Assembly (NCBI GenBank): GCA_020249925.1
Contig: JADCER010000012.1
Location: 248,001-312,000, forward strand
Origin: Roseomonas sp.
GTDB taxonomy: Bacteria > Pseudomonadota > Alphaproteobacteria > Acetobacterales > Acetobacteraceae
Direction: 5' to 3'
Length of the DNA stretch: 64,000 nt
Shown here: positions 1-64,000 of the stretch, in pieces
Numbering within the stretch: the stretch's first letter is position 1
Layout: every line of letters starts with the position of its first letter
The notes under the pieces: generated by a model
Database searches by the model: none
The model's input: only the letters and a program-made list of their open reading frames with translations
What the model was told of the DNA's origin: nothing
Program-made: the position numbers and the translations under genes

Positions 1-210
1 CCAAAGATCAGGCACATCAAACCGGCGGGAGGCATCGCGAATCCAGGGCCCCCAAGGGTCGCCGGGCGGTCCGGGCGGTGAAGTGCTGTCAGGACGGTTA
101 TAGAAGGGCCCATTCGCGTGGCGCCCGGTGCCATCCGCGCAAGCCGAAAGCACTGCCAGCAGCAGGCCTAAAACCAAAAACCGAGCATAGCCCAGTCGAA
201 ACCCGTGCAT
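1..210 (-). CDS. Lytic murein transglycosylase lipoprotein (5' part only)
   Basis: Only the first 70 codons are in the window; the reading frame runs open off the left edge. Residues 9-23 are hydrophobic and end in the lipobox LSAC, so Cys24 should be lipidated after signal peptidase II cleavage. A Pro/Gly-rich linker (about 38-51) follows, then residues 53-67 (WGPWIRDASRRFDVP), which match the entry helix of SLT-type transglycosylase domains that cleave peptidoglycan in the periplasm. The catalytic Glu would lie beyond the edge, so the family call rests on this short segment. Start: ATG at 208-210, directly preceded by a G-rich TGAGGGG. No partner gene is visible upstream. Confidence 0.7.
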   Translation of the reverse strand, partial: MHGFRLGYARFLVLGLLLAVLSACADGTGRHANGPFYNRPDSTSPPGPPGDPWGPWIRDASRRFDVPDLW

Positions 211-533
211 CCCCTCAATACTCCATCGGGTCTGGGATTTGCGCCCCGAAACGGTCCCCCAAGAGCCCGACCAATGCCCCCGCATCGGCCCGGCCCAAAC
301 CGTCCCGCTGACCATGCCCCTGGTGGTTGAAACATCCAGAAACATCGTCGCGGCATCTCGGCCTAGGCTATTTGGACAGGGCAGGTCAAGCGTTACCCAT
401 AGCCCACAGCATGTGGGGTATTTGCCACGGCAATCATGACAAGATTTAGGCAAAATACCGACAGAATCAGATTGTAAATCAAAGCTTTCCCTTCCGAAGC
501 TCAGGGACTACGCGCAGAACCGTCACCGATCGG
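211..533. other. Non-coding intergenic stretch
   Basis: No convincing gene lies between the transglycosylase start and the end of the DsrE-family gene. Open frames here lack coding character and ribosome binding sites. Positions about 430-500 are distinctly more A/T-rich than the surroundings, which would suit a promoter for the leftward transglycosylase gene, but I could not place a convincing -35/-10 pair. A 10-base palindrome ACCGATCGGT sits at 525-534, touching the DsrE stop codon. Confidence 0.5.
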
Positions 534-917
534 TCACAGGCTGACGATCTGGCCCGACCCCACAGCCACCAGAAAACTCGCCACCCCGGCCCGTTCCACC
601 CCAGGGGCAAGGGGGGCGGCGCCCAAATCCTCGGCCTTCAGCCCGGCTTCACAGACCAGGCGCTGCACGCCAAGGGCAGTGATGGCGGAAAGCAAAGTGC
701 CAATCCCGGCTACGCCGCGCGCCGCGAGCTGCGCCTCGCGCGGGTCCTGCAATAACGGGCAATCGGCCAAAAGCAGCCGGCAGCCGCCATTGGTGGCGAA
801 AAGCACCACATCGCGGCCAAGCGCGGCCGCGCCGCTCGCCATCACCAGGGCGTAATGGGCGCGTTCATGCCCGCCATCCAGCAGCAAAATCCCAAGCGGG
901 GGGCGCTTTTCACTCAT
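534..917 (-). CDS. DsrE/DsrF-family sulfur relay-like protein
   Basis: A 127-residue soluble protein with the alternating beta/alpha layout of the DsrE/TusD superfamily: beta strand at 8-13, helix 20-33, strand 36-41 and the loop NGGC with Cys46, followed by Cys53 and Cys89 (VCEAGL). Members carry persulfide sulfur or act as small redox proteins in the cytoplasm. Its ATG overlaps the stop of the MoeB gene (ATGA at 914-917), so the two are translationally coupled and probably act together in sulfur transfer. Which Cys carries the persulfide cannot be decided here. Family assignment is fairly secure; the substrate is unknown. Confidence 0.75.
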   Translation of the reverse strand: MSEKRPPLGILLLDGGHERAHYALVMASGAAALGRDVVLFATNGGCRLLLADCPLLQDPREAQLAARGVAGIGTLLSAITALGVQRLVCEAGLKAEDLGAAPLAPGVERAGVASFLVAVGSGQIVSL

Positions 918-1735
918 GCCCGGCAGGCCGGCGCGGCCGCGTTTTCATGGGCGGAGAGATCACGGATGGAAGCTTCCGGACCGCATAGCGCACAGGCCGG
1001 GTCGCGCTTCAGCCGTACGGTACGAAACCGCGCATCAAGCGCATCCCAAAGCAACAACTTGCCGATCAGCGGATCACCAATGCCTAGGATCAGCTTCAAC
1101 ACCTCGGTCGCTTGCAGCGTGCCCATCACCCCTGTCACGGCGCCAAGCACGCCGGCTTCGGAACAGGTTGGCACCAGGCCGGGCGGTGGCGGTTCCGGGT
1201 GCAGGCAACGATGGCAGGGGTTGGTGCCATCATGGCCATGAAACACCGAAAGCTGGCCTTCAAAGCGCAGCACCGCCGCACTCACCAGGGGCTTGCCGAG
1301 CAAATGGCAGGCATCGCCCAGCAGAAAGCGTGTTTCGAAATTATCCGTCCCGTCGCAGATCACATCATAATGGGGGATCAAGTCGCGTGCCGCCGCCGCA
1401 TCCATCCGCCGCGCATGGATATCCACCGCCACTTCCGGGTTCAGCGCCTTGAGAGTTTCCGCGACACTCGCCGCCTTATTCTCCCCAATGCGCGCGGAGG
1501 TATGCGCGATCTGGCGCTGCAGATTGGAAAGCTCCAACGCGTCATGATCCACCAGCCCGAGCGTCCCGACCCCCGCCGCGGCGAGATAAAGCGCCAATGG
1601 CGATCCCAAGCCCCCCGCGCCCACGATCAGCACGCGCGCGGCGCGGAGCTTGGCCTGGCCGATCGCGCCCACTTCGCGGAGCAGGATATGGCGGGAATAG
1701 CGCTGCAATTCCGCACGGGAGAAGGAAAGCGACAT
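914..1735 (-). CDS. moeB: MoeB/ThiF/HesA-family adenylyltransferase
   Basis: E1-like enzyme, 273 residues from the chosen start. It activates the C-terminal Gly-Gly of a ubiquitin-fold sulfur carrier (MoaD or ThiS type) by adenylation. Visible features: opening helix typical of the family (RYSRHILL), nucleotide loop GAGGLGS at 39-45, the DGTDNFETR segment at about 128-136, zinc ligands Cys174/Cys177 and Cys248/Cys251, and Cys191 in PTCSEAG at the position of the catalytic Cys. There is no C-terminal rhodanese domain, so it is MoeB/ThiF rather than MoeZ/MOCS3 type. No carrier protein gene is adjacent; the coupled DsrE protein is the only local partner. In-frame ATGs at 1744 and 1771 are alternatives; 1735 fits the usual family N-terminus. 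Confidence 0.85.
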   Translation of the reverse strand: MSLSFSRAELQRYSRHILLREVGAIGQAKLRAARVLIVGAGGLGSPLALYLAAAGVGTLGLVDHDALELSNLQRQIAHTSARIGENKAASVAETLKALNPEVAVDIHARRMDAAAARDLIPHYDVICDGTDNFETRFLLGDACHLLGKPLVSAAVLRFEGQLSVFHGHDGTNPCHRCLHPEPPPPGLVPTCSEAGVLGAVTGVMGTLQATEVLKLILGIGDPLIGKLLLWDALDARFRTVRLKRDPACALCGPEASIRDLSAHENAAAPACRA

Positions 1736-1815
1736 CCGCGACATATGGCCGCGATGCCCCGGCGCGCGCAAGCTTTCCGCTTGCGATAGCGCAGCGCTTG
1801 GCGCCTTATGGCGCC

Positions 1816-3075
1816 ATGGGCACCGAGGAGCTGATCCATCGCCTGGCCGCCGCGCTTGCCATTGGTTTGCTGGTGGGCACGGAACGGCATTGGCGCGAAA
1901 GGCAGGAAGCGCCGGGCAGGCGCACCGCCGGCGTGCGTACTTTTGCGCTGACCGGGCTTTTTGGCGGCGTCATGGCGGTTCTGGCCGCAGCCCTTGGGCA
2001 AGCGGGGGGCGCGCTGCTGCTGGGCTTTGGCCTAGTGGCGCTGCTCGCCGCGCAATTGCCCTTCGCGCTGCGGGAAGCGGAGGCTGAGAACAAGGTCTCC
2101 GCCACCAGCCTGGTAGCTGCCCTTGGCACCTATAGCCTTGGCGCGCTCGCGGTGCTGGGTGATATGGCCGTGGCTGGCGCGGCGGCTGTTGCCATGACCG
2201 CCATCCTGGCCTCGCGTGAGAGCCTGCATGGGCTGATGAAGCGCATCACCTGGGCCGAGTTGCGCTCCGCGCTCATGCTGCTGTCCATGACCTTGCTGGT
2301 CATGCCGCTGATCCCCGATGAGCCGATTGCCCTGCTGGGCGGGCTGAACCCGGCCAAGATTTGGCGCTTTGCCATTCTGCTCGCGGCGATTTCCTACCTG
2401 GGTTACCTCGCGGTCAGGCTGCTGGGGCCGGAACGGGGCCTGCTGTTCAGCGGCGCGGCGGGGGGCTTGGTGTCTTCCACGGCTGTGACGCTTGCCAATG
2501 CGCGCGCGGCTGCGGCGGGGGGCGCCGCTTTGGCGCTGGCGGCTGGGGCGCTCATGGCGGGCGCGGTTTCCTGCCTGCGCACCATCGGCATTGTGGCCTT
2601 CATCGCGCCCGCCGTTGCGGCGCATCTGTTCGCCCCCTTGGGTGTCGCGGCGCTTGGCATGGCCTTGGCCGGTTTTGTCCTGGCGCGGCGCACGGGGGCG
2701 GATGGCGCTGCGGCCAGCATGCCTGACAATCCCTTCGAACTCAGTGCGGTGTTGAAAATCGCCCTGCTGCTCGCCGCCGTGGTGCTGATTTCCAAATTGG
2801 CCGCCGAGCGGCTGGGGCCCGAGGCCGTTCTGGCGGTCGCCGCCATTACCGGCTTGGCCGATGTGGATGCGGTGGCGCTTTCCGTGCCGCTGCTGGCGCC
2901 GGGGACGATCAGCCTGGCCTTCGCTGCCCAGGCGGTGCTGATGGCGGTTGCGGTCAATATCTGCGCCAAAGCTGGCTATGCCCTGGCCTTGGGTGGCGGG
3001 CGCTATGGCATGGCCTATGCCGGGCTTTCCCTGGCGGCCGGCGCTTTGGGGGCGCTTTTCGTTTTATTTGGCTGA
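1816..3075 (+). CDS. MgtC/SapB and DUF4010 integral membrane protein
   Basis: A 419-residue, very hydrophobic protein with roughly a dozen predicted membrane helices in two halves. The N-terminal part (about 1-130) has the MgtC/SapB pattern, including the GLLVGTERHWRER motif near residue 20 and GVRTFALTGLFGG at about 40. The C-terminal part matches DUF4010, with a repeated Gly/Ala-rich helix pattern and LADVDAVALS near residue 355. Function is not known for this family; a role in ion homeostasis has been suggested for MgtC relatives only. Start ATG 1816 was preferred because the longer frame upstream is Arg-rich, non-hydrophobic and overlaps the divergent moeB. Confidence 0.75.
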   Translation: MGTEELIHRLAAALAIGLLVGTERHWRERQEAPGRRTAGVRTFALTGLFGGVMAVLAAALGQAGGALLLGFGLVALLAAQLPFALREAEAENKVSATSLVAALGTYSLGALAVLGDMAVAGAAAVAMTAILASRESLHGLMKRITWAELRSALMLLSMTLLVMPLIPDEPIALLGGLNPAKIWRFAILLAAISYLGYLAVRLLGPERGLLFSGAAGGLVSSTAVTLANARAAAAGGAALALAAGALMAGAVSCLRTIGIVAFIAPAVAAHLFAPLGVAALGMALAGFVLARRTGADGAAASMPDNPFELSAVLKIALLLAAVVLISKLAAERLGPEAVLAVAAITGLADVDAVALSVPLLAPGTISLAFAAQAVLMAVAVNICAKAGYALALGGGRYGMAYAGLSLAAGALGALFVLFG

Positions 3076-3199
3076 AGTCAACCCCTTGCCGCCCGCGCGC
3101 GCTGGCGCCACCCTGCAAGCGATTGCAGGAGGAAGACGCGATGCCCGCCGAAGGCGGCCCCTTGAGTGCCGGAAAAACTACAGCCGATTTTGCTGCGCT

Positions 3200-3303
3200 G
3201 GAGCATTTTCAAGCCAAGTGGACTCACTTGGCGACTCGGAAAATGCGACCAAACAAAACCTTAGAGCATGGGTGTTGAGCGAATGCGAAGCACACATGCT
3301 CTA
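3200..3303. repeat. Small interspersed stem-loop element
   Basis: Two nested and one adjacent perfect inverted repeats lie here. Outer stem GCATTTTC (3203-3210) with GAAAATGC (3239-3246); inner stem GCCAAGTG (3213-3220) with CACTTGGC (3225-3232) around a 4-base loop; then TAGAGCATG (3262-3270) with CATGCTCTA (3295-3303). The word GAGCATTTTC plus a stem ending GGAAAATGCG followed by AAACAAAA resembles an intergenic palindromic repeat family that recurs in alphaproteobacterial genomes. No second copy is in this window, so the repeat status is by recollection of the motif and not shown here. Confidence 0.55.
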
Positions 3304-3309
3304 GATGCG

Positions 3310-5385
3310 ATGATTCGCCCGCGTTCCGTTGCCGTGATTGGTGCTTCCGATGACGGCACCCGCATTGGTGGGCGGCCTATTGCCTATATGCAAAGCCAGG
3401 GTTTTCAGGGCCGGCTTTTGCCGGTGAACCCGAATCGTCCAACGGTGCAGGGCCTGCCGGCCTTTGCTTCCGTCGCCGCTTTGCCCGAAGTGCCGGACGC
3501 CGCGATCATCGCCGTGCCAGGCGAAGCCGCGATCCAGGCCATGGATGATCTGGGCGCGCGCGGCTGCAAATCCGCGATTGTCTTCACCGCCGGCTTCGCT
3601 GAGGTGGATGAGGCTGGCGCCGCCATGCAGGAAAGGCTGGTCGCTGCCGCACGCCGCCATGGCATGCGCATGTTGGGGCCGAATTGCCTTGGCCTGTTCA
3701 ATGCTGCGATCGGTTTTTATCCGATCTTCTCGCTTTCCTTCGAACAGGGCTGGCCCATTCGCGGCAATATCGGCATTGCCTCCCAGTCCGGCGCCTATGG
3801 CACGCATGTGTTTGCGGTGGCGCGTCAGCGCGGCCTTGGCACCACGGTTTGCGTCACCACCGGCAATGAAGCCGATGTCTCCTTGGGTGAGGCGATTGGT
3901 TGGATGGCGCAGGCGCCGGAAGTGGAAGTGATCTGCGCCTATGCCGAGGGTATTCGCGAAAGTGCCGGCTTTGTCGCCGCCCTTGATCTGGCGCGGCGCA
4001 ACCGCAAACCCGTGATCATGATGAAGGTCGGCGCCAGCGCGCTGGGTGGTGCGGCGGCGAAATCCCACACCGCTTCCATCGCGGGTGATGATGCTGTGAC
4101 GCAGGCCGTGCTGGATGAATTTGGCGTTTTGCGCGCACGCACCACGGAAGAAATGCTCGATATTGCCTATGCGGCATCACGGCGCACTTATCCGGCCAAT
4201 AATTCCCTTGGTGTGCTGACGGTCAGTGGCGGTGCTGGCGTGCTGATTTCCGATGCATCGGAAGCGGTGGGCCTGCCCATGCCGGAAATGCCGCAGGCGT
4301 CGCAGGAAAAGCTGCGCGGCCTGATTAGCTTCTGCGCCCCGCGCAACCCGGTGGATTGCACCGCGCAAGCGGTGAACCAGACCGAGCTGTTTGGCGATTT
4401 CCTGGAAGCGACGGCAGGTGATGGCGGCTATCCATCCGTTCTGGTGTTCTTGACGCAGACGGGGGGCTCAACCTCCATGGCGCCGAAGCTCAGGCCCTTC
4501 ATGCGGGACGCCATCGCCAAACGGCGGGATCGGCTTTGGGTTCTTTCGGCGATTTGTTCGCGCGAGAAGGTGCGCGAATATGAAGAAGACGGCTTCCTTG
4601 TTTTTGAGGACCCAACGCGCGCGGTGAATGCCATTGCCGCCATGGGCCGCTTCGGCGCTTATTTCGCGCGGCAGGAAGCGGGCGCGGCGGGTGCGCTGCC
4701 AAGTGTTTCACTACCTGCACAAACTCCAACAGAAGCCGAAGCCAAGCGCCTTTTGGCCGAAGCGGGCGTGCCTGCGGTGCCAGAACAGGCGTGTGCTGAT
4801 GTTGAAGATGCGGTGCGCGCGGCGGATGCCATAGGCTATCCGGTGGTGGCAAAAATCCTCTCGCCCGATATCCTGCACAAGAGCGAAATCGGTGGCGTGA
4901 TTTTGAATATCGCGGATGCTGCCGCGGTGCGTGAAGCGCATGCCACTTTGCTCGCCCGCGCCGCGCAACACGCGCCCAAGGCACGCATCGAAGGTGTGCT
5001 GATTGCCAAGCAAATCACCGGCGGCGTTGAAATGGCGCTTGGTGTGCTGCGCGATCCTGTCTTCGGTCCTGTGGCCATGGTCGGGCTGGGGGGTGTGTTC
5101 ATCGAAATCCTGAAGGATGTTGCCTTCCGTCGCTGCCCCTTTGATCCTGCGCAGGCAGAAGCGCTGATTCGTTCGCTTAAGGGCTTTCCTTTGCTGGATG
5201 GCGCGCGTGGCAAGCCGAAAGCGGATGTGAAGGCGCTTGCGGAATCACTTGCTGCGCTATCGCGTTTCGCCGTGGCGGCCGGGCCGCGTTTGGCATCGGT
5301 TGACGTGAACCCCATGCTGGTGCTGCCGGCAGGGCAGGGCGCCTTTGCCGCGGATGCGGTGATTGAAATTGAGGAAGGGCATTGA
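3310..5385 (+). CDS. NDP-forming acyl-CoA synthetase (acetate-CoA ligase family)
   Basis: A 691-residue cytoplasmic fusion of the succinyl-CoA synthetase superfamily. Domain order: CoA-binding Rossmann domain (1-125, starting RPRSVAVIGAS), two ligase-CoA domains (about 140-440) with the phospho-accepting His253 in KSHTAS, and a C-terminal ATP-grasp domain (about 470-691; YPVVAKILSPDILHKS near 515). It makes an acyl-CoA from a carboxylate, CoA and ATP, giving ADP. Substrate unknown. It leads the catabolic run that follows. A longer reading from ATG 3268 would begin inside the palindromic element, so ATG 3310 is preferred; no strong ribosome site is visible for either. Confidence 0.88.
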   Translation: MIRPRSVAVIGASDDGTRIGGRPIAYMQSQGFQGRLLPVNPNRPTVQGLPAFASVAALPEVPDAAIIAVPGEAAIQAMDDLGARGCKSAIVFTAGFAEVDEAGAAMQERLVAAARRHGMRMLGPNCLGLFNAAIGFYPIFSLSFEQGWPIRGNIGIASQSGAYGTHVFAVARQRGLGTTVCVTTGNEADVSLGEAIGWMAQAPEVEVICAYAEGIRESAGFVAALDLARRNRKPVIMMKVGASALGGAAAKSHTASIAGDDAVTQAVLDEFGVLRARTTEEMLDIAYAASRRTYPANNSLGVLTVSGGAGVLISDASEAVGLPMPEMPQASQEKLRGLISFCAPRNPVDCTAQAVNQTELFGDFLEATAGDGGYPSVLVFLTQTGGSTSMAPKLRPFMRDAIAKRRDRLWVLSAICSREKVREYEEDGFLVFEDPTRAVNAIAAMGRFGAYFARQEAGAAGALPSVSLPAQTPTEAEAKRLLAEAGVPAVPEQACADVEDAVRAADAIGYPVVAKILSPDILHKSEIGGVILNIADAAAVREAHATLLARAAQHAPKARIEGVLIAKQITGGVEMALGVLRDPVFGPVAMVGLGGVFIEILKDVAFRRCPFDPAQAEALIRSLKGFPLLDGARGKPKADVKALAESLAALSRFAVAAGPRLASVDVNPMLVLPAGQGAFAADAVIEIEEGH

Positions 5386-5386
5386 A

Positions 5387-6244
5387 ATGCCGATCATTTA
5401 CGAAAAGCTGCTGAACTACCCCATCCCCGAAATGCGCCAGCATCTGCGCTGGCAGGATGTGGCGATGTATAATTTCTCTGTCGGGCTCGGCCAGGACCCT
5501 ATGGATGAACAGCAGCTCGATTTCCTCTATGAGCCACGCTTGAAAGTCATGCCCTCCATGCCCGTCGTGCTGGGGGCGCCGGGGTTTTGGTCACGCAATC
5601 CCGATACCGGCATGGATTGGGTGAAGATTGTCCATGGCGAACAGGGTTTGATTCTGCATAAGAAGCTGCCGACAGAAGGCGAGATCATCGGGCGTTCGCG
5701 CGTGACGGGCCTGGTGGATCGCGGTGAGGGCAAGGGCGCGCTCATGTATTCCGAACGCCAGGTGATTGATGCGAAGACGGGCGATTTGCTCGCCACACTC
5801 ACCAGCACATCCTTTCTGCGCGGTGATGGCGGCTTTGGCGGGCCGAGCGGGCCGGTGAAGCAGCCGCATCCGGAACCGGACCGCGCGCCTGATGTCTCGC
5901 TTGATCTGGCAACGCGGCCGGAACAGGCGCTGATCTATCGCCTGAATACGGATTTGAACCCGCTGCATATAGACCCGAAAATTGCCGCAGCCGCCGGCTT
6001 TCCGCGCCCCATCCTGCATGGGCTTTGCACCTTTGGCACGGTCTGCCATGCGCTGCTGAAAACACTCTGCAATTACGACACATCGCGCTTCGGCAAGATG
6101 GATTTGCGCTTTTCTTCGCCGGTTTATCCTGGCGAGACGATCCGCACTGAGATTTGGCACGAAGCAGGTGGTGCTGCCTTCCGCGCGCGGGTGGTGGAAC
6201 GCGACAAGGTTGTGGTCAGCAATGGCTTGTTTCGTTTTGCCTGA
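5387..6244 (+). CDS. MaoC-like enoyl-CoA hydratase (hydratase 2 type)
   Basis: A 285-residue double hot-dog protein. The second hot-dog carries the hydratase 2 signature YRLNTDLNPLHIDP with Asp189 and His194 as the expected catalytic pair, followed by GFPRPILHGLCTFG, closely resembling the hydratase domain of peroxisomal multifunctional enzyme 2 and bacterial (R)-specific enoyl-CoA hydratases. It should hydrate a trans-2-enoyl-CoA to the (R)-3-hydroxyacyl-CoA. ATG 5387 lies one base beyond the synthetase stop, with GAGGAAGG at 5371-5378 as ribosome site, so the two are tightly coupled. The N-terminal half is the usual degenerate, non-catalytic hot-dog. Confidence 0.85.
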   Translation: MPIIYEKLLNYPIPEMRQHLRWQDVAMYNFSVGLGQDPMDEQQLDFLYEPRLKVMPSMPVVLGAPGFWSRNPDTGMDWVKIVHGEQGLILHKKLPTEGEIIGRSRVTGLVDRGEGKGALMYSERQVIDAKTGDLLATLTSTSFLRGDGGFGGPSGPVKQPHPEPDRAPDVSLDLATRPEQALIYRLNTDLNPLHIDPKIAAAAGFPRPILHGLCTFGTVCHALLKTLCNYDTSRFGKMDLRFSSPVYPGETIRTEIWHEAGGAAFRARVVERDKVVVSNGLFRFA

Positions 6245-6264
6245 ATGATGATGGGAAAAGACGC

Positions 6265-6945
6265 ATGATCAACAAGATCGTTCAATCCATGGCGGACGCC
6301 ATGGCCGGTATCAAGGATGGATCAACCGTGCTGATCGGCGGTTTCGGTGCTGTCGGCCAGCCTGACCAATTGATTGAAGGGCTGATCGAACAGGGCGCGA
6401 CCGACCTGACTTGCGTGGCCAATAACGCCGGCACCGGGCGCGTGGGCCTCGCGCGGCTCATGGAATTGGGGCGCGTGCGCAAGATTATCTGTTCCTTTCC
6501 GCGCTCCGCCGGTTCGGTGGTGTTTGAAGAGCTTTATCGCCAAGGCAAGATCGAGCTTGAGATTGTGCCCCAAGGCACCATGGCCGAACGCATGCGCGCC
6601 GCTGGCGCTGGTGTGCCAGCTTTTTTCACCGCGACATCGGTTGGCACCATCCTCGCCAATGGCAAGGAACAGCGTGAATTCAATGGCCGCAACTACGTTA
6701 TGGAACATGCGCTGAAGGCTGATGTGGCGCTGGTGGAAGCCTGGGAAGGGGATCGTTGGGGTAACCTCACTTATCGTTCCAGCGGGCGGAACTTCAACCC
6801 AGTGATGGCCATGGCGGCCGATATGACCATCGCGCAGGTGAGCCACATCCGCGAATTGGGTGAGATTGTGCCGGAAAATGTGCATACGCCCGGCATTTTC
6901 GTGAAGCGCGTATTGCATGTTGACCGCGGCCCGGCATGGGCATGA
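6265..6945 (+). CDS. CoA-transferase subunit A
   Basis: 226-residue alpha subunit of a family I (3-oxoacid type) CoA-transferase. The N-terminus shows DGSTVLIGGFGAVGQP (about 17-32), the oxyanion/glycine-rich segment of the SCOT/PcaI/AtoD family, and the body carries LEIVPQGTMAERMRAAGAG near 100-118, where the acyl-CoA binds. It pairs with the next gene. Length agrees with separate-subunit bacterial enzymes. The size and motifs resemble succinyl-CoA:3-oxoacid transferases, but the true acid cannot be read from sequence. Start ATG 6265 follows GATGGGAAAAG. It sits 20 bases after the hydratase stop. Confidence 0.87.
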   Translation: MINKIVQSMADAMAGIKDGSTVLIGGFGAVGQPDQLIEGLIEQGATDLTCVANNAGTGRVGLARLMELGRVRKIICSFPRSAGSVVFEELYRQGKIELEIVPQGTMAERMRAAGAGVPAFFTATSVGTILANGKEQREFNGRNYVMEHALKADVALVEAWEGDRWGNLTYRSSGRNFNPVMAMAADMTIAQVSHIRELGEIVPENVHTPGIFVKRVLHVDRGPAWA

Positions 6946-6972
6946 GCAGGCAGGAAAGAAGGGGATCAGACC

Positions 6973-7614
6973 ATGAATGGCTTTGACCGTAAGCAAATGG
7001 CCGCCCGTGTCGCTGAAGACATTCCGGAAGGCTGGTTCGTCAATCTCGGCATCGGTATTCCGACCATGATCGCGAATTACGTGCCGCTGGATCGCGAAGT
7101 GATTCTGCATTCGGAAAACGGCATTCTGGGCATGGGTCCAGCGCCTGCACCCGATAAGGTGGACCCTTGGCTGGTGAATGCCGGCAAGCAGGCGGTCACG
7201 CTGCGCCCTGGTGGTTCTTATTTCCACCACGCCGATAGCTTCGCCATGATCCGGGGCGGGCATATTGATCTTTGCGTGCTGGGCGCTTTTGAAGTGGCCG
7301 CGAATGGCGATATCGCCAATTGGGCGACCAGCGAGAATGACTCAGCGCCCGCTGTGGGTGGTGCCATGGATCTCGGCGCCGGCGCCAAGCGGCTTTGGGT
7401 GGTGATGGAACACACCACCAAGGATGGCGGACACAAGATTGTGGAACGCTGCACCTATCCGCTGACCACACCGGGTGCGGTCAGCCGCGTCTATACCAAT
7501 CTTGGTGTGCTGGATGTAGTGCAGGGCAAGGGTTTTGTTGTGCGCGATTTGGCGCCCGGTGTGACCTTTGACCAAATCCAGGCCGCCAGCGGCGCCAAGC
7601 TGCACACGAATTAA
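6973..7614 (+). CDS. CoA-transferase subunit B
   Basis: 213-residue beta subunit of the family I CoA-transferase begun by the previous gene. The sequence VNLGIGIPT (23-31) and the active-site segment HSENGILGMGP place the catalytic glutamate at Glu48, which would form the glutamyl-CoA thioester. The two subunits together move CoA from a donor such as succinyl-CoA to an organic acid. Only 27 bases separate the genes, with AGGAAAGAAGG upstream of the ATG. With the NDP-forming synthetase this gives the cluster two separate routes to an acyl-CoA. Confidence 0.88.
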   Translation: MNGFDRKQMAARVAEDIPEGWFVNLGIGIPTMIANYVPLDREVILHSENGILGMGPAPAPDKVDPWLVNAGKQAVTLRPGGSYFHHADSFAMIRGGHIDLCVLGAFEVAANGDIANWATSENDSAPAVGGAMDLGAGAKRLWVVMEHTTKDGGHKIVERCTYPLTTPGAVSRVYTNLGVLDVVQGKGFVVRDLAPGVTFDQIQAASGAKLHTN

Positions 7615-7647
7615 AAAGGCGCCCCTGCGGGCAATAAGGAAACGGGC

Positions 7648-8718
7648 ATGAGTGAGGTTTTGGAAGAACGCGCGGAATCTATCCGCATGATCCGCGACAG
7701 CGCGGGCGCGGTGGCGCCGCGTGGCGGTGACAGTAAGCGCGTGCGCGGGCTTCGCTTTGTCGCACCTGGGTTTGACAAGCGCGTCTTTGCCCAGATGGGT
7801 GAATTCGGCTGGATTGGCTTGGCGGTGGCTGAGGCTGCCGGCGGCGCTGGGCTTGGCATGAGTGAGGCGATTGCGCTGACGGAAGAACTCGCCGGTGGCT
7901 TGGCGCCGGAACCGCTGATCCCGGCCATGCTTTCGGCGCGTTTGCTGGCGGGCGCTGATGATCAATCGCTGCTCGGTCCTTTGCTCGCGGGCCAGCAAGT
8001 GGTGCTGACAGCGTGGCAGGAACGCGCCGATACGCTGGCCGCGCCTGGTAATGCCGATGCGCCGCGCGTCTTCATTCCGCAAGCGGGTGGGGCCGATGTG
8101 TTTCTTGTGCCGGTGCGTGAAGGTGCAGGCCTCGCGCTTTACGCCGTGCCGGCGGCGGGTGCTGATGTTGCTTTGGAAAAAACCATGGATGGCGGGTATT
8201 TTGGCACGCTCCGCGCCAATCCTGCGAAGGGGCAACGCATCGCTTCTGATATCAGCGCTGTTTTGGATGACGCCTTGGATGAGGCCGCGCTGATGACAGC
8301 CGGTGCCATGGTCGGGCTGATGGAACGCGCCTTTGACATGACGCTTTCCTATCTGAAAACCCGCCAGCAATTCGGCCGTATCATCGGCACCTTCCAATCC
8401 TTGCAGCATCGCGCGGCGGATTTGAAAATCCATCTCTCGCTCACGCGTGCGGCCGTGGAGGCAGCGGCAGCGGCCTTGGATGGCGGCGCGGCAGGTGATG
8501 CGCGCAAGGCTGCAGTTTCCAAGGCCAAGGCGCGCGCGGGTGAAAGCGGGTTGATGGTGCTCCGCCAATGCATCCAGCTCCATGGCGGCATAGGCTATAC
8601 GGATGAATATGATGTCGGGCTTTATCTCCGCCGCGGCATGGTGATTGCCAATCAATTCGGCTCCGCCGCTTTGCATCGCCGCCGCTTCATGGCGCTGGCG
8701 CCGGAGGATGCGGAATGA
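7648..8718 (+). CDS. Acyl-CoA dehydrogenase-like subunit without C-terminal catalytic Glu
   Basis: 356-residue acyl-CoA dehydrogenase, somewhat shorter than the usual 380. N-terminal helical domain (1-105; FGWIGLAVAEAAGGAG), a shortened, diverged middle beta domain (about 110-200) lacking the clear FAD-contact motifs, and a C-terminal helical domain with TRQQFGRIIGTFQSLQHRAAD (about 234-254) and LHGGIGYTDEYDVGLYLRR (about 310-328). The usual catalytic glutamate of short/medium-chain enzymes is not found where the downstream paralogue has it. This is the pattern of one partner in alpha2-beta2 dehydrogenases. It overlaps the next gene by ATGA. Confidence 0.82.
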   Translation: MSEVLEERAESIRMIRDSAGAVAPRGGDSKRVRGLRFVAPGFDKRVFAQMGEFGWIGLAVAEAAGGAGLGMSEAIALTEELAGGLAPEPLIPAMLSARLLAGADDQSLLGPLLAGQQVVLTAWQERADTLAAPGNADAPRVFIPQAGGADVFLVPVREGAGLALYAVPAAGADVALEKTMDGGYFGTLRANPAKGQRIASDISAVLDDALDEAALMTAGAMVGLMERAFDMTLSYLKTRQQFGRIIGTFQSLQHRAADLKIHLSLTRAAVEAAAAALDGGAAGDARKAAVSKAKARAGESGLMVLRQCIQLHGGIGYTDEYDVGLYLRRGMVIANQFGSAALHRRRFMALAPEDAE

Positions 8719-9500
8719 GCGCGCCTGCCGAACCTATGCGCCAACGCATTGTGGAAGAACGCGATGGCGCGGTGCTGATCGTCACTATTGATTGCCCATC
8801 GCGCAAGAATGCCATCGCGCCCGTGCTTCGCACCGCGATGGAGGAGGTAATGGAACGCGCCCATGGCGATGATACGATCCGCGCCATTGTGGTGACGGGC
8901 GCCGAGGGTACTTTCTGCGCCGGCGGCGATATTTCTTCGATGGATATCGACAGTACGCTCGCCGGGCGCGAACGCATGCGCCGCACGCATAAGCTCGTGC
9001 GCCTCATGGCCAAGGGCGGCAAGCCTGTGATCGCGGCAGTCGAAGGCTGGGCAGCGGGTGCGGGCATGGCGGTGGCCTGCGCCTGTGATGTGATTGTGGC
9101 GGCCGAAGATGCGCGCTTCACGGCGGGGTTTCACAAGATTGGCCTGATGTCCGATATGGGCCTGCCGCATTTCCTGCCCGCGCGTGTCGGCATTGGCCGC
9201 GCGCGGCGCATCCTGTTTTTCCATGAGGTGATTGCCGCGCCAGAAGCCGAGCGTATCGGCCTGGTGGATTACGTGGCACCTCCCGGCAAGGCTTTGGAAG
9301 TCGCCCTGGAAAAGGCGCGCTTCCTGGCCGCCGAAGCGCCAGGGCCCATCGCCTTCACCAAGCAAATCTTCGCCGATGGCCTGGATGAGGCTTTGGCGCA
9401 GGAACAAACCTATCAGGCCGCGCTTTTCACGACCGAAGATTTCAAGGAAGGCCGCGCTGCCTTCTTCGCCAAGCGCAAGCCGAATTTCACGGGAGGCTGA
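8715..9500 (+). CDS. Enoyl-CoA hydratase/isomerase family protein
   Basis: 261-residue crotonase-fold enzyme. The CoA/oxyanion region is intact (VVTGAEGTFCAGGDISSMD, about 56-74, and AAVEGWAAGAGMAVACACD, about 108-126). Where enoyl-CoA hydratase has its two catalytic glutamates this protein reads FHKIGLMSDMGL, so neither canonical Glu is in place and an Asp occupies the second site, as in PaaG-like isomerases. It therefore may be an isomerase, a different crotonase activity, or a hydratase with altered acid-base residues. Coupled by a 4-base overlap to the preceding dehydrogenase. Confidence 0.82.
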   Translation: MSAPAEPMRQRIVEERDGAVLIVTIDCPSRKNAIAPVLRTAMEEVMERAHGDDTIRAIVVTGAEGTFCAGGDISSMDIDSTLAGRERMRRTHKLVRLMAKGGKPVIAAVEGWAAGAGMAVACACDVIVAAEDARFTAGFHKIGLMSDMGLPHFLPARVGIGRARRILFFHEVIAAPEAERIGLVDYVAPPGKALEVALEKARFLAAEAPGPIAFTKQIFADGLDEALAQEQTYQAALFTTEDFKEGRAAFFAKRKPNFTGG

Positions 9501-9504
9501 GGAA

Positions 9505-10668
9505 ATGATTGACCCACGCGAAACCCAGGATCTGAACCTGCTGGAAGATGAAATCTTCCGCCTGCATGTGCGCCAATGGATTGAGGCGAATTACCCAGCC
9601 GAATTGCGCAATCCGCCAAAGCGCCTGCATTGGGATGAAAACAAGCCCTGGTATTTCAAGCTGGCGGAAAAGGGCTGGCTTTGCCCCGGCTGGCCGCGCG
9701 AATTTGGCGGGCTTGGGCTTTCACCAGCGAAGCAGATTATTTTCACCGAGGAAATCGAACGCCATGGCTGCGCGCGCACCAATGACCACGGCATTGTCAT
9801 GGTGGGCCCGCTGCTGATCAATCATGGTACGCGCGAACAGCAGCAATTCTTCCTGCCGAAAATTCTCTCTGGCGAACATATCTGGTGCCAGGGCTATTCC
9901 GAACCCAATGCGGGATCGGATTTGGCGGCGCTGCGTACCGAAGCGGTACTGGATGGTGATCATTACGTGGTAAATGGTCAGAAGATTTGGACCACCCTCG
10001 CCATGGATGCCAATTGGTGCTTCCTGCTGGTGCGCACTGACAAGAACGCGAAGAAGCAGGAAGGCATTTCCTTTCTGCTCGTGGATATGAACACGCCCGG
10101 CATCACCGTGAAGCCGATCATCAATCTGGAATATCACGACGAATTCTGTGAGGTATTCTTCGACAATGTCCGCGTGCCCGCGGCCAATCTGGTTGGCACG
10201 CCCAATCGCGGCTGGGATATGGCGAAGGCTTTGCTTTCCTTTGAGCGTATCTATCTCGGCTCACCTCGGCTTTCGGCCTATGCGTTTTCGCGCCTGAAGC
10301 AGCTCGCGGAACGGATGGGCGTTTGGGAAGATGCGGTGTTCCAGGATACCTACGCCAAGCTGCGGCTTGATCTGGAAGATCTGAAATCGCTCTATGGCGT
10401 TTTCGTGGATAAGGTCAGGCGCGGCGAAACGCTCGGCCCCGATGTTTCCATGCTGAAGGTGTTTCAGACAGAACTCTTTCAGCGCATCACCGATACCATG
10501 CTGGAAATCTGTGGCGAAAACGCTGGCTTGCTCGACCCCATGGAAGGCAATCGCAACCTGAACCCAACCGGGCTTTACATTCAGGCGCGGCCTTCGACCA
10601 TATATGGCGGCTCGAATGAAATCCAGCGCAATATCATCAGCAAGAACGTCCTGGCGCTGCCGGGCTAA
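9505..10668 (+). CDS. Acyl-CoA dehydrogenase with catalytic Glu
   Basis: 387-residue flavoprotein. The middle beta domain is complete (WCQGYSEPNAGSDLAALRT at about 132-150; GQKIWTT at about 160-166), and the C-terminal domain ends with the FAD and active-site segment YGGSNEIQRNII near residue 370. The N-terminus begins with a helical domain containing GWLCPGWPREFGGLG, the form seen in steroid- and branched-acid dehydrogenases. Start ATG 9505 follows GGGAGGCTGAGGAA. It probably oxidises an acyl-CoA to the 2-enoyl-CoA, possibly together with the 7648 subunit, passing electrons to ETF (not encoded here). Confidence 0.88.
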   Translation: MIDPRETQDLNLLEDEIFRLHVRQWIEANYPAELRNPPKRLHWDENKPWYFKLAEKGWLCPGWPREFGGLGLSPAKQIIFTEEIERHGCARTNDHGIVMVGPLLINHGTREQQQFFLPKILSGEHIWCQGYSEPNAGSDLAALRTEAVLDGDHYVVNGQKIWTTLAMDANWCFLLVRTDKNAKKQEGISFLLVDMNTPGITVKPIINLEYHDEFCEVFFDNVRVPAANLVGTPNRGWDMAKALLSFERIYLGSPRLSAYAFSRLKQLAERMGVWEDAVFQDTYAKLRLDLEDLKSLYGVFVDKVRRGETLGPDVSMLKVFQTELFQRITDTMLEICGENAGLLDPMEGNRNLNPTGLYIQARPSTIYGGSNEIQRNIISKNVLALPG

Positions 10669-10695
10669 GGCCGCGCAAAAAAGAAGGAAGTGACC

Positions 10696-12093
10696 ATGAG
10701 CGATCTTTGGCGCCTTACCGCAACCGATCTGGCGGCACGCATTCGGTCAAAACAGGTCTCTGCCACGGAAGCGGCGAAGGATGCGCTGGCGCGGCTGGAT
10801 GCGGTGAACCCCAAGATCAATGCCGTAGTGGATCACCGCCCGGCAGAAACACTCGCGGAAGCTGCGCGCATTGATGCCATGATCGCGCGTGGCGAAGATG
10901 CCGGCCCGCTCTCTGGTGTGCCCATCACCATCAAGGTGAATGCGGATCAGCAAGGTTACGCGACGACCAATGGTTTGCGTCTGCAAAAGGATCTGATCGC
11001 GAAGCAGGACAGCCCCGTTGTCGCCAATCTGCGCAAGGCGGGTGCTGTGATTGTTGGGCGGACCAATACGCCGGCCTTTTCGCTCCGCTGGTTCACGCGC
11101 AATTCGCTGCATGGCCATACGAAAAATCCGCGTGACCCAAGCATTACGCCTGGTGGTTCCTCAGGCGGTGCAGGTGCGGCCACCATGGCCGGTATTGGTG
11201 CGATTGGTCATGGCACGGATATTGGCGGTTCCATTCGCTACCCCGCCTATGCCTGCGGCATTCACGGGTTGCGCCCAACGCTTGGGCGTATTCCCGCCTG
11301 GAATGCTTCCGGTGCGGAGCGTCATGTTGGCGGCCAGGTTATGGCGGTCAGCGGGCCGTTGGCGCGCAGCATTGCCGATGTGAAACTCGCTTTCGGCGCC
11401 ATGTGCGCGCGCGATATCCGCGACCCCTGGTGGGTGGACGCCGCCATGGAAGGCCCGCCCGCACCGAAGCGCGCAGCGCTGTGCCTTTCGCCGGACGGCA
11501 TGAAGGTTCAACCCGAGGTGCAAGCCGCTTTGCGTGATGCTGCCCAGCGCCTGGAAGCCGCCGGCTGGACGATTGAGGAAACCGATACACCGCCCTTGCG
11601 TGAACCCGCGCAATTACAAGCCATGCTCTGGCTCGCGGAAAGCCGCCGCGGCCTCAATAGCGCTTTGCATCAGGAAGGTGATCCGGATGCCAGCTTCATC
11701 TTCGCGCAGATGGAAGAACTTTGCCCAACGCCTGATCTGAACAGCTTCATGGATGCGCTGCAGAAGCGTTCCTATTTCGTGCGGCTTTGGATGGAATTCT
11801 TCGAACGCTTCCCGGTGGCGATCACGCCCGTTTCCGGCGAATTACCCTTCCGCGATCAGGAAGATGTTGAAAGCCCAGCTGCCTTCCGCCGCATCATGGA
11901 AGCGCAGCTCACGCAAGTGGGGCTACCGCTCATGGGGCTGCCTGGCCTTACGGTTACCACCAGCACGGTTGGGCGCATTCCCGTTGGTGTGCAATTGCTC
12001 GCGGGCCGCTACCGGGAGGATTTGCTGCTGCAAGCCGGCGCCATGATTGAAGCCGCCGGCGCGCCGATTACGCCGATTGATCCGGTCGGGTGA
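10696..12093 (+). CDS. Amidase signature family hydrolase
   Basis: 465-residue amidase with the whole Ser-cisSer-Lys triad visible: Lys80 in GVPITIK, the cis-Ser in GGSSGG (153-158) and the nucleophile Ser179 in DIGGSIRYPA. Family members hydrolyse amides in the cytoplasm; the substrate is not deducible. Placed last in the rightward run, 27 bases after the dehydrogenase stop, it could supply the free acid that the CoA-activating enzymes then use (inference). ATG 10696 was chosen over GTG 10690 because AAGAAGGAAG at 10681-10690 is then correctly spaced. Confidence 0.88.
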   Translation: MSDLWRLTATDLAARIRSKQVSATEAAKDALARLDAVNPKINAVVDHRPAETLAEAARIDAMIARGEDAGPLSGVPITIKVNADQQGYATTNGLRLQKDLIAKQDSPVVANLRKAGAVIVGRTNTPAFSLRWFTRNSLHGHTKNPRDPSITPGGSSGGAGAATMAGIGAIGHGTDIGGSIRYPAYACGIHGLRPTLGRIPAWNASGAERHVGGQVMAVSGPLARSIADVKLAFGAMCARDIRDPWWVDAAMEGPPAPKRAALCLSPDGMKVQPEVQAALRDAAQRLEAAGWTIEETDTPPLREPAQLQAMLWLAESRRGLNSALHQEGDPDASFIFAQMEELCPTPDLNSFMDALQKRSYFVRLWMEFFERFPVAITPVSGELPFRDQEDVESPAAFRRIMEAQLTQVGLPLMGLPGLTVTTSTVGRIPVGVQLLAGRYREDLLLQAGAMIEAAGAPITPIDPVG

Positions 12094-12107
12094 TCACACC
12101 CGACCGG
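12082..12107. terminator. Perfect 11-bp hairpin shared by two convergent genes
   Basis: CCGGTCGGGTG (12082-12092) pairs perfectly with CACCCGACCGG (12097-12107) around the loop ATCA. The amidase stop codon is in the stem and the convergent gene ends 12 bases beyond it. There is no T-run on either strand, so it is not a textbook intrinsic terminator, but its place between two gene ends makes termination or 3'-end protection the likely role. Confidence 0.6.
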
Positions 12108-12118
12108 CAAGGTATCAA

Positions 12119-12976
12119 TCAGACAATGAAAGCCTTGGCCTTGGCGTCGTAATCGCCATAGCCAAGCGTATCACGCAGTTCCGCCGAAGGCATGGCGCTG
12201 GCTGCTTCCGAAAGCCCGGCTTGCAACGCGGCCAGGCCCGCCTTTATCCCCGCCGCCGCGGGTGAGAGCATCCCGGTCGGGAAAGTGCCGATCTTGAAGC
12301 CAAGCGCTTTGGCTTCCGCTTGCGTCGGCGTGGCGCGCGCCCCACCGGGGGAGAGCACCACAAAGGAAGGCCGCCCCTTGGCCGCCGCAACCGCGCGATG
12401 GATTTCCGCATTATCGGCGGGGCTGTCCAGAAACAGGATATCCGCGCCTTCTTCGACAAACATTTCAATCCGCGCCACGGCTTCATCAATACCGGCGGTC
12501 GGGCGGCAATCCGTGCGCGCCAGAATAAGGATGCCGGATTCCTTCGCTGCCTGCACGGCGGCACGGATTTTCATGCGTGCTTCCCCGCGCGGCAGGCAGG
12601 GCTTGCCGGCAGCGGTCAGCGCGCGTGGCGTGATCTTGTCTTCAATCAGAATGGCGGCGGCCCCGGCGCGGCCATAAGCGCGCACGGTGCGCTGCACATT
12701 CATGGCATTGCCATAGCCATGATCACCATCGGCCAGCACCAGCGTATTCGGCGCCGCACCGCGCACCATGTTGAAACTGTCAAACATCTCCGCGAAGGAA
12801 ATCAAATCGAGGTCCGGCCCGCCCAAGCGGCTTGCGGCAACGCAGGAACCGGACAGAAAGGCGGTGTCAAACCCTGCCGCCGCGGCCATCTTGGCGGAAA
12901 GCCCATCCCATACGGCGGGCATGACAACGAAATCAGGCTTGGCAAGCAAGGCGCGCATTCTCTCAGGCGGGGTCAT
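12119..12976 (-). CDS. Isocitrate lyase/PEP mutase superfamily enzyme
   Basis: 285-residue TIM-barrel protein. It has the family's Mg-binding segment ADGDHGYGN (82-90) and the loop AILIEDKITPRAL (108-120), where isocitrate lyase and 2-methylisocitrate lyase carry KKCGH. That lyase Cys motif is absent here (ITPRALTAAGKPCLPR instead), so the protein resembles the carboxyvinyl-carboxyphosphonate phosphorylmutase/oxaloacetate decarboxylase group. Probable reaction: C-C bond cleavage of an alpha-hydroxy or oxo acid. Start ATG 12976 follows AAGGAAACATC. The gene stands alone, convergent to the amidase; a much longer reading to 13603 crosses a divergent gene and is rejected. Confidence 0.8.
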   Translation of the reverse strand: MTPPERMRALLAKPDFVVMPAVWDGLSAKMAAAAGFDTAFLSGSCVAASRLGGPDLDLISFAEMFDSFNMVRGAAPNTLVLADGDHGYGNAMNVQRTVRAYGRAGAAAILIEDKITPRALTAAGKPCLPRGEARMKIRAAVQAAKESGILILARTDCRPTAGIDEAVARIEMFVEEGADILFLDSPADNAEIHRAVAAAKGRPSFVVLSPGGARATPTQAEAKALGFKIGTFPTGMLSPAAAGIKAGLAALQAGLSEAASAMPSAELRDTLGYGDYDAKAKAFIV

Positions 12977-13105
12977 GATGTTTCCTTGATCAAGGTGAAG
13001 ATGCGCCACGCTAGATCGGATTGCGCGCGTCACCAAGGGCCGCACCTTGTCGCCTGGAACCCTGCCGCCTAGGCTTTCGTTCAAGAAACGCCCTGAGGAT
13101 CCGCC

Positions 13106-13948
13106 ATGCCGATCATTGACGCGCAAGTTCATGCCTATGAACGCAACCACCCCGGCCGGCCTTGGCATGCGGTGCTGCATGGCCCGCCTGAAGTGACAGG
13201 CGCTGACATGGTCAAGGCCATGGATGCCGTTGGCGTGGATGGCGCGATCCTGGTTTCCGCCTTCACCATGTATCGCTTTGACGCGAGCTATGCGGTTTCT
13301 GTCCGCAATACCTATCCTGATCGTTTCGCATTGATAAAACCGGTTGATCCCAATGATCCGGCGGTGGCTGACACCATCGCCGATTGGCAGGCCACCCCTG
13401 GCGCCGTTGGCATTCGCATCATGATGCGCGGTGATGTTTCCGCCGATCCCGCCGATCCCGGCATCAATCATGTGCTGGCAACGGCTGCGAAGCGTGACCT
13501 GCCGGTCAATCTGCTCTGCTGGGGCAGGCTTGATCAGGTGCATGAATTGGCGCGGCGCAATCCGAATACGCGGCTCGTGATTGATCACCTCGGCCTGCAA
13601 CAACCCTTCGAGCCGCCACGGATGGAAAACGGCTTTGCCGAATTGCCGAAGCTGCTGGCGCTTGCGGCCTTTCCCAATATCGTCGTGAAAATCACCGGCG
13701 CCTGTACGCTATCGCGTGGTGAATATCCCTACGCCGATATCTGGGAACCGCTCGCGCGCATATTCGATGCCTTTGGTTTGCAGCGCTGCCTTTGGGGCAC
13801 GGATTGGACGCGCGCGGTGGAGTTGATGACCTATGCTGAGGGCGTGGATGCCTTCCTGAAATCGGATCGGCTTTCGGATAGTGATCGCGCCATGCTGATG
13901 GGGGAGGCCACAGCCCGCACCTATCGCTGGTCTCCCGGCAGGAAATAA
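13106..13948 (+). CDS. Amidohydrolase 2 family (TIM-barrel) hydrolase or decarboxylase
   Basis: 280-residue metal-dependent TIM-barrel protein of the ACMSD/LigI-like amidohydrolase 2 group. The N-terminal strand carries IIDAQVHAYE (3-12) as the metal/substrate site, with RLVIDHLGLQQP near 153-164 and the terminal-strand segment LWGTDWTRAV near 231-240 supplying the conserved Asp. Family reactions include lactone hydrolysis and decarboxylation; the substrate is not known. It is divergent from the PEP-mutase family gene, 129 bases apart, and precedes an MFS carrier in the same direction, so the pair may be uptake plus first hydrolysis step (inference). Confidence 0.8.
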   Translation: MPIIDAQVHAYERNHPGRPWHAVLHGPPEVTGADMVKAMDAVGVDGAILVSAFTMYRFDASYAVSVRNTYPDRFALIKPVDPNDPAVADTIADWQATPGAVGIRIMMRGDVSADPADPGINHVLATAAKRDLPVNLLCWGRLDQVHELARRNPNTRLVIDHLGLQQPFEPPRMENGFAELPKLLALAAFPNIVVKITGACTLSRGEYPYADIWEPLARIFDAFGLQRCLWGTDWTRAVELMTYAEGVDAFLKSDRLSDSDRAMLMGEATARTYRWSPGRK

Positions 13949-14009
13949 CCCCTGGCGCGGCGCCGGCAAAACTGTCAGCCTGCACCTAAACACGCCGAGG
14001 AAACCCAGA

Positions 14010-14036
14010 ATGAGCCGACGCTATCATGATGCGTGA
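14010..14036 (+). other. Eight-codon leader reading frame overlapping the MFS start
   Basis: An ATG at 14010 with a good upstream GAGGAAA opens an 8-codon frame (MSRRYHDA) that stops at 14034-14036. The MFS gene's candidate ATGs at 14026 and 14029 lie inside it, in another frame, and have no ribosome site of their own. Either the leader couples translation, or one base is wrong in the assembly and the MFS gene really starts at 14010. Confidence 0.35.
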
Positions 14037-15246
14037 CAGCCGCTTGGATGGCCGCGCTGCCTGGACACGTTTGGCGATTGCACTGCTGATCAGCATGATC
14101 GGCAGCGCGCCGATGTGGACCGTGGTGGTGGTGCTGCCCGCCGTGCAAGCGGAATTCGGCACGCTCCGCGCTGGTGCTGCGCTGCCTTACACCATGACCA
14201 TGGTGGGCTTCGTGGTGGGTGGCGTACTGATGGGCAAGCTATCGGACCGCTTCGGCGTCATGGTGCCGGTGCTGATTGGCGCGACCTCCATTGGGCTTGG
14301 CGGCATCGCGACCTATTTCGCACCGAGCCTTTTCACCTTCGGTCTTGCCTATGGCGTGTTATTCAGTTGCTTTGGCGCGGCGGCGGTGTTCAGCCCCCTC
14401 ATTGCCGATGTCTCGCTTTGGTTTGAAAAGCGCCGCGGTATTGCCATGGCACTGGCCGCATCCGGGAATTACTTCGCCGGCACCTTCTGGCCGACGTTGC
14501 TGCAATGGGGCATTTCCACCATTGGCTGGCGTCAGGCGCATCTGATCATGGGGATTGCGAGTTTCATCACCCTGGTGCCGCTGGCATTTTTGCTGCGCAC
14601 GCGTGCGCCCATGCCGGCGCCAGCCGCGCCTGGCATCATTGCGCCGCGCAATCCCATGGCGCTGGGGCTTCCGCCGAATGTCTTGCAGACACTGATCATC
14701 CTGGCCGGCATCACCTGCTGCATCGCCATGGCCATGCCGCAGGTGCATATCGTTGCCTATTGCGTGGATCTTGGTTTCGGCGCAGCGCGCGGCGCGCAAA
14801 TGCTCTCCGTCATGCTCGCGAGCGGCATCGCTTCGCGCCTGATATTTGGCTTTATCATGGATCGTATTGGTGGCGTCAGAACGCTCGTGCTCGCTTCCTT
14901 GTTGCAAGGTGTGGCACTGCTGATGTTCCTGCCCTCTGATGGGCTGACTGCGCTGTTCCTGGTGTCCTTCATGTTCGGCCTGTTCCAGGGCGGGCTGGTG
15001 CCCTGCTACGCGATGATCGTGCGTGAGAATTTCCCACCATCAGAAGCTGGCAGCCGCGTTGGCATGGCGCTGTCTTCCACCATGGTCGGTATGGCGGTGG
15101 GCGGCTGGATGGCGGGGGCGCTGTTTGACGCAACCGGCGGCTATACGGCTGCGATGCTGAACGGCATTGCGTGGAATCTCGTCAATCTTTCCATCGCGCT
15201 TTGGCTGATGTGGCGGCTTAACCGTCGTCAACAGGCCTTCGCGTAA
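14026..15246 (+). CDS. MFS transporter
   Basis: 406-residue inner-membrane carrier with about 12 hydrophobic segments. Motif A between helices 2 and 3 reads GKLSDRFGVMVPV (about 71-83), and its second-half counterpart FIMDRIGGVRTLV is near 276-288. The layout resembles oxalate/formate or monocarboxylate-type MFS proteins, but no substrate can be named. It follows the amidohydrolase gene by 77 bases. Its start region is unusual because the best ribosome binding site belongs to an overlapping 8-codon frame at 14010. Confidence 0.85.
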   Translation: MMRDSRLDGRAAWTRLAIALLISMIGSAPMWTVVVVLPAVQAEFGTLRAGAALPYTMTMVGFVVGGVLMGKLSDRFGVMVPVLIGATSIGLGGIATYFAPSLFTFGLAYGVLFSCFGAAAVFSPLIADVSLWFEKRRGIAMALAASGNYFAGTFWPTLLQWGISTIGWRQAHLIMGIASFITLVPLAFLLRTRAPMPAPAAPGIIAPRNPMALGLPPNVLQTLIILAGITCCIAMAMPQVHIVAYCVDLGFGAARGAQMLSVMLASGIASRLIFGFIMDRIGGVRTLVLASLLQGVALLMFLPSDGLTALFLVSFMFGLFQGGLVPCYAMIVRENFPPSEAGSRVGMALSSTMVGMAVGGWMAGALFDATGGYTAAMLNGIAWNLVNLSIALWLMWRLNRRQQAFA

Positions 15247-15266
15247 ACCGGCAAGAAACCTCCGCC

Positions 15267-15653
15267 TCAGCCAATCCTCTCCCAATACAATTCCAATTGC
15301 TGCATGGCGCCATCCACCATGCGTGGTGGCGGCTTCAGCCAAACGCCAGCACCTTCCGCGCGCACCTGGCGGACCTGATCGCCACCAATCCGCTCGGCCA
15401 GATTGCTGTCATCAACGCGCGTGATCAGCGTTTGACCATCAAAGGTATAATTGCCCGTATAGGCGGACCAGAAGCGCTTCACGCCAGGCGGCAGCACCGC
15501 CCGGCCATCACCCGTCGCGGCCTGCATGCGCTTCGGGCCAAATTGCACAATGCCGGTTGGCTCCGGCCCATATTGGTGATGTTCCAGCGGTTGGCCTGCC
15601 GCGTCGGTGGCGCGCACGCGCAGCAATTGCCAGGTGCCAAGCAGGGAAATCAT
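15267..15653 (-). CDS. Lipocalin-like domain protein
   Basis: 128-residue protein that matches the lipocalin-like domain pattern: an opening [10 protein letters not shown] (4-13), then alternating strands with [22 protein letters not shown] and a closing ELYWERIG. Similar proteins are single small beta-barrels of unknown ligand. No signal peptide is visible, so it is likely cytoplasmic. It is the last gene of a leftward operon, 10 bases after the GMC oxidoreductase stop, which suggests a role with that enzyme's substrate, but this is inference. Confidence 0.7.
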
Positions 15654-15663
15654 TTCCGTCCTT

Positions 15664-17289
15664 TCAGGCTGCCGCCCGAGCGTCTTCCAGAATCATCGCC
15701 GCCGCTTTCTCACCAATCATGATGGAAGGCGCATTGGTATTGCCCGCGACCACGGATGGCATGATGGAAGCATCCGCCACGCGCAGCCCCGCCACGCCGT
15801 GCACGCGAAGTTGCGGGTCAACCACGCTATTGCTGCCAATACCCATGGCGCAGCTGCTGGATGGGTGGTGATTTGTCGTGCCGGTTTCGCGCACGAAGCG
15901 TTCCATATCGGCTTCACTTTCCATGGCATTGCCCGGCACCAATTCCCCAAGCGCAAAGGGCTTCAATGCTGGTTGTTCCACCAACCGCCGCACCAGCTTT
16001 ATGCCATTCAGCATCGCACGCATATCATAATCGGTCGCGAGAAAACCGAAGGTAATCGCCGGTGCTGCGAAGGGATCAGGGCTTGCCAGCCTGACCGTGC
16101 CGCGCCCTTCGGGCGCCAGATGCACCGGGCTTAGCGTGAAGCCCGAAAAAGGATGCGGAATGACACCTTTTTTGGAGCGTTCAAGCGTGCTCCATTCCAG
16201 CAGATTGATCTGCAAATCCGGCTGTTCCAGGCGCGGGTCGGATCTGGTCAATATCCCCGTGCGCACGGCATTCACCGCCATGGGGCCGCTGCGAAACAAG
16301 CCATATTGCAGGGCAGCGGCAATTTTGCGCGGCCAGCTATTTTCCAGATCATTGAAGGTGAGCGGTTTGGCGCAACGCCACATCAGATAGACGCAGAAAT
16401 GATCATGCAGATTGGCACCAACCGCCGGCATATCGCGCAGCACCGGAATGCCCATTTCCTGCAAATGCTCCGCTGGTCCCAACCCGGAAAGCTGCAATAA
16501 TTGCGGGGACCCGTAGGCACCGCCGGAGACAATAACCTCTCGCCGCGCGCGCACGCGTTTAAGGCCGCTGGGATCACGATACTCCACGCCAATGGCGCGG
16601 CCTTCTTCCAGAACAATGCGTGTCGCATGGGCATTGGTGCGAATATCAAGATTGGCGCGCCCCTTCGCGGGCGCCAGATAGGCGCGCGCCGAACTCCACC
16701 GCCGATTGGCGCTGGTAGTGGATTGATAATAGCCCGTGCCTTCCTGAATCTTGCCATTGAAATCCGGGTTGCGCGGAATGCCGGCCTGTTCGGCGGCGCT
16801 GATCATAGCCTCCGTCAATTCCGTCGTGCCAGTGTGGTCCGAGACATTGAGCGGCCCACCAACACCATGGAATTCATCCGCGCCGCGCGTCTGGTTTTCG
16901 CTTTTTTTGAAGAAGGGCAGGACGGAATCGTAATCCCAGCCCGTGCAGCCGCGCTGGCGCCATGAATCATAATCGCGCGGATTGCCGCGCATATAGACCA
17001 TGCCATTGATGGAACTTGTCCCACCCAGGGTCTTGCCGCGCGGTACAAAGAACTTGCGATCATTCAATTGCTTCTGCGGCTGGCTTTCAAAGCACCAATT
17101 GATCGCCGGATTGGCATAGACTTTCGCAAAACCAAGCGGAATATGGATCCAGGGGTTGCGATCCGGTGGCCCGGCTTCCAGCAGGCACACGGTATAACGT
17201 CCATCTTCCGAAAGCCGCGCCGCTACCGCCGCCCCTGCGGAACCGGCGCCGGAGACAACAAAGTCAAATACCCCGGCTTCTTCGGTCAT
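15664..17289 (-). CDS. GMC-family FAD alcohol/choline dehydrogenase-like oxidoreductase
   Basis: 541-residue flavoprotein. The N-terminal dinucleotide-binding motif [16 protein letters not shown] is at 14-29, the first GMC signature [14 protein letters not shown] near 88-101, and the C-terminal active-site region [13 protein letters not shown] near 465-477, followed by [21 protein letters not shown], in which the conserved catalytic His/Asn pair lies. It oxidises an alcohol to an aldehyde; choline is only one possible substrate and no betaine aldehyde dehydrogenase is nearby. Its ATG overlaps the stop of the upstream deaminase-like gene by 4 bases. Confidence 0.87.
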
Positions 17290-18506
17290 GCCGCGCCCCT
17301 CCAGACACCATCCGCTGCCACCAGGCGCCCCGCGTGGAACACCCGTTTGCGCGGCGGATGCGCGCCAATCGCATCCGGGATATTCTCAGCCGCGATGCTG
17401 AAGAAATGCGCCGGATTGCCGGGCGCGATGCCATATTCCGCAATACCCAGCGCCGCCGCGCCTTCCGATGACACCATGCTGAACAATTCCAGGATCAGCG
17501 GATCATGGCGCAAATCTTCCCGCCAGCCGATCACCGAAGCGCGTTCCAGCATATCGGCATTGCCATAGGGGCTCCAGGTATCGCGCACATCATCATTGCC
17601 GCAAAACACCCGCACACCGGCGCGACGCAGCAGCATGAGCGGCGGCATGGTCGCACTGCCCGCGCCATGCGTGACCAGCGCGACACCGCAGGATGCCATC
17701 ATCTCCGCCGCCGCCTTCTGTTTTGATTCCGCAATGCCACCCAGGCAGAACCCATGGCTGATCGTGGCCCGCCCTGCCATGCCATGCGCGCGCACACGGG
17801 CGCAGATTTCAAGCAGGCTGAACAGGCCAAGCTCACCGGGTTCATGCAAATGGATATCCACGCCAACGCCGCGCTTTTCCGCAATGGCGAAAATGCCATC
17901 CAATTGCCCGCGCGAGTCGCGATCCACCTCACAGGGGTCAATGCCGCCCACAAGCTCCGCCCCCGCGCCAATGGCGGCATCCAACAGATCCAGCATGGGC
18001 TTGCCGCCCGCGCGCATCACGCCCGCCTGGGGGAAGGCCACTATCTGCACGGTGGCGGCGCCTTGATGCGCCTCCCGCGCCGCCAGCACGCCTTCCAGCG
18101 CGGAAAGGCCAAAGGCGGGCGTGATATCGGCATGGGTGCGGATATGCGCCGTGCCATTGGCGACACAGCGGCGGATCAGCGCCCCGGCCCGTGCGGCCGT
18201 GTCCAGGGGCAGGGAAGGCAGCAGCTTCGCATCGGTCGCGATCCGGCTCATGCGGAAGGGCTCGGCGGCATGGGGCGTCCAGGGCAGGCCGAACAGGGTC
18301 TTATCCAGATGCATATGGCCATCCACCAGGCCCGGCAGCAGCAAATCCCCACCCAAATCCAGCACCTGCCCGGCTGGGGGCAGCGGCGCCTCGGCGGGCA
18401 GGATGGCCGCAATCCGCCCATCCTTCAGCGCCATACGCTGGCCAGGCGCCCCGCCATCCGCCAGGCGGAAATTCTGCAAAACCGTGTCATAGGGCGCTTC
18501 AGCCAT
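17286..18506 (-). CDS. Cytosine deaminase-like amidohydrolase
   Basis: 406-residue metal-dependent hydrolase of the CodA branch. Metal ligands are visible in GHMHLDKT (near 62-69), HTHADITP, HLHEPGE and SHGFCLG, and the terminal Asp in FCGNDDVRDTWSPYGNADML. These match Escherichia coli cytosine deaminase closely in order and spacing. It should deaminate or hydrolyse a cyclic amide or amidine such as a pyrimidine, in the cytoplasm. First gene of a leftward operon with the GMC oxidoreductase and the lipocalin-like protein. ATG 18506 was chosen because GGGGAGG is six bases upstream; in-frame ATGs at 18512 and 18590 lack this. Confidence 0.83.
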   Translation of the reverse strand: MAEAPYDTVLQNFRLADGGAPGQRMALKDGRIAAILPAEAPLPPAGQVLDLGGDLLLPGLVDGHMHLDKTLFGLPWTPHAAEPFRMSRIATDAKLLPSLPLDTAARAGALIRRCVANGTAHIRTHADITPAFGLSALEGVLAAREAHQGAATVQIVAFPQAGVMRAGGKPMLDLLDAAIGAGAELVGGIDPCEVDRDSRGQLDGIFAIAEKRGVGVDIHLHEPGELGLFSLLEICARVRAHGMAGRATISHGFCLGGIAESKQKAAAEMMASCGVALVTHGAGSATMPPLMLLRRAGVRVFCGNDDVRDTWSPYGNADMLERASVIGWREDLRHDPLILELFSMVSSEGAAALGIAEYGIAPGNPAHFFSIAAENIPDAIGAHPPRKRVFHAGRLVAADGVWRGAA

Positions 18507-18612
18507 GCCCATCCTCCCCTTCGGCGCGGCGGAGCCCACCGCGCCCGAGCCATTCCAGGGATGATGCGGGCCGGTTTCCGCCAGCGTCAATCGCTTTTGG
18601 CCCCGCTTATGG

Positions 18613-18642
18613 TTGACGGAATGCGCCTGCTCTCCCTATACG
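18613..18642 (+). promoter_or_regulatory. Candidate promoter of the rpmH-rnpA-yidD-yidC-engB block
   Basis: TTGACG at 18613-18618 and TATACG at 18637-18642 are separated by 18 bases (17 if CTATAC is used), close to the vegetative sigma-70 consensus. It points toward rpmH, whose start is about 90 bases downstream, and lies in the gap to the divergent deaminase-like gene. Confidence 0.5.
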
Positions 18643-18730
18643 AGCGCCATCCCGCCGGGGCGGCCAGCCAATGGCCCGCCGCCGGCGCTCTTTCTTTGCC
18701 TTATGGCTACGACCCCCTGGGAGAAGTATC

Positions 18731-18865
18731 GTGAAGCGTACCTATCAGCCCTCCAAGCTCGTCCGGAAGCGTCGCCATGGCTTTCGCTCCCGTCTTTCGA
18801 CCGTGGGCGGCCGCAAGGTGCTGGCCAATCGCCGCGCCAAGGGCCGCAAGCGTCTTTCCGCCTGA
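18731..18865 (+). CDS. rpmH: 50S ribosomal protein L34
   Basis: 44-residue, strongly basic protein with the universally conserved sequence [18 protein letters not shown] and [11 protein letters not shown] at the end. It binds 23S rRNA in the large subunit. The start is GTG at 18731, preceded by GGGAGAAG at the right distance; the upstream open frame is not L34-like. It heads the conserved rpmH-rnpA-yidD-yidC block, 25 bases before rnpA. Confidence 0.97.
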
Positions 18866-18890
18866 TCAGAGCCTCGCGCGGGGTGGCGTG

Positions 18891-19271
18891 ATGGAGCGGC
18901 TTGAACCCTGCGCCGCTTCGCTGCCGCCCGCGACACCCGGGCTCGCAAGGCTCAAGAAACGGCGGGAATTTCTGCGCGCCGCAGCGCGGGGCAAACGCGC
19001 CGCAAGGCCCGGGCTGGTGCTGCAGGCGCTTGCCGTGCCGGAACCCTCGCTCAGGCTTGGCTTCACCGTGACGAAGAAAATCGGCAATGCCGTGATCCGC
19101 AATCGCGCGCGTCGGCGCCTCAAGGAAGCTGCGCGGCTGACGCTCCCCGGCATGGCGCTTTCCGGCTGGGATCTGGTGCTGATCGGGCGTGATGCGACCG
19201 CCGAGCGCCCCTTTCCGCTGCTGATTGAGGATTTGCGCGCGGCACTCCGCCAAGCAGGTGTGGCGCCATGA
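18891..19271 (+). CDS. rnpA: Ribonuclease P protein component
   Basis: 126-residue basic protein that assists the RNase P RNA in removing tRNA 5' leaders. It shows the opening [17 protein letters not shown] (about 19-35), [27 protein letters not shown] (the RNR motif, about 54-80) and the closing [11 protein letters not shown]. Members are 110-130 residues, so this is full length. ATG 18891 is used; GTG 18888 directly before it is also possible. Its stop overlaps the yidD start (ATGA). Confidence 0.95.
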
Positions 19272-19507
19272 GCCTGCCTGCCGTTGCGCTGAAGGGCTGT
19301 GTGCATGCCTATCGCTACACGCTGCGTGGCATCATCGGCAGCCATTGCCGCCATTACCCGACCTGCAGCGACTATGCGCTGGAAGCGCTCGAGACACATG
19401 GCGCCGCGCGCGGCACCTGGCTGACCACGCGGCGCATTCTGCGCTGCAACCCCTGGACCCCTGGCGGCTACGACCCCGTTCCCCGCCCCAAAAACACCAA
19501 AGGCTGA
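19268..19507 (+). CDS. yidD: Membrane protein insertion efficiency factor YidD
   Basis: 79-residue protein with the family's fixed core [19 protein letters not shown] and [18 protein letters not shown]. YidD is a small membrane-associated factor that improves insertion by YidC. The conserved Cys residues of PTCSDY and RCNPW are present. It overlaps rnpA by 4 bases and precedes yidC by 9 bases, the usual arrangement. Confidence 0.95.
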
Positions 19508-19516
19508 GCACCCGCC

Positions 19517-21301
19517 ATGGATCAGAAGCGTCTGTTCGCCGCGATTGCGATTTCAATCGGCATTCTGCTGCTGTTCGATGTTTACAAGCGCATGACCATG
19601 CCGCCGGAAGCGCCGGCCCCCATCACGCAGCAGGCCACGCCCGCCCCGGCCGTCCCTGCGCCGGCGGCCTCCGGCGCGCCCGTGCCGGCAACCCCGGTGC
19701 TGACCGCGCCAACACCGCAAGAACCCGCGCCTGCCGCGCGCGCGCCGGCGCGTCGCATCCCGATCGAAAGCGCAACCCTTTCCGGCAATCTCAATCTCCG
19801 CGGTGCGCGGCTCGATGATCTGGTGCTGCTGCGCTATCGCGAAACCACCGATCCTGGCTCGGCGCCCGTGCGGCTTTTCGCGCCGCGCGATTCTGCCGCA
19901 CCCTATTTCGCACAATGGGGCTGGACGGCAGCCGATGGCCGCACCCGCGTGCCGGATGGTGAGACGGATTGGCAGATCAGTGGCGGGCCGCTCGCGCCCG
20001 GCAAGCCGGTCACGCTCACTTGGGATAATGGCCAGGGCCAGGTTTTCGAAATCCAGCTAAGTCTCGATGAGAATTACATGTTCTCCGCCGAACAGCGCAT
20101 GCGCAATACCAGCGGCGATACGGTCGCGGTGCTGCCCTGGGCGCGGGTGCGGCGCGAAGTGACGCCGAAGGTGGAAGGCTTCTTCATCCTGCATGAAGGC
20201 TTCACCGGCGTGATCGGTGGCCGCTTGAATGAGGTAACCTATTCCGACGCGAAGTCTGAGGCGCAGAAGCGGCGCGGCCCTGCCTTTGAACAGGAAGATG
20301 TCGGCGGCTGGGTTGGCATTACGGACAAGTATTGGCTCGCCGCATTGATGCCCGCCGCGCCGGATCAGCCGATGCGCGCGGCCTATCGCTTTGTCAGCGA
20401 AGGCCCCGGCACAGCCGGTGAGCGTTGGCAGGTGGATATCGCCGCCCCTGCCGCACAACAGATCGCCCCCGGTGCCACGGATGGTTTCAAAAGCCGCCTA
20501 TTTGCCGGCGCCAAGGAAGTGCATCTGCTGGATGATTACGCCGCACGCCTTGGCATCAGGGATTTCGACAAGGCGATTGATTTCGGCTGGTTCTACTTTC
20601 TGACCAAGCCCTTCTTCTACGCGCTGGATTGGCTATTCCAGCTTTTCGGCAATTTCGGCGTCGCCATTCTGGTCTTCACGCTTGCCATCAAGATCGTCTT
20701 CTTCCCGCTGGCCAATAAGGCCTATAAATCCATGGCGAAGATGAAGGTGCTTGCGCCCAAAATGGCCGAGCTCAAGGAACGCTACAAGGATGATCCGCAA
20801 AAGGCGCAGGTCGAAATGATGGCGCTTTACCGGAGTGAGAAGGTCAACCCTGCCTCCGGCTGCTTGCCGATCCTGATCCAGATCCCGGTGTTCTTCGCGC
20901 TCTATAAGGTGCTGTTCGTCACCATCGAAATGCGCCACCAGCCCTTCTTTGGCTGGATCAAGGATTTGTCTGCGCCTGATCCCACCAATCTGTTCAACCT
21001 GTTCGGCCTGCTGCCCTTTGATCCGGCGGCCTGGAGCACCTTCCTCCATATGCCGGCCTGGGCGCTGATCATGGGCCTGACCATGTGGGTGCAGCAGAAG
21101 CTGAACCCGCAGCCGCCCGATCCGATTCAGGCGAAGATTTTTGCCTGGATGCCCATCATCTTCACCTTCATGCTGGCGTCCTTCCCGGCGGGGCTGATTA
21201 TCTATTGGGCCTGGAACAATACGCTTTCCGTTGGCCAGCAATACTACATCATGCGCCATGAACGCGCGGCCAATCGCGCGGCCAAGGCGGGCGGCAAGTA
21301 G
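19517..21301 (+). CDS. yidC: Membrane protein insertase YidC
   Basis: 594-residue inner-membrane insertase. The N-terminal anchor helix (7-25) is followed by a Pro/Ala-rich linker (about 30-85), the large periplasmic P1 beta-domain (about 90-350), and the conserved five-helix core beginning FGWFYFLTKPFFYALDWLF near 356. The cytoplasmic loop PKMAELKERYKDDPQKAQVEMMALYR and the cavity Arg region are intact, as is MWVQQKLNPQPPDPIQAKIF near 530. It inserts and folds membrane proteins alone or with SecYEG. Length is normal for alphaproteobacteria. Confidence 0.97.
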   Translation: MDQKRLFAAIAISIGILLLFDVYKRMTMPPEAPAPITQQATPAPAVPAPAASGAPVPATPVLTAPTPQEPAPAARAPARRIPIESATLSGNLNLRGARLDDLVLLRYRETTDPGSAPVRLFAPRDSAAPYFAQWGWTAADGRTRVPDGETDWQISGGPLAPGKPVTLTWDNGQGQVFEIQLSLDENYMFSAEQRMRNTSGDTVAVLPWARVRREVTPKVEGFFILHEGFTGVIGGRLNEVTYSDAKSEAQKRRGPAFEQEDVGGWVGITDKYWLAALMPAAPDQPMRAAYRFVSEGPGTAGERWQVDIAAPAAQQIAPGATDGFKSRLFAGAKEVHLLDDYAARLGIRDFDKAIDFGWFYFLTKPFFYALDWLFQLFGNFGVAILVFTLAIKIVFFPLANKAYKSMAKMKVLAPKMAELKERYKDDPQKAQVEMMALYRSEKVNPASGCLPILIQIPVFFALYKVLFVTIEMRHQPFFGWIKDLSAPDPTNLFNLFGLLPFDPAAWSTFLHMPAWALIMGLTMWVQQKLNPQPPDPIQAKIFAWMPIIFTFMLASFPAGLIIYWAWNNTLSVGQQYYIMRHERAANRAAKAGGK

Positions 21302-21329
21302 GCGTGGTGCCGCTTGCCAGGTTCGCGTG

Positions 21330-21992
21330 ATGAGTGGCTTGGCCGAGGCTACGACTGAAGAAGCGCGCGCTGCCCTGCTGGAAGCGGGGCGGCTGCTTTT
21401 TGCGCGGCCTTGTGATTTCTACTTCGGCGCCCAAAAACTTGAACAAGTGCCACCGCCTGGCCTGCCAGAGATTGCCTTTTGCGGGCGGTCGAATGTCGGC
21501 AAATCATCCCTGCTGAATGCGCTGACGGGGCGCAATGCGCTGGCACGTGTTTCCAATACGCCGGGGCGCACGCGGCAGCTCAATTTCTTCAATTTGGGTG
21601 ATCGGTTGGCGCTCGTGGATATGCCGGGCTATGGCTATGCCAAGGCATCCAAGGAATTGCAGGCCGATTGGCAGGGCATGATGTTCGAATACCTGCGCGG
21701 CCGGCCTAATCTGGGCCGCGTGCTGCTGCTGATGGATGCGCGGATTGAAACCAAATCCGCTGACCTTGCCGCGATGAAGCTGCTGGATGACGCCGCCGTC
21801 GCGTTTCAGATCGTGCTGACCAAGGCCGATGACGTGCCGCCCGCCCAATTGGCCAAGCGCCTGGCCGAGGTTGAGGCGCTCGCCCGGCGCCATACCGCAG
21901 GGCACCCGGTGGTCATGGTCACCAGCAGCGAAACCGGGCAGGGCATTCCCGAATTGCGTGCCGAGCTCTCGGCCTTTGCCGCCCCCGGCTGA
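21330..21992 (+). CDS. engB: Ribosome biogenesis GTP-binding protein EngB (YsxC/YihA)
   Basis: 220-residue small GTPase that acts in assembly of the large ribosomal subunit. G1 GRSNVGKSS (about 52-60), G2 around [13 protein letters not shown]3 [11 protein letters not shown]4 TKADDV and G5 TSSETGQGI are all present. ATG 21330 follows yidC by 28 bases; the upstream frame overlaps yidC and is not EngB-like. In many related genomes argB comes next; here an ABC transporter does. Confidence 0.93.
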
Positions 21993-22056
21993 TTTTTGTC
22001 CGCAAGACCGGTCAGGACACCGCGACAGGGGCGCCGAAAAAGGTTACAGGCGGTTC

Positions 22057-23574
22057 ATGCAGGCCACCCCCCCGCTTCTTGCCGCTGAGGGCATTACCAA
22101 GCGCTTCGGCGCGCTGGTGGCCAATAACGCCGTGGACCTGAAGGTCGCACCCGGCGAGATCCATGCGCTGCTTGGTGAAAATGGCGCGGGCAAATCCACG
22201 CTCGTCAAAATCATCTATGGCCTGCTGCGCCCGGATGCGGGGCGGCTTGTCTGGCGCGATGCGCCTGTTGCCGTGGAAAGCCCCCGCGCCGCCCGCGCGC
22301 TTGGCATTGGCATGGTGTTTCAGCATTTCTCGCTTTTTGAGGCGCTGACGGTGGCGGAGAACGTCGCCCTCGCGCTTGATGGCGCTGGTGCCTTGAATGA
22401 GATCGCCGAACGCCTGGCCGAGACCAGCCGCGCCTATGGCCTGCCGCTTGATCCCAGCCGCGAAGTCTGGCGGCTTTCCGTGGGTGAGCGCCAGCGCGTT
22501 GAGATCATGCGCTGCCTGATGCAGGACCCTCGCCTGCTGATCCTGGATGAACCCACCTCCGTATTGACACCCCAGGAAGCTGAGGGGCTTTTTGCGACGC
22601 TTGCCAGGCTGCGCGCTGAGGGGCGTTCGGTCCTTTATATCTCCCACAAATTGGAAGAAGTGCGCCGCATTTGCGAAGCCGCGACCATTTTGCGCGGCGG
22701 CCAGGTGGTGGCGCATTGCGACCCGCGCGCGGAAACCGCAGCGAGCCTCGCGCGCATGATGATGGGCGGTGATGTGGTGCCCATCCGCCATGATGTGATT
22801 GAAGCGCAAGGTCCGGTGCGGTTGGCGGTTTCCGCGCTGTCACTCCCGCCGCAGCATGCGCATGGTATTGCGCTTGACAGGATCAGCCTGGAACTCCGCG
22901 CCGGTGAGGTGCTGGGCATCGCTGGGGTTGCCGGTAATGGCCAGGATGAGCTTTTTGCAGCCCTCAGCGGCGAAGAATTGGCGCCGCATGATGCGGCGAT
23001 TGCGATGGATGGTATCGCGGTGGGCCGCGTAGGCATCAATGAACGTCGCCGGCGCGGGGCTGCCTTTGTGCCGGAAGAACGGCTTGGCCATGGTGCGGCA
23101 CCTGCCATGCGGCTCACGGAAAACGCGCTGCTCTCAGGCCATGCCACCAATGGTTTTTTGCGCCATGGCTTGGTGGATCGCGCCAAGCTGACTGACTTTG
23201 TGGGCAAGGTGGTACGCGCCTTTGATGTGCGCAAAGGCCCTGCCGATCCGGAAGCGCGCGCGCTATCGGGCGGCAATTTGCAGAAATTCGTCATTGGCCG
23301 CGAAATTGCCCGCAAGCCCGGCCTGCTGGTGGTGGCGCAGCCAAGCTGGGGCGTGGATGCCGGGGCGGCTTCCACCATTCGTCAGGCGCTGATGGATCTG
23401 GCGCGTGCGGGCAGTGCTGTTCTGGTGATCAGTCAGGATTTGGATGAATTGCTGGAAATCTCAGACCGCCTTTGCGTGATGTTCATGGGCCGGCTCTCGC
23501 CCGCCGTGCCAACCGCGGAAGCCACACGGGAATCGCTCGGCCTATTGATGGGCGGGGCGGGGATGGCGGCGTGA
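22057..23574 (+). CDS. Nucleoside/BMP-type ABC transporter, duplicated ATPase
   Basis: 505-residue cytoplasmic ATPase with two ABC domains, as in YufO/BmpA-system and ribose RbsA-like proteins. First domain: Walker [10 protein letters not shown] (40-48), signature [11 protein letters not shown], Walker [10 protein letters not shown]. Second domain (from about 250): Walker A degenerate (GVAGNGQDE), signature [14 protein letters not shown] intact, Walker [13 protein letters not shown] without the catalytic Glu. The asymmetric pattern is normal for the family: only one ATP site hydrolyses. It drives uptake with the two permeases and the binding protein that follow. Its stop overlaps the next start by one base. 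Confidence 0.9.
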
Positions 23575-24647
23575 TGCGTTTGGTCATGGAAAAGCGCAGC
23601 GAGACACCGATCAGCCTGATGCTGATCTCGCCCATGATTGCGGTGGCGCTGACCATGATATCGGCGGCCATCATGTTCGCGCTGCTGGGGAAGGACCCGG
23701 TGGCGGCGCTGCAAACCTATTTCCTTGATCCGCTCTCGGATTCCTGGGGTTTGCAGGAAGTGGCGGTCAAGGCGACGCCGCTTGTGCTCATCGCGGTTGG
23801 GCTTGCGGTTTGCTACCGCGCCAAGGTCTGGAATATCGGCGCCGAGGGGCAATTCCTGTTCGGCGCCATGGCGGGTGGTTATATCGCCATCATCACCCAT
23901 GGCAGCACGCAAGGCCCATGGCTTTTGCCGGTGATGCTGCTGGTGGGCGCCATGGCTGGTGCCTGTTTCGCGCTCATCCCGGCGCTGCTGCGCACCCGCT
24001 TCGGCGCCAATGAGATTCTCACCAGCCTCATGCTGGTTTATGTCGCGGAATTGCTGCTGGATTACCTGGTGCGCGGCCCCTGGCGCGACCCGGCTGGCTT
24101 CAACATGCCCAATAGCGTGGTGTTTGAGGCAGAAGCGACGCTACCGCTGCTGATGGCGGGCGGGCGGCTCAATATCGGCACGCCCATCATGATCGCCATT
24201 GTGCTTGGCTTCATGCTGCTGATGGGGCGCACGCTGAAGGGGTTTGAAATCCGCCTGGTGGGTGAAGCGCCACGCGCCGCGCGCTTTGCCGGGTTTTCCG
24301 AAACGCGTTTGATCATCACGGTTTTCATGATCTCGGGCGCGCTCGCGGGCCTTGCGGGCGTTTTGGAAGCCGCAGGCACGGTCAAGCAATTGCAGCCCGG
24401 CATTTCACCCGGCTATGGCTTCACCGCCATTATTGTTGCCTTCCTCGGGCGGCTTAATCCCATCGGGTGTCTATTCGCCGGCATCTTCATCGCCATCACC
24501 TTCATCGGTGGCGAGAATGCGCAAATCATGCTGCGCCTGCCTTTGGATGTGACACGCGTGCTGCAAGGGCTTTTGCTGTTCTTCGTGCTGGTCTGCGATA
24601 GCCTGCTTCTGTATCGCTTCCGCCTGCTGCGGGGTGCCGCCGCATGA
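23574..24647 (+). CDS. Nucleoside/BMP-type ABC transporter permease 1
   Basis: 357-residue inner-membrane permease of the BPD_transp_2 (branched-chain/ribose/nucleoside) fold with about 8-10 helices. The family's hallmark KVWNIGAEGQFLFGAMAGGYIAI is at about 83-105, and the cytoplasmic coupling loop FEIRLVGEAPRAARFAGFS near 224-242 would contact the ATPase. It corresponds to YufP. ATG 23574 overlaps the TGA of the ATPase gene; the longer upstream frame lies within that gene. Confidence 0.9.
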   Translation: MRLVMEKRSETPISLMLISPMIAVALTMISAAIMFALLGKDPVAALQTYFLDPLSDSWGLQEVAVKATPLVLIAVGLAVCYRAKVWNIGAEGQFLFGAMAGGYIAIITHGSTQGPWLLPVMLLVGAMAGACFALIPALLRTRFGANEILTSLMLVYVAELLLDYLVRGPWRDPAGFNMPNSVVFEAEATLPLLMAGGRLNIGTPIMIAIVLGFMLLMGRTLKGFEIRLVGEAPRAARFAGFSETRLIITVFMISGALAGLAGVLEAAGTVKQLQPGISPGYGFTAIIVAFLGRLNPIGCLFAGIFIAITFIGGENAQIMLRLPLDVTRVLQGLLLFFVLVCDSLLLYRFRLLRGAAA

Positions 24648-25561
24648 CCCTGTTCGAAGCCATCATCCTGACCATCATCACGGCTTCAACGCCGCTACTG
24701 ATTGCGGCGATTGGCGAATTGGTGGTGGAACGCGCCGGCGTGTTGAATCTGGGCGTTGAGGGCATGATGGTGATCGGCGCTGCCGCTGGTATTGCCGCCG
24801 CCATCGCCACTGGGTCTTCCAGTTTTGGCGTGCTGGTGGCCGTGCTGGCCGGCATGGCGCTGTCGCTGGTGTTTGCCGCCCTCGTCTTGGGGCTTGCGGC
24901 CAATCAGGTCGCGGCAGGGCTCGCTTTGGCCATTCTGGGGCTTGGGCTTTCGGGCGTGATCGGCGCGCCCTTTGTCGGCGTGCAGCGCGCGGGCATCGGC
25001 AAGATCGAAATCCCTTGGCTGTCCGATATTCCCTTCCTTGGCCCGCTGCTGTTCCGCCAGGACCCGTTTGTCTATGCCTCCATCGCCTTGGTGATCGGCG
25101 TCTGGTGGTTCCTGACCAAAAGCCGTGCGGGGTTGGTGCTGCGTGCGGTGGGTGAAAACCACGCGGCAGCGCATGCGCTGGGCTATCCGGTGCGGCGCAT
25201 CCGCCTGCTTGCCATCCTGTTCGGCGGCGGCTGCGCGGGGCTGGCGGGGGCCTATATGTCCTTGGTTCTGACACCCTTCTGGACCAGCGGCATGACCGCG
25301 GGGCGGGGGTGGATTGCGCTGGCCATCGTGGTTTTTGCCTCCTGGCTGCCCTTCAGGGCCATGGTCGGCGCCTATCTGTTTGGCGCGCTCACCATCCTGC
25401 AATTGCATGCGCAATCGGCCGGCGTGCCGCTGCCATCGCAGTTCCTGGCGGCCTTGCCCTATCTGATCACGATTCTGGTACTCGTGCTCATTATGCGGGC
25501 AAGGCGGGGCGGGGCTGCGGGGCCGGCCTCCCTCGGCGTGCCCTTCGTGCCCGATAGATAG
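24644..25561 (+). CDS. Nucleoside/BMP-type ABC transporter permease 2
   Basis: 305-residue partner permease corresponding to YufQ. It has the matching hallmark RAGVLNLGVEGMMVIGAAAGIAAA (about 29-52) and coupling loop GLVLRAVGENHAAAHALGYPVRRIR (about 163-187). About 8-9 membrane helices. Overlaps permease 1 by ATGA. Together with the ATPase and the BMP binding protein the transporter is complete. Confidence 0.9.
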   Translation: MTLFEAIILTIITASTPLLIAAIGELVVERAGVLNLGVEGMMVIGAAAGIAAAIATGSSSFGVLVAVLAGMALSLVFAALVLGLAANQVAAGLALAILGLGLSGVIGAPFVGVQRAGIGKIEIPWLSDIPFLGPLLFRQDPFVYASIALVIGVWWFLTKSRAGLVLRAVGENHAAAHALGYPVRRIRLLAILFGGGCAGLAGAYMSLVLTPFWTSGMTAGRGWIALAIVVFASWLPFRAMVGAYLFGALTILQLHAQSAGVPLPSQFLAALPYLITILVLVLIMRARRGGAAGPASLGVPFVPDR

Positions 25562-25619
25562 CCCCTTCCGTCTTGGTATTAAATTTGCTTAACCCAAACC
25601 GCTTTTCAGGGAGAGCTTC

Positions 25620-26696
25620 ATGAACATCACCCGTCGTCACCTTATGGCCGGTTCTGCCGGTCTTGCCGGCGCTGCGCTGGCTGGTCAGCAGGCCGAAGCG
25701 CAGTCGCGCCTTAGCGTCGGCGTCGTCCTGATCGGTCCGGTCGGCGATTTCGGCTGGTCGCATATGCACGACCAGGGCCGCCGCCGCATGGCCGAGGTGC
25801 TGGGCGACCGCATCACCGCCACCACGGTGGAATCCGTCGCACCACCCGATTTTGACCGCGTGGTGACCCAGCTGGTCCGCACCGGCCACCGGCTGATCTT
25901 CACCACCAGCTTTTCCTATTTCGCCCCGACGCAGCGCATGGCGCCGCAGCACCCGGGCGTGTTCTTTGAAAACGCGACCGGCCCGACAACGCTGCCGAAT
26001 ATGGCGATCTACAATGCCCGCTTCTACGAAGGCCGCTACATCCAGGGCGTGATCGCCGCGCGCAAGTCGCGTTCCAAGACCATCGGCTATGTCGCCACCT
26101 TCCCGGTGCCGGAAGTGATCAGCGCCATCAATACCGTCATGCGCGGTGCCTGGTCTGTGGACCCTTCCATGAAGGTGCGCGTTGTGTGGGTGAATGCCTG
26201 GTCGAACCCGGCGCGTGAGGCTGATGCCGCCCGCGCCCTGATTGACCAGGGCTGCGATGTGCTGTGCAGCCACACCGACGGCCCGGCGCCGCTGCAATTG
26301 GCGGAACAGCGCGGCATTTTCGGCTTTGGCCAGGCATCGGACATGACGCGCTTCGCCCCCCGCGCCCATCTGACCAGCAGCGTCAATAATTGGGGTGATT
26401 ATTATGCCGAACGTGCAAGGGCCGTGCTGGATGGCACCTGGCGCCCGACGGATACCTGGGGCGGGCTTGGCAGCGGTATGTTCCGCATGGCCCCCTTCAC
26501 CAATATGACGCCCGAGGAAGTGAGCGAGGCTACGCGCATCCGCGATGCCATCGCCGCCGGTACGCTGCATCCCTTTGAAGGCCCGATCACGCGCCAGGAT
26601 GGGACGGTGGTGATCCCGGCCGGCCGGCGCCTCACGGATGATGAAATCCGCGCGCAGAATTATTTCTATCAGGGCATTGATGTCGCGATGCCGTAA
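25620..26696 (+). CDS. BMP-family ABC substrate-binding protein
   Basis: 358-residue periplasmic binding protein of the basic membrane protein (BmpA/PnrA, Med) family, which binds nucleosides or related purine compounds. The N-terminus MNITRRHLMAG...AEA (1-27) is a signal peptide with a twin-arginine pair, so export could be by Tat. The mature part starts LSVGVVLIGPVGDFGWSHMHDQG, the typical first strand and ligand loop, and contains LIDQGCDVLCSHTDGP. Unlike many relatives it has no lipobox Cys. A strong terminator follows, so this closes the transporter operon. GGGAGAG precedes the ATG. Confidence 0.88.
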   Translation: MNITRRHLMAGSAGLAGAALAGQQAEAQSRLSVGVVLIGPVGDFGWSHMHDQGRRRMAEVLGDRITATTVESVAPPDFDRVVTQLVRTGHRLIFTTSFSYFAPTQRMAPQHPGVFFENATGPTTLPNMAIYNARFYEGRYIQGVIAARKSRSKTIGYVATFPVPEVISAINTVMRGAWSVDPSMKVRVVWVNAWSNPAREADAARALIDQGCDVLCSHTDGPAPLQLAEQRGIFGFGQASDMTRFAPRAHLTSSVNNWGDYYAERARAVLDGTWRPTDTWGGLGSGMFRMAPFTNMTPEEVSEATRIRDAIAAGTLHPFEGPITRQDGTVVIPAGRRLTDDEIRAQNYFYQGIDVAMP

Positions 26697-26723
26697 GGCG
26701 GTTCATCGCCGCTGAAACAATGG

Positions 26724-26755
26724 CCCCAGTGTGAGCAATCACACTGGGGTTTTTT
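26724..26755 (+). terminator. Intrinsic terminator of the nucleoside transporter operon
   Basis: CCCCAGTGTGA (26724-26734) and TCACACTGGGG (26739-26749) form a perfect 11-bp stem with a GCAA tetraloop, followed by six T at 26750-26755. The parC stop codon of the opposite strand begins at the last T. Confidence 0.93.
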
Positions 26756-28986
26756 CATTCAAAGCGATTGGACCGCGGGAACCCATTCGGCGGCGCCTTG
26801 CCCGCCCCGGCGCGATTGCCGACCCAGGCGCGCAAATCCGTCTCGGTCCGCGTTCTTTCGCCAAGCACCCAGGAAAGCCCTTCCTTGCGGGTGAATACCT
26901 TTGCATCCGCCAGCCCGCCATCGCGATAGCTTTGCAATTGCACACCGCGCCCGCGCGTCATTTCCGGCACCTGGTCAATCGGGAAAATCAGCAATTTGCG
27001 GTTCTCGCCAATCACCGCAATCGAATCGCCTTCCGCCGGCGCGCAGACCGCCGCTTCCGCCGGCGGGTCCACATTCAGCACCTGCTTGCCGGTGCGCTTT
27101 TCCGCGAGCAAATCCTCGGCCTTCACCAGAAAGCCCTTGCCATCCGATGCCGCGACCAGATAGCGCAGCCCGTCGCGATGCACGAACATCGTGACCACCG
27201 CATCCTCATTGGTCAAATCAAGCATGAGGCGCACCGGCTGCCCATCGCCCCGCCCGCGCGGAATGGTATCGGCCTTGAGTGTGAAGGCCTTGCCATTGGT
27301 AGCAAATAGCACCAGCCGATCCGTGGTCTCGGCATGGAGTGCGATGAACAGGCTATCGCCTTCCTTGAAGCGTAATTCGCCATCCAAGGACACATGCCCC
27401 TTCTGCGCCCTGATCCAGCCTTTCTCAGACAGGATCACGGTAATCGGTTCACGCTCCACAAAGGCCGCTTCATCCACCACCACTTCCGGCAGCGCCGCAC
27501 CCGTCGCCGTGCGCCGTATGCCCAAAGCGCCGCCGCCGAAGCGTGTGCGCATGCTCTCAATTTCTTCCGCAATCGTTTCCCAACGCGCCGCTTCGGATTT
27601 CATCAGCGCTTGCAGCTTTTTCTGTTCCGCGGAGAGCTTCTTATGCTCCTTGCGGATTTCCATTTCCTCAAGGCGCCTGAGCGCGCGAAGCCGCATGTTC
27701 AGGATCGCTTCCGCCTGCGTATCGGTCAGGCCAAAGCGTTCCATCAGGCGCGGCTTTGGTTCATCTTCTTCCCGGATGATACGAATCACCTCATCCAGGT
27801 TGAGATAGGCAATCAGATAGCCATCCAGAATCTCAAGCCGCCGCGCAATCGCACCAAGCCGATGATTGGTGCGCCGCTGCAACACCTCATGCCGATGATC
27901 AAGCCAGGCGCGCAGCACTTCCCTGAGGCTCATCACACGCGGCGTGCGATTGGCATCCAGCACGTTCATATTGAGCGGAAAGCGGCTTTCCAGCGCGGTG
28001 GCACGGAACAGCGTTTCCATCAGCACCGCCGGTTCCACATTGCGCGATTTCGGTTCCAGCACGATCCGCACCTGTTCGGTGCTTTCATCGCGCAAATCGG
28101 CCAGCAGCGGCAGCTTTTTTTCTTCGAGCAATTGCGCGATCTGTTCGATCAGCCGCGCCTTCTGCACCTGATAGGGAATTTCGGTGACAATGATCACCCA
28201 GCTTCCGGCCTTGCCCTTTTCCACTTCCCATTTGGCGCGCACGCGAAACCCGCCGCGGCCGGTTTCATAGGCTTCGCGCATCGCCTCTGCGCTTTCCACC
28301 AGAATGCCACCGGTCGGGAAATCCGGCCCCTTTATGTGGCGCAGCAATTGATCCGTCCCGGCATTCGGGTTGCGCACCAATTCAAGCGCAGCCGCGCAAA
28401 GCTCCCCGGCATTATGCGGCGGGATGGAGGTTGCCATACCCACCGCAATCCCCGCCGCACCATTGGCGAGCAGATGCGGAAAAGCCGCCGGCAGCACGAT
28501 GGGTTCGCGTTCTTCGCCATCGTAAGTCGCGCGGAAATCAACCGCGTCTTCCTCAATCCCTTCCAGCAGCGCCTGCGCCACTTCCGTCAGCCGCGCTTCG
28601 GTGTAGCGCATGGCGGCAGGGTTATCGCCATCAATATTGCCGAAATTGCCCTGGCCTTCGACCAGCGGATAACGCGCTGCGAAATCCTGCGCGAGCCTGA
28701 CCATCGCCTCATAAATCGCGGCATCGCCATGCGGATGGTATTTACCCATCACATCACCCACGATACGCGCGCATTTCTTGAAACCTGCTTCCGGGTCCAG
28801 CCGCAATTGCCGCATCGCCCAAAGCAGGCGGCGATGCACGGGCTTCAACCCATCACGCACATCCGGCAGGGACCGCGCCGTGATGGTGGAAAGCGCATAG
28901 GCCAGGTAGCGTTCTGAGAGCGCATCCGCGAGGCGCGTTTCACGCTCCGCCCCGCTGGGCGCCAGGGTTTTCACATCATCGGGCAT
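26755..28986 (-). CDS. parC: DNA topoisomerase IV subunit A
   Basis: 743-residue type IIA topoisomerase subunit that breaks and rejoins DNA to separate daughter chromosomes. Winged-helix and tower regions are complete, with the catalytic Tyr128 in AMRYTEARL. The quinolone region reads [10 protein letters not shown] (84-93), so Ala89 stands where GyrA Ser83/ParC Ser80 usually is. The C-terminal domain is the short ParC-type beta-propeller (about 500-743) and lacks the GyrA-box, which separates it from GyrA. parE is not in the window. It is the last of the leftward housekeeping genes. Confidence 0.93.
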
Positions 28987-29088
28987 GGGCGAATCGCATC
29001 CTCAATTGACTACCGGTCTAAACCTGCGGCCCGCGCGCTGCAAAGCCTTCAAGACTTCGTAAAGCATTCTTGCGGTAACCTTTCCCCC

Positions 29089-29460
29089 ATGATGAATTTG
29101 GCCATCGCCCCCACACGGCAGAATTATGTGCCCGAGCCCATGCCCGCCGTCTGGATCACCTGGGCTGAGGGCATTGCCGGCCCCGCGACACTCGCCCCAA
29201 AGGGGGAGTTTCGTTGCTTCCTGGTCTTCACGCTCGCCCATGGCGCAGATGCCGCCGCGCAAAGGGCGGCCATGACGCTGCGCAATCTCGGCTGGAACCA
29301 TGTGGCGACATTGAATGGCTTGCGCCTCAATCCCGAAAGGCTGCATTCCCTGCCGGAGGAGTTTCACGAAATCTGTGAAGCCGCCATGTGCGGGCAGACG
29401 GGCGTCATGCATTACCGCGTCAATCGGCGATCAATCCCGCAATTCGCTCCAGCAATCTGA
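29089..29460 (+). CDS. Conserved hypothetical small protein
   Basis: A 123-residue protein that I do not recognise. Codon use is strongly G/C at third positions like its neighbours, and the opposite-strand frame looks less natural, so I take this as a real gene. It contains a Trp-rich patch (VWITWAEG near 21-28), GEFRCFLVF and a Cys in AAMCGQTG near 100; no signal peptide or membrane helix. It lies between divergent parC and convergent recO, overlapping the recO 3' end by about 40 bases. No good ribosome site precedes ATG 29089 or the next ATG 29092. Confidence 0.55.
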   Translation: MMNLAIAPTRQNYVPEPMPAVWITWAEGIAGPATLAPKGEFRCFLVFTLAHGADAAAQRAAMTLRNLGWNHVATLNGLRLNPERLHSLPEEFHEICEAAMCGQTGVMHYRVNRRSIPQFAPAI

Positions 29461-30160
29461 AGCGTGCCTCGGGTAAGGGGCGGTGACGCGCGCCAAAGGC
29501 ATCGCGTTCCAGAAAATACCCGGTCAGTTTCAGCCCCGCTGCCCAGGACGCAGCTTCCCCCAGGCTTTCCGCATCGCGCAGAAAGGCGGGCAGGGGCAGC
29601 AGCTTGTCCAGATAGGGCGCAGCCGCCCCGGCACTCACCGCGCGGCCTGTGCGCGGCGAGACATGGGTCAGCCCCTCATGCACCCCGGTCACCGCACAAG
29701 CGCCGAGATCCAGCCCATAGCCAAGCTCGGCCAGGATCAGCGCTTCAAAGCGCACATAATCCGCGACCACGCCCTCAGCGCCGCCGGCCAAATGGCCAAT
29801 CAGGGAAACGAGGCCAGCAAAGGCGCGCGGATGGGCTTCGCGTTCCGGCAGGGCATCGGCGGCGATGGCGCAGGCGGAAGACAGCAGCGCCAAGGCCAAG
29901 GGTTCATCCATGGCAAGTGCCGCCGCCGGATGGACCAATTCGCCACTCAGGCTGCCCAATTGATCGGAAAGCCTGGCGACCCAACGCGCCTCAATCAGAT
30001 TGCCCGGCAGCCATAGCCCTGCCTGGGCGCGTGAACCGCCGCCCTTCACCAGCCCCGCATGCCGGCCATGCGCCTCGGTCAGCACCGTCACCACCGCGCC
30101 GCCTTCACCATGCGGGCGGAGATCAAGCACCACCGCCGGCGCCTGCCATTCAATGCTCAT
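29420..30160 (-). CDS. recO: DNA repair protein RecO
   Basis: 246-residue recombination mediator that loads RecA onto SSB-coated DNA with RecR. N-terminal OB fold: EWQAPAVVLDLRPHGEGGAVVTVLTEAHGRHAGLVKG in outline over residues 3-40. The C-terminal helical domain includes FLRDAESLGEAASWAAGLKLTGYFLERDAFG with the conserved aromatic/His pattern. Length is standard. It is 12 bases downstream of era, in the usual rnc-era-recO order. Confidence 0.92.
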   Translation of the reverse strand: MSIEWQAPAVVLDLRPHGEGGAVVTVLTEAHGRHAGLVKGGGSRAQAGLWLPGNLIEARWVARLSDQLGSLSGELVHPAAALAMDEPLALALLSSACAIAADALPEREAHPRAFAGLVSLIGHLAGGAEGVVADYVRFEALILAELGYGLDLGACAVTGVHEGLTHVSPRTGRAVSAGAAAPYLDKLLPLPAFLRDAESLGEAASWAAGLKLTGYFLERDAFGARHRPLPEARFRLLERIAGLIAD

Positions 30161-30172
30161 GGCAGGCGGGGC

Positions 30173-31066
30173 TTAACCGGCATCCTCAAGCCCAATGGCG
30201 CGGATGCGTGCGGCGGTTTCGTCCCAATCGGGCTTTTCCTTCACATTCAGAAAAAGATGCACCGGGCGTTCCAGAAGCTTCGTCAGTTCCAGCCGCGCGA
30301 GGCGCCCAATCTCCCGAATGCGGCTCCCTTTATCGCCAATCAGGATCGCCTTTTGTGAGGCGCGCGCGATATAGATGGTGCAATCAATACGCACCGATCC
30401 ATCGGGCTTTTCCGTCCAGGTTTCGGTTTCGACCGAGGCATGATGCGGCACTTCCTGATGCGTCTGGCGCAGAATCTGTTCGCGCACAATCTCGGCGGCC
30501 AACATGCGGTTCGGCAAATCGGTCAGATCATCTTCCGGGAAAAGATAAGGCCCGGGCGGCACCGCCTCCGCCAGCCGATCCAGCAGCCGATCAAGCCCTT
30601 CGCCCTTTTCGGCGGAGATCATGAAGGTCTCGGCAAAGGGCAGCAGCTTATGCAATTCTGCGGTCAAGGGCAGCAATTGTTCGCGCGGGATCAGATCGGT
30701 CTTGTTCAGCACCAGCCAAATCGGCCGGCGTGTCTTGCCGAGTTTTTCGATAATGCCGCGCAAGGGTTCAGTCAGCCCGGCGCGTGCATCCACAATCAGC
30801 AGTGAGATATCAGCATCCTGCGCGCCACCCCAGGCGGCGGCGACCATGGCGCGGTCGAGCCGCCGGCGCGGCGTGAAAATGCCGGGTGTGTCCACCAGCA
30901 CCAATTGGCTTTCGCCGCGCATCACCACGGCGCGCACGCGGAAGCGCGTTGTTTGCGGCTTGGGTGAGACAATCGTCACCTTGCTGCCGGCAAGCCTATT
31001 CACCAGCGTGGATTTGCCGGCATTGGGCGCGCCCAGAATGGCGATCAACCCGCAACGCGTCGTCAT
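30173..31066 (-). CDS. era: GTPase Era
   Basis: 297-residue GTPase that binds 16S rRNA and aids 30S assembly. N-terminal GTPase domain with P-loop GAPNAGKST (12-20), switch region TTRFRVRAV, DTPGIF (about 58-63) and NKTD (about 124-127). A C-terminal KH RNA-binding domain (about 200-285) contains GSVRIDCTIYIARASQKAILIGDKG with the GDKG turn. Its start overlaps the rnc stop by 4 bases. Confidence 0.95.
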   Translation of the reverse strand: MTTRCGLIAILGAPNAGKSTLVNRLAGSKVTIVSPKPQTTRFRVRAVVMRGESQLVLVDTPGIFTPRRRLDRAMVAAAWGGAQDADISLLIVDARAGLTEPLRGIIEKLGKTRRPIWLVLNKTDLIPREQLLPLTAELHKLLPFAETFMISAEKGEGLDRLLDRLAEAVPPGPYLFPEDDLTDLPNRMLAAEIVREQILRQTHQEVPHHASVETETWTEKPDGSVRIDCTIYIARASQKAILIGDKGSRIREIGRLARLELTKLLERPVHLFLNVKEKPDWDETAARIRAIGLEDAG

Positions 31067-31734
31067 GCTTCCAAACCCTTCAACCAGGCTTCCGCCGCTG
31101 CCTGTTCGGCGGCGCGTTTGCTGTCACCTTCACCCTGCGCTTCCCGCCCCGCCGCCAGAACGCTGATGACAAAGCGCGGCGCATGGGCGGGGCCGCTCGC
31201 TTGGACCAGCCCATAGGCCGGCAGCCCAAGGCCGCGCCCCAAAGTCCATTCCTGCAAACGGTTCTTGGCCGAGGTTGGCGGGCGCAAATCCGCCTCCATC
31301 AACCCGGCAAAGCAGCGCCGCACCAAGGCGCGCGCGGGCGCAATGCCACCATCCAGATAAATTGCACCCAGCACCGCTTCAAAAGCATCGGAAAGCAGAT
31401 TGCGCGGCCCCATCAGCCCTGTCGCGCGATAGCGCGCAGGCATGCGCAAATCCGCACCCAGCCCTAATTCCTCGGCAACCTTGCAAAGCGTATCGGCGGA
31501 AACCAGCATGGAAAGCCGCTTCGCCAAATCGCCCTCACGCTCGGCAGGAAAGCGTTCCGCCAGCCATTCGGCGATGCAAAGCCCAAGCACGCGGTCGCCC
31601 ACGAATTCCAAACGCTCATTGGAAAGTAACCCCTCACCGCGGCTTTCCGCATCGGTGCTATGGGTCAATGCGCGGATCAGCAATTCCGGGCGAGCAAAAT
31701 GATGCCCCAACCGTGCTTCCAGATCAGCACTCAT
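31063..31734 (-). CDS. rnc: Ribonuclease III
   Basis: 223-residue double-strand RNA endonuclease for rRNA and mRNA processing. The signature NERLEFVGDRVLGL (39-52) holds the catalytic Glu43 and Asp47; the second acidic pair is in SDAFEAVLGAIYLDGG near 110-125. A double-strand RNA binding domain follows (about 150-222; GEGDSKRAAEQAAAEAWL). ATG 31734 gives a standard N-terminus; the longer frame upstream overlaps lepB and is rejected. Confidence 0.95.
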   Translation of the reverse strand: MSADLEARLGHHFARPELLIRALTHSTDAESRGEGLLSNERLEFVGDRVLGLCIAEWLAERFPAEREGDLAKRLSMLVSADTLCKVAEELGLGADLRMPARYRATGLMGPRNLLSDAFEAVLGAIYLDGGIAPARALVRRCFAGLMEADLRPPTSAKNRLQEWTLGRGLGLPAYGLVQASGPAHAPRFVISVLAAGREAQGEGDSKRAAEQAAAEAWLKGLEA

Positions 31735-31750
31735 GCTTTGTCTAGACGCA

Positions 31751-32503
31751 TCACTTGACGGTGCTGAATAGCCGAGACCACCGGATGGCAAAGGGCCAAT
31801 TCCACACCTGCCACCATGCGGCGGAACCATCCACGGAAAAGAAAATGATCTCCGCGCGGCCAACCAGGTTTTCAATCGGGATGAAGCCCACCGCATTCAT
31901 CGCGCGGCTATCCAGGCTATTGTCGCGATTATCGCCCATGGCGAATACATGCCCCGGCGGCACACGAAATTCCGGCGTATTGTCGAGCGGCGCATCATCG
32001 GATGCTTCCAGAATGTCATGCGCCACACCCGGCGCGCCATCAATCGCGGGCAGGAATTCGCGGAAGCGCCGCACCGTGATGCGCGGCCCATCGCCTTCCA
32101 CCGTATAGGGGCCAAGCAATTCGCGCCGCACCGGTGCACCATTCAAATGCAAGACACCACCGCGCATCTGCACGCGATCCCCAGGCAGGCCAATAATGCG
32201 CTTGATGTAATCCGTGCTGCCATCACGCGGCAGCTTGAACACCGCAACATCGCCGCGCTTCGGCATGGACCCGAAAATCCGCCCCTCAAAAAGCGGCGGG
32301 CTGAAGGGCATGGAATGGCGCGAATAGCCATAGGAGTATTTGGAGACGAAAAGATAATCCCCGACCTGCAAGGAAGGGATCATGGACCCTGAAGGAATAT
32401 TGAAGGGCTCAAACGCGACGGTGCGAATGCCAATCGCAATCGCGGCGGCATAGACAATGGTTTTGACGCTTTCCAGCCAGCCGCCGGATTTTTTCGATGC
32501 CAT
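31751..32503 (-). CDS. lepB: Signal peptidase I
   Basis: 250-residue inner-membrane protease that removes Sec and Tat signal peptides. One N-terminal membrane helix (about 13-30), then the catalytic Ser40 in IPSGSM and general base Lys101 in DYIKRIIGLPGD, and the later box GHVFAMGDNRDNSLDSR. Shorter than E. coli LepB because the second anchor is missing, which is common in alphaproteobacteria. ATG 32503 follows TTGGAAGTGAC. It precedes rnc by 16 bases. Confidence 0.94.
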   Translation of the reverse strand: MASKKSGGWLESVKTIVYAAAIAIGIRTVAFEPFNIPSGSMIPSLQVGDYLFVSKYSYGYSRHSMPFSPPLFEGRIFGSMPKRGDVAVFKLPRDGSTDYIKRIIGLPGDRVQMRGGVLHLNGAPVRRELLGPYTVEGDGPRITVRRFREFLPAIDGAPGVAHDILEASDDAPLDNTPEFRVPPGHVFAMGDNRDNSLDSRAMNAVGFIPIENLVGRAEIIFFSVDGSAAWWQVWNWPFAIRWSRLFSTVK

Positions 32504-32593
32504 GTCACTTCCAAGAATATCGCCGAAATGGCGCAACAAAACCCTGGCGAGGATGCCGGGGCAGGGCAGGGCATAGCGGCGCGGCGCGCCCTG

Positions 32594-33001
32594 TCAAGGA
32601 AGCGGCACGGCGGTAATCACCACCATTGCCTGGGCATAGGGAAATTCATCGGTCATGGTGAGCGCAATCACCGCGCCATGCCCGGCTGGCGTAATGGCCT
32701 TCAGCCGTTCTGCCGCCCCCCCGGTCAGGCGCAAAGTCGGCTGGCCGGATGGCAAATTCACCACCCCCAGATCGCGCCAAAACACGCCGGCCCGAAACCC
32801 GGTCCCAAGTGCCTTGGAAGCCGCTTCCTTCGCGGCGAAGCGCTTGGCATAGGTGGCGGCGCGGATGCGTTCGGTGCGCTTTTCCGCCTTGGCGCGCTCA
32901 GCGGTCGTGAAGATGCGTTCCAGAAAGCGGTCGCCATGGCGTTCAATGGTGCGCTCAATGCGCCGGATATCCAGGATATCCGACCCGATACCGATGATCA
33001 T
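32594..33001 (-). CDS. acpS: Holo-[acyl-carrier-protein] synthase
   Basis: 135-residue enzyme that attaches 4'-phosphopantetheine from CoA to the acyl carrier protein. Mg-binding Asp8 in GIGSDILDI and Glu59 in [13 protein letters not shown] are both present, and the C-terminal strand [12 protein letters not shown] is typical. It lies 8 bases downstream of relA/spoT. In many alphaproteobacteria pdxJ stands between these two; here it does not. Confidence 0.94.
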
Positions 33002-33009
33002 GCGCTGCC

Positions 33010-35295
33010 CTATCCCTTGCCGCGTTCCACCTGAGTGATGCCGGGGCAGGCGCGCAGCGCCGCCAGCACTGCGGTCAGGTGGGAAATATCGCGCACTTCC
33101 ACATCCACCAGCACTTCGCACCAATCCTCGGCACGGTTGGTGATGCGGAGACTATTCACAACCCCTTCCTGCCGCGCGATGGCCGTGGTGACGCCCGCCA
33201 GCGCATCCGGGCGGTTTTCCGCGACCAGCTCCACCCGCGCGACATGGGTGCCCTTGGTCGCGCCATCATAATCCCAATCCACATCAATGAAGCGCTCAGG
33301 TGTCGCGGCAAAAGCCTGCAAGCCATGGCAATCCTGCCGATGGATCGTGACGCCACGCCCGGTGGTAACAATGCCCAAAATCCGATCCCCAGGCAGGGGG
33401 TGGCAGCAGCCGGCGAAGCTGACGGCCATGCCGGTGACCAGGCCGCGCAGCCCAAGTGCCGCGTCCCGCTTGGCCGATGATTGCCGTTCCGCCTTGCCCG
33501 GCATGAGGGTTGGCCCGGCGCCCAGTCGCCCCCTCGGCCTCGCGAGTGGCAGCGGGTCCGCCCCACGGGGCGCGGCGCGCAATTCCGGCACGGCGGCATG
33601 CAGCACATCGCGCGGCGAGAGGTTGCCGCTCGCGACCGCGATGCACATCGCCTCAAAATCCGCCTGCTTGAGCGGCTTCACCGCGGGTTCGGCAAGCTTT
33701 TCCGAAAAATCGAGGCCAGCGGCGCGAAACGCCTTGGCAATGGCGCTGCGGCCTTCTTCGCGCTGTTCCGAACGCTGCCGCGCGTGATTGACACGGCGAA
33801 TACGCGAACGCGCCTTGCCGGTAACAACAAAACGCTCCCACCCCGGATTGGGCGTACCGCCGCGCGCGGTGATGATTTCCACCTGATCGCCATTTTCCAG
33901 CACATGACGGAGTGGCACGATCTTGCCATTCACCTTGGCGCCAACAGTGGTATCGCCGACCTGGCTATGCACCTCATAGGCGAAGTCAACCGGCGTGGCA
34001 CCACGCGGCAATTCGATCAGATCACCCTTGGGCGTGAAGCAGAAAACGCGATCGCGATGCAGTTCAAGCTTGGTGTGTTCCAGAAATTCCTGAGGCTCCG
34101 CGGCGTTTTCCAGAATTTCCAAAAGGTCGCGCACCCAAGGATAGCGCTTCTGATCACGCGAAGAACCGGGGCCTTGCTTGTAGCTCCAATGCGCGGCGAC
34201 GCCATTTTCCGCGATATCATGCATTTCCCTGGTGCGGATTTGCACTTCAATCTTGGCATTGCGCCGTTCCGGCACCGTCACGCCAGTATGCAGGCTTTGA
34301 TAACCATTGGTCTTCGGCGTTGAAATCCAATCCTTGAAGCGCCCCGGCACCACACGATAGGCGGAATGAATGGCGCCAAGGGCAGCGTAGCAATCACCCT
34401 TTTCCGGCACGATGATGCGAAAGGCCATGATGTCGGATAATTGCTCAAAAGCGACATTCTTCTTCTGCATCTTGAGCCAGATGGAATAGGGCGATTTCTC
34501 CCGCCCCTGAATATCCACCACCGTGACACCGGCATCGGCGAGCACGCGGCGCAAATCCGCTTCGATCTCCGCGATCAAATCGGCACCCTGACCGCGCAGA
34601 TAGGTCAGCCGCGCGGCAATGGTCTGCCAGGCTTCCGCATTCATTTCGCGGAAGGAAAGGGTTTCCAACTCTGTCTTCAGCGCATCCATGCCGATGCGTT
34701 CCGCCAGCGGCGCATAGATTTCCAAGGTCTCGCGCGCCTGCTTGCGGCGGCGTTCCGCCTGCGGCATGCCGGAAATGGTGCGCATATTATGTAGCCGATC
34801 CGCGAGCTTGATGAGCAGCACGCGGATATCCTCGCTCATGGCCAGCACAAGTTTGCGAAAATTCTCAGCCTGTTTGGTGCGTTCGGATTGCAGCTCAAGC
34901 CGCGTCAGCTTGGTGACGCCATCCACCAGCCGTGCCACTTCCTTGCCGAAGCGGCTTTCAATATCAGCAAGCTTGAGCGGCGTATCCTCAACCGTATCAT
35001 GCAACAGCGCGGTGATGATGGAACCGGGATCAAGCCGATAGCCGGCCAGGATTTCCGCCACCGCCAAGGGATGCACGATATAGGGCTGCCCATCATCGCG
35101 CTTTTGCGGCGCATGGGCGTCGGCGGCCAGATCATAGGCGGCTGTAATCAGCGCAGCATCGGCGCGCGGATCATAGGCAACAACATGGGAAGCAAGTTCA
35201 ACGCCGGGCGAAAGGGCGCGCCCCGCGGCCAGACCTTCAGGCGCGCGGGGAAATTCCGGGGGGAAGCAGAAGGTAAAGCTTCGCCCCATCGGCAT
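33010..35295 (-). CDS. Bifunctional (p)ppGpp synthetase/hydrolase, RelA/SpoT family
   Basis: 761-residue Rsh protein controlling the stringent response. The hydrolase HD domain is intact (His75 in [12 protein letters not shown], His99-Asp100 in HDTVEDT), and the synthetase domain has [19 protein letters not shown] near 305-325. TGS domain about 400-460 ([27 protein letters not shown]), then a zinc-finger/helical region with CCHPLPGD near 645 and a C-terminal ACT domain (690-761). Because both catalytic sites look complete it should make and degrade (p)ppGpp. It starts two bases after the rpoZ stop, the classic rpoZ-spoT pairing. Confidence 0.93.
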
Positions 35296-35297
35296 TC

Positions 35298-35690
35298 CTA
35301 TCGTTTGCCGCCAAGCTCAGCGGCGATGGCGGCTTCCAGATCATCGGGCGCCATGTCTTCGGCGCCGGCCTCAGGCAGGGCTTCTTCCTGCACATCCATG
35401 ATGCCGAAGATGTTCTCATCGGTCGCGATCAGGTCGATCACCTCTTCCTCGGCGGGCTCCGGTTCCGGAGCGCGCTGCAAGGATTTGATCAAATCAGCTT
35501 CCAGCGCGGGAAGATCGGCCTTTTCCTCGGCGATTTCGCGCAGCGCCACGACCGGGTTCTTGTCATTGTCGCGATCCACCGCGATCTGCTCACCCCGGCT
35601 GATATTGCGCGCACGCTGCGCCGCCATCAGCACGAGTTCAAAGCGATTCGGGATCTTTTCGATGCAGTCTTCAACGGTAACGCGCGCCAT
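35298..35690 (-). CDS. rpoZ: RNA polymerase omega subunit
   Basis: 130-residue omega subunit. The conserved [28 protein letters not shown] opening (positions 1-28, in outline) and [22 protein letters not shown] mark the folded part that clamps the beta' subunit. The C-terminal half (about 70-130) is acidic and low in complexity, as in other alphaproteobacteria. Omega also forms the (p)ppGpp site 1 of the polymerase, and the gene is directly followed by relA/spoT. ATG 35690 is preceded by GGAGCTCTC. Confidence 0.93.
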
Positions 35691-35757
35691 GAGAGCTCCA
35701 AAGACAAAAGGGGCGCGCGGCGGGGGCCGGGCGCCCGGCTGGACCGGTTCTTTGATC

Positions 35758-35786
35758 AAGGTAGTCGCCCCGGCGCTGCTTTGCAA
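35758..35786 (-). promoter_or_regulatory. Candidate rpoZ promoter
   Basis: On the minus strand TTGCAA (35786-35781) and TACCTT (35763-35758) are separated by exactly 17 bases, a fair vegetative promoter. The predicted leader of about 60 bases contains a GCCGGGCGCCCGGC palindrome. Confidence 0.45.
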
Positions 35787-35807
35787 GGATTTCAAGCGCC
35801 TTGGGCC

Positions 35808-36314
35808 TCACGCGGCGGGGAGCGGCCTGACATCCTGCTTCGGCAGCGCCGCGATCAGCGCCGCGATGGGCTGCTTGAGGCGCGGATGCACCCAATCCGG
35901 TGCTACCTCGGCCAGGGGATAGAGCACAAAACCGCGCAAATGGGCGCGCGGATGGGGCAGCACCGGGTCTGGCGCATCGCGCACCAGCCCATCCAGGTCA
36001 ATGATGTCTAGATCCAGGACGCGCGGCGCATTGGGATAGGGGCGGGTGCGCCCGGCGGCATTTTCAATCGCTTGCAGCGCGGCGAGCAGCTTGGCCGGCT
36101 CCGCCGAACCCTCCAGCAACGCGACGCCATTGATATAGCGCGGGGAGGCCGGATCGGGCGGGATCGGTGCGCTTTCCCACCAGCGTGACGCCACCACCAG
36201 CCGCAGCCCCGGCAGGGCAGCCAAAGCCGCCAGCGCGGCCTTGCAGCTTTCCAGCGGCGGCGCGCCATCGCCGGCCGGCAGATTGGCGCCGATGGCGATC
36301 AGCATGCCGGGCAT
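35808..36314 (-). CDS. folK: 2-amino-4-hydroxy-6-hydroxymethyldihydropteridine pyrophosphokinase
   Basis: 168-residue HPPK that passes pyrophosphate from ATP to the pterin alcohol in folate synthesis. The opening AIGANLP, then SRWWESAPIPPDPASPRYINGVALLEG, and the signature RTRPYPNAPRVLDLDIIDLDG with the metal-binding Asp pair, then LPHPRAHLRGFVLYPLAEVAP, are all typical. Start may be ATG 36314 or ATG 36305 (3 codons later); neither has a clear ribosome site. Divergent from the NYN gene. Confidence 0.93.
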   Translation of the reverse strand: MPGMLIAIGANLPAGDGAPPLESCKAALAALAALPGLRLVVASRWWESAPIPPDPASPRYINGVALLEGSAEPAKLLAALQAIENAAGRTRPYPNAPRVLDLDIIDLDGLVRDAPDPVLPHPRAHLRGFVLYPLAEVAPDWVHPRLKQPIAALIAALPKQDVRPLPAA

Positions 36315-36352
36315 GACAGCATTGGCAATTTGATGTAAACGCCCTTGTCGTA

Positions 36353-36371
36353 TTTGAACGCTCGTTTCAAA
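36353..36371. promoter_or_regulatory. Inverted repeat, possible operator, before the NYN gene
   Basis: TTTGAACG (36353-36360) and CGTTTCAAA (36363-36371) form an imperfect palindrome with a two-base centre and one extra T in the right half. It lies 17 bases before ATG 36389 and in the divergent gap to folK. Half-sites of the GAACG/CGTTC type are common among TetR-family operators; no regulator is encoded beside it. Confidence 0.3.
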
Positions 36372-36388
36372 CCTTTGGGGATCATTTG

Positions 36389-37051
36389 ATGTCTGCTCAT
36401 ATTGCTCGGCGCCAGGCTGGCCTGGAACGCGTTGGCCTTTTCGTTGATGGCGCCAATCTCTATTACGCCACAAGGGCCCTGGGGTTCGAGGTTGATTTCG
36501 CCGCCATGCTGCGGTTTTTCGGCGGCTCCACCTATCTGGTGCGCGCCTGCTACTACACCGCCCTGATCGAGACCGAGGATTACTCCCCCCTTCGCCCGCT
36601 GACCGATTGGCTGGCCTATAATGGCTGGCGCGTCGTGACCAAGCCGGCCAAGGAACAGGCGGACCCGACCGGGCGTCGCCGGATCAAGGGCAATATGGAT
36701 ATCGAATTGGCCGTGGATATGATGGAACTCGCCCCGCATCTGGATCACGCGGTGCTGGTTTCCGGCGATGGCGATTTCCGCCGCGTGGTGGAAGCCGTGC
36801 AACGCCAGGGGGTGAAGGTGACGGTGGTTTCCACCATGGAAAGCCAGCCACCCATGATCGCCGATGAATTGCGCCGTCAGGCTGATGGCTTTCTGGAATT
36901 GGCCGATATCGGCCCCGAGATTGCCCGCCGCCCGCCGCCGGAAGCCCGGGCCCCGCGCCCCGCAGCGCCGCCTGTTGCCGCACCTGCCCGGCCAAGCCGC
37001 GCCACCCCCGCCGACCCCTATGGTGAGGCGCCGGATATCGAGCCTGAATGA
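36389..37051 (+). CDS. NYN domain (LabA/DUF88-like) ribonuclease-fold protein
   Basis: 220-residue PIN-like nuclease-fold protein. The acidic metal site is visible as Asp20 in FVDGANLYY, Asp103 in GNMDIELAVDMM and Asp126/Asp128 in SGDGDFRR. Such proteins are presumed RNases acting in RNA turnover; no substrate is established. Residues about 185-220 are a Pro/Ala-rich disordered tail. The stop overlaps the uracil-DNA glycosylase start by 4 bases, a pairing often seen in this order of bacteria. ATG 36389 is preferred to the TTG just before it. Confidence 0.87.
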   Translation: MSAHIARRQAGLERVGLFVDGANLYYATRALGFEVDFAAMLRFFGGSTYLVRACYYTALIETEDYSPLRPLTDWLAYNGWRVVTKPAKEQADPTGRRRIKGNMDIELAVDMMELAPHLDHAVLVSGDGDFRRVVEAVQRQGVKVTVVSTMESQPPMIADELRRQADGFLELADIGPEIARRPPPEARAPRPAAPPVAAPARPSRATPADPYGEAPDIEPE

Positions 37052-37692
37052 GCACGGCGACGGCACCTGGGCGCGATTGCGCGCTTTGCCCCAGGCTTGC
37101 CGAATATCGCGCCACCAATCGCGCCAAGGAACCCGGCTGGCATAACGCCCCCGTGCCTTCCTGGGGGCCGCGCGAGGCGCCCTTGCTGGTATTGGGCCTG
37201 GCACCCGGCGTGCGCGGTGCCAATCGCACCGGGCGGCCTTTTACCGGGGATTATGCCGGCAAGCTGCTCTACGCGACCTTGCTGGAATATGGCCTTGCGC
37301 GCGGCGCCTATGGCGAAGACCCCAAGGACGGCATGGAGCTCACCGGCTGCCGAATCGCCAATGCAGTGCGTTGTGTGCCGCCGGAAAACCTGCCGCTGCC
37401 GGTCGAAATCCGCGCCTGCAATGGCTTCCTGAAGGCTGAGCTTGCCGGCATGCCGCGCCTGCGCGTGGTATTGGCGCTGGGTGTGGTGGCGCATAACGCA
37501 CTGTTGCGCGCCAAGGGCATTCCGGCTTCGCGCTTCGCCTTTGCCCATGGCGCGCGGCATCGCCTGCCCGATGGGCTGATCCTGGCGGATTCCTATCATG
37601 TCAGCCGCTACAACACCTCAACGCGGCGCCTGACGCCGGAGATGTTTCAGGCCGCCATGGCGGGCGTGCTGGCGGCGCTCCAAGGCGAATAG
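37048..37692 (+). CDS. Family 5 (UDGb-type) uracil-DNA glycosylase
   Basis: 214-residue iron-sulfur DNA glycosylase. Motif 1 GLAPGVRGANRTGRPFTGD (50-68) and motif 3 SYHVSRYNTSTRRLT (about 185-199) are those of UDGb rather than family 4. Four cluster ligands are probably Cys11, Cys14, Cys109 and Cys124; Cys101 is extra. It removes uracil, and in this family often other deaminated bases such as hypoxanthine, from DNA. The third motif has Val where relatives usually have Pro (HVS rather than HPS). Coupled by ATGA to the NYN gene. Confidence 0.88.
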   Translation: MSTATAPGRDCALCPRLAEYRATNRAKEPGWHNAPVPSWGPREAPLLVLGLAPGVRGANRTGRPFTGDYAGKLLYATLLEYGLARGAYGEDPKDGMELTGCRIANAVRCVPPENLPLPVEIRACNGFLKAELAGMPRLRVVLALGVVAHNALLRAKGIPASRFAFAHGARHRLPDGLILADSYHVSRYNTSTRRLTPEMFQAAMAGVLAALQGE

Positions 37693-37728
37693 CGCCGCAC
37701 AAACCCGGCAGATTTTAGGAAGACTTCT

Positions 37729-37935
37729 TCAGACCCTGAGGTCGAGCAAGGAACCGCGCGGCATCGGTGAGGGCGGCGCGGGGGGCACGGCTTCGAGCGA
37801 ACGCTGCGGCGAGGGCTGGCCCTGGCGGTTATTGCCCAGCGCATCCACCGGCTGAACCGGGGAACGCGCCTGGATGATCCCGGCCTTGGCCGCGATTTCC
37901 TGGGAGACGGCAGCAACTGAGTTCAAGCTGAGCAT
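37729..37935 (-). CDS. Small protein of unknown function
   Basis: 68 residues, not recognised. A short hydrophobic/helical N-terminus (NSVAAVSQEIAAKAGII, about 5-21) is followed by a Pro/Gln/Arg-rich stretch ending RGSLLDLRV. Third codon positions are strongly G/C from ATG 37935 onward, while the in-frame extension to 38055 loses this bias, so the shorter start is preferred. No clear ribosome site is present. It lies alone, convergent with the glycosylase gene. The Pro-rich part suggests disorder. Confidence 0.5.
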   Translation of the reverse strand: MLSLNSVAAVSQEIAAKAGIIQARSPVQPVDALGNNRQGQPSPQRSLEAVPPAPPSPMPRGSLLDLRV

Positions 37936-38124
37936 AGAGTGAGTCTTAGCCCCTAAAGATGAATGAAAGGTTAACGCCGAGCCGGCGCTCTGCACAAGTG
38001 GCGTCAATTTCAGCCTGATCTTCGGCTTCTGGTTGATCGTGTCGGCGGCTTCCATACACGCATGATTGCACGGAAGCCCTTAAAAAATTGGGGTATTCTT
38101 TCCTGACACGGAATTAACGGCGCT

Positions 38125-38155
38125 CCCTCCCCAAAGTGAAGAACCTCGGGGAGGG
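38125..38155 (-). terminator. Hairpin downstream of gltA
   Basis: CCCTCCCC (38125-38132) and GGGGAGGG (38148-38155) form a perfect 8-bp stem ten bases beyond the gltA stop. No T-run follows on the minus strand, so termination or 3'-end stabilisation is inferred from position only. Confidence 0.45.
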
Positions 38156-38164
38156 CAGCCGGGA

Positions 38165-39472
38165 TCAGGGCCGGAGCGCCATCGGCACGAAGGGCCGTTC
38201 TGCCGCACCGGAATAAACCTGGCGGGGGCGGCCAATCCGCTGGCTCGGGTCTTCGATCAATTCCTTCCACTGGCTCACCCAGCCCACCGTGCGCGCCACG
38301 GCGAACAACACGGTGAACATATGGGTCGGAATGCCCATGGCCTTCAGGATGATGCCCGAATAGAAATCCACATTCGGATAAAGCTTGCGGCTGACGAAGT
38401 AATCATCGGAAAGCGCGATGCGCTCCATCTCCATCGCCATATCCAAAAGCGGCTCATTCTTGATGCCAAGCTCCGCCAGCACTTCGTGGCAGGTTTCCTT
38501 CATGATCTTCGCGCGCGGGTCGAAATTCTTATAGACCCGATGGCCGAAGCCCATCAGCTTGGTGTGGCTGTTCTTGTCCTTCACTTCGCTGATGAAGGCA
38601 GGAATATTTTTGGGGTGCCCGATCTCGCCCAGCATTTTCAGCACGGCTTCATTGGCGCCACCATGCGCCGGGCCCCAAAGGGCAGCGATGCCGGCGGCGA
38701 TGCAGGCGAAGGGATTGGCCCCGGTTGAACCGGCCAGACGCACCGTGCTGGTGGAAGCATTCTGTTCGTGATCCGCATGCAGGATCAGGATGCGGTCCAT
38801 GGCGCGCGCCAGGATCGGGTTATTCACCCAGGGCTCGGCCGGCACGGCGTTCAGCATGTAAAGGAAGTTTTCCGCATAGCTCAGATCATTGCGCGGATAC
38901 ATGAAGGGCTGGCCGATGGAATACTTATAGGCCCAAGCCGCAATGGTCGGCACTTTCGCAATCAGGCGGAAGGCCGCGATTTCACGTTGGCGCGGATCAT
39001 TGATATCCAGATTGTCGTGATAGAAGGCGGCCAGCGCGCCCACCACGCCGCACATCACCGCCATCGGGTGCGCATCGCGGCGGAAGCCATCGAAGAAGCG
39101 GCGCAGCTGTTCATGCAGCATGGTGTGATAGGTCACACCCTTGCGGAATTCCTCATACTGCGCGGCATTGGGCAATTCGCCATTCAGCAGCAGATAGGAG
39201 ATTTCGAGGAAGCTCGATTTTTCGGCCAATTGCTCAATGGGATAGCCGCGATAGAGCAGGATGCCGGCATCGCCATCAATATAGGTGATGGTGCTTTCGC
39301 AGGAAGCGGTCGCGCCATAGCCGGGGTCGAAGGTGAAAATCCCAAGATCGCCATAAAGCTTGCGGATATCCGCAACCTGCGGGCCAAGCGTACCGCCCAG
39401 CAGGGGCAGCGTCGTGCTTTTGTTCGTGCCATCCAAGGTGATGGTGATGGACCCCTGGGCCTTCGTGGTCAT
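38165..39472 (-). CDS. gltA: Citrate synthase
   Basis: 435-residue TCA-cycle enzyme condensing oxaloacetate with acetyl-CoA. It has the N-terminal beta-rich domain of the hexameric, NADH-sensitive type ([12 protein letters not shown]... to about residue 50), [15 protein letters not shown], the first active-site His in [10 protein letters not shown] (near 231) and the second in [14 protein letters not shown] (near 310), with the catalytic Asp in the C-terminal DFYSG region. Length matches GltA. ATG 39472 is preceded by GAGGAAG at good spacing; a leader of about 60 bases runs from the candidate promoter. Confidence 0.96.
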
Positions 39473-39539
39473 GCTTGTCTTCCTCAAAAACGGTCACGCC
39501 ACCAGCACAAGCGGGGGCGATTAATCATGGTGCGGTGCA

Positions 39540-39568
39540 GGATAAGGGGGGAGCGGGCAGATTGGCAA
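39540..39568 (-). promoter_or_regulatory. Candidate gltA promoter
   Basis: TTGCCA (39568-39563) and TTATCC (39545-39540) on the minus strand are 17 bases apart. The start of gltA lies about 68 bases downstream. Pattern match only. Confidence 0.42.
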
Positions 39569-39674
39569 ACCCCGTGGCCGGCAGACAGCCAAACCCTAAC
39601 GCCGAAGCGTAAACCGCCCTTGAAGATTGGGGTAAAGCGTAGCGTCCCGGCCATCCAAGGCTCGGCAAAGGCGC

Positions 39675-40223
39675 TCAGCGCCGGCGCCAATCGGCCGGCA
39701 TCAGGCTGGCATCGGCCCAAAGCCCTTGCCGCCCATCGCGCGCTGCCAATTCCAGGTGGCGCAGCACGGGAACGGAAGCCAGCGCGAAGCCCGTTTCCAC
39801 CATGGCGGCATTCACATCGCGCCCGCCGGCAATGCAGCGCGCCAGGCCGCGGCGGAACCCATCATGCCCTTCAATCCGGCAGGTCACTGCCTGGCCATGC
39901 ACCAGCCCGGCCAGGGCCGCAGCCGCGGCAGCGCCGCAATCACCGCGCGCGGCATCGCCGCAGGCCTCACCCCGCGTGGGCGCGGCTATGCCGGAAAGCC
40001 GGATGATGCGGTCCCCAAGGCCGAGCGTTTCGCCATCAAAAACGCGGATTTGTGCGGCTTCCGCCGTGATGGGGCGATCCGCGGGGGCAGAGCCGAACAG
40101 GTTGGAAGGCAAGCCAAAACCAAGGACAAGCGCCGCGACAACCGCGCAAGCCATCCCCAGCCCGGAACCGCCGAAGCGTGGGCCAAATTGCCTTCCCTTG
40201 AAGATACGCCTTGGTTCTCGCAC
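39675..40223 (-). CDS. Thermonuclease-fold (SNase-like) protein
   Basis: 182-residue protein with an N-terminal hydrophobic helix (about 22-40, AVVAALVLGFGLP) that may be an uncleaved anchor or signal. The rest follows the staphylococcal nuclease-like OB fold: IRVFDGETLGLGDRIIRLSGIAAPTRGEACGD, where the usual D-G-D-T metal loop reads D-G-E-T, and a C-terminal LELAARDGRQGLWA like many bacterial thermonuclease relatives. The catalytic Arg/Glu pattern is partly degenerate, so enzymatic activity is uncertain. It appears monocistronic. Confidence 0.72.
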   Translation of the reverse strand: MREPRRIFKGRQFGPRFGGSGLGMACAVVAALVLGFGLPSNLFGSAPADRPITAEAAQIRVFDGETLGLGDRIIRLSGIAAPTRGEACGDAARGDCGAAAAAALAGLVHGQAVTCRIEGHDGFRRGLARCIAGGRDVNAAMVETGFALASVPVLRHLELAARDGRQGLWADASLMPADWRRR

Positions 40224-40315
40224 AGGGCACGGTTAACCGAATTTTACGCCGTGTTACAACTGCCAAGACAGCAAAAAATTGGCGTCATACTCACGCAAAA
40301 GGCGAAGAGATGCAC

Positions 40316-41860
40316 CTAATCCGCTGACCAGAATGATTCTTTGGCCAATAATTTTTTCCAGGCCGCCAGCACGGCTTTTCGGTCCATCGCAGATCGGGCA
40401 AGGCACCAGCCTTCCACCAGGCCAATGGCAAAGCTGCGCGCCTCATCCTTCTCCCGCGCCAGGCCCTGCACCAGGCCGGTCGCGACGGCTGCGTCATTGC
40501 TGCGGCCCAATTCTTCCTGCAAATCGGCCAGCCGCCGCTGAAAGCGTCGCGCCGATTTCTGCGGGTAGACCGGGGCGAAGACCTCGGCCGCGTAGCGCAG
40601 GCGCTTGGCGTCCAGGCGAAGCTCATGCAGCGCCTCGGCCGGCAGGGTTTCGATCTCCGCCCCGTCATCGCAGAGCTTTCGCCACCGCTTTTCCAAGACG
40701 CGCGCGGCGAAGTGCTGTGGCGGACCATCCAGCCATTCAAGCCGTTCCGCATCCGCCCCATCGCGCCAGGGTTTTTCGAGCAGAAAGGCGATGCCGGCCA
40801 CCAGCATTTGCCGCCAGACTGGCCCATCCAGCGCGCCGGCCAGCGCCTGATAGGCCGCCTGCCGCTTGGCATCCGCCGCCCGCAGCAGGGATGTCAGGCG
40901 CTTATCCTCAGGCAGAAGCGCCGCCATATCGGCGCCGATCCCGCCCAGAAACACATCCCAATCCCGCGCCGGCCCCAAAAGCCCCAGCATTTCCTTCACT
41001 GCCCCATCCAACGCGCGGGCTTGCTTGCCGCTGGTGATCGGACGAAAGACCTTGAGCAAAGACCGCAGCCGCCGTAGCGCGACGCGAAGCTGATGCACCC
41101 CTTCCGGATCCAGCCCGGCGCGGGCCATGGGCGCATAATGCAGCGCCACTTCCAGTAAATGCCCGATCGCCAGGGTAAAGCAGGCCTCGGCGCTGGCCGC
41201 CGCTGAGGTATCGGGGGCGCCGCGGCGGCGCGGGCCAGCCATTCGGCCAGTGGCGAGGCTGAGCGCCTCGGCGCCCAGGCTTTGGCTGGGCGGCAGCAAG
41301 GGCAGGGCGGCGGTCAAGCGCCGGGCGAGATCAAGCACCGCCGGGGCGGGACCGGAAAGGATCACCCGCGCCAGGGCGCGTTCGGCTGCCACGGCGCGCA
41401 ACTGGCCTTCGATCAGGCTCAGCAGCACCACCGAATCCCCGATCAGCAGGCGCTGGCTGCGCCTTTTGCCGCTGAAGGCGGCGAGGGCAGTTGGCGCCTC
41501 CCCCGCAATGCCCTCAGGTACTTCATCGGGGGCAAGCAGCGCGAGGGGCGGCAGCAGCTTGCCCGGATGCCAGGGCGCGTCGGTTTTGGGGACAAGGGCA
41601 ATCAGCCGCCTTGGGCCGCGCTTCGGCGCCTCAAGCAGCTTGCCGTCATCTGCCAGGGCGCCGCTTGGCGTATCCAGCCAGCGCAATTCTTCCGTGCTGG
41701 TGCTGATGCGCCCCTGGCGCAGCGCGGCCAGGATGGGAAAGCGCGCGAGCCGCGCCGCTTCCGTCGCGGGCAGAACAAATTCCAGACTAAGCGGCAGCTC
41801 CGGCGCTGGTGCCGATGCTTCGGCCCCAGCCCCGCCGGTCTCTCGGCCTTCGGGGGTCAT
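40316..41860 (-). CDS. CYTH-like plus CHAD domain protein
   Basis: 514-residue protein. The N-terminal part (about 20-205) resembles a CYTH/inorganic triphosphatase domain, but the usual EXEXK metal/phosphate motif is reduced to SLEFVLP, so catalysis is doubtful. The C-terminal part (about 235-505) is a CHAD helical domain with the conserved His/Arg/Lys repeats HQLRVALRRLRSLLKVFRP and HELRLDAKRLRYAAEVF, which bind polyphosphate in characterised CHAD proteins. No signal or membrane helix. Its start overlaps the stop of the upstream SixA gene (ATGA), so the two are co-translated. Confidence 0.82.
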   Translation of the reverse strand: MTPEGRETGGAGAEASAPAPELPLSLEFVLPATEAARLARFPILAALRQGRISTSTEELRWLDTPSGALADDGKLLEAPKRGPRRLIALVPKTDAPWHPGKLLPPLALLAPDEVPEGIAGEAPTALAAFSGKRRSQRLLIGDSVVLLSLIEGQLRAVAAERALARVILSGPAPAVLDLARRLTAALPLLPPSQSLGAEALSLATGRMAGPRRRGAPDTSAAASAEACFTLAIGHLLEVALHYAPMARAGLDPEGVHQLRVALRRLRSLLKVFRPITSGKQARALDGAVKEMLGLLGPARDWDVFLGGIGADMAALLPEDKRLTSLLRAADAKRQAAYQALAGALDGPVWRQMLVAGIAFLLEKPWRDGADAERLEWLDGPPQHFAARVLEKRWRKLCDDGAEIETLPAEALHELRLDAKRLRYAAEVFAPVYPQKSARRFQRRLADLQEELGRSNDAAVATGLVQGLAREKDEARSFAIGLVEGWCLARSAMDRKAVLAAWKKLLAKESFWSAD

Positions 41861-42387
41861 TCCGCCATTTCCGGCAAATCGGCCGGGATCATGAAGCGCA
41901 CCAGCCGCCCGCCACCTTCCGCAAGGCTCGCCCAGGGGCTGGAGATGCTGAATTCCGCCAGCGCCGCAGTCGGAAATGCGCCGGCCATGCGCCGCGCTTC
42001 CGGGTTGCGCGCCATGGCGTCCGCGCCAGTCAAAGCCAGCGCCAGATCATGCAGGCCGGGGTTATGGCCGATCAGAAGGACGCTCCGTGCGGTTTCCGGC
42101 ACGCGATGCAAAAGGCCGAGCAGATTCTGCCAGGAAGCCAAATAAAGCTCATCCATCGGCTCAATGATCGGGCTATCGGGCAAGGGCGAAAGCGCTTCCA
42201 GCGTTTGCAGCGTGCGCCTAGCGGAAGACACCAGCACCACATCAGGCGAAAGCCCAAGGCCGCGCATGGCATTCGCCATCGCCGCCGCCGCGCGCCTGCC
42301 CCTGCCATTCAAGGGCCGCGCATGGTCTGCCAGCGCCGGGTCATCCCAGGCGGATTTGGCATGGCGCAGCAGAAGGAGTTGACGCAT
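41857..42387 (-). CDS. SixA-type phosphohistidine phosphatase
   Basis: 176-residue histidine phosphatase of the small RHG branch. The catalytic His9 lies in LLRHAKSAW, the SSARRTLQTLEAL segment near 54-66 gives the second Arg, and LLIGHNPGLHDL near 105-116 the second His. SixA removes phosphate from histidine phosphotransfer domains; in E. coli it acts on the nitrogen phosphotransferase system. The pairing with a polyphosphate-binding CHAD protein is notable. ATG 42387 is used rather than the upstream 42405. Confidence 0.85.
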   Translation of the reverse strand: MRQLLLLRHAKSAWDDPALADHARPLNGRGRRAAAAMANAMRGLGLSPDVVLVSSARRTLQTLEALSPLPDSPIIEPMDELYLASWQNLLGLLHRVPETARSVLLIGHNPGLHDLALALTGADAMARNPEARRMAGAFPTAALAEFSISSPWASLAEGGGRLVRFMIPADLPEMAE

Positions 42388-42480
42388 CGCCCTGCATATT
42401 GGCACGGCGCGCCCGGCTTGTCGCGCCCCTCGCGCTTTTGCCGCGCATGACCATTTGGTGTCAGGTAGTTGGAGGGCAGC

Positions 42481-43209
42481 ATGGCTGAAGCATCAATCCT
42501 GATCCTGGGCGCGACCGGCGCGGTGGGGGCAGCGCTGGCGCGGCGCGTGGCGGCGCGCGGGCAGCGCCCGGTGCTGGTGGCGCGCGATGGCGCGCGGCTG
42601 GCAGCACTTGCCGCTGAAATCCCCGGCAGCCTGGCGATCCCAGCCGATGTGGAAGACGCGGCTGCCTTGCGCGCTGCCGTGGCCGCTGCCGGCACGCCCT
42701 TGGCGGGGCTTGCCTATTGCGTCGGTTCCATTGCGCTGAAGCCGCTGAAGCGGGTGACCGAGGCCGATATGATTGGCGCCTTTCGCTTGAATGCGCTGGG
42801 TGCCGTACTCGCCATCCAGGCCGCGCAGGATGCGCTGGCGGCGGGGCGCGGTTCGGTTGTGTTGTTTTCGTCCATCGCGGCGCGGGCAGGCTTTACCAAT
42901 CACGCGGCGATTGCCGCCGCCAAGGGGGCGGTAGAGGGGCTGACAGTCGCACTCGCCGCTGAATTGGCGCCAGCCATTCGCATCAATTGCATCGCGCCAT
43001 CCCTGACGCGCAGCAACATGGCGGCACCCTTGCTGGCGAATGCGCAAATGGCCGATGCGATTGCCAAGCAACACCCGATCCCAAGGCTGGGGGAGGGCGA
43101 AGACGCCGCCGCGCTTGCGGATTTTCTGCTATCCGATCAGGCGGGCTGGATCACCGGCCAGATCATGGCCGTGGATGGCGGTCGTTCCACTGTGCGGAGC
43201 CGCGGATGA
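42481..43209 (+). CDS. Atypical short-chain dehydrogenase/reductase
   Basis: 242-residue Rossmann-fold protein. The cofactor motif is GATGAVGAALARR (10-22), the structural Ser pair is in VVLFSSIAARAG (near 127-138), and a normal C-terminal end TGQIMAVDGG is present. At the active site YxxxK is replaced by IAAAK (NHAAIAAAKGAVEGL), so the catalytic Tyr is missing while Lys stays. GGAGG at 42471-42475 supports ATG 42481. It is the first gene of a coupled set with the DUF6134 protein and the Fe-S photolyase. A reductase with altered chemistry or a non-enzymatic role are both possible. Confidence 0.82.
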   Translation: MAEASILILGATGAVGAALARRVAARGQRPVLVARDGARLAALAAEIPGSLAIPADVEDAAALRAAVAAAGTPLAGLAYCVGSIALKPLKRVTEADMIGAFRLNALGAVLAIQAAQDALAAGRGSVVLFSSIAARAGFTNHAAIAAAKGAVEGLTVALAAELAPAIRINCIAPSLTRSNMAAPLLANAQMADAIAKQHPIPRLGEGEDAAALADFLLSDQAGWITGQIMAVDGGRSTVRSRG

Positions 43210-43811
43210 TATCGCGTCGTGCCTGTCTTGTGCTGCCAGGGTTGCTGCTGCCCGTAGCCGCCGTAGCTGCCCCCGGCCCGGTGCGGTTTCGTGTGCTGCG
43301 CGAAGGCCGAGAGATTGGCACGCATCAGGTGCGGCTTTCGGGCAATGCCGCAAAGCTTTCCGTGCAAAGCGAAATCGCCTTGCAGGTGAAGCTGGCCGGT
43401 TTCACCGTATTTCGCCTGCGGCATGATATCGCCGAGGAATGGGCGAATGACCGGCTGCAGCGCCTGACATCGCGCCATGATCGCAACGGCACCGTGACCG
43501 AAGCGCGCGTGGTGGCTGAAGGTGGTGCTTTGGTGGCTGAGGGGCCGGAGGGTGCCGCACGCCTGCCGGCTAATGCCGCGCCGCTCACCTGGTGGAATGG
43601 CGCGCATTTCGCCCGGCCCTTGATCCGCCCGCTCACCGGTAAGCCTCTGGCAGCCACGCCAATCCGCAGCGCGGCACCCAGTGGCGGCGTTCAATTCACC
43701 CTGAACGCGGAAGTTGAATCTATTGCGCGTTATGATGCCGAAGGCCGCTGGGTGGGGTTTTCCACCAAGGGCGAGGATGGCAGCGCCATCACCTATGAGC
43801 TGATCGGATGA
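43206..43811 (+). CDS. DUF6134 family exported protein
   Basis: 201-residue protein with a cleavable signal peptide (1-22, ISRRACLVLPGLLLPVAAVAA, with an Arg pair). The mature part is beta-rich: VRFRVLREGREIGTHQVRLSG opens it, followed by repeated strands such as VTEARVVAEGGALVAEGPEG and RYDAEGRWVGFSTKGEDGSAITYEL. This is the pattern of a conserved alphaproteobacterial family of unknown function. It overlaps the SDR and the photolyase genes by 4 bases on both sides, so all three are translated together. Confidence 0.75.
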   Translation: MISRRACLVLPGLLLPVAAVAAPGPVRFRVLREGREIGTHQVRLSGNAAKLSVQSEIALQVKLAGFTVFRLRHDIAEEWANDRLQRLTSRHDRNGTVTEARVVAEGGALVAEGPEGAARLPANAAPLTWWNGAHFARPLIRPLTGKPLAATPIRSAAPSGGVQFTLNAEVESIARYDAEGRWVGFSTKGEDGSAITYELIG

Positions 43812-45349
43812 CCAAAACCGCCGCACTGCGCGTGGTGCTGGGTGATCAATTGACGCCTGGTGTTTCAGCGCTTGAAGGCTTCGACCCCAAGCGGGATCGC
43901 GTATTGATGATGGAGGTGATGGCGGAATGCACCTATGTCCCGCATCACCCGCAAAAGATCATCCTGATCCTATCGGCCATGCGCCATTTCGCGCGCGCCT
44001 TGGAAGCCCGTGGCGTGAAGGTGGATTACATTCGCCTGGATGATCCGGCGAATACACAAAGTTTTGCGGGTGAAGTGGCGCGCGCTGTGGCGCGGCATCG
44101 GCCTGAGCGCATCATCGCAACCCATCCCGGCGAATGGCGCGTTTTGCAGGATATGGAGGCCTGGGAGAAGACCCTTGGCCTGGCTGTCGAAATCCGCCCC
44201 GATCATCGCTTCATTTGCGACCTGCCGCGCTTTCGCGCTTGGGCCAAGGGGCGCAAGCAATACCGCATGGAATTCTTCTATCGCGAAATGCGACGCGAAA
44301 CCGGCCTGTTGATGGAAGGCGATGAACCCGCCGGCGGCGCCTGGAATTATGATGCCGAAAACCGCGCGGCACTGCCCGCCGGCGTGACGCCACCCGCCGC
44401 CCCACGCTTTGCGCCGGATGAGATCACGCGCGACGTGATGGCTTTGGTGCGCACGCGTTTTGGCGCGCATTTTGGCGCGGCAGAGAGCTTCGCTTGGCCA
44501 GTAACAGCGCGCGATGCAGAAGCGGCGCTGGCGGCCTTCATCCGGGATCGGCTGCCGCGTTTCGGCGATTATCAGGACGCCATGGCGGCAGATCAGCCTT
44601 TTCTGTTTCATTCGCTGATTTCCACCAGCCTCAATATCGGCCTGCTTGACCCGCGCGCGATTTGCATCGCTGCCGAACAAGCCTGGCGCGATGGCAAGGC
44701 CCCCCTCAATGCGGTGGAGGGTTTCATCCGCCAGATCATTGGCTGGCGCGAATATGTGCGCGGCCTTTATTGGCTGCTGATGCCAGGCTATGCGGAAGGC
44801 AATGCGCTGTCCGCAAAACGCCCCTTGCCGGCATTTTACTGGGGCGCGGAAACCTCCATGCGCTGCATGTCCCAAGCCGTGGGGCAGACGCGCGATCACG
44901 CCTATGCGCATCACATCCAGCGCCTGATGATCACGGGGAATTTCGCGCTCATCGCGGGCCTCGATCCGGCCGAAGTCAATCGCTGGTATCTTGCCGTCTA
45001 TGCCGATGCCTTTGATTGGGTGGAATTGCCCAATACCCAGGGCATGGCGCTTTACGCCGATGGCGGGGTCATGGCGTCCAAGCCCTATGCGGCCTCGGCG
45101 GCCTATATCAACCGCATGGGCGATTATTGCCGCGGCTGCGCGCATGATGCGAAGGATGCGGTGGGGCCGCGCGCCTGCCCGTTCAATTTCCTCTATTGGG
45201 ATTTCATCGCCCGCCATGCGGAGGAATTTGCGCGCAACCCGCGCATGGCGATGCCGGTAATGGGCTTGCGCAAGCTGAAGCCCGAAAAACTCGCCGCCAT
45301 GCGCGCCAAGGCGCGGGAATTTCTGGAGGGGCCGGCGATGCGGGGCTGA
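43808..45349 (+). CDS. Iron-sulfur bacterial cryptochrome/(6-4) photolyase (PhrB type)
   Basis: 513-residue FAD- and [4Fe-4S]-containing photolyase of the FeS-BCP class. Cluster ligands Cys353, Cys441, Cys444 and Cys457 have exactly the spacing (88, 3, 13) of Agrobacterium PhrB, and the His-rich DHAYAHHIQRLM (363-374) is the active-site His region. N-terminal alpha/beta domain (1-130) binds the lumazine-type antenna in relatives. It probably repairs (6-4) pyrimidine dimers in light, or signals as a cryptochrome. It ends a coupled three-gene set with the SDR and DUF6134 protein. A second, class I photolyase is at 47925-49361. Confidence 0.92.
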   Translation: MTKTAALRVVLGDQLTPGVSALEGFDPKRDRVLMMEVMAECTYVPHHPQKIILILSAMRHFARALEARGVKVDYIRLDDPANTQSFAGEVARAVARHRPERIIATHPGEWRVLQDMEAWEKTLGLAVEIRPDHRFICDLPRFRAWAKGRKQYRMEFFYREMRRETGLLMEGDEPAGGAWNYDAENRAALPAGVTPPAAPRFAPDEITRDVMALVRTRFGAHFGAAESFAWPVTARDAEAALAAFIRDRLPRFGDYQDAMAADQPFLFHSLISTSLNIGLLDPRAICIAAEQAWRDGKAPLNAVEGFIRQIIGWREYVRGLYWLLMPGYAEGNALSAKRPLPAFYWGAETSMRCMSQAVGQTRDHAYAHHIQRLMITGNFALIAGLDPAEVNRWYLAVYADAFDWVELPNTQGMALYADGGVMASKPYAASAAYINRMGDYCRGCAHDAKDAVGPRACPFNFLYWDFIARHAEEFARNPRMAMPVMGLRKLKPEKLAAMRAKAREFLEGPAMRG

Positions 45350-45375
45350 GGCGCCTGTTTTCTTCCAGCCCCTTT

Positions 45376-45404
45376 CCGGCTTAGCCTTCCCTGTCCCAAG
45401 CCGG
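45376..45404 (+). promoter_or_regulatory. Hairpin covering the Bug-protein ribosome site
   Basis: CCGGCTT (45376-45382) pairs perfectly with AAGCCGG (45398-45404). The right arm ends inside the Shine-Dalgarno run GGAGG (45403-45407) just before ATG 45416, so folding would partly hide the ribosome site. Functional role not shown. Confidence 0.3.
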
Positions 45405-45415
45405 AGGTCCCCCCC

Positions 45416-46405
45416 ATGAACTTGTCCCGTCGCGCTGCCCTGATCGGCGCCACCGCCATCTTCGCCGCCAGCGCCGCGCAGGCGCAGAATTTCCCAACCC
45501 GCCCGGTGCGGCTGATTGTGCCAATCGCGCCTGGTGGCGCCAATGACATTATCGCGCGCATGATTGCCGAACGCCTGGCCCCCGTTTTGGGTCAGCCCGT
45601 GGTGGTGGAAAACCGCCCCGGCGCTGGCGGTAATCTGGGTGCTTTGGCCGTCGCGCAGGCCGAGAAGGATGGGCATACGCTGCTGTTCACCTCCGCCAAT
45701 GTGCTGGTGGCGAACAAGTATTTGTATCGCACGCAAATGCCGCTTGATCCGATGCGCGATCTGGCGCCCATCACGCGCGTTGCGGTGGGCAGCATCCTAT
45801 TGGTGGTGAATAGCCAGCGCCCCTATCGCACGCTTGGCGAATTGATTGACTTCGCCCGCGCCAATCCGGGCCGCGTCACCATGGGGTCTTCCGGCACGGG
45901 CACGATCAGCCATTTGTTCCTGGAAAAGTTGAACCGCGCCGCCGGCATTCAAATCACCCATGTGCCGTATCGCGGTGGATCACTCGCGATCCAGGATTTG
46001 GCTTCCGGCACGATTGACATGATGTTCGATGCCATCCCGGCACTTTTGCCGCATATCCGCGAAGGCCGCTTCCGGCCGCTGGTGGTGGGCAGCGCGCAGC
46101 GCATCACCTATGTGCCGGAAATCGCCAATGTGCCCGGCATGGATGAAGCTTTGCCCGGCAAGGGCTTTGATGCGCTGAATTGGTGGTCTGTCGTCGCCCC
46201 CGCCGGCACGCCAGCCCCGGCGATCAATACGCTGCATGCCGCACTGACGCGCGTGATGGCCGATGAGGCCCTGGCTGCAAGGCTAAGGCCCATGAGCTTC
46301 CAGCCCACCACCGATGCAACCCCCGCCGCTTTCGGCGAATTCTGGCGCGCGCAAGAACCCATCTGGCGCGATCTGGTGCAACAATCCGGCGCAACCGCGG
46401 AGTGA
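45416..46405 (+). CDS. Bug/TctC-family tripartite tricarboxylate transporter binding protein
   Basis: 329-residue periplasmic binding protein. Signal peptide 1-24 (NLSRRAALIGATAIFAASAAQA), mature start NFPTRPVRLIVPIAPGGANDIIAR with the carboxylate loop APGGAND (about 42-48) and ENRPGAGGNLGALAVA. This is the classic Bug family, hugely expanded in beta- and some alphaproteobacteria. No TctA/TctB membrane proteins are near, so it is an orphan that would share a transporter encoded elsewhere. Five bases separate it from the creatininase-family gene, suggesting linked ligand and enzyme substrate. Confidence 0.9.
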   Translation: MNLSRRAALIGATAIFAASAAQAQNFPTRPVRLIVPIAPGGANDIIARMIAERLAPVLGQPVVVENRPGAGGNLGALAVAQAEKDGHTLLFTSANVLVANKYLYRTQMPLDPMRDLAPITRVAVGSILLVVNSQRPYRTLGELIDFARANPGRVTMGSSGTGTISHLFLEKLNRAAGIQITHVPYRGGSLAIQDLASGTIDMMFDAIPALLPHIREGRFRPLVVGSAQRITYVPEIANVPGMDEALPGKGFDALNWWSVVAPAGTPAPAINTLHAALTRVMADEALAARLRPMSFQPTTDATPAAFGEFWRAQEPIWRDLVQQSGATAE

Positions 46406-46410
46406 TACCC

Positions 46411-47175
46411 ATGACGACCGAAATCGAATGGATGAAAATGACCTCCGAAGAACTCAATGCCCGCGCCGCGGCGGGGGCATTGGTGATCATCCCGGTGGCA
46501 TCCCTGGAACAGCACGGGCCGGCACTGGCGACCGGCGTTGATATCATCTGCGCCACCGGTGTCGCGCATCGTGTCGCGCAGCGCATGTTGGCCGCCGGCG
46601 AACAGGTGGTTGTGACACCCTGCGTCTGGACTGGGCTTGCGGAGCATCACGTGCCTTTCGGCGGCACCGTCACGCTCGATTACGCGGCTTTTGGTGGCGT
46701 GCTGCGCGGCATTGTGCGCTCGGCGGCACGCGCCGGCTTCAAGCGCGCCATGCTGCTGAATGGCCATGGCGGCAATGCCGAAGCCGTGGTCGTCGCCGCC
46801 GTGGATGCGCAGGCCGAAAGCGGCATTCCGGTTGCCGCCGCAACCTATTGGCACATGGCGGGCGATGCCTTCGCCCCCATTCTGGAACGCCAATCCAATG
46901 TGCTGCATGCCTGTGAGGCTGAGGCTTCCATGGTCATGACCCTGATGCCCGAAGCGGTGCGCCCCGCGCGGCTTGCCGAACAGCACGGCCCGCATAGCAC
47001 GCGGGTTGAAGGCCAGCCGGCAGCACTTGCGCGGCGGCGTTCCTTCAAGGAACTCAGCGCCAATGGCGTGATCGGTGATGCGCGCAGCGCGACCGCTGCG
47101 AAGGGTGAAGCACTCTTGGATGCGGCGGCTGAGCGCATTGCGCGGGATTTGGCGAACCCGAAGCTATGGGGATGA
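46411..47175 (+). CDS. Creatininase/creatinine amidohydrolase family protein
   Basis: 254-residue metal-dependent amidohydrolase. Metal ligands Glu33, His35 and Asp44 lie in VASLEQHGPALATGVDI, and LLNGHGGNAEAV (near 112-123) and a later Glu in EAEASM complete the usual set. Members act on creatinine, formamide-type intermediates (as in ArfB of flavin synthesis) or mycofactocin precursors, so the name does not fix the substrate. It is downstream of the Bug binding protein and overlaps the convergent metallophosphoesterase gene by 12 bases. ATG 46411 is used rather than GTG 46402. Confidence 0.85.
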   Translation: MTTEIEWMKMTSEELNARAAAGALVIIPVASLEQHGPALATGVDIICATGVAHRVAQRMLAAGEQVVVTPCVWTGLAEHHVPFGGTVTLDYAAFGGVLRGIVRSAARAGFKRAMLLNGHGGNAEAVVVAAVDAQAESGIPVAAATYWHMAGDAFAPILERQSNVLHACEAEASMVMTLMPEAVRPARLAEQHGPHSTRVEGQPAALARRRSFKELSANGVIGDARSATAAKGEALLDAAAERIARDLANPKLWG

Positions 47176-47928
47176 GCCAACCGGCTCCAGCGCCTCAAAC
47201 GGCAGATCAATCCAGGCCAGCGCGCCGCCCTTGCCCGCGCCGGTATCAAGGAAAATCGCCCGCCCCCCCAGCGCGCCGCGCATTTCATGCGGCCGCCCAT
47301 TGCTGGAGCGGTTGTCATGCCCGACATAGGCGGTGATGCCTTGCGGTATCCGCCCGACCCAGCGTGTGGCGCGCATCGGGTAGCCATCCGGCCCGCGCTG
47401 GCCTGTCACCTCCCCATAAAGGGCGCGGGATAGCGGGCCATCGGGGCGGCGCACCCCGGCATCCTCGGGCGGTGCGCGGAACAGCATCGCGTCATGATAG
47501 GCGGCATGGATGAACATCGCCTGCCCCATCCTGAGCCAAGCCGGCGCGCGGGCGATCTCGGCCACTGCACGCGCGGCCAAAGCCTCGCGATCCGGGGCAG
47601 CGTTCAATTGTTCAAGTGTTTTGCCAAGCCCTTCGGGTGCAACAAACAGCTTCGCGCTGGCATGGCCGATCAGGGCGCGCCTCAGCTTATGTTCGTGATT
47701 GCCAAGCAGGAAAATGCCGCGCCTGGCATCCAGCATGGCGAAGGCGCGGCGCAAGACGCCGGGGCTATCCGGCCCGTAATCCACCAGATCACCAAGCTGG
47801 ATGATGAAAAGGCCAAGCGATTCCGCCCCGGCGACGGCGGCCTCAAAAGCCTCGGCCTCACCATGCACGTCACCCACCACGCGCAGCCCGGAAAAGCCCG
47901 CGCGGCGCAAGGCCGCAGCGGTGATCAT
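47164..47928 (-). CDS. Metallophosphoesterase (Ser/Thr-phosphatase/ApaH-like)
   Basis: 254-residue calcineurin-fold phosphoesterase. All metal motifs are visible: VVGDVHGE (18-25), QLGDLVDYGPDS (44-55), LGNHEHKL (near 75-82), IHAAYHD and YVGHDNRS. Relatives hydrolyse protein phosphate, diadenosine polyphosphates or RNA caps. No signal peptide; cytoplasmic. It overlaps the photolyase gene upstream by ATGA, so the two share a transcript. Confidence 0.85.
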   Translation of the reverse strand: MITAAALRRAGFSGLRVVGDVHGEAEAFEAAVAGAESLGLFIIQLGDLVDYGPDSPGVLRRAFAMLDARRGIFLLGNHEHKLRRALIGHASAKLFVAPEGLGKTLEQLNAAPDREALAARAVAEIARAPAWLRMGQAMFIHAAYHDAMLFRAPPEDAGVRRPDGPLSRALYGEVTGQRGPDGYPMRATRWVGRIPQGITAYVGHDNRSSNGRPHEMRGALGGRAIFLDTGAGKGGALAWIDLPFEALEPVGSSP

Positions 47929-49361
47929 GCCTTGCGCAGCCCCGCAAAGGCTGCCAAGGCGCGTGCCCGGCCTTCTGCCAGATCAATCACTGGCTTCGGG
48001 TAAGTCTGACCAAGCGTCACGCCGGCACCGCGCAGGATCATCTCCGGCGCTTCGAAGGGTTTGTGGATGAAGCGCGCGGGCAGCTTGGCCAATTCCGGGC
48101 ACCAGGCGCGGATATACTCACCTTCCGGGTCGAATTTCTCGCCCTGCAAGACCGGGTTGAAGATGCGGAAATAGGGCGCAGCATCCGCCCCGCAGCCCGC
48201 AACCCATTGCCAGGACGCGCTATTGGCCGCGAGGTCCGCATCCACCAGCGTATCCCAGAACCAGGCTTCACCTTCCTGCCAGGGTTGCAGCAAATGTTTC
48301 ACGAGAAACGAAGCCGTGATCATGCGCACGCGGTTATGCATCCAGCCCGTTTGCCAAAGCTGGCGCATGCCGGCATCCACGATGGGGTAGCCCGTCTGCC
48401 CGCGCTGCCAGGCCCGCAGCAACGTCGCATCCGGCGCCCAAGGGAAGGCGGCGAATTCGGCGCGCAGTGGCGCTTCCGGCATTTCCGGGCGGTGCCAGAG
48501 CAGATGATGCGAAAACTCCCGCCACAGCACTTCCTTGAGGAAGGTCTCCAGCCCCGCCCCACCCTTGGGCACCGCCGCCCGCGCCGCGACCCAGACCTGG
48601 CGGGGCGAGATTTCGCCAAAATGCAAATGGGGCGAGAGGCCAGAGGTGCCCCCCTTGGCCGCCGGTTCATTGCGCCGATCCGCATAGCCATTGACGCCCG
48701 AGGCCAAAAAATCCGCCAATCGCCGCGCTGCCCCAGCTTCCCCAGGCTGCCAAACCGCACCGAACCCCGCCGCCCAATCGGGTTCAGGCGGGCGTGGCAG
48801 CAGGCCAAGGGCTGGGATATCCAGCCCTGCCGGGGCGCCACTCGCCAAACGCAAGCGCTCGGGCGCTGGGATCGGCGCGGCGGGATCGCCAAAACCGAAT
48901 AGCGTGCGGGAAAAGGGCGTATAGACCGCATAGGGCTTGCCCGCCCCGGTGCGCACCAGATGCGGTTCATGCAGCAGGGCTGACCGATGCAGCACCAGCT
49001 TCCGCCCCGCCGCTTGCAGGGCTTCGGCCAGCTTGGCGTCGCGCGCGCGCGCCCAGGGCTCGGTCAGGCGCCCGGCATGGATTTCATCGGCGCCGATCTC
49101 GGCGGCCAGCTTGGGCAAAAGCGCCAAAGCCGCACCGCGCAGTACCAGAAGGGGCGCGCCTAGCGCCTTCAGATCACGCGATAGGCAGGCAAGGCTGTGA
49201 TGCAGCCACCAGCGGGAAGCACCGCCCTCCGCCCAGGCGCCGGCAGCTGCCGGGTCCAGGACAAAGACCGGCAGGATGGGCCGATCGGCCACGGCATGCA
49301 GGGCCGGGTTATCGGTAAGGCGCAGATCCTGGCGGAACCAGATAAGGGCGGGCTTGGGCAT
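47925..49361 (-). CDS. phrB: Class I deoxyribodipyrimidine photolyase
   Basis: 478-residue flavoprotein repairing cyclobutane pyrimidine dimers with blue light. N-terminal antenna domain starts IWFRQDLRLTDNPAL. The C-terminal FAD domain shows HFGEISPRQVW, EVLWREFSHHLLWH, TGYPIVDAGMRQLWQTGWMHNRVRM and DLAANSASWQWVAG, all hallmark segments of class I CPD photolyases. Full length. ATG 49361 or the ATG nine bases upstream could be the start. This is the second photolyase within 6 kb; the other is of the Fe-S class. Confidence 0.94.
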   Translation of the reverse strand: MPKPALIWFRQDLRLTDNPALHAVADRPILPVFVLDPAAAGAWAEGGASRWWLHHSLACLSRDLKALGAPLLVLRGAALALLPKLAAEIGADEIHAGRLTEPWARARDAKLAEALQAAGRKLVLHRSALLHEPHLVRTGAGKPYAVYTPFSRTLFGFGDPAAPIPAPERLRLASGAPAGLDIPALGLLPRPPEPDWAAGFGAVWQPGEAGAARRLADFLASGVNGYADRRNEPAAKGGTSGLSPHLHFGEISPRQVWVAARAAVPKGGAGLETFLKEVLWREFSHHLLWHRPEMPEAPLRAEFAAFPWAPDATLLRAWQRGQTGYPIVDAGMRQLWQTGWMHNRVRMITASFLVKHLLQPWQEGEAWFWDTLVDADLAANSASWQWVAGCGADAAPYFRIFNPVLQGEKFDPEGEYIRAWCPELAKLPARFIHKPFEAPEMILRGAGVTLGQTYPKPVIDLAEGRARALAAFAGLRKA

Positions 49362-49409
49362 GGCCTGCATCTAATGCCTGCACCGCCCGGCTGAAAGCAC
49401 CTGCTTCGG

Positions 49410-51284
49410 TCAGAAAGCAGGCGCCTTCCGATCTTCTGTGCGAAACACCTTGCGGCCGGAAGCCTTGATCGCCTCATGATTCTGGTAAACCCACCACATC
49501 GCCTCCACCACATCTTGGCCAAGCGGCGTGGTCGCGTCCCCGAACAGGGTACGGTCAAGGTCCAAGGCCAGGGCCTGACGGCTCAAGGCAAGGCGCTCAG
49601 CGTCATTGTCAATCAGGCGCAGCGCGGTCGCGATATAGGCTTCCTCATCCTGGGCAATCAGCCATTCCGGCATGCCCACCCGGCGGAGCAGCATCGGGTC
49701 CGGCCGTTCATGCAGATCAAGCCCATCCATGGCCACCACGGGAATGCCCTGGCGGAGCGAATCGACAACGCTGTGCAAGGCGCCAAAGGGAAAGGGGCTC
49801 AAGTTAAGATCACAGGCGTTCAGCGCCGCCAGATACGGGTTATAGGCCATGACAGGATGCACGATGCTGCCCGGCAAGTTCTGATCAAAAACGCGCCTGG
49901 TCGCGATCAGCTCCAGCCCCGAGACATTGGGGAAGACATGGAATTCCAAGGGCCGGCCGGCCTTTTCGCGAATGCGCCGCAAGACGCCGATGAAGTGCGG
50001 GTTGAGCTTCAACAGGTTGGATGGCAGCGCAATGCGCAGTGGCGATGCTGTTTCCCGGATATCGGGCTGCAAGGGCGTATAAAAGGGCGATCTTTCAAAC
50101 CTCAGCCCTGAATCCGGCAGCAGGATCAATTGTTCGGACAAGAGCGCCGGGTCACCGACATAGCCTTCCCGGGTGAAGTAATAATCCACCGTCTCGCAAT
50201 AGGTGGATGCCGCATGGCCGAAACCCGCCAGTTGAATGGGGGCGAGCCGGAAATTGGCGAGCACCGGCCCCCAATGGCGCATGCCCACACTGATCCAGAA
50301 AATCAAATCCGGGGCAATGGATTTGATCACCTCCACCACCTTGTTGAAATACCCCGTATCGCCTTCGCGCTTGAAGACATGCACCTCATCATAAAGGGCG
50401 CGGGCATTGCTGTCGGCCTGGGATTCCTCGGTCAGCAGCACCAGCCGAAAGCGCTGGCGCAGCTGGCGCAGATATTGGCCGAAATAGCGATACTGCACAT
50501 GGTTGGAGTGCATGATCTCAGCCGCGATCAGCAATGTCGGCCGGGTCTTCAGCGCGCGGATGGCGGGCAGGGGGGCATCACTGAGCCCGATATTCTCCCC
50601 CCAATGGCGCAATACGCGGTTCAGGACGGGCTTGATGGCGTGCTTGTCGCGCGCCCCGGCATAGGAACAGAGCATCCAGGCCGCCGAGACCAGCACCAGA
50701 TGATCGAGCGAAAGCGGTAGGGGCACGGGCTTGAGCCGGCTGGCGAGGCTTACCAGCGCTTCGCGGCGTTCATGCCCGGTTTGGGTCAGAATGGGTTTTT
50801 GCGACACCAGGCTCATGGCGACCAGCAGCGCGAGCGGTGCGGGAGCCTCCAACAGGGCGCGGACATCAATGGGCAGCGCCGAATCTATCGAAAAGACCAG
50901 CCAGGCCTTTGCGAAAGCCTGGCGATCCTGCTGAAACAGGCGCCTCAGGCCATCCGTATCGCCCGCGCCGAGTATGCGAAGGATGTGATCCGAACTGCCA
51001 AAGCCGCTGATCGCATGGAGGTGATCCGCAACCCGGGCAATGGCGGCAAGGCGGAGCGCAGCATTGTCGTTAAAGGGAATGGCGGGGTCGGTGAGGATCC
51101 GCGCCATGGCCGCGGCAAGGCGCGTCGCCAGAACCTCAACCGGTTGTGGCGCCTCGGGTGCGGCAAGATCCTCAAGGTTGGTTCCAGCCGCAAGGCGCCG
51201 CAGCGTGCCGAGCAATGCCTCCATCGCGCCCGCGGGGTTCCGGGCGGCGGTGATCTCAAGGCTCGCGAGGGCGCTTTCTGGCAT
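49410..51284 (-). CDS. HMW1C-like (GT41) glycosyltransferase
   Basis: 624-residue cytoplasmic protein. The N-terminal half (1-250) is all-helical, as in the AAD domain of HMW1C/NGT enzymes. The C-terminal half has GT-B motifs of that family: LAGFGHAASTYCETVDYY (near 352-369), LLPSNLLKLNPHF-like nucleotide-sugar loop (near 415), and SPFPFGALHSVVDSLRQGIPVVAMDG (near 494-519) followed by GMPEWLIAQDEEAYIATALRL. HMW1C enzymes N-glycosylate adhesins or flagellins from UDP-hexose. No adhesin is beside it; it lies between infC and the photolyase gene. Substrate protein unknown. Confidence 0.78.
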   Translation of the reverse strand: MPESALASLEITAARNPAGAMEALLGTLRRLAAGTNLEDLAAPEAPQPVEVLATRLAAAMARILTDPAIPFNDNAALRLAAIARVADHLHAISGFGSSDHILRILGAGDTDGLRRLFQQDRQAFAKAWLVFSIDSALPIDVRALLEAPAPLALLVAMSLVSQKPILTQTGHERREALVSLASRLKPVPLPLSLDHLVLVSAAWMLCSYAGARDKHAIKPVLNRVLRHWGENIGLSDAPLPAIRALKTRPTLLIAAEIMHSNHVQYRYFGQYLRQLRQRFRLVLLTEESQADSNARALYDEVHVFKREGDTGYFNKVVEVIKSIAPDLIFWISVGMRHWGPVLANFRLAPIQLAGFGHAASTYCETVDYYFTREGYVGDPALLSEQLILLPDSGLRFERSPFYTPLQPDIRETASPLRIALPSNLLKLNPHFIGVLRRIREKAGRPLEFHVFPNVSGLELIATRRVFDQNLPGSIVHPVMAYNPYLAALNACDLNLSPFPFGALHSVVDSLRQGIPVVAMDGLDLHERPDPMLLRRVGMPEWLIAQDEEAYIATALRLIDNDAERLALSRQALALDLDRTLFGDATTPLGQDVVEAMWWVYQNHEAIKASGRKVFRTEDRKAPAF

Positions 51285-51398
51285 GGGGTGCTTCGCACGG
51301 GCAGAAGGTTAAGCGGGCGTTATGGTCGGCCGCATCCAACGCCGCAAGCCACCGCGCTGTAAGGCGCATGCGCCCAGGAGTTTGGCAGCTTGGGGCGC

Positions 51399-51415
51399 GG
51401 TCCGGCTTTCGGACC
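51399..51415 (-). terminator. Hairpin downstream of infC
   Basis: GGTCCG (51399-51404) and CGGACC (51410-51415) form a 6-bp stem 20 bases beyond the infC stop. No T-run follows on the minus strand, so its role as terminator is tentative. Confidence 0.35.
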
Positions 51416-51434
51416 ACGCCGCCAGGGGCGCCGC

Positions 51435-51980
51435 CTATTTCGGCGCCACCACCATGACCATCTGGCGGTTTTCCAGCTTGGGCATTTGTTCGACCTTGAC
51501 CAGTTCATTCAAGTCATTGCGGATGCGTTCCAGCACCTTCACGCCCAATTCCTGGTGCGCCATTTCGCGGCCACGAAAGCGGAGTGTGACCTTCACCTTG
51601 TCGCCTTCGCCGATGAAGTTCTTCATCTGCTTCATCTTCACGTCGTAATCATGGTCATCGATGTTCGGGCGAACCTTGATTTCCTTGATTTCGACGACCT
51701 TCTGCTTCTTGCGCGCCTCATTCGCCTTTTTCTGCTGTTCGTATTTGTACTTCCCGTAATCCAGGATCTTGCAGACAGGCGGCACCGCATTGGGTGAGAT
51801 TTCAACAAGGTCGAGGCCCACATCATAAGCGCGGATCAGCGCTTCGCGGGCGGACATCACGCCGAGCATTTCTCCGCGGTCATCAATCAGGCGAACCTGA
51901 GGGACGCGGATTTCATCATTGATACGCGGGCCTTCACGCGCGGGGGCCTGCTGGGCGGCGGGCATAGGGGGTCGAGCTAT
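51435..51980 (-). CDS. infC: Translation initiation factor IF-3 with ATA start codon
   Basis: 181 residues from an ATA start. IF-3 keeps 30S free of 50S and checks the start codon. N-domain [15 protein letters not shown]..., linker with [18 protein letters not shown] and C-domain [27 protein letters not shown] are all present. AGGAGA at 51991-51986 is correctly spaced for ATA at 51980-51978, which is in frame and gives MARPPM; the ATG five codons later (51965) has no ribosome site. Rare start codons are the known basis of infC self-regulation. It lies downstream of thrS, but rpmI and rplT do not follow. Confidence 0.93.
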
Positions 51981-52049
51981 GGTACTCTCCTGTCGAGGTT
52001 ATCAGAACGCTGCATTTATGGGCTTTTGGGCGGCGCGCCGCAAGTTTTG

Positions 52050-52070
52050 CCCGGGGTTTTCGGCCCCGGG
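52050..52070. promoter_or_regulatory. GC-rich hairpin between thrS and infC
   Basis: CCCGGGG (52050-52056) and CCCCGGG (52064-52070) form a perfect 7-bp stem with a 7-base loop, between the thrS stop and infC. A second palindrome GCGGCGCGCCGC lies nearby at about 52030-52041. They could mark a processing or partial termination site in the infC leader; no T-run follows. Confidence 0.35.
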
Positions 52071-52097
52071 ACTGCCAAATCCTGCTTGGCTGTTGCC

Positions 52098-54032
52098 TTA
52101 TGCGCGCAGATCGGGCGGCGTTGCCTCGGCCGCCAACAGCGCCACGGCGTCCGAAAGCTTGAGCGTTTCCTGATCCCGCCCGGGCAGTCGGCGGAGCACA
52201 ATCGTGCCTTCCTCAGCCTCGCGCCGGCCAATCACGGCCAGCACCGGCACGCGCTGGTCAATGTGATCCACCACCTTGCGGTTGATTTTCTCATTCCGAA
52301 GGTCAAGCGAAACCGCCACCCCGGCCTTTTGCAGCGCAGCCGCCGCCTGGCGGGCGAAGGGGGCGGCTTCATCCACAATGGTCGCCACCACCACCTGAAC
52401 CGGGGCGAGCCACAGCGGGAAGCGCCCGGCATGTTCTTCGATCAAAATACCCAGGAAGCGCTCGAAGGACCCAAGGATGGCCCGGTGCAGCATGACCGGG
52501 CGGCGGCGGGCGCCATCTTCCGCGACATATTCGGCATCCAGCCGCTCGGGCAGCACGAAATCCACTTGCAGCGTGCCGCATTGCCAATCGCGGCCAATCG
52601 CATCGCGCAGCACGAATTCCAGCTTGGGGCCGTAAAAGGCGCCCTCACCAGGGTTCAATTCATACTCAACGCCGGCAATGCGGCAGGCGTCCTTCAGCGC
52701 GCCTTCCGCCTGGTCCCACACTTCATCCGTGCCCGCGCGCCGCGCCGGCCGGTCGGAAAACTTCACGCGAAATTCAGTGAAGCCGAAATCGCGATAGATG
52801 GAAGACAGCAGCGCCACAAAACGCACCGTCTCATCAGCGATCTGGTCTTCGGCGCAGAAGATATGCGCATCATCCTGCGTGAACGCCCGCACCCGCATGA
52901 TGCCATGCAGCGCGCCGGAGGGTTCATAACGATGGCAGGACCCGAATTCGGCCATGCGCAACGGCAATTCGCGATAAGACCGCAAGCCCTGATTGAAAAT
53001 CTGCACATGGCAAGGGCAATTCATCGGCTTTAGCGCCAGCACGCGATCCTTTTCATCCTCGTCCTCTACGCGGGCCACGAACATGTTTTCGCGGAATTTT
53101 TCCCAATGGCCGGAAGCTTCCCAAAGCTTGCGATCAACCAGCTGCGGCGTCTTCACTTCCTGATATTCGGCAATATCCAGGCGCCGGCGCATATAGGCTT
53201 CCACGGTGCGATAAAGCCGCCAGCCCTTGGGGTGCCAAAAGACCGAACCCACCGCCTCATCCTGCAGGTGGAACAGGCCCATTTCCTTGCCGATCTTGCG
53301 GTGGTCGCGCTTTTCCGCTTCTTCCAACTGCAAGAGATAGGCGTCGAGTTCCTTTTGGTCGCGCCAGACAGTGCCATAAATCCGGCTCAGCATGGCGTTG
53401 CGGTGATCGCCGCGCCAATAGGCGCCGGCCACTTTCATCAGCTTGAAGGCGGTGCCGATATCGCCCGTGCCGCGCATATGCGGGCCGCGGCAAAGATCGG
53501 TCCATTCGCCCTGCTTGTAGATGCTAATGATTTCGGATTTCGGCAAATCCTGGATCAGCTCCGCCTTGTAGCGTTCGCCCTTGGCGGTGAAGAAGCGGAT
53601 CGCGTCCTCACGGTCCCATTCTTCGCGCACAAAGGCATCATTGCGCGCGATGATTTCGCGCATTTTTGCTTCAATCGCGGCGAAATCCTCGGGCTTGAAG
53701 GGCTCGTTCCGGGCGAAATCGTAATAGAAGCCGTTGTCAATCGAAGGGCCGATGGTGACCTGCGTGCCGGGGTAAAGCGCCTGCACGGCTTCGGCCAGCA
53801 CATGGGCGCAATCATGGCGGATCATCTCAAGCGCTTCGGGATCGCGCCGCGTGATGAAGCGCAGCTTCGCATCCTGTGCGATGGTCGCGGAAAGGTCGCG
53901 CAGCTTGCCATCCACTTCCATGGCAAGCGCTGCCTTGGCCAGGCCAGGGCCAATCGCCGCCGCGATAGTGGTGCCCGTCACCGCGCCGTCAAAGTGGCGG
54001 ATGGAACCATCGGGCAGGGTAATCGCGGGCAT
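52098..54032 (-). CDS. thrS: Threonyl-tRNA synthetase
   Basis: 644-residue class II synthetase with editing. TGS domain (1-62, starting [13 protein letters not shown]), editing domain (about 65-240; [24 protein letters not shown]), catalytic domain with the zinc ligand Cys in [10 protein letters not shown] near 335-344 and motif 2/3 around [14 protein letters not shown], then an anticodon-binding domain from about 545. Length equals that of other bacterial ThrRS. It precedes infC, as in most bacteria, and follows two envelope glycosyltransferase genes. Confidence 0.97.
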
Positions 54033-54089
54033 GAATAGCGTCCTATGGGTTGCAGAGAGGCCGGACCATGGGCAGAGGCCCCTTCCGGG

Positions 54090-55016
54090 TCAAGCCGTTG
54101 CGGCGGGTTGATTGATCAATTCCTGAAGCGCGGCCTGTACGGCAGCCAGCTGCAAGGCGGCAAGCGGCTGGTGGCGTAGCACTGCGACGCAGGGACCACG
54201 CGGGGCGCAAAGCGCGGGGTCGCTATCCTCACCGAATAGCGCCAGCGTCGGGCAGCCGGCCACGGCAGCCAGGTGTGTCGGGCCGGTATCATTGCCAATG
54301 CAAAAGGCAGCACGCCGGGCGAGTGCGGCGATATCGGCGAAGCTGGTTTTGCCCGTCAGGTCACGCGCGCCGGGGCAGGTCTGCGTGATGGCGGCACCCA
54401 GGCTCGCCTCAGCCGGGCCGCCCAGGATCACGGCGGGGATATCGAGCGCCGCCGCCAAACCGGCGAAATGCGCGACGGGCCAACGCTTGGCCGGCCGGCC
54501 GGGGGAGGCACCGGGGATCAGCAGCGCAAAACGCTCCGGCAGGGCAAAGCGCGTGATATCGGCATCAAGCCAAGCGAGTTCGGGCGCTGGGAAATGGCTG
54601 ATCCCGGCCATTTGCAACTGCTCCCGCTGGCGTTCGACCGTGTGCATGAAATCGCGGCGCGGATTGGCATGCGGGTGGGAAGCGCCGGCGGCGATGCCGG
54701 ACCATTCAACGTTGCGCCCTACCAGCCAGCGATAGCGCGAAGACCGGCCAGAGGTCTGCAAATCATAAACCCGCGTAAACCGCGCTGCGCGCAGCCTTCG
54801 CCCCAGTGCCCAAAGCGCGGCGAGGCCCCTGGGCCGGCCATTGTCCCAAACCTGGTCAAACCAGGGCGCCTGGCGCGCGAGCGGCGCGAAGGGCGGCGTG
54901 GTCAGCAGCGTGATCTCGGCGCCCGGATGATGCGCCCTGATCGCCGCAAAAGGCCCGAAAGCCTGGGCGAAATCACCAAGCGCGCCGAGCTTGATCACCA
55001 GGATGCGCGGCGTCAT
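54090..55016 (-). CDS. Glycosyltransferase family 9 (heptosyltransferase-like)
   Basis: 308-residue GT-B enzyme of the ADP-heptose:LPS type. N-terminal ILVIKLGALGDFAQAFGPFAAIRAHHPGAEI is the classic acceptor-domain opening, and the donor domain ends FCIGNDTGPTHLAAVAGCPTLALFG (near 228-252). It probably adds a sugar to lipopolysaccharide core at the inner face of the membrane. The gene overlaps the upstream family 4 transferase by ATGA. The exact sugar and acceptor are not known. Confidence 0.87.
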   Translation of the reverse strand: MTPRILVIKLGALGDFAQAFGPFAAIRAHHPGAEITLLTTPPFAPLARQAPWFDQVWDNGRPRGLAALWALGRRLRAARFTRVYDLQTSGRSSRYRWLVGRNVEWSGIAAGASHPHANPRRDFMHTVERQREQLQMAGISHFPAPELAWLDADITRFALPERFALLIPGASPGRPAKRWPVAHFAGLAAALDIPAVILGGPAEASLGAAITQTCPGARDLTGKTSFADIAALARRAAFCIGNDTGPTHLAAVAGCPTLALFGEDSDPALCAPRGPCVAVLRHQPLAALQLAAVQAALQELINQPAATA

Positions 55017-56146
55017 CCGATCAATTCCCGATAAACGGCCATGGTCGCGGCTTGCATGGCTTCGGTCGTATAGCCTGACAGCACCGCTGCCCGTGCCCTG
55101 GCGCCAAGGGCGGCGCCTTCGGCGGAAGGCAGGGTCAGCGCCTTGCTGATGGCTTCTGCAAGTGCGGCGGCATCGCCGGGCGGGATGCGCCAGCCGGTGA
55201 CACCCTCGGCCACGGTTTCGCGCGGCGCGCCAAGATCGCTTGCAATCACGGGCCGCGCCATGGCCTGCGCTTCGATCACCGTGCGGCCAAAGGCTTCCGC
55301 GTCGGTGGAGGCATGGATAACGACATCCGCCAGCATCAGCGCCGCCGGCATGTCATGCGCGTGGCCCACCAGCCGCACGCGGTCTTTCAGCCCCAGGCTT
55401 TCGATGCGCGCCAGCAATTCCGCCTTGAACGCCGGGCGTTCCTCCGCATCACCCACCAACAGGGCAAGCGAATCTCCCGGCAGGCGGGCCATGGCTTCCA
55501 CCAGCACCATCTGGCCCTTCCAGCGCGTCACGCGCGCCGGCAGCATGATGATAGGGCGACCTTCAGGCAGGCCCCAGGCTGTGCGCAGCGCAGCGAGCCT
55601 TTTAGCGCTGACCAAGCCGGGATCAAAGCGCCGAGGGTCCACCCCGCGCGGAATGACGCGCAGCTTCGCCTCCGCCACGCCATGTCGGGCGCGGATCAGA
55701 TCGGCGATGAAATGGCTGATCGCAATTACGCGATCCCCGCGCGCCATCACGGAATTATAGAAGCGCTTGCCGGGAAAGCCCTCATTATAGGCGCCGTGAT
55801 AGGTGGTCACGAAGGGCACAGCTGTGCGCCTGGCGGCGATCAGCGCTGACCAAGCCGGGGCGCGGGACCGCGCATGGATCAGCGCCACCCCCTCCGCCCG
55901 CATGAGCGCCGCAAGTGCCGCCGCATTGCGCCAGATGGCGAAGGGCGATTTCGCCGTGAGTGGTAAAGTGATGTGCTTGGCCCCGAGCGCTTCCAGCGCC
56001 GGCACCATTTCCCCGCCCGCGGACGCCACAATGGCGCGGAAGCCGGCGGCGATTTGCGCCTCGGCAATCTCCAGCGTGCCGCGTTCCACGCCCCCGGAGC
56101 GGAGCGCGGGCAGCACCTGCAACAGGGCGGGGGGGCGGGCCGTCAT
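55013..56146 (-). CDS. Glycosyltransferase family 4
   Basis: 377-residue GT-B retaining glycosyltransferase. N-terminal LQVLPALRSGGVERGTLEIAEAQ shows the acceptor-side Gly loop, and the C-terminal donor site has MLPARVTRWKGQMVLVEAM (near 198-216), VIHASTDAEAFGRTVIEAQAMARPVIASDLGAPRE (near 275-305, here in outline) with the E-x7-E pattern. First of the pair with the family 9 enzyme, so both likely work on the same envelope polysaccharide or LPS core. Confidence 0.87.
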   Translation of the reverse strand: MTARPPALLQVLPALRSGGVERGTLEIAEAQIAAGFRAIVASAGGEMVPALEALGAKHITLPLTAKSPFAIWRNAAALAALMRAEGVALIHARSRAPAWSALIAARRTAVPFVTTYHGAYNEGFPGKRFYNSVMARGDRVIAISHFIADLIRARHGVAEAKLRVIPRGVDPRRFDPGLVSAKRLAALRTAWGLPEGRPIIMLPARVTRWKGQMVLVEAMARLPGDSLALLVGDAEERPAFKAELLARIESLGLKDRVRLVGHAHDMPAALMLADVVIHASTDAEAFGRTVIEAQAMARPVIASDLGAPRETVAEGVTGWRIPPGDAAALAEAISKALTLPSAEGAALGARARAAVLSGYTTEAMQAATMAVYRELIG

Positions 56147-56228
56147 GGCGCAGGGTTAGCGCGGAATGGGGCGGAGGGCGACCATCGCGCGCGACAAAAC
56201 CCCTTGCGGGCGGGCAGGAGGGGCGGCA

Positions 56229-56243
56229 ATGAAGGCGCCGTGA
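56229..56243 (+). other. Four-codon leader overlapping a GTG start
   Basis: A strong Shine-Dalgarno AGGAGGGG (56216-56223) is correctly spaced for ATG 56229, which reads only MKAP before TGA 56241-56243. The next gene's GTG (56240-56242) overlaps that stop in another frame as GTGA, so ribosomes finishing the leader could restart there. Confidence 0.3.
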
Positions 56244-56581
56244 CCCTTTATTACGCTGCCATGGTGCTGCTTTCGATCGGCGCCTTCATCCATTCCAAAA
56301 GCCCGGCGCCGGAAATGCGCCCGGAATCCGAGGCCGCGTCCACCTTTTGGCTTTGGCTGTCGCGCGCGGCATTCGTCACCTGGATTGCGCTGATTGTCTG
56401 GGGCTTCCGCGAATTGCATTGGTCCCAGCCGGTGGCGGCGGTGATGGTGTCCTTGGTGGGCAATGCGGTGATCGCCATGCGCGGCCCGCGCAATGCCTGG
56501 CCTTTGCTGTCCATGGTTTTCAGCGGCTTGGGGCTGGCGGCGGCCGCGATTATTCTATTCGCCTGGGAGCCGCCGGGTTAA
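56240..56581 (+). CDS. Small integral membrane protein, unknown function
   Basis: 113 residues from GTG 56240 with about four hydrophobic segments (roughly 3-17, 35-58, 63-80 and 88-108), so it should be an inner-membrane protein. Nothing in it points to a known family. The frame is open well upstream but shows no other plausible start; an internal ATG at 56261 would shorten the first helix. The strong ribosome site serves a 4-codon leader instead. Its 3' end overlaps the convergent rnd gene by 4 bases. Confidence 0.6.
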   Translation: MTLYYAAMVLLSIGAFIHSKSPAPEMRPESEAASTFWLWLSRAAFVTWIALIVWGFRELHWSQPVAAVMVSLVGNAVIAMRGPRNAWPLLSMVFSGLGLAAAAIILFAWEPPG

Positions 56582-57765
56582 CCCGCCGGGATCAGCTTCA
56601 CCCGCCGGCCATCCACCCCAAGCGCCAATTTGCCGGAACGCAGCGCCAGCGCTGCCTCCCCAAAGACTTCCCGCCGCCAGCCAGAAAGCGCCGGCACATC
56701 ATCCTGCCCGGTCGCGAGCTTTTCCAGATCATCACTCGAAGCAAGCAGCCGCGGCGCTACGTCATGCTCCTCAGACTTCGCCGATAGAAGCACCTTGAGC
56801 AAGGCAACCAGCGCGGGGGAGGGCGGCGGGCCAGGCTTGTCCTTCTGCAATTGCGGTAATTCTTCTTCCCGCAGCGCACGCGCCTGGCGGATGGCGGCCA
56901 GCAACCCCTCACCTGACTTGCCCTTGGCGAAATTCTCCGAAATGCCCCGCGCGCGGGTGAGCTCCGCCGGGCTATCGGGCATGGTGGCCGCGATTTCCAG
57001 CAGCGTATCATCCTTCACCAGCCGCTGGCGCGGGATATTGATGCGCTGGGCTTCGCGTTCCCGCCAGGCGGCGATGGCGCGCAAAACGCCCAAAAACCGC
57101 CGGTTTGACGTGCGCGGGCGAAGCTTTTCCCAGGCCGTGTCCGGGTCGGTCAAATAGGTCGCGGGATCGGCGAGTGCGGCCATTTCCTGCCCGACCCAAT
57201 CAATCCGGCCTTCCCGTTCGAGGCGCAGCGTGAGGGAGACGAAAATCTTGCGCAAATGCGTCACATCCGCCGCCGCATAGGCCAATTGGCTATCGGATAA
57301 GGGCCTAGCCGACCAATCACTGAAGCGATGCGCCTTATCTATCTGCACCCCAGCGAGTGACCGGCAGAGCGAATCATAGGAAGCCTGATCGCCGAAGCCG
57401 GCCACCATGGCGGCGATTTGGGTATCGAAAATCGGATAGGGCACGGCGCCGAATTTCAGCAGAAAAATTTCCACATCCTGCCGGGCGGCGTGAAACACCT
57501 TCACGACATGGGGATTGGCCATCAATTCGCCGAGCGGGCCGAGATCGAGCCCCGGCGCCAGGGCATCAACCTCGGCTACCTCATGCTGGCCGGCCAATTG
57601 GACCAGGCAGAGCTCCGGCCAATAGGTGCGTTCGCGCATGAATTCCGTGTCCACGGTCACGAAGGGCTCATGCTTCAGCCGGTCACATAGCGCGGCGAGG
57701 CTGCCGGTATCCGTGATCAGGGTGGGGCTTTGGTCGGCTGCCGGGGCGGCATGGCGGCGATTCAT
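56578..57765 (-). CDS. rnd: Ribonuclease D
   Basis: 395-residue 3'-5' exoribonuclease of the DEDDy type for tRNA 3'-end maturation. Exo motifs: Asp39 and Glu41 in VDTEFMRE, Asp97 in FHAARQDVEIF, and Tyr163/Asp167 in YAAADVTHL. Two HRDC helical domains follow (about 215-390). Normal length. It is divergent from aspS, 110 bases apart. Confidence 0.93.
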   Translation of the reverse strand: MNRRHAAPAADQSPTLITDTGSLAALCDRLKHEPFVTVDTEFMRERTYWPELCLVQLAGQHEVAEVDALAPGLDLGPLGELMANPHVVKVFHAARQDVEIFLLKFGAVPYPIFDTQIAAMVAGFGDQASYDSLCRSLAGVQIDKAHRFSDWSARPLSDSQLAYAAADVTHLRKIFVSLTLRLEREGRIDWVGQEMAALADPATYLTDPDTAWEKLRPRTSNRRFLGVLRAIAAWREREAQRINIPRQRLVKDDTLLEIAATMPDSPAELTRARGISENFAKGKSGEGLLAAIRQARALREEELPQLQKDKPGPPPSPALVALLKVLLSAKSEEHDVAPRLLASSDDLEKLATGQDDVPALSGWRREVFGEAALALRSGKLALGVDGRRVKLIPAG

Positions 57766-57875
57766 ACCGGTTTCTTACAGGGGCAGCGGCGCCTGGGAAA
57801 GCGGTGGGGTTGACAGAAGCCACGCCCTGGGGCGCTTTCCCCCGCCTTTCCCGCCCCTGAGGATGAATTTTCGCC

Positions 57876-59681
57876 ATGCATGCCTATCGTACCCATCATT
57901 GCGGCGCGCTCCGCGCCACCGATGCCGGCTCCACCGCGCGGCTTTCCGGCTGGGTGCACCGCAAGCGCGACCATGGCAGCTTGCTGTTCATTGATTTGCG
58001 CGACCATTACGGCATGACGCAATGCGTGGTGGCGCAGGGCTCGCCCGTGCTGAAACTGCTGGAAGAACTCCGCCCCGAAAGCGTGATCACGGTCACGGGC
58101 GATGTGGTGCCGCGCGAGGCCGGCACGGTGAATGCCAAGCTGCCGACGGGTGAAATTGAACTCCGCGTGCGCGAAGTGGCAGTGCAATCGGCGGCCGAAG
58201 TGCTGCCCATTCAAGTGGCGGGTGATGCGGAATTTCCCGAGGAATTGCGCCTGCGTTATCGCTTTTTGGATTTGCGGCGGGATCGCCAGCACCGCAATCT
58301 GATGCTGAGGAGCCAGGTAATTTCTTCCATCCGGCGGCGGATGATTGATCAGGGTTTTACCGAATTCCAAACCCCGATCCTGACCGCATCAAGCCCTGAA
58401 GGCGCGCGGGACTTTTTGGTGCCGGCCCGCCTGCATCCGGGGAAGTTCTACGCGCTGCCGCAGGCGCCGCAGCAATTCAAGCAATTGTGTATGGTGGCGG
58501 GGTTTGATCGCTACTTCCAAATCGCGCCCTGCTTTCGTGATGAAGCATCGCGCGCGGATCGTTCCCCCGGTGAATTCTACCAGCTTGATTTCGAAATGTC
58601 CTTTGTGACGCAGGAAGATGTCTTCGCCGCGATTGAACCTGTGTTGGCTGGCGTGTTTGAGGAATTTTCTGATTGGACCGGCACGAAGCGCGCCGTGACG
58701 CCGGCACCCTTCCCGCGCATTCCCTATCAGCAGGCGATGCTGGAATATGGTTCGGACAAGCCGGATTTGCGCAATCCGATCAAGATCACTGACGTGAGTG
58801 AGCATTTCGCCGGTGGTGGCTTTGGCCTGTTTGCGAAAGTCACCGCATCGGGTGGCGTGGTGCGGGCCATTCCGGCACCTGGCGCGGCAGGCCGCCCGCG
58901 GTCCTTCTTTGATGGGTTGAATGAGTGGGCGAAAGCGGAAGGCCAGGGCGGGCTTGGCTATATCGCCTGGGATGCGGATGGCGCGAAGGGGCCGATTGCG
59001 AAGAACCTGGAAGCGGATCGCGTCGCCGCCATTGCCGCGGCTTTGGGTCTTGGCGCGGGCGATGCGGTGTTCTTTGTCGCGAATAAGGAAGCGGATGCCG
59101 CAAAATTCTCCGGCACCGTGCGCAACCGCATCGGGCGCGATCTGGGGTTGCTTGAAGAAAACGCCTATCGCTTCTGCTGGGTGACAGATTTCCCGATGTA
59201 TGAACGGAATGAAGACACCGGCCAGATCGAATTCAGCCACAACCCGTTTTCCATGCCGCAGGGTGGGCTGGAAGCGCTCAATTCCATGGACCCCTTGGAC
59301 ATCAAGGCCTTCCAGTATGACATTGTCTGCAACGGGATTGAGCTTTCATCTGGTGCCATCCGCAACCATCGCCCGGACATCATGATCCGCGCCTTTGAAA
59401 TCGCGGGCTATCCGGCGGAAGAAGTGGAGCATCGCTTCGGCGGCATGCTGAACGCCTTCCGCTATGGCGCGCCGCCGCATGGTGGCTCGGCGCCTGGCAT
59501 TGACCGGATTGTGATGCTGATCGCCGATGAACCCGCGATCCGCGAAGTGATCCTGTTCCCGATGAACCAGCAGGCCGAGGATTTGATGATGGGCGCCCCG
59601 GCCCGCGTGCCGCCGGAACGGCTCAAGGAATTGCACATCAAGCTGGACCTGCCGCCGGTGAAGGGTGGCAAGCCGGGCTGA
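57876..59681 (+). CDS. aspS: Aspartyl-tRNA synthetase, probably non-discriminating
   Basis: 601-residue bacterial-type class II synthetase with an N-terminal OB-fold anticodon domain (1-110), catalytic core, and the bacterial GAD insertion (about 285-420). Motif 2 [24 protein letters not shown] (in outline, near 217) and motif 3 [14 protein letters not shown] (near 530) are complete. His33 in [11 protein letters not shown] is the residue typical of non-discriminating enzymes that also charge tRNA-Asn, for later amidation by GatCAB. A TTGACA at 57810-57815 lies upstream without a clear -10 partner. Confidence 0.95.
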
Positions 59682-59777
59682 TCCGGGGGGCACGAAATTT
59701 TCTTGTGAAAGATCAATTCTGACCGGCCGGAATCGGCTATGTTGGGAAAAAGCGGCCCTTGCCGCCCGGAGTATCCG

Positions 59778-60626
59778 ATGCGGTTTTCTGCTCTTCTCGC
59801 CCTTGCGCTGATCCTGCCCGCAACCCCTGGCCTGACCCAGGGGGCGAAGGATGCGCCAGCCGCCGCCGCGCCGCTGGCGCCGCTCACGGCCCGTGCGCTG
59901 GCCTCCCATCGCGGGATTTACGACCTGACGCTCGATCGCGCGCGGGAGAATGCGACGATTGTCGATGTCTCTGGCGCCATGCTTTTTGAATTGATTGACG
60001 CCTGCGAAAGCTGGGCATCGCGCCAGCGCTTCACCATGACGATGCGCGACCGTGAAGGCACGGAGCTTGAAACAGGTTCTGACTACGCCACGCTGGAATC
60101 GATGGATGGCCGGACGCTGCGCTTCAGCCTGACCCAGGTGATGCAGGGCGCGGTGAGAAGCCGCGTCGCCGGTCAAGCCGAGCTTGGCGCGGATGGCAGC
60201 GGTGTGGCGCGCTATAGCGAACCGGAAGCGAAGGAATTGCCCATTCCGCCCGGCACGCTTTTGCCCAATACGCATACCATCGCTGCGCTCAATGCCGCGC
60301 GCGCCGACCAGCGCCTGCTGGTGGCGCCGATTTTCGATGGCACCTCAGCCGATGGCGCGCAGCAAACGACGACATTCTTGTCACCCTGGCAGGGGCCGCA
60401 GCCAGTGGCGAATTTGCCAAGCCTTTCTGCGCTTGGATCATCGCGCATGCGCATCGCGTTTTTTGAGCCCGATGCCGAACAGGCCGGCGGGGCGAGCACG
60501 CCTTCCTATGAAGTGTCGCTCCGCTATTTCGAAAATGGCGTGGCGGATGACATGATCATGGATTTCGGCGATTTCACCGTGCGCGCCAGGCTGGTCCGCT
60601 TGGAAGAAGCGCCCGGCGGCTGCTGA
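59778..60626 (+). CDS. EipB-like cell envelope protein (DUF1849)
   Basis: 282-residue periplasmic protein with signal peptide (1-22, RFSALLALALILPATPGLTQG). The mature part is beta-rich, beginning ALASHRGIYDLTLDRAREN. Cys76 (DACESW) and the penultimate-region Cys282 (GGC at the very end) match the disulfide pair known from Brucella EipB, which forms a beta-spiral and supports envelope integrity. Length fits the family. ATG 59778 follows the G-rich GCCGCCCGGAG; it lies about 96 bases after aspS. Its stop is 7 bases from the convergent binding-protein gene. Confidence 0.83.
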   Translation: MRFSALLALALILPATPGLTQGAKDAPAAAAPLAPLTARALASHRGIYDLTLDRARENATIVDVSGAMLFELIDACESWASRQRFTMTMRDREGTELETGSDYATLESMDGRTLRFSLTQVMQGAVRSRVAGQAELGADGSGVARYSEPEAKELPIPPGTLLPNTHTIAALNAARADQRLLVAPIFDGTSADGAQQTTTFLSPWQGPQPVANLPSLSALGSSRMRIAFFEPDAEQAGGASTPSYEVSLRYFENGVADDMIMDFGDFTVRARLVRLEEAPGGC

Positions 60627-60632
60627 GCCTCC

Positions 60633-62210
60633 CTAAACGCGCCGCAAATTCCACAAAAACGGGTTCGGCCCCTGCAAGACGCCTGTCAGGTCTCGCCGGA
60701 AGGCGGTGCGTAGCCGGAACAAGCCTGTCGGCGCGAAGGGCAGCGATTCCCAAGTGATTTCCTGCAAGCGGCGCATCGCTGCGTCTTGTGCCGCCTGATC
60801 ATCGGCGTTGATCCAGGCTTCCACCTGCGCTTCCGCTTCTGCATCTGTTGGCCAGCCAGGCCAGGCAGCTTGCCCATTCATGCGAATGGCGAAGCTGACG
60901 GCAGGATTGGCGATGGTTGCTGCCGGGCCATTGGTATTGTGCAAATGCCAGCCCCCTTGCGCCGGCGGGTTGCGGTTGTTGCGCCGCGCCAGAATGCTCG
61001 CCCAGTCTGATTCAATCGGCTGCATATTCACGCCCAATTTCCGCATCAGCTCCACCGTCAGGCGGCCCTGCTGCGTTACGGCAGGGAAATCGCTTGGGTT
61101 GATGTGGATGATGGGCTCGCCCGCGTAACCCGCTTCCCGCAAGGCCACGCGCGCGCGTTCCATGGCCGCTTCACCGCGTGCGGCGGGCGGAAACTCTACC
61201 ACGCCTGGCAGGCCGCAGGGGAACATGGCGTGGCATTCCTGCCAGTCACCTGGCAGTGCGACCGCCGACATGAAATCCGATTGCACGATCACATCACGAA
61301 TGGCGCGGCGCACCCGCACATCATTGAAGGGCGGGTGCAGATGGTTGAAGCGGAGAAAACCCAAAAACCCGTTCGGGTCATAAATCTGCGTCTGCGTATT
61401 GCGGTCCCGTTCCAGCACCGGCACCAGATCGGGCAAAGGGTATTCGATCCAGTCAATTTCCCCAGTGCGGAGTGCTGCTGCCGCGGTGCCGCCATCCGGG
61501 ATCCAGATCATCTCAAGCCGATCAAAATGCACGCGCTTGCCGCCGGAAGCGGCTTCCGCCGGTTCATCGCGCGGCACGTAAGCGTCATTGCGCGCATAAT
61601 GGCTGCGGGCACCTTGCACATATTCATTGGCAATGAAGCGCCAAGGCCCGCTGCCGATCATGTGTTCCAGGCCAAGCGATCGATCACCGGGATTGGCCGC
61701 AATCCGTTCCGGCATCATGAAACAGGGTGATGCGCCGGGCTTGGCCAAGGCATCGAACAGCGCGGGGAAGCGCCGATGCAGGCGGAATTCGATGGTGCGA
61801 TCATCGGCGGCGGAAAGCTCGGCCGTGGCGCGCATCAGGATTTGGCCGAAGCCATCGCGGCTCGCCCAGCGGCGAATGCTGGCCACGCAATCGGCGGCGC
61901 GTACGGCTTCGCCATCATGCCAGCGCAGCCCCTCACGCAGGCGGATTTTCACGCGCTTGCCGTCATCTTCCACGCTATGGCCTTCCGCCATTTGCGGGCG
62001 CGGCTGAAGCGCGCGATTGGCGCCATAGAGAGTATCAAACACGCAATAGGCATGCGTCGTGATGATGGTGCTGGGGCTGAAGATCGGGTCCAGATTGGCG
62101 AGTGCGGCCTGCGGCATGAAGCGCAGCGTGCGCGCGCGGCTAGGCTGCGCCAGGGCAGGCCGCGCCAAAGGTGCGGCCAAGGCGGTGGCGAGAAGTGAAC
62201 GACGATACAT
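60633..62210 (-). CDS. Peptide/opine-class ABC transporter binding protein under TPP control
   Basis: 525-residue periplasmic binding protein of SBP family 5 (DppA/OppA/NikA class). Signal peptide 1-22 (MYRRSLLATALAAPLARPALA), then LDPIFSPSTIITTHAYCVFDTLYG and the typical IGSGPWRFIANEYVQGA and LRFNHLHPPFNDVRVRRAI segments. No permease or ATPase gene is adjacent. A TPP riboswitch (62311-62402) lies directly upstream on the same strand, so ligand is probably thiamine, a thiamine precursor or a breakdown product (inference). ATG 62210 follows GAAGGAATTGGGG; a longer reading would translate through the riboswitch and is rejected. Confidence 0.87.
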   Translation of the reverse strand: MYRRSLLATALAAPLARPALAQPSRARTLRFMPQAALANLDPIFSPSTIITTHAYCVFDTLYGANRALQPRPQMAEGHSVEDDGKRVKIRLREGLRWHDGEAVRAADCVASIRRWASRDGFGQILMRATAELSAADDRTIEFRLHRRFPALFDALAKPGASPCFMMPERIAANPGDRSLGLEHMIGSGPWRFIANEYVQGARSHYARNDAYVPRDEPAEAASGGKRVHFDRLEMIWIPDGGTAAAALRTGEIDWIEYPLPDLVPVLERDRNTQTQIYDPNGFLGFLRFNHLHPPFNDVRVRRAIRDVIVQSDFMSAVALPGDWQECHAMFPCGLPGVVEFPPAARGEAAMERARVALREAGYAGEPIIHINPSDFPAVTQQGRLTVELMRKLGVNMQPIESDWASILARRNNRNPPAQGGWHLHNTNGPAATIANPAVSFAIRMNGQAAWPGWPTDAEAEAQVEAWINADDQAAQDAAMRRLQEITWESLPFAPTGLFRLRTAFRRDLTGVLQGPNPFLWNLRRV

Positions 62211-62310
62211 CCCCAATTCCTTCGCTTCCTGTCGGCTAACGCGGGGAAGGGGGCTTTGGCCTGGGCTGCGCCAGCCCCGGATAGGGGCAAAACGTAAGCG
62301 CGCAGGCGAT

Positions 62311-62402
62311 GCACCCTTCCCTACGCCGGTCCGAACCGGGTCAGGTTCCAGGGGTCGCGGGTGAAGCCCGCCTCTCAGCCCCAAAAGGGCTCCCCCAGGT
62401 GT
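62311..62402 (-). promoter_or_regulatory. TPP riboswitch (THI element)
   Basis: On the minus strand the aptamer runs from CACC (62401-62398) to GGTG (62315-62312), which close P1. The conserved cores are all present: GGGGGAGCCC, GGGGCTGAGA (CTGAGA at 62378-62373), ACCTGA (62346-62341) and GCGTAGGGAA (62326-62317), with a GCGGGCTTCACCCGC stem between. About 100 bases separate the aptamer from the start of the binding-protein gene; this gap contains GGGCTGGCGCAGCCC, a likely expression-platform hairpin, just before the ribosome site. No T-run follows it, so control of translation is more likely than termination. Confidence 0.93.
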
Positions 62403-62510
62403 CTCAGGCATTTAATTGCGCTCTCAGGCAGGCTTGCGCAAGCCCGGCGGTGGCGCGCGGGGCACGCTCGGGGGTAGAAGGGGCGTAACATTCGCCAAAG
62501 GGAAACGCCC

Positions 62511-64000
62511 ATGTCCAGCACCACCACCCTGCCGCCCGTCATTCGCCTGCATCCTGGTGATGGCGTGGTGATTGCGCGCATTCCACTCACGCCGGGTACG
62601 GAAGTCGCCCCTGGCATCAGCGTGGGTGAAAGGCGCATCCCGCCTGGTCATAAGGTCGCGATCCGCCCGCATGCGAAGGGCGAGCCCATCAAGCGCTACG
62701 GCCAGATCATCGGCTTTGCGACGGATGCGATTGAACCTGGCGCCTGGGTGCATACGCATAATTGCGAAATGGGCGATTTCGCGCGCGATTACGCCTGGGG
62801 CCAGGATGCCAAGCCCACCGATTATGTGGATGTGCCGGCAAGCTTCATGGGGCTACGCCGCGCCGATGGCCGTGTGGCGACACGCAATTACATCGGCATC
62901 ATCACATCGGTGAATTGTTCCGCCCATGTCGCTGAATTGATTGCACGCCAGTTCGAGAAAAACCCCATCACCGGCGATGATCCTTTGGCCGCCTGGGGTA
63001 ATGTGGATGGCGTGGTGGCGCTGACGCATAAAACCGGCTGCGGCATGACCATGGATGAACCGCTGCGGCTGCTGCGCCGCACCTTGGCGGGCTTCGCGCG
63101 CCATGCGAATTTTTCCCATGTGATTGCGATCGGCTTGGGCTGTGAAGTCAATCAGCTTGGCCCCATGCTGGAAGAACAGCGCCTCACCGGGCGGCTGCGC
63201 AGCATGGATATTCAGGATAGCGGCGCGCGCGCCACCGTGATGAAGGGCATTGATTTCGTGAAGGAGGTTTTGGCGGAATCCAATACCGCCAAGCGCGAAG
63301 CCGTCCCCGCATCAGAACTTTGCGTCGCACTGCAATGCGGTGGTTCGGATGGCTATTCCGGCATCACCGCCAATCCGGCACTTGGTGCGGCTTCCGATCT
63401 GCTCGTGCGCCATGGCGGCACCGTGATCCTGTCCGAAAGCCCTGAGACCTATGGCGCGGAGCATTTGCTGACGCGCCGCGCGGTTTCGCGTGAAGTGGGC
63501 CAAAAGCTCGTGGACGTCATGCATTGGTGGGAGGATTACACCACCCGCCAGGGTGCCGAGATGAATGCCAACCCATCGCCGGGCAATAAGGCGGGGGGGC
63601 TTACCACCATCCTCGAAAAATCACTCGGTGCCATGGCCAAGGCCGGCACCACCAATCTGGTGGAGGTCTATCGCTACGCCGAACCCGTCACCGCCAAGGG
63701 CTTTGTGTTCATGGACACGCCTGGCTATGACCCGGTGGGGGCTACAGGTCAGGTGGCGGGTGGCGCCAATCTGGTTTGCTTCACCACCGGGCGCGGCAGC
63801 GTCTTTGGCATGAAGCCCGCACCTTCCATCAAGCTTGCCACCAATACCACCATGTATGATCGCCTGTCGGAAGACATGGACATCAATTGCGGCACCATCC
63901 TGACAGGCGGCGAAAGCGTGCAGGAATGCGGCCAGCGCATTTTCGATCTGATGCTGCGCACCGCTTCCGGCGAGCCTACCAAAAGCGAAGCGCTTGGCTT
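62511..64000 (+). CDS. Altronate/galactarate dehydratase family (UxaA/GarD), 3' end missing
   Basis: 496 complete codons are in the window and the frame is open at the right edge. An N-terminal SAF domain (about 10-92; VIRLHPGDGVVIARIPL, then EIEPGAWVHTHN-like end at residues 82-90) is fused to the UxaA catalytic part, which starts GLRRADGRVATRNYIGI (near 114-130). Conserved features include THKTGCGM near 178, GLGCEVNQ, LQCGGSDGYSGITANPALGA near 275 and MDINCGTILTGGES. Members dehydrate hexonates or hexarates with Fe(II). ATG 62511 follows AAAGGGAAACGCCC. It is divergent from the riboswitch-controlled gene. Confidence 0.9.
   Translation, partial: MSSTTTLPPVIRLHPGDGVVIARIPLTPGTEVAPGISVGERRIPPGHKVAIRPHAKGEPIKRYGQIIGFATDAIEPGAWVHTHNCEMGDFARDYAWGQDAKPTDYVDVPASFMGLRRADGRVATRNYIGIITSVNCSAHVAELIARQFEKNPITGDDPLAAWGNVDGVVALTHKTGCGMTMDEPLRLLRRTLAGFARHANFSHVIAIGLGCEVNQLGPMLEEQRLTGRLRSMDIQDSGARATVMKGIDFVKEVLAESNTAKREAVPASELCVALQCGGSDGYSGITANPALGAASDLLVRHGGTVILSESPETYGAEHLLTRRAVSREVGQKLVDVMHWWEDYTTRQGAEMNANPSPGNKAGGLTTILEKSLGAMAKAGTTNLVEVYRYAEPVTAKGFVFMDTPGYDPVGATGQVAGGANLVCFTTGRGSVFGMKPAPSIKLATNTTMYDRLSEDMDINCGTILTGGESVQECGQRIFDLMLRTASGEPTKSEALG

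Follow-up and report, generated by a model that had tools for sequence, protein, structure and literature searches.

What is a riboswitch for TPP doing in front of a gene of the peptide-binding class of ABC receptors? The window, i.e., the whole stretch of 64,000 nucleotides analysed here, holds such an arrangement on its minus strand. The first-pass annotation had taken it as a sign of an unrecognised uptake system for thiamine, a precursor such as 4-amino-5-hydroxymethyl-2-methylpyrimidine (HMP), or thiamine breakdown products. We addressed this question by delimiting the locus, following the riboswitch and the gene across relatives, and comparing the result with the thiamine pathway genes and transporters of the hosts.

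The riboswitch and the gene behind it

When the whole window was searched with Rfam cmscan, a single match exceeded its cut-off: RF00059 (TPP), at 62406-62300 on the minus strand, with 70.3 bits against a gathering score of 54.3 (E 8.8e-12). The match covers model positions 1-105 of 105 and is untruncated, which bears out the riboswitch read earlier from the letters. Together with the conservation described below, this led us to reject the idea that it is an artefact or a chance match. The genome (G000; 3.94 Mb in 28 contigs, 99.6% complete) was scanned entirely, and at E<=0.001 this riboswitch remained the only TPP match. Directly downstream lies the gene of a 525-residue protein (P0001) of solute-binding protein (SBP) family 5, which matched PF00496 with 187.9 bits (cut-off 32.4) and no other Pfam family. 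Its likely start is ATG 62210, about 90 nt from the end of the aptamer, because a hydrophobic leader and the alignments of the orthologs begin there. A longer ORF of 592 aa opens at 62411, upstream of the riboswitch and spanning it; this start, from which the frame reads through the aptamer, is unlikely to be the real one. The first-pass annotation had also described the gene as standing alone, and the ORF list and Pfam agree: no permease or ATPase gene adjoins it. The features of the locus are as follows.

62300..62406, minus strand: TPP riboswitch aptamer (RF00059), full length by cmscan (70.3 bits); no other found in the genome
60633..62210, minus strand: family-5 solute-binding protein, 525 aa, with no operon partner seen (PF00496, 187.9 bits)
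62148..62210, minus strand: probable export signal, residues 1-21, MYRRSLLATALAAPLARPALA (from reading the translation)
62218..62230, minus strand: purine-rich ribosome-binding region preceding ATG 62210 (from the sequence; most ortholog leaders have a GGAGG/GGGGG-type motif there)
62243..62254, minus strand: pyrimidine tract, candidate switch that would pair with the 3' strand of the aptamer or with the ribosome-binding region (from the minimum-energy fold)
62511..64000, plus strand: altronate/galactarate-dehydratase-like gene, divergent, running off the window and outside the system (PF20629, PF04295, SAF)
59739..60626, plus strand: EipB-like gene, convergent and outside the system (PF08904)

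The class of the aptamer suggests that TPP represses the binding protein gene. In the minimum-energy fold of the leader, the 3' strand of the aptamer is paired with the pyrimidine tract (z = -0.95). Across 26 ortholog leaders, the duplex energies of the alternative pairings were mixed and not clearly better than those of shuffles, the ribosome-binding region being located with a crude pattern, which at L019 and L022, if not elsewhere, clearly picked the wrong site.

Conservation of the riboswitch-gene pair

To look for the pair, we scanned 84,980 species genomes; the short peptide patterns used for this detect close relatives only. This gave 53 loci: 41 with orthologs (72-98% identity), hosted by Neoroseomonas, Roseococcus, Rubritepida, Rhodovarius and many metagenome-assembled genomes (MAGs), and 12 with homologs of 38-46% identity. 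Two ortholog loci (L040, L054) have too little upstream DNA and were dropped. The TPP core pattern is present upstream of the gene in all 39 testable orthologs; 36 of them pass the Rfam gathering score and the other three (L023, 48.8 bits; L031, 48.8 bits; L028, 39.5 bits) match at E<=2e-4. No TPP riboswitch over the cut-off was found at any of the 12 distant homologs, nor at the four loci of own-genome paralogs L169-L172. Outside the family, the protein was sought with the peptide patterns and in plasmids, where the 12 records obtained at E<=1e-100 are all below 60% identity (best, 45.7%). Four of the ortholog loci (L011, L012, L039, L040) belong to MAGs titled Asaia bogorensis and encode copies 94-97% identical to the window protein, as Roseomonas-type lake MAGs do; the name may be wrong.

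Within the genus, a TPP riboswitch was found in 34 of 35 genomes, and its position upstream of a P0001 ortholog was verified in 33 (25 loci, the window, G104 and six further loci). The remaining two are G130, where the contig stops 184 nt downstream of the riboswitch, and G139 (85% complete), where no TPP riboswitch was found. In thirty of these genomes a single riboswitch was found and thiC was not, and in 29 of the thirty the riboswitch was verified to precede the P0001 ortholog.

The family gives a wider picture. A sample of 120 of its genomes holds 149 TPP sites, 92 upstream of thiC, 11 upstream of P0001 orthologs and 46 at other places. Fourteen genomes encode an ortholog, and 11 of these have the riboswitch 44-218 nt upstream; at the orthologs of G024, G112 and G088, none was found in the stretches searched, even at E<=1. 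The riboswitch-less ortholog of G088 (L234, G088:C1:67000-70000) also shows a frame change between residues 337 and 357, which may mean that the gene is decaying or that the assembly is wrong there. One of the 46 other sites, L138 at a contig end of G090, is a second copy of the riboswitch-gene pair. At the other 45, no relative of P0001 adjoins the riboswitch in up to 4.5 kb of downstream DNA (shortened by contig ends for L164 and L134); at L140, one P0001 paralog begins about 4.2 kb downstream of the TPP site. The pairing, which the first-pass annotation proposed to look for in related genomes, is found throughout the testable named orthologs and in almost all of the genus, and we regard the riboswitch and the conserved pairing as nearly certain to be real.

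A distinct clade within a generic family

The AlphaFold model of P0001 (mean pLDDT 89.7) has the family-5 fold. Among solved structures, Foldseek places 8vdx of Bordetella bronchiseptica closest (37% identity), followed by agropinic-acid, dipeptide, sialic-acid and nickel binding proteins, with DppA and OppA among the matches. Family 5 already binds non-peptides, so that the ligand cannot be read from the fold. We know of no ligand for 8vdx, and a literature search for this code returned only an unrelated paper. Against the curated families of NCBIfam, the protein scores 37.8 bits against the cut-off of 1005 bits of the DppA family (NF043070), falls far under the cut-offs for GsiB and NikA as well, and has no thiamine-binding-protein family among its matches.

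The orthologs have a signature of their own. In a comparison of 26 orthologs with 18 paralogs, 64 positions turned out to be conserved to at least 95% in the former and rare in the latter. Of these, six paralogs from the window's own genome hold just 4-7, the riboswitch-less orthologs of G024 and G112 keep 58 and 60, and for the three most divergent orthologs (60-64% identity) the figure is 39-43 out of 61-62. When 53 proteins were placed in a tree, the 35 orthologs among them grouped in a single clade with a support of 100/100. This fits a single gain of the riboswitch at the base of the ortholog clade and its loss in G024 and G112; G088 is a further riboswitch-less case outside this tree.

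Could the protein nonetheless be an ordinary binder of peptides or other solutes, whose control by TPP reflects general nutrition? The genome encodes at least nine paralogs (10 matches including P0001 itself at E<=1e-60; 12 of the 36 candidates were scored), and family-5 proteins without partner genes are frequent there. We consider this explanation improbable. Among the proteins compared, the riboswitch is confined to the P0001 clade; the pair is retained although the neighbouring genes change between genera; and in 29 of 35 genomes of the genus the sole TPP riboswitch detected was verified to precede this gene, while in G130, which would be the 30th, the contig end cuts the locus.

Loss of thiC and the rest of the pathway

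thiC was not found in 31 of the 35 genomes of the genus, G000 included. The four that have it (G104, G120, G127, G129; 4/28 of the good-quality genomes) each carry a second TPP riboswitch. In G000 and G044, where thiC was not found and the riboswitch of the P0001 ortholog is the only one found, thiG, thiE, thiD and thiL are all present, i.e., the thiazole synthase, the coupling enzyme and the kinases are kept. More broadly, thiD is present in 20/20 genomes tested (in G090 only below the cut-off) and thiL in 18/18. Judged by gene content, a pathway that lacks the synthesis of the pyrimidine and keeps the rest is the pattern of an organism that requires HMP. Among marine bacterioplankton, HMP auxotrophy through the absence of thiC has been described as the most frequent form of B1 auxotrophy, and SAR11 offers a parallel: its cells require HMP, and a putative TPP riboswitch precedes their transporter gene thiV (PMC11452348).

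We also asked whether the presence of the ortholog tracks the loss of thiC across the family, and it does not: 2 of the 14 genomes with an ortholog are thiC-less, against 28 of the 106 others. As 12 of the 14 have thiC, uptake there would be a supplement. There is no contrast within the genus either, because 33 of the 35 genomes hold the pair, including all four with thiC. The argument therefore rests on the pathway genes kept by the thiC-less genomes. The link to thiamine is strongly supported, because the pairing is conserved and thiC is absent where other pathway genes are retained, and a role of P0001 in thiamine metabolism is very likely. The earlier proposal is supported in its link to thiamine; of the three kinds of ligand that it left side by side, HMP or a related pyrimidine fits the evidence best.

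The same genes bear on the import of intact thiamine, TMP or TPP, after which a ThiK-like kinase and then ThiL would phosphorylate thiamine. Such substrates have precedents: ThiBPQ is listed as a transporter of B1, TMP and TDP (PMC10881298), and thiamin transporters are also found under TPP riboswitches (PMC3766115). ThiL, encoded in all 18 genomes tested for it, could use TMP. Yet the thiC-less G000 and G044 have retained thiG, thiE and thiD, which a cell importing whole thiamine could do without, and this makes the explanation unlikely in our view. The thiamine pyrophosphokinase PF04263 was found in 0/18 genomes, which counts against this route as well. Its absence is nevertheless compatible with thiamine salvage or a ThiK-like kinase, because the E. 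coli control was also negative; E. coli lives with ThiK and ThiL.

At L171:6421-9941 (on G000:C2), thiG lies about 1 kb from an orphan P0001 paralog and is convergent to it. This paralog is 45-47% identical to the binding protein and has no TPP riboswitch.

ThiY-type proteins are found in other genomes of the family

If P0001 serves pyrimidine uptake, how do its hosts compare with those of the known pyrimidine-precursor receptor ThiY? With a ThiY-type protein (L136; PF09084) as query, we searched 42 genomes, namely the 14 with a P0001 ortholog and the 28 other thiC-less ones. A match of at least 38% identity is present in 15 of these 28, in each case downstream of a TPP riboswitch, and in none of the 14, where the best matches reach 25-30%. 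The lone ThiY-like match in G000 at E<=1e-10 is 29% identical. From these sequence matches, the P0001-type protein seems to replace ThiY in the family, the exclusion covering the 42 searched genomes and thus, among thiC-bearing ones, those within the 14.

The distribution is also relevant to the exact form of the pyrimidine. P0001 may bind a degradation product (FAMP, AmMP) that TenA-like enzymes would convert to HMP, a sub-case that we count within the preferred explanation and hold to be rather unlikely as the specific answer. ThiY-type transporters are described as carriers of pyrimidine precursors, and FAMP and AmMP as salvageable degradation products (PMC10881298); no ThiY match of at least 38% was found in the 14 genomes with a P0001 ortholog. 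The present evidence, however, fits FAMP, AmMP and HMP alike.

The search for membrane parts

We called and clustered the genes of 35 loci and the window and found no partner gene that recurs in the operon of the binding protein; gene calling was rough in this analysis and most neighbours are unannotated. Queries for a permease and an ATPase were taken from the L173 set on G000:C22. At the 41 named ortholog loci, some with short flanks, relatives of the DppB-like permease amounted to one partial match of 37% at the edge of L035, and relatives of the dipeptide-type ATPase were not found. The ATPase query has one match in the window (28.5%, 22066-22710). L173 (G000:C22:412000-425000) itself encodes two tandem paralogous family-5 proteins, followed by DppB-type permease and oligo_HPY-type ATPase genes, and in Roseomonas, Pararoseomonas and Rubritepida there are loci of this type (L041-L043, L045-L048) whose DppB proteins are 86-88% identical. 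Among five own-genome paralog loci, only L173 holds relatives of the queries. We dropped the orphan status of P0001 as evidence in itself, because the paralog loci L169-L172 are also without permease or ATPase relatives. A shared dipeptide-type permease encoded elsewhere may plausibly serve P0001.

An orphan receptor might also be the sensor partner (e.g., of a chemoreceptor) for thiamine vitamers instead of part of an importer. The near-absence of relatives of the two queries (a DppB-like permease, a dipeptide-type ATPase) at the 41 ortholog loci agrees with this idea. We nevertheless judge it very improbable: the paralogs of the same genome are orphans too, a dipeptide-type permease and ATPases are encoded elsewhere in G000, and a thiC-less cell would be left without an identified uptake route, unless a known one such as ThiV or CytX serves it.

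A model for HMP uptake and its relation to known systems

Taken together, P0001 probably acts as the periplasmic receptor of an importer that takes up HMP or a closely related pyrimidine vitamer. When TPP is scarce, the leader would permit expression of the binding protein gene. The exported protein would capture the pyrimidine and pass it to a permease and ATPases of the dipeptide/oligopeptide type encoded elsewhere, the candidate set being that at about 419.1-423.0 kb of G000:C22. ThiD and ThiE would couple the imported pyrimidine to the home-made thiazole, ThiL would yield TPP, and TPP would shut the switch. A more detailed scenario, which we put forward tentatively, is that a family-5 protein was recruited once in a Roseomonas-like clade as a high-affinity HMP receptor under a TPP riboswitch, replacing ThiXYZ and sharing a dipeptide-type permease, and that most of the auxotroph genus depends on it.

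Such a system would resemble ThiXYZ in having a TPP riboswitch upstream and a periplasmic binding protein, and ThiXYZ occurs in thiC-less relatives of the same family. ThiY differs in being an NMT1/THI5-like protein (PF09084) with ThiX and ThiZ adjacent, whereas P0001 belongs to PF00496 and its operon has no permease or ATPase. ThiV of SAR11 (Pelagibacter) compares with it in the HMP auxotrophy of the host and in the putative TPP riboswitch ahead of the gene (PMC11452348), but it is a sodium:solute symporter and P0001 a binding protein. ThiBPQ has a periplasmic binding protein for a B1 compound, as we propose for P0001; the latter, however, matches no thiamine-binding-protein family of NCBIfam, and no ThiP- or ThiQ-like gene was recognised beside it. 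With DppA, GsiB, NikA, AgaA and 8vdx it shares the fold and the Pfam family, but it is far under the curated cut-offs for the first three.

The B1 transporters named in the accessible parts of PMC3766115, PMC11452348 and PMC10881298 do not include the family-5 class, and several transporters of pyrimidine vitamers are still putative (PMC10881298). We recognised no paper on a TPP-riboswitch-controlled family-5 binding protein in the open literature, most subscription papers and supplements being beyond its reach. If the proposal is true, P0001 represents a new class of B1-precursor receptor, and a generic member of family 5 acquires a function. It would also reveal an unrecognised route by which cells scavenge the missing half of vitamin B1 from outside.

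Other genes under TPP control in the family

To class the 46 other TPP sites of the family, we clustered their first forward ORFs, as far as such an ORF had been called; picking ORFs by codon position is rough in these GC-rich genomes, and seven proteins from five groups of loci were checked by Pfam/NCBIfam. By this clustering, the 45 sites other than L138 include 11 loci with an ATPase gene first and a ThiY-type gene, five with ThiY first, nine with TonB receptors and eight with thiO-like genes. Thirteen of the 46 fall outside the four multi-member clusters, e.g., L138 and the sites without a clear forward ORF.

In G045, a single contig of 98% completeness, thiC, a TPP riboswitch and ThiY were all not found. 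This genome has neither system, and therefore other solutions to the need for the pyrimidine exist. G002, G064 and G097 are likewise without a thiC, TPP riboswitch or ThiY-type protein that we could find.

The nine TPP riboswitches followed by TonB-receptor-like ORFs (L125, L127, L135, L137, L141, L143, L147, L158, L165) precede related proteins of 775-886 aa, of which that of L141 was checked by Pfam; a ThiY-type gene is also present at four of the nine loci. In G029, a genome of 1.9 Mb where thiC was not found, two PnuC-type genes lie side by side behind the TPP riboswitch of L149; their products (195 and 193 aa) both match PF04973.
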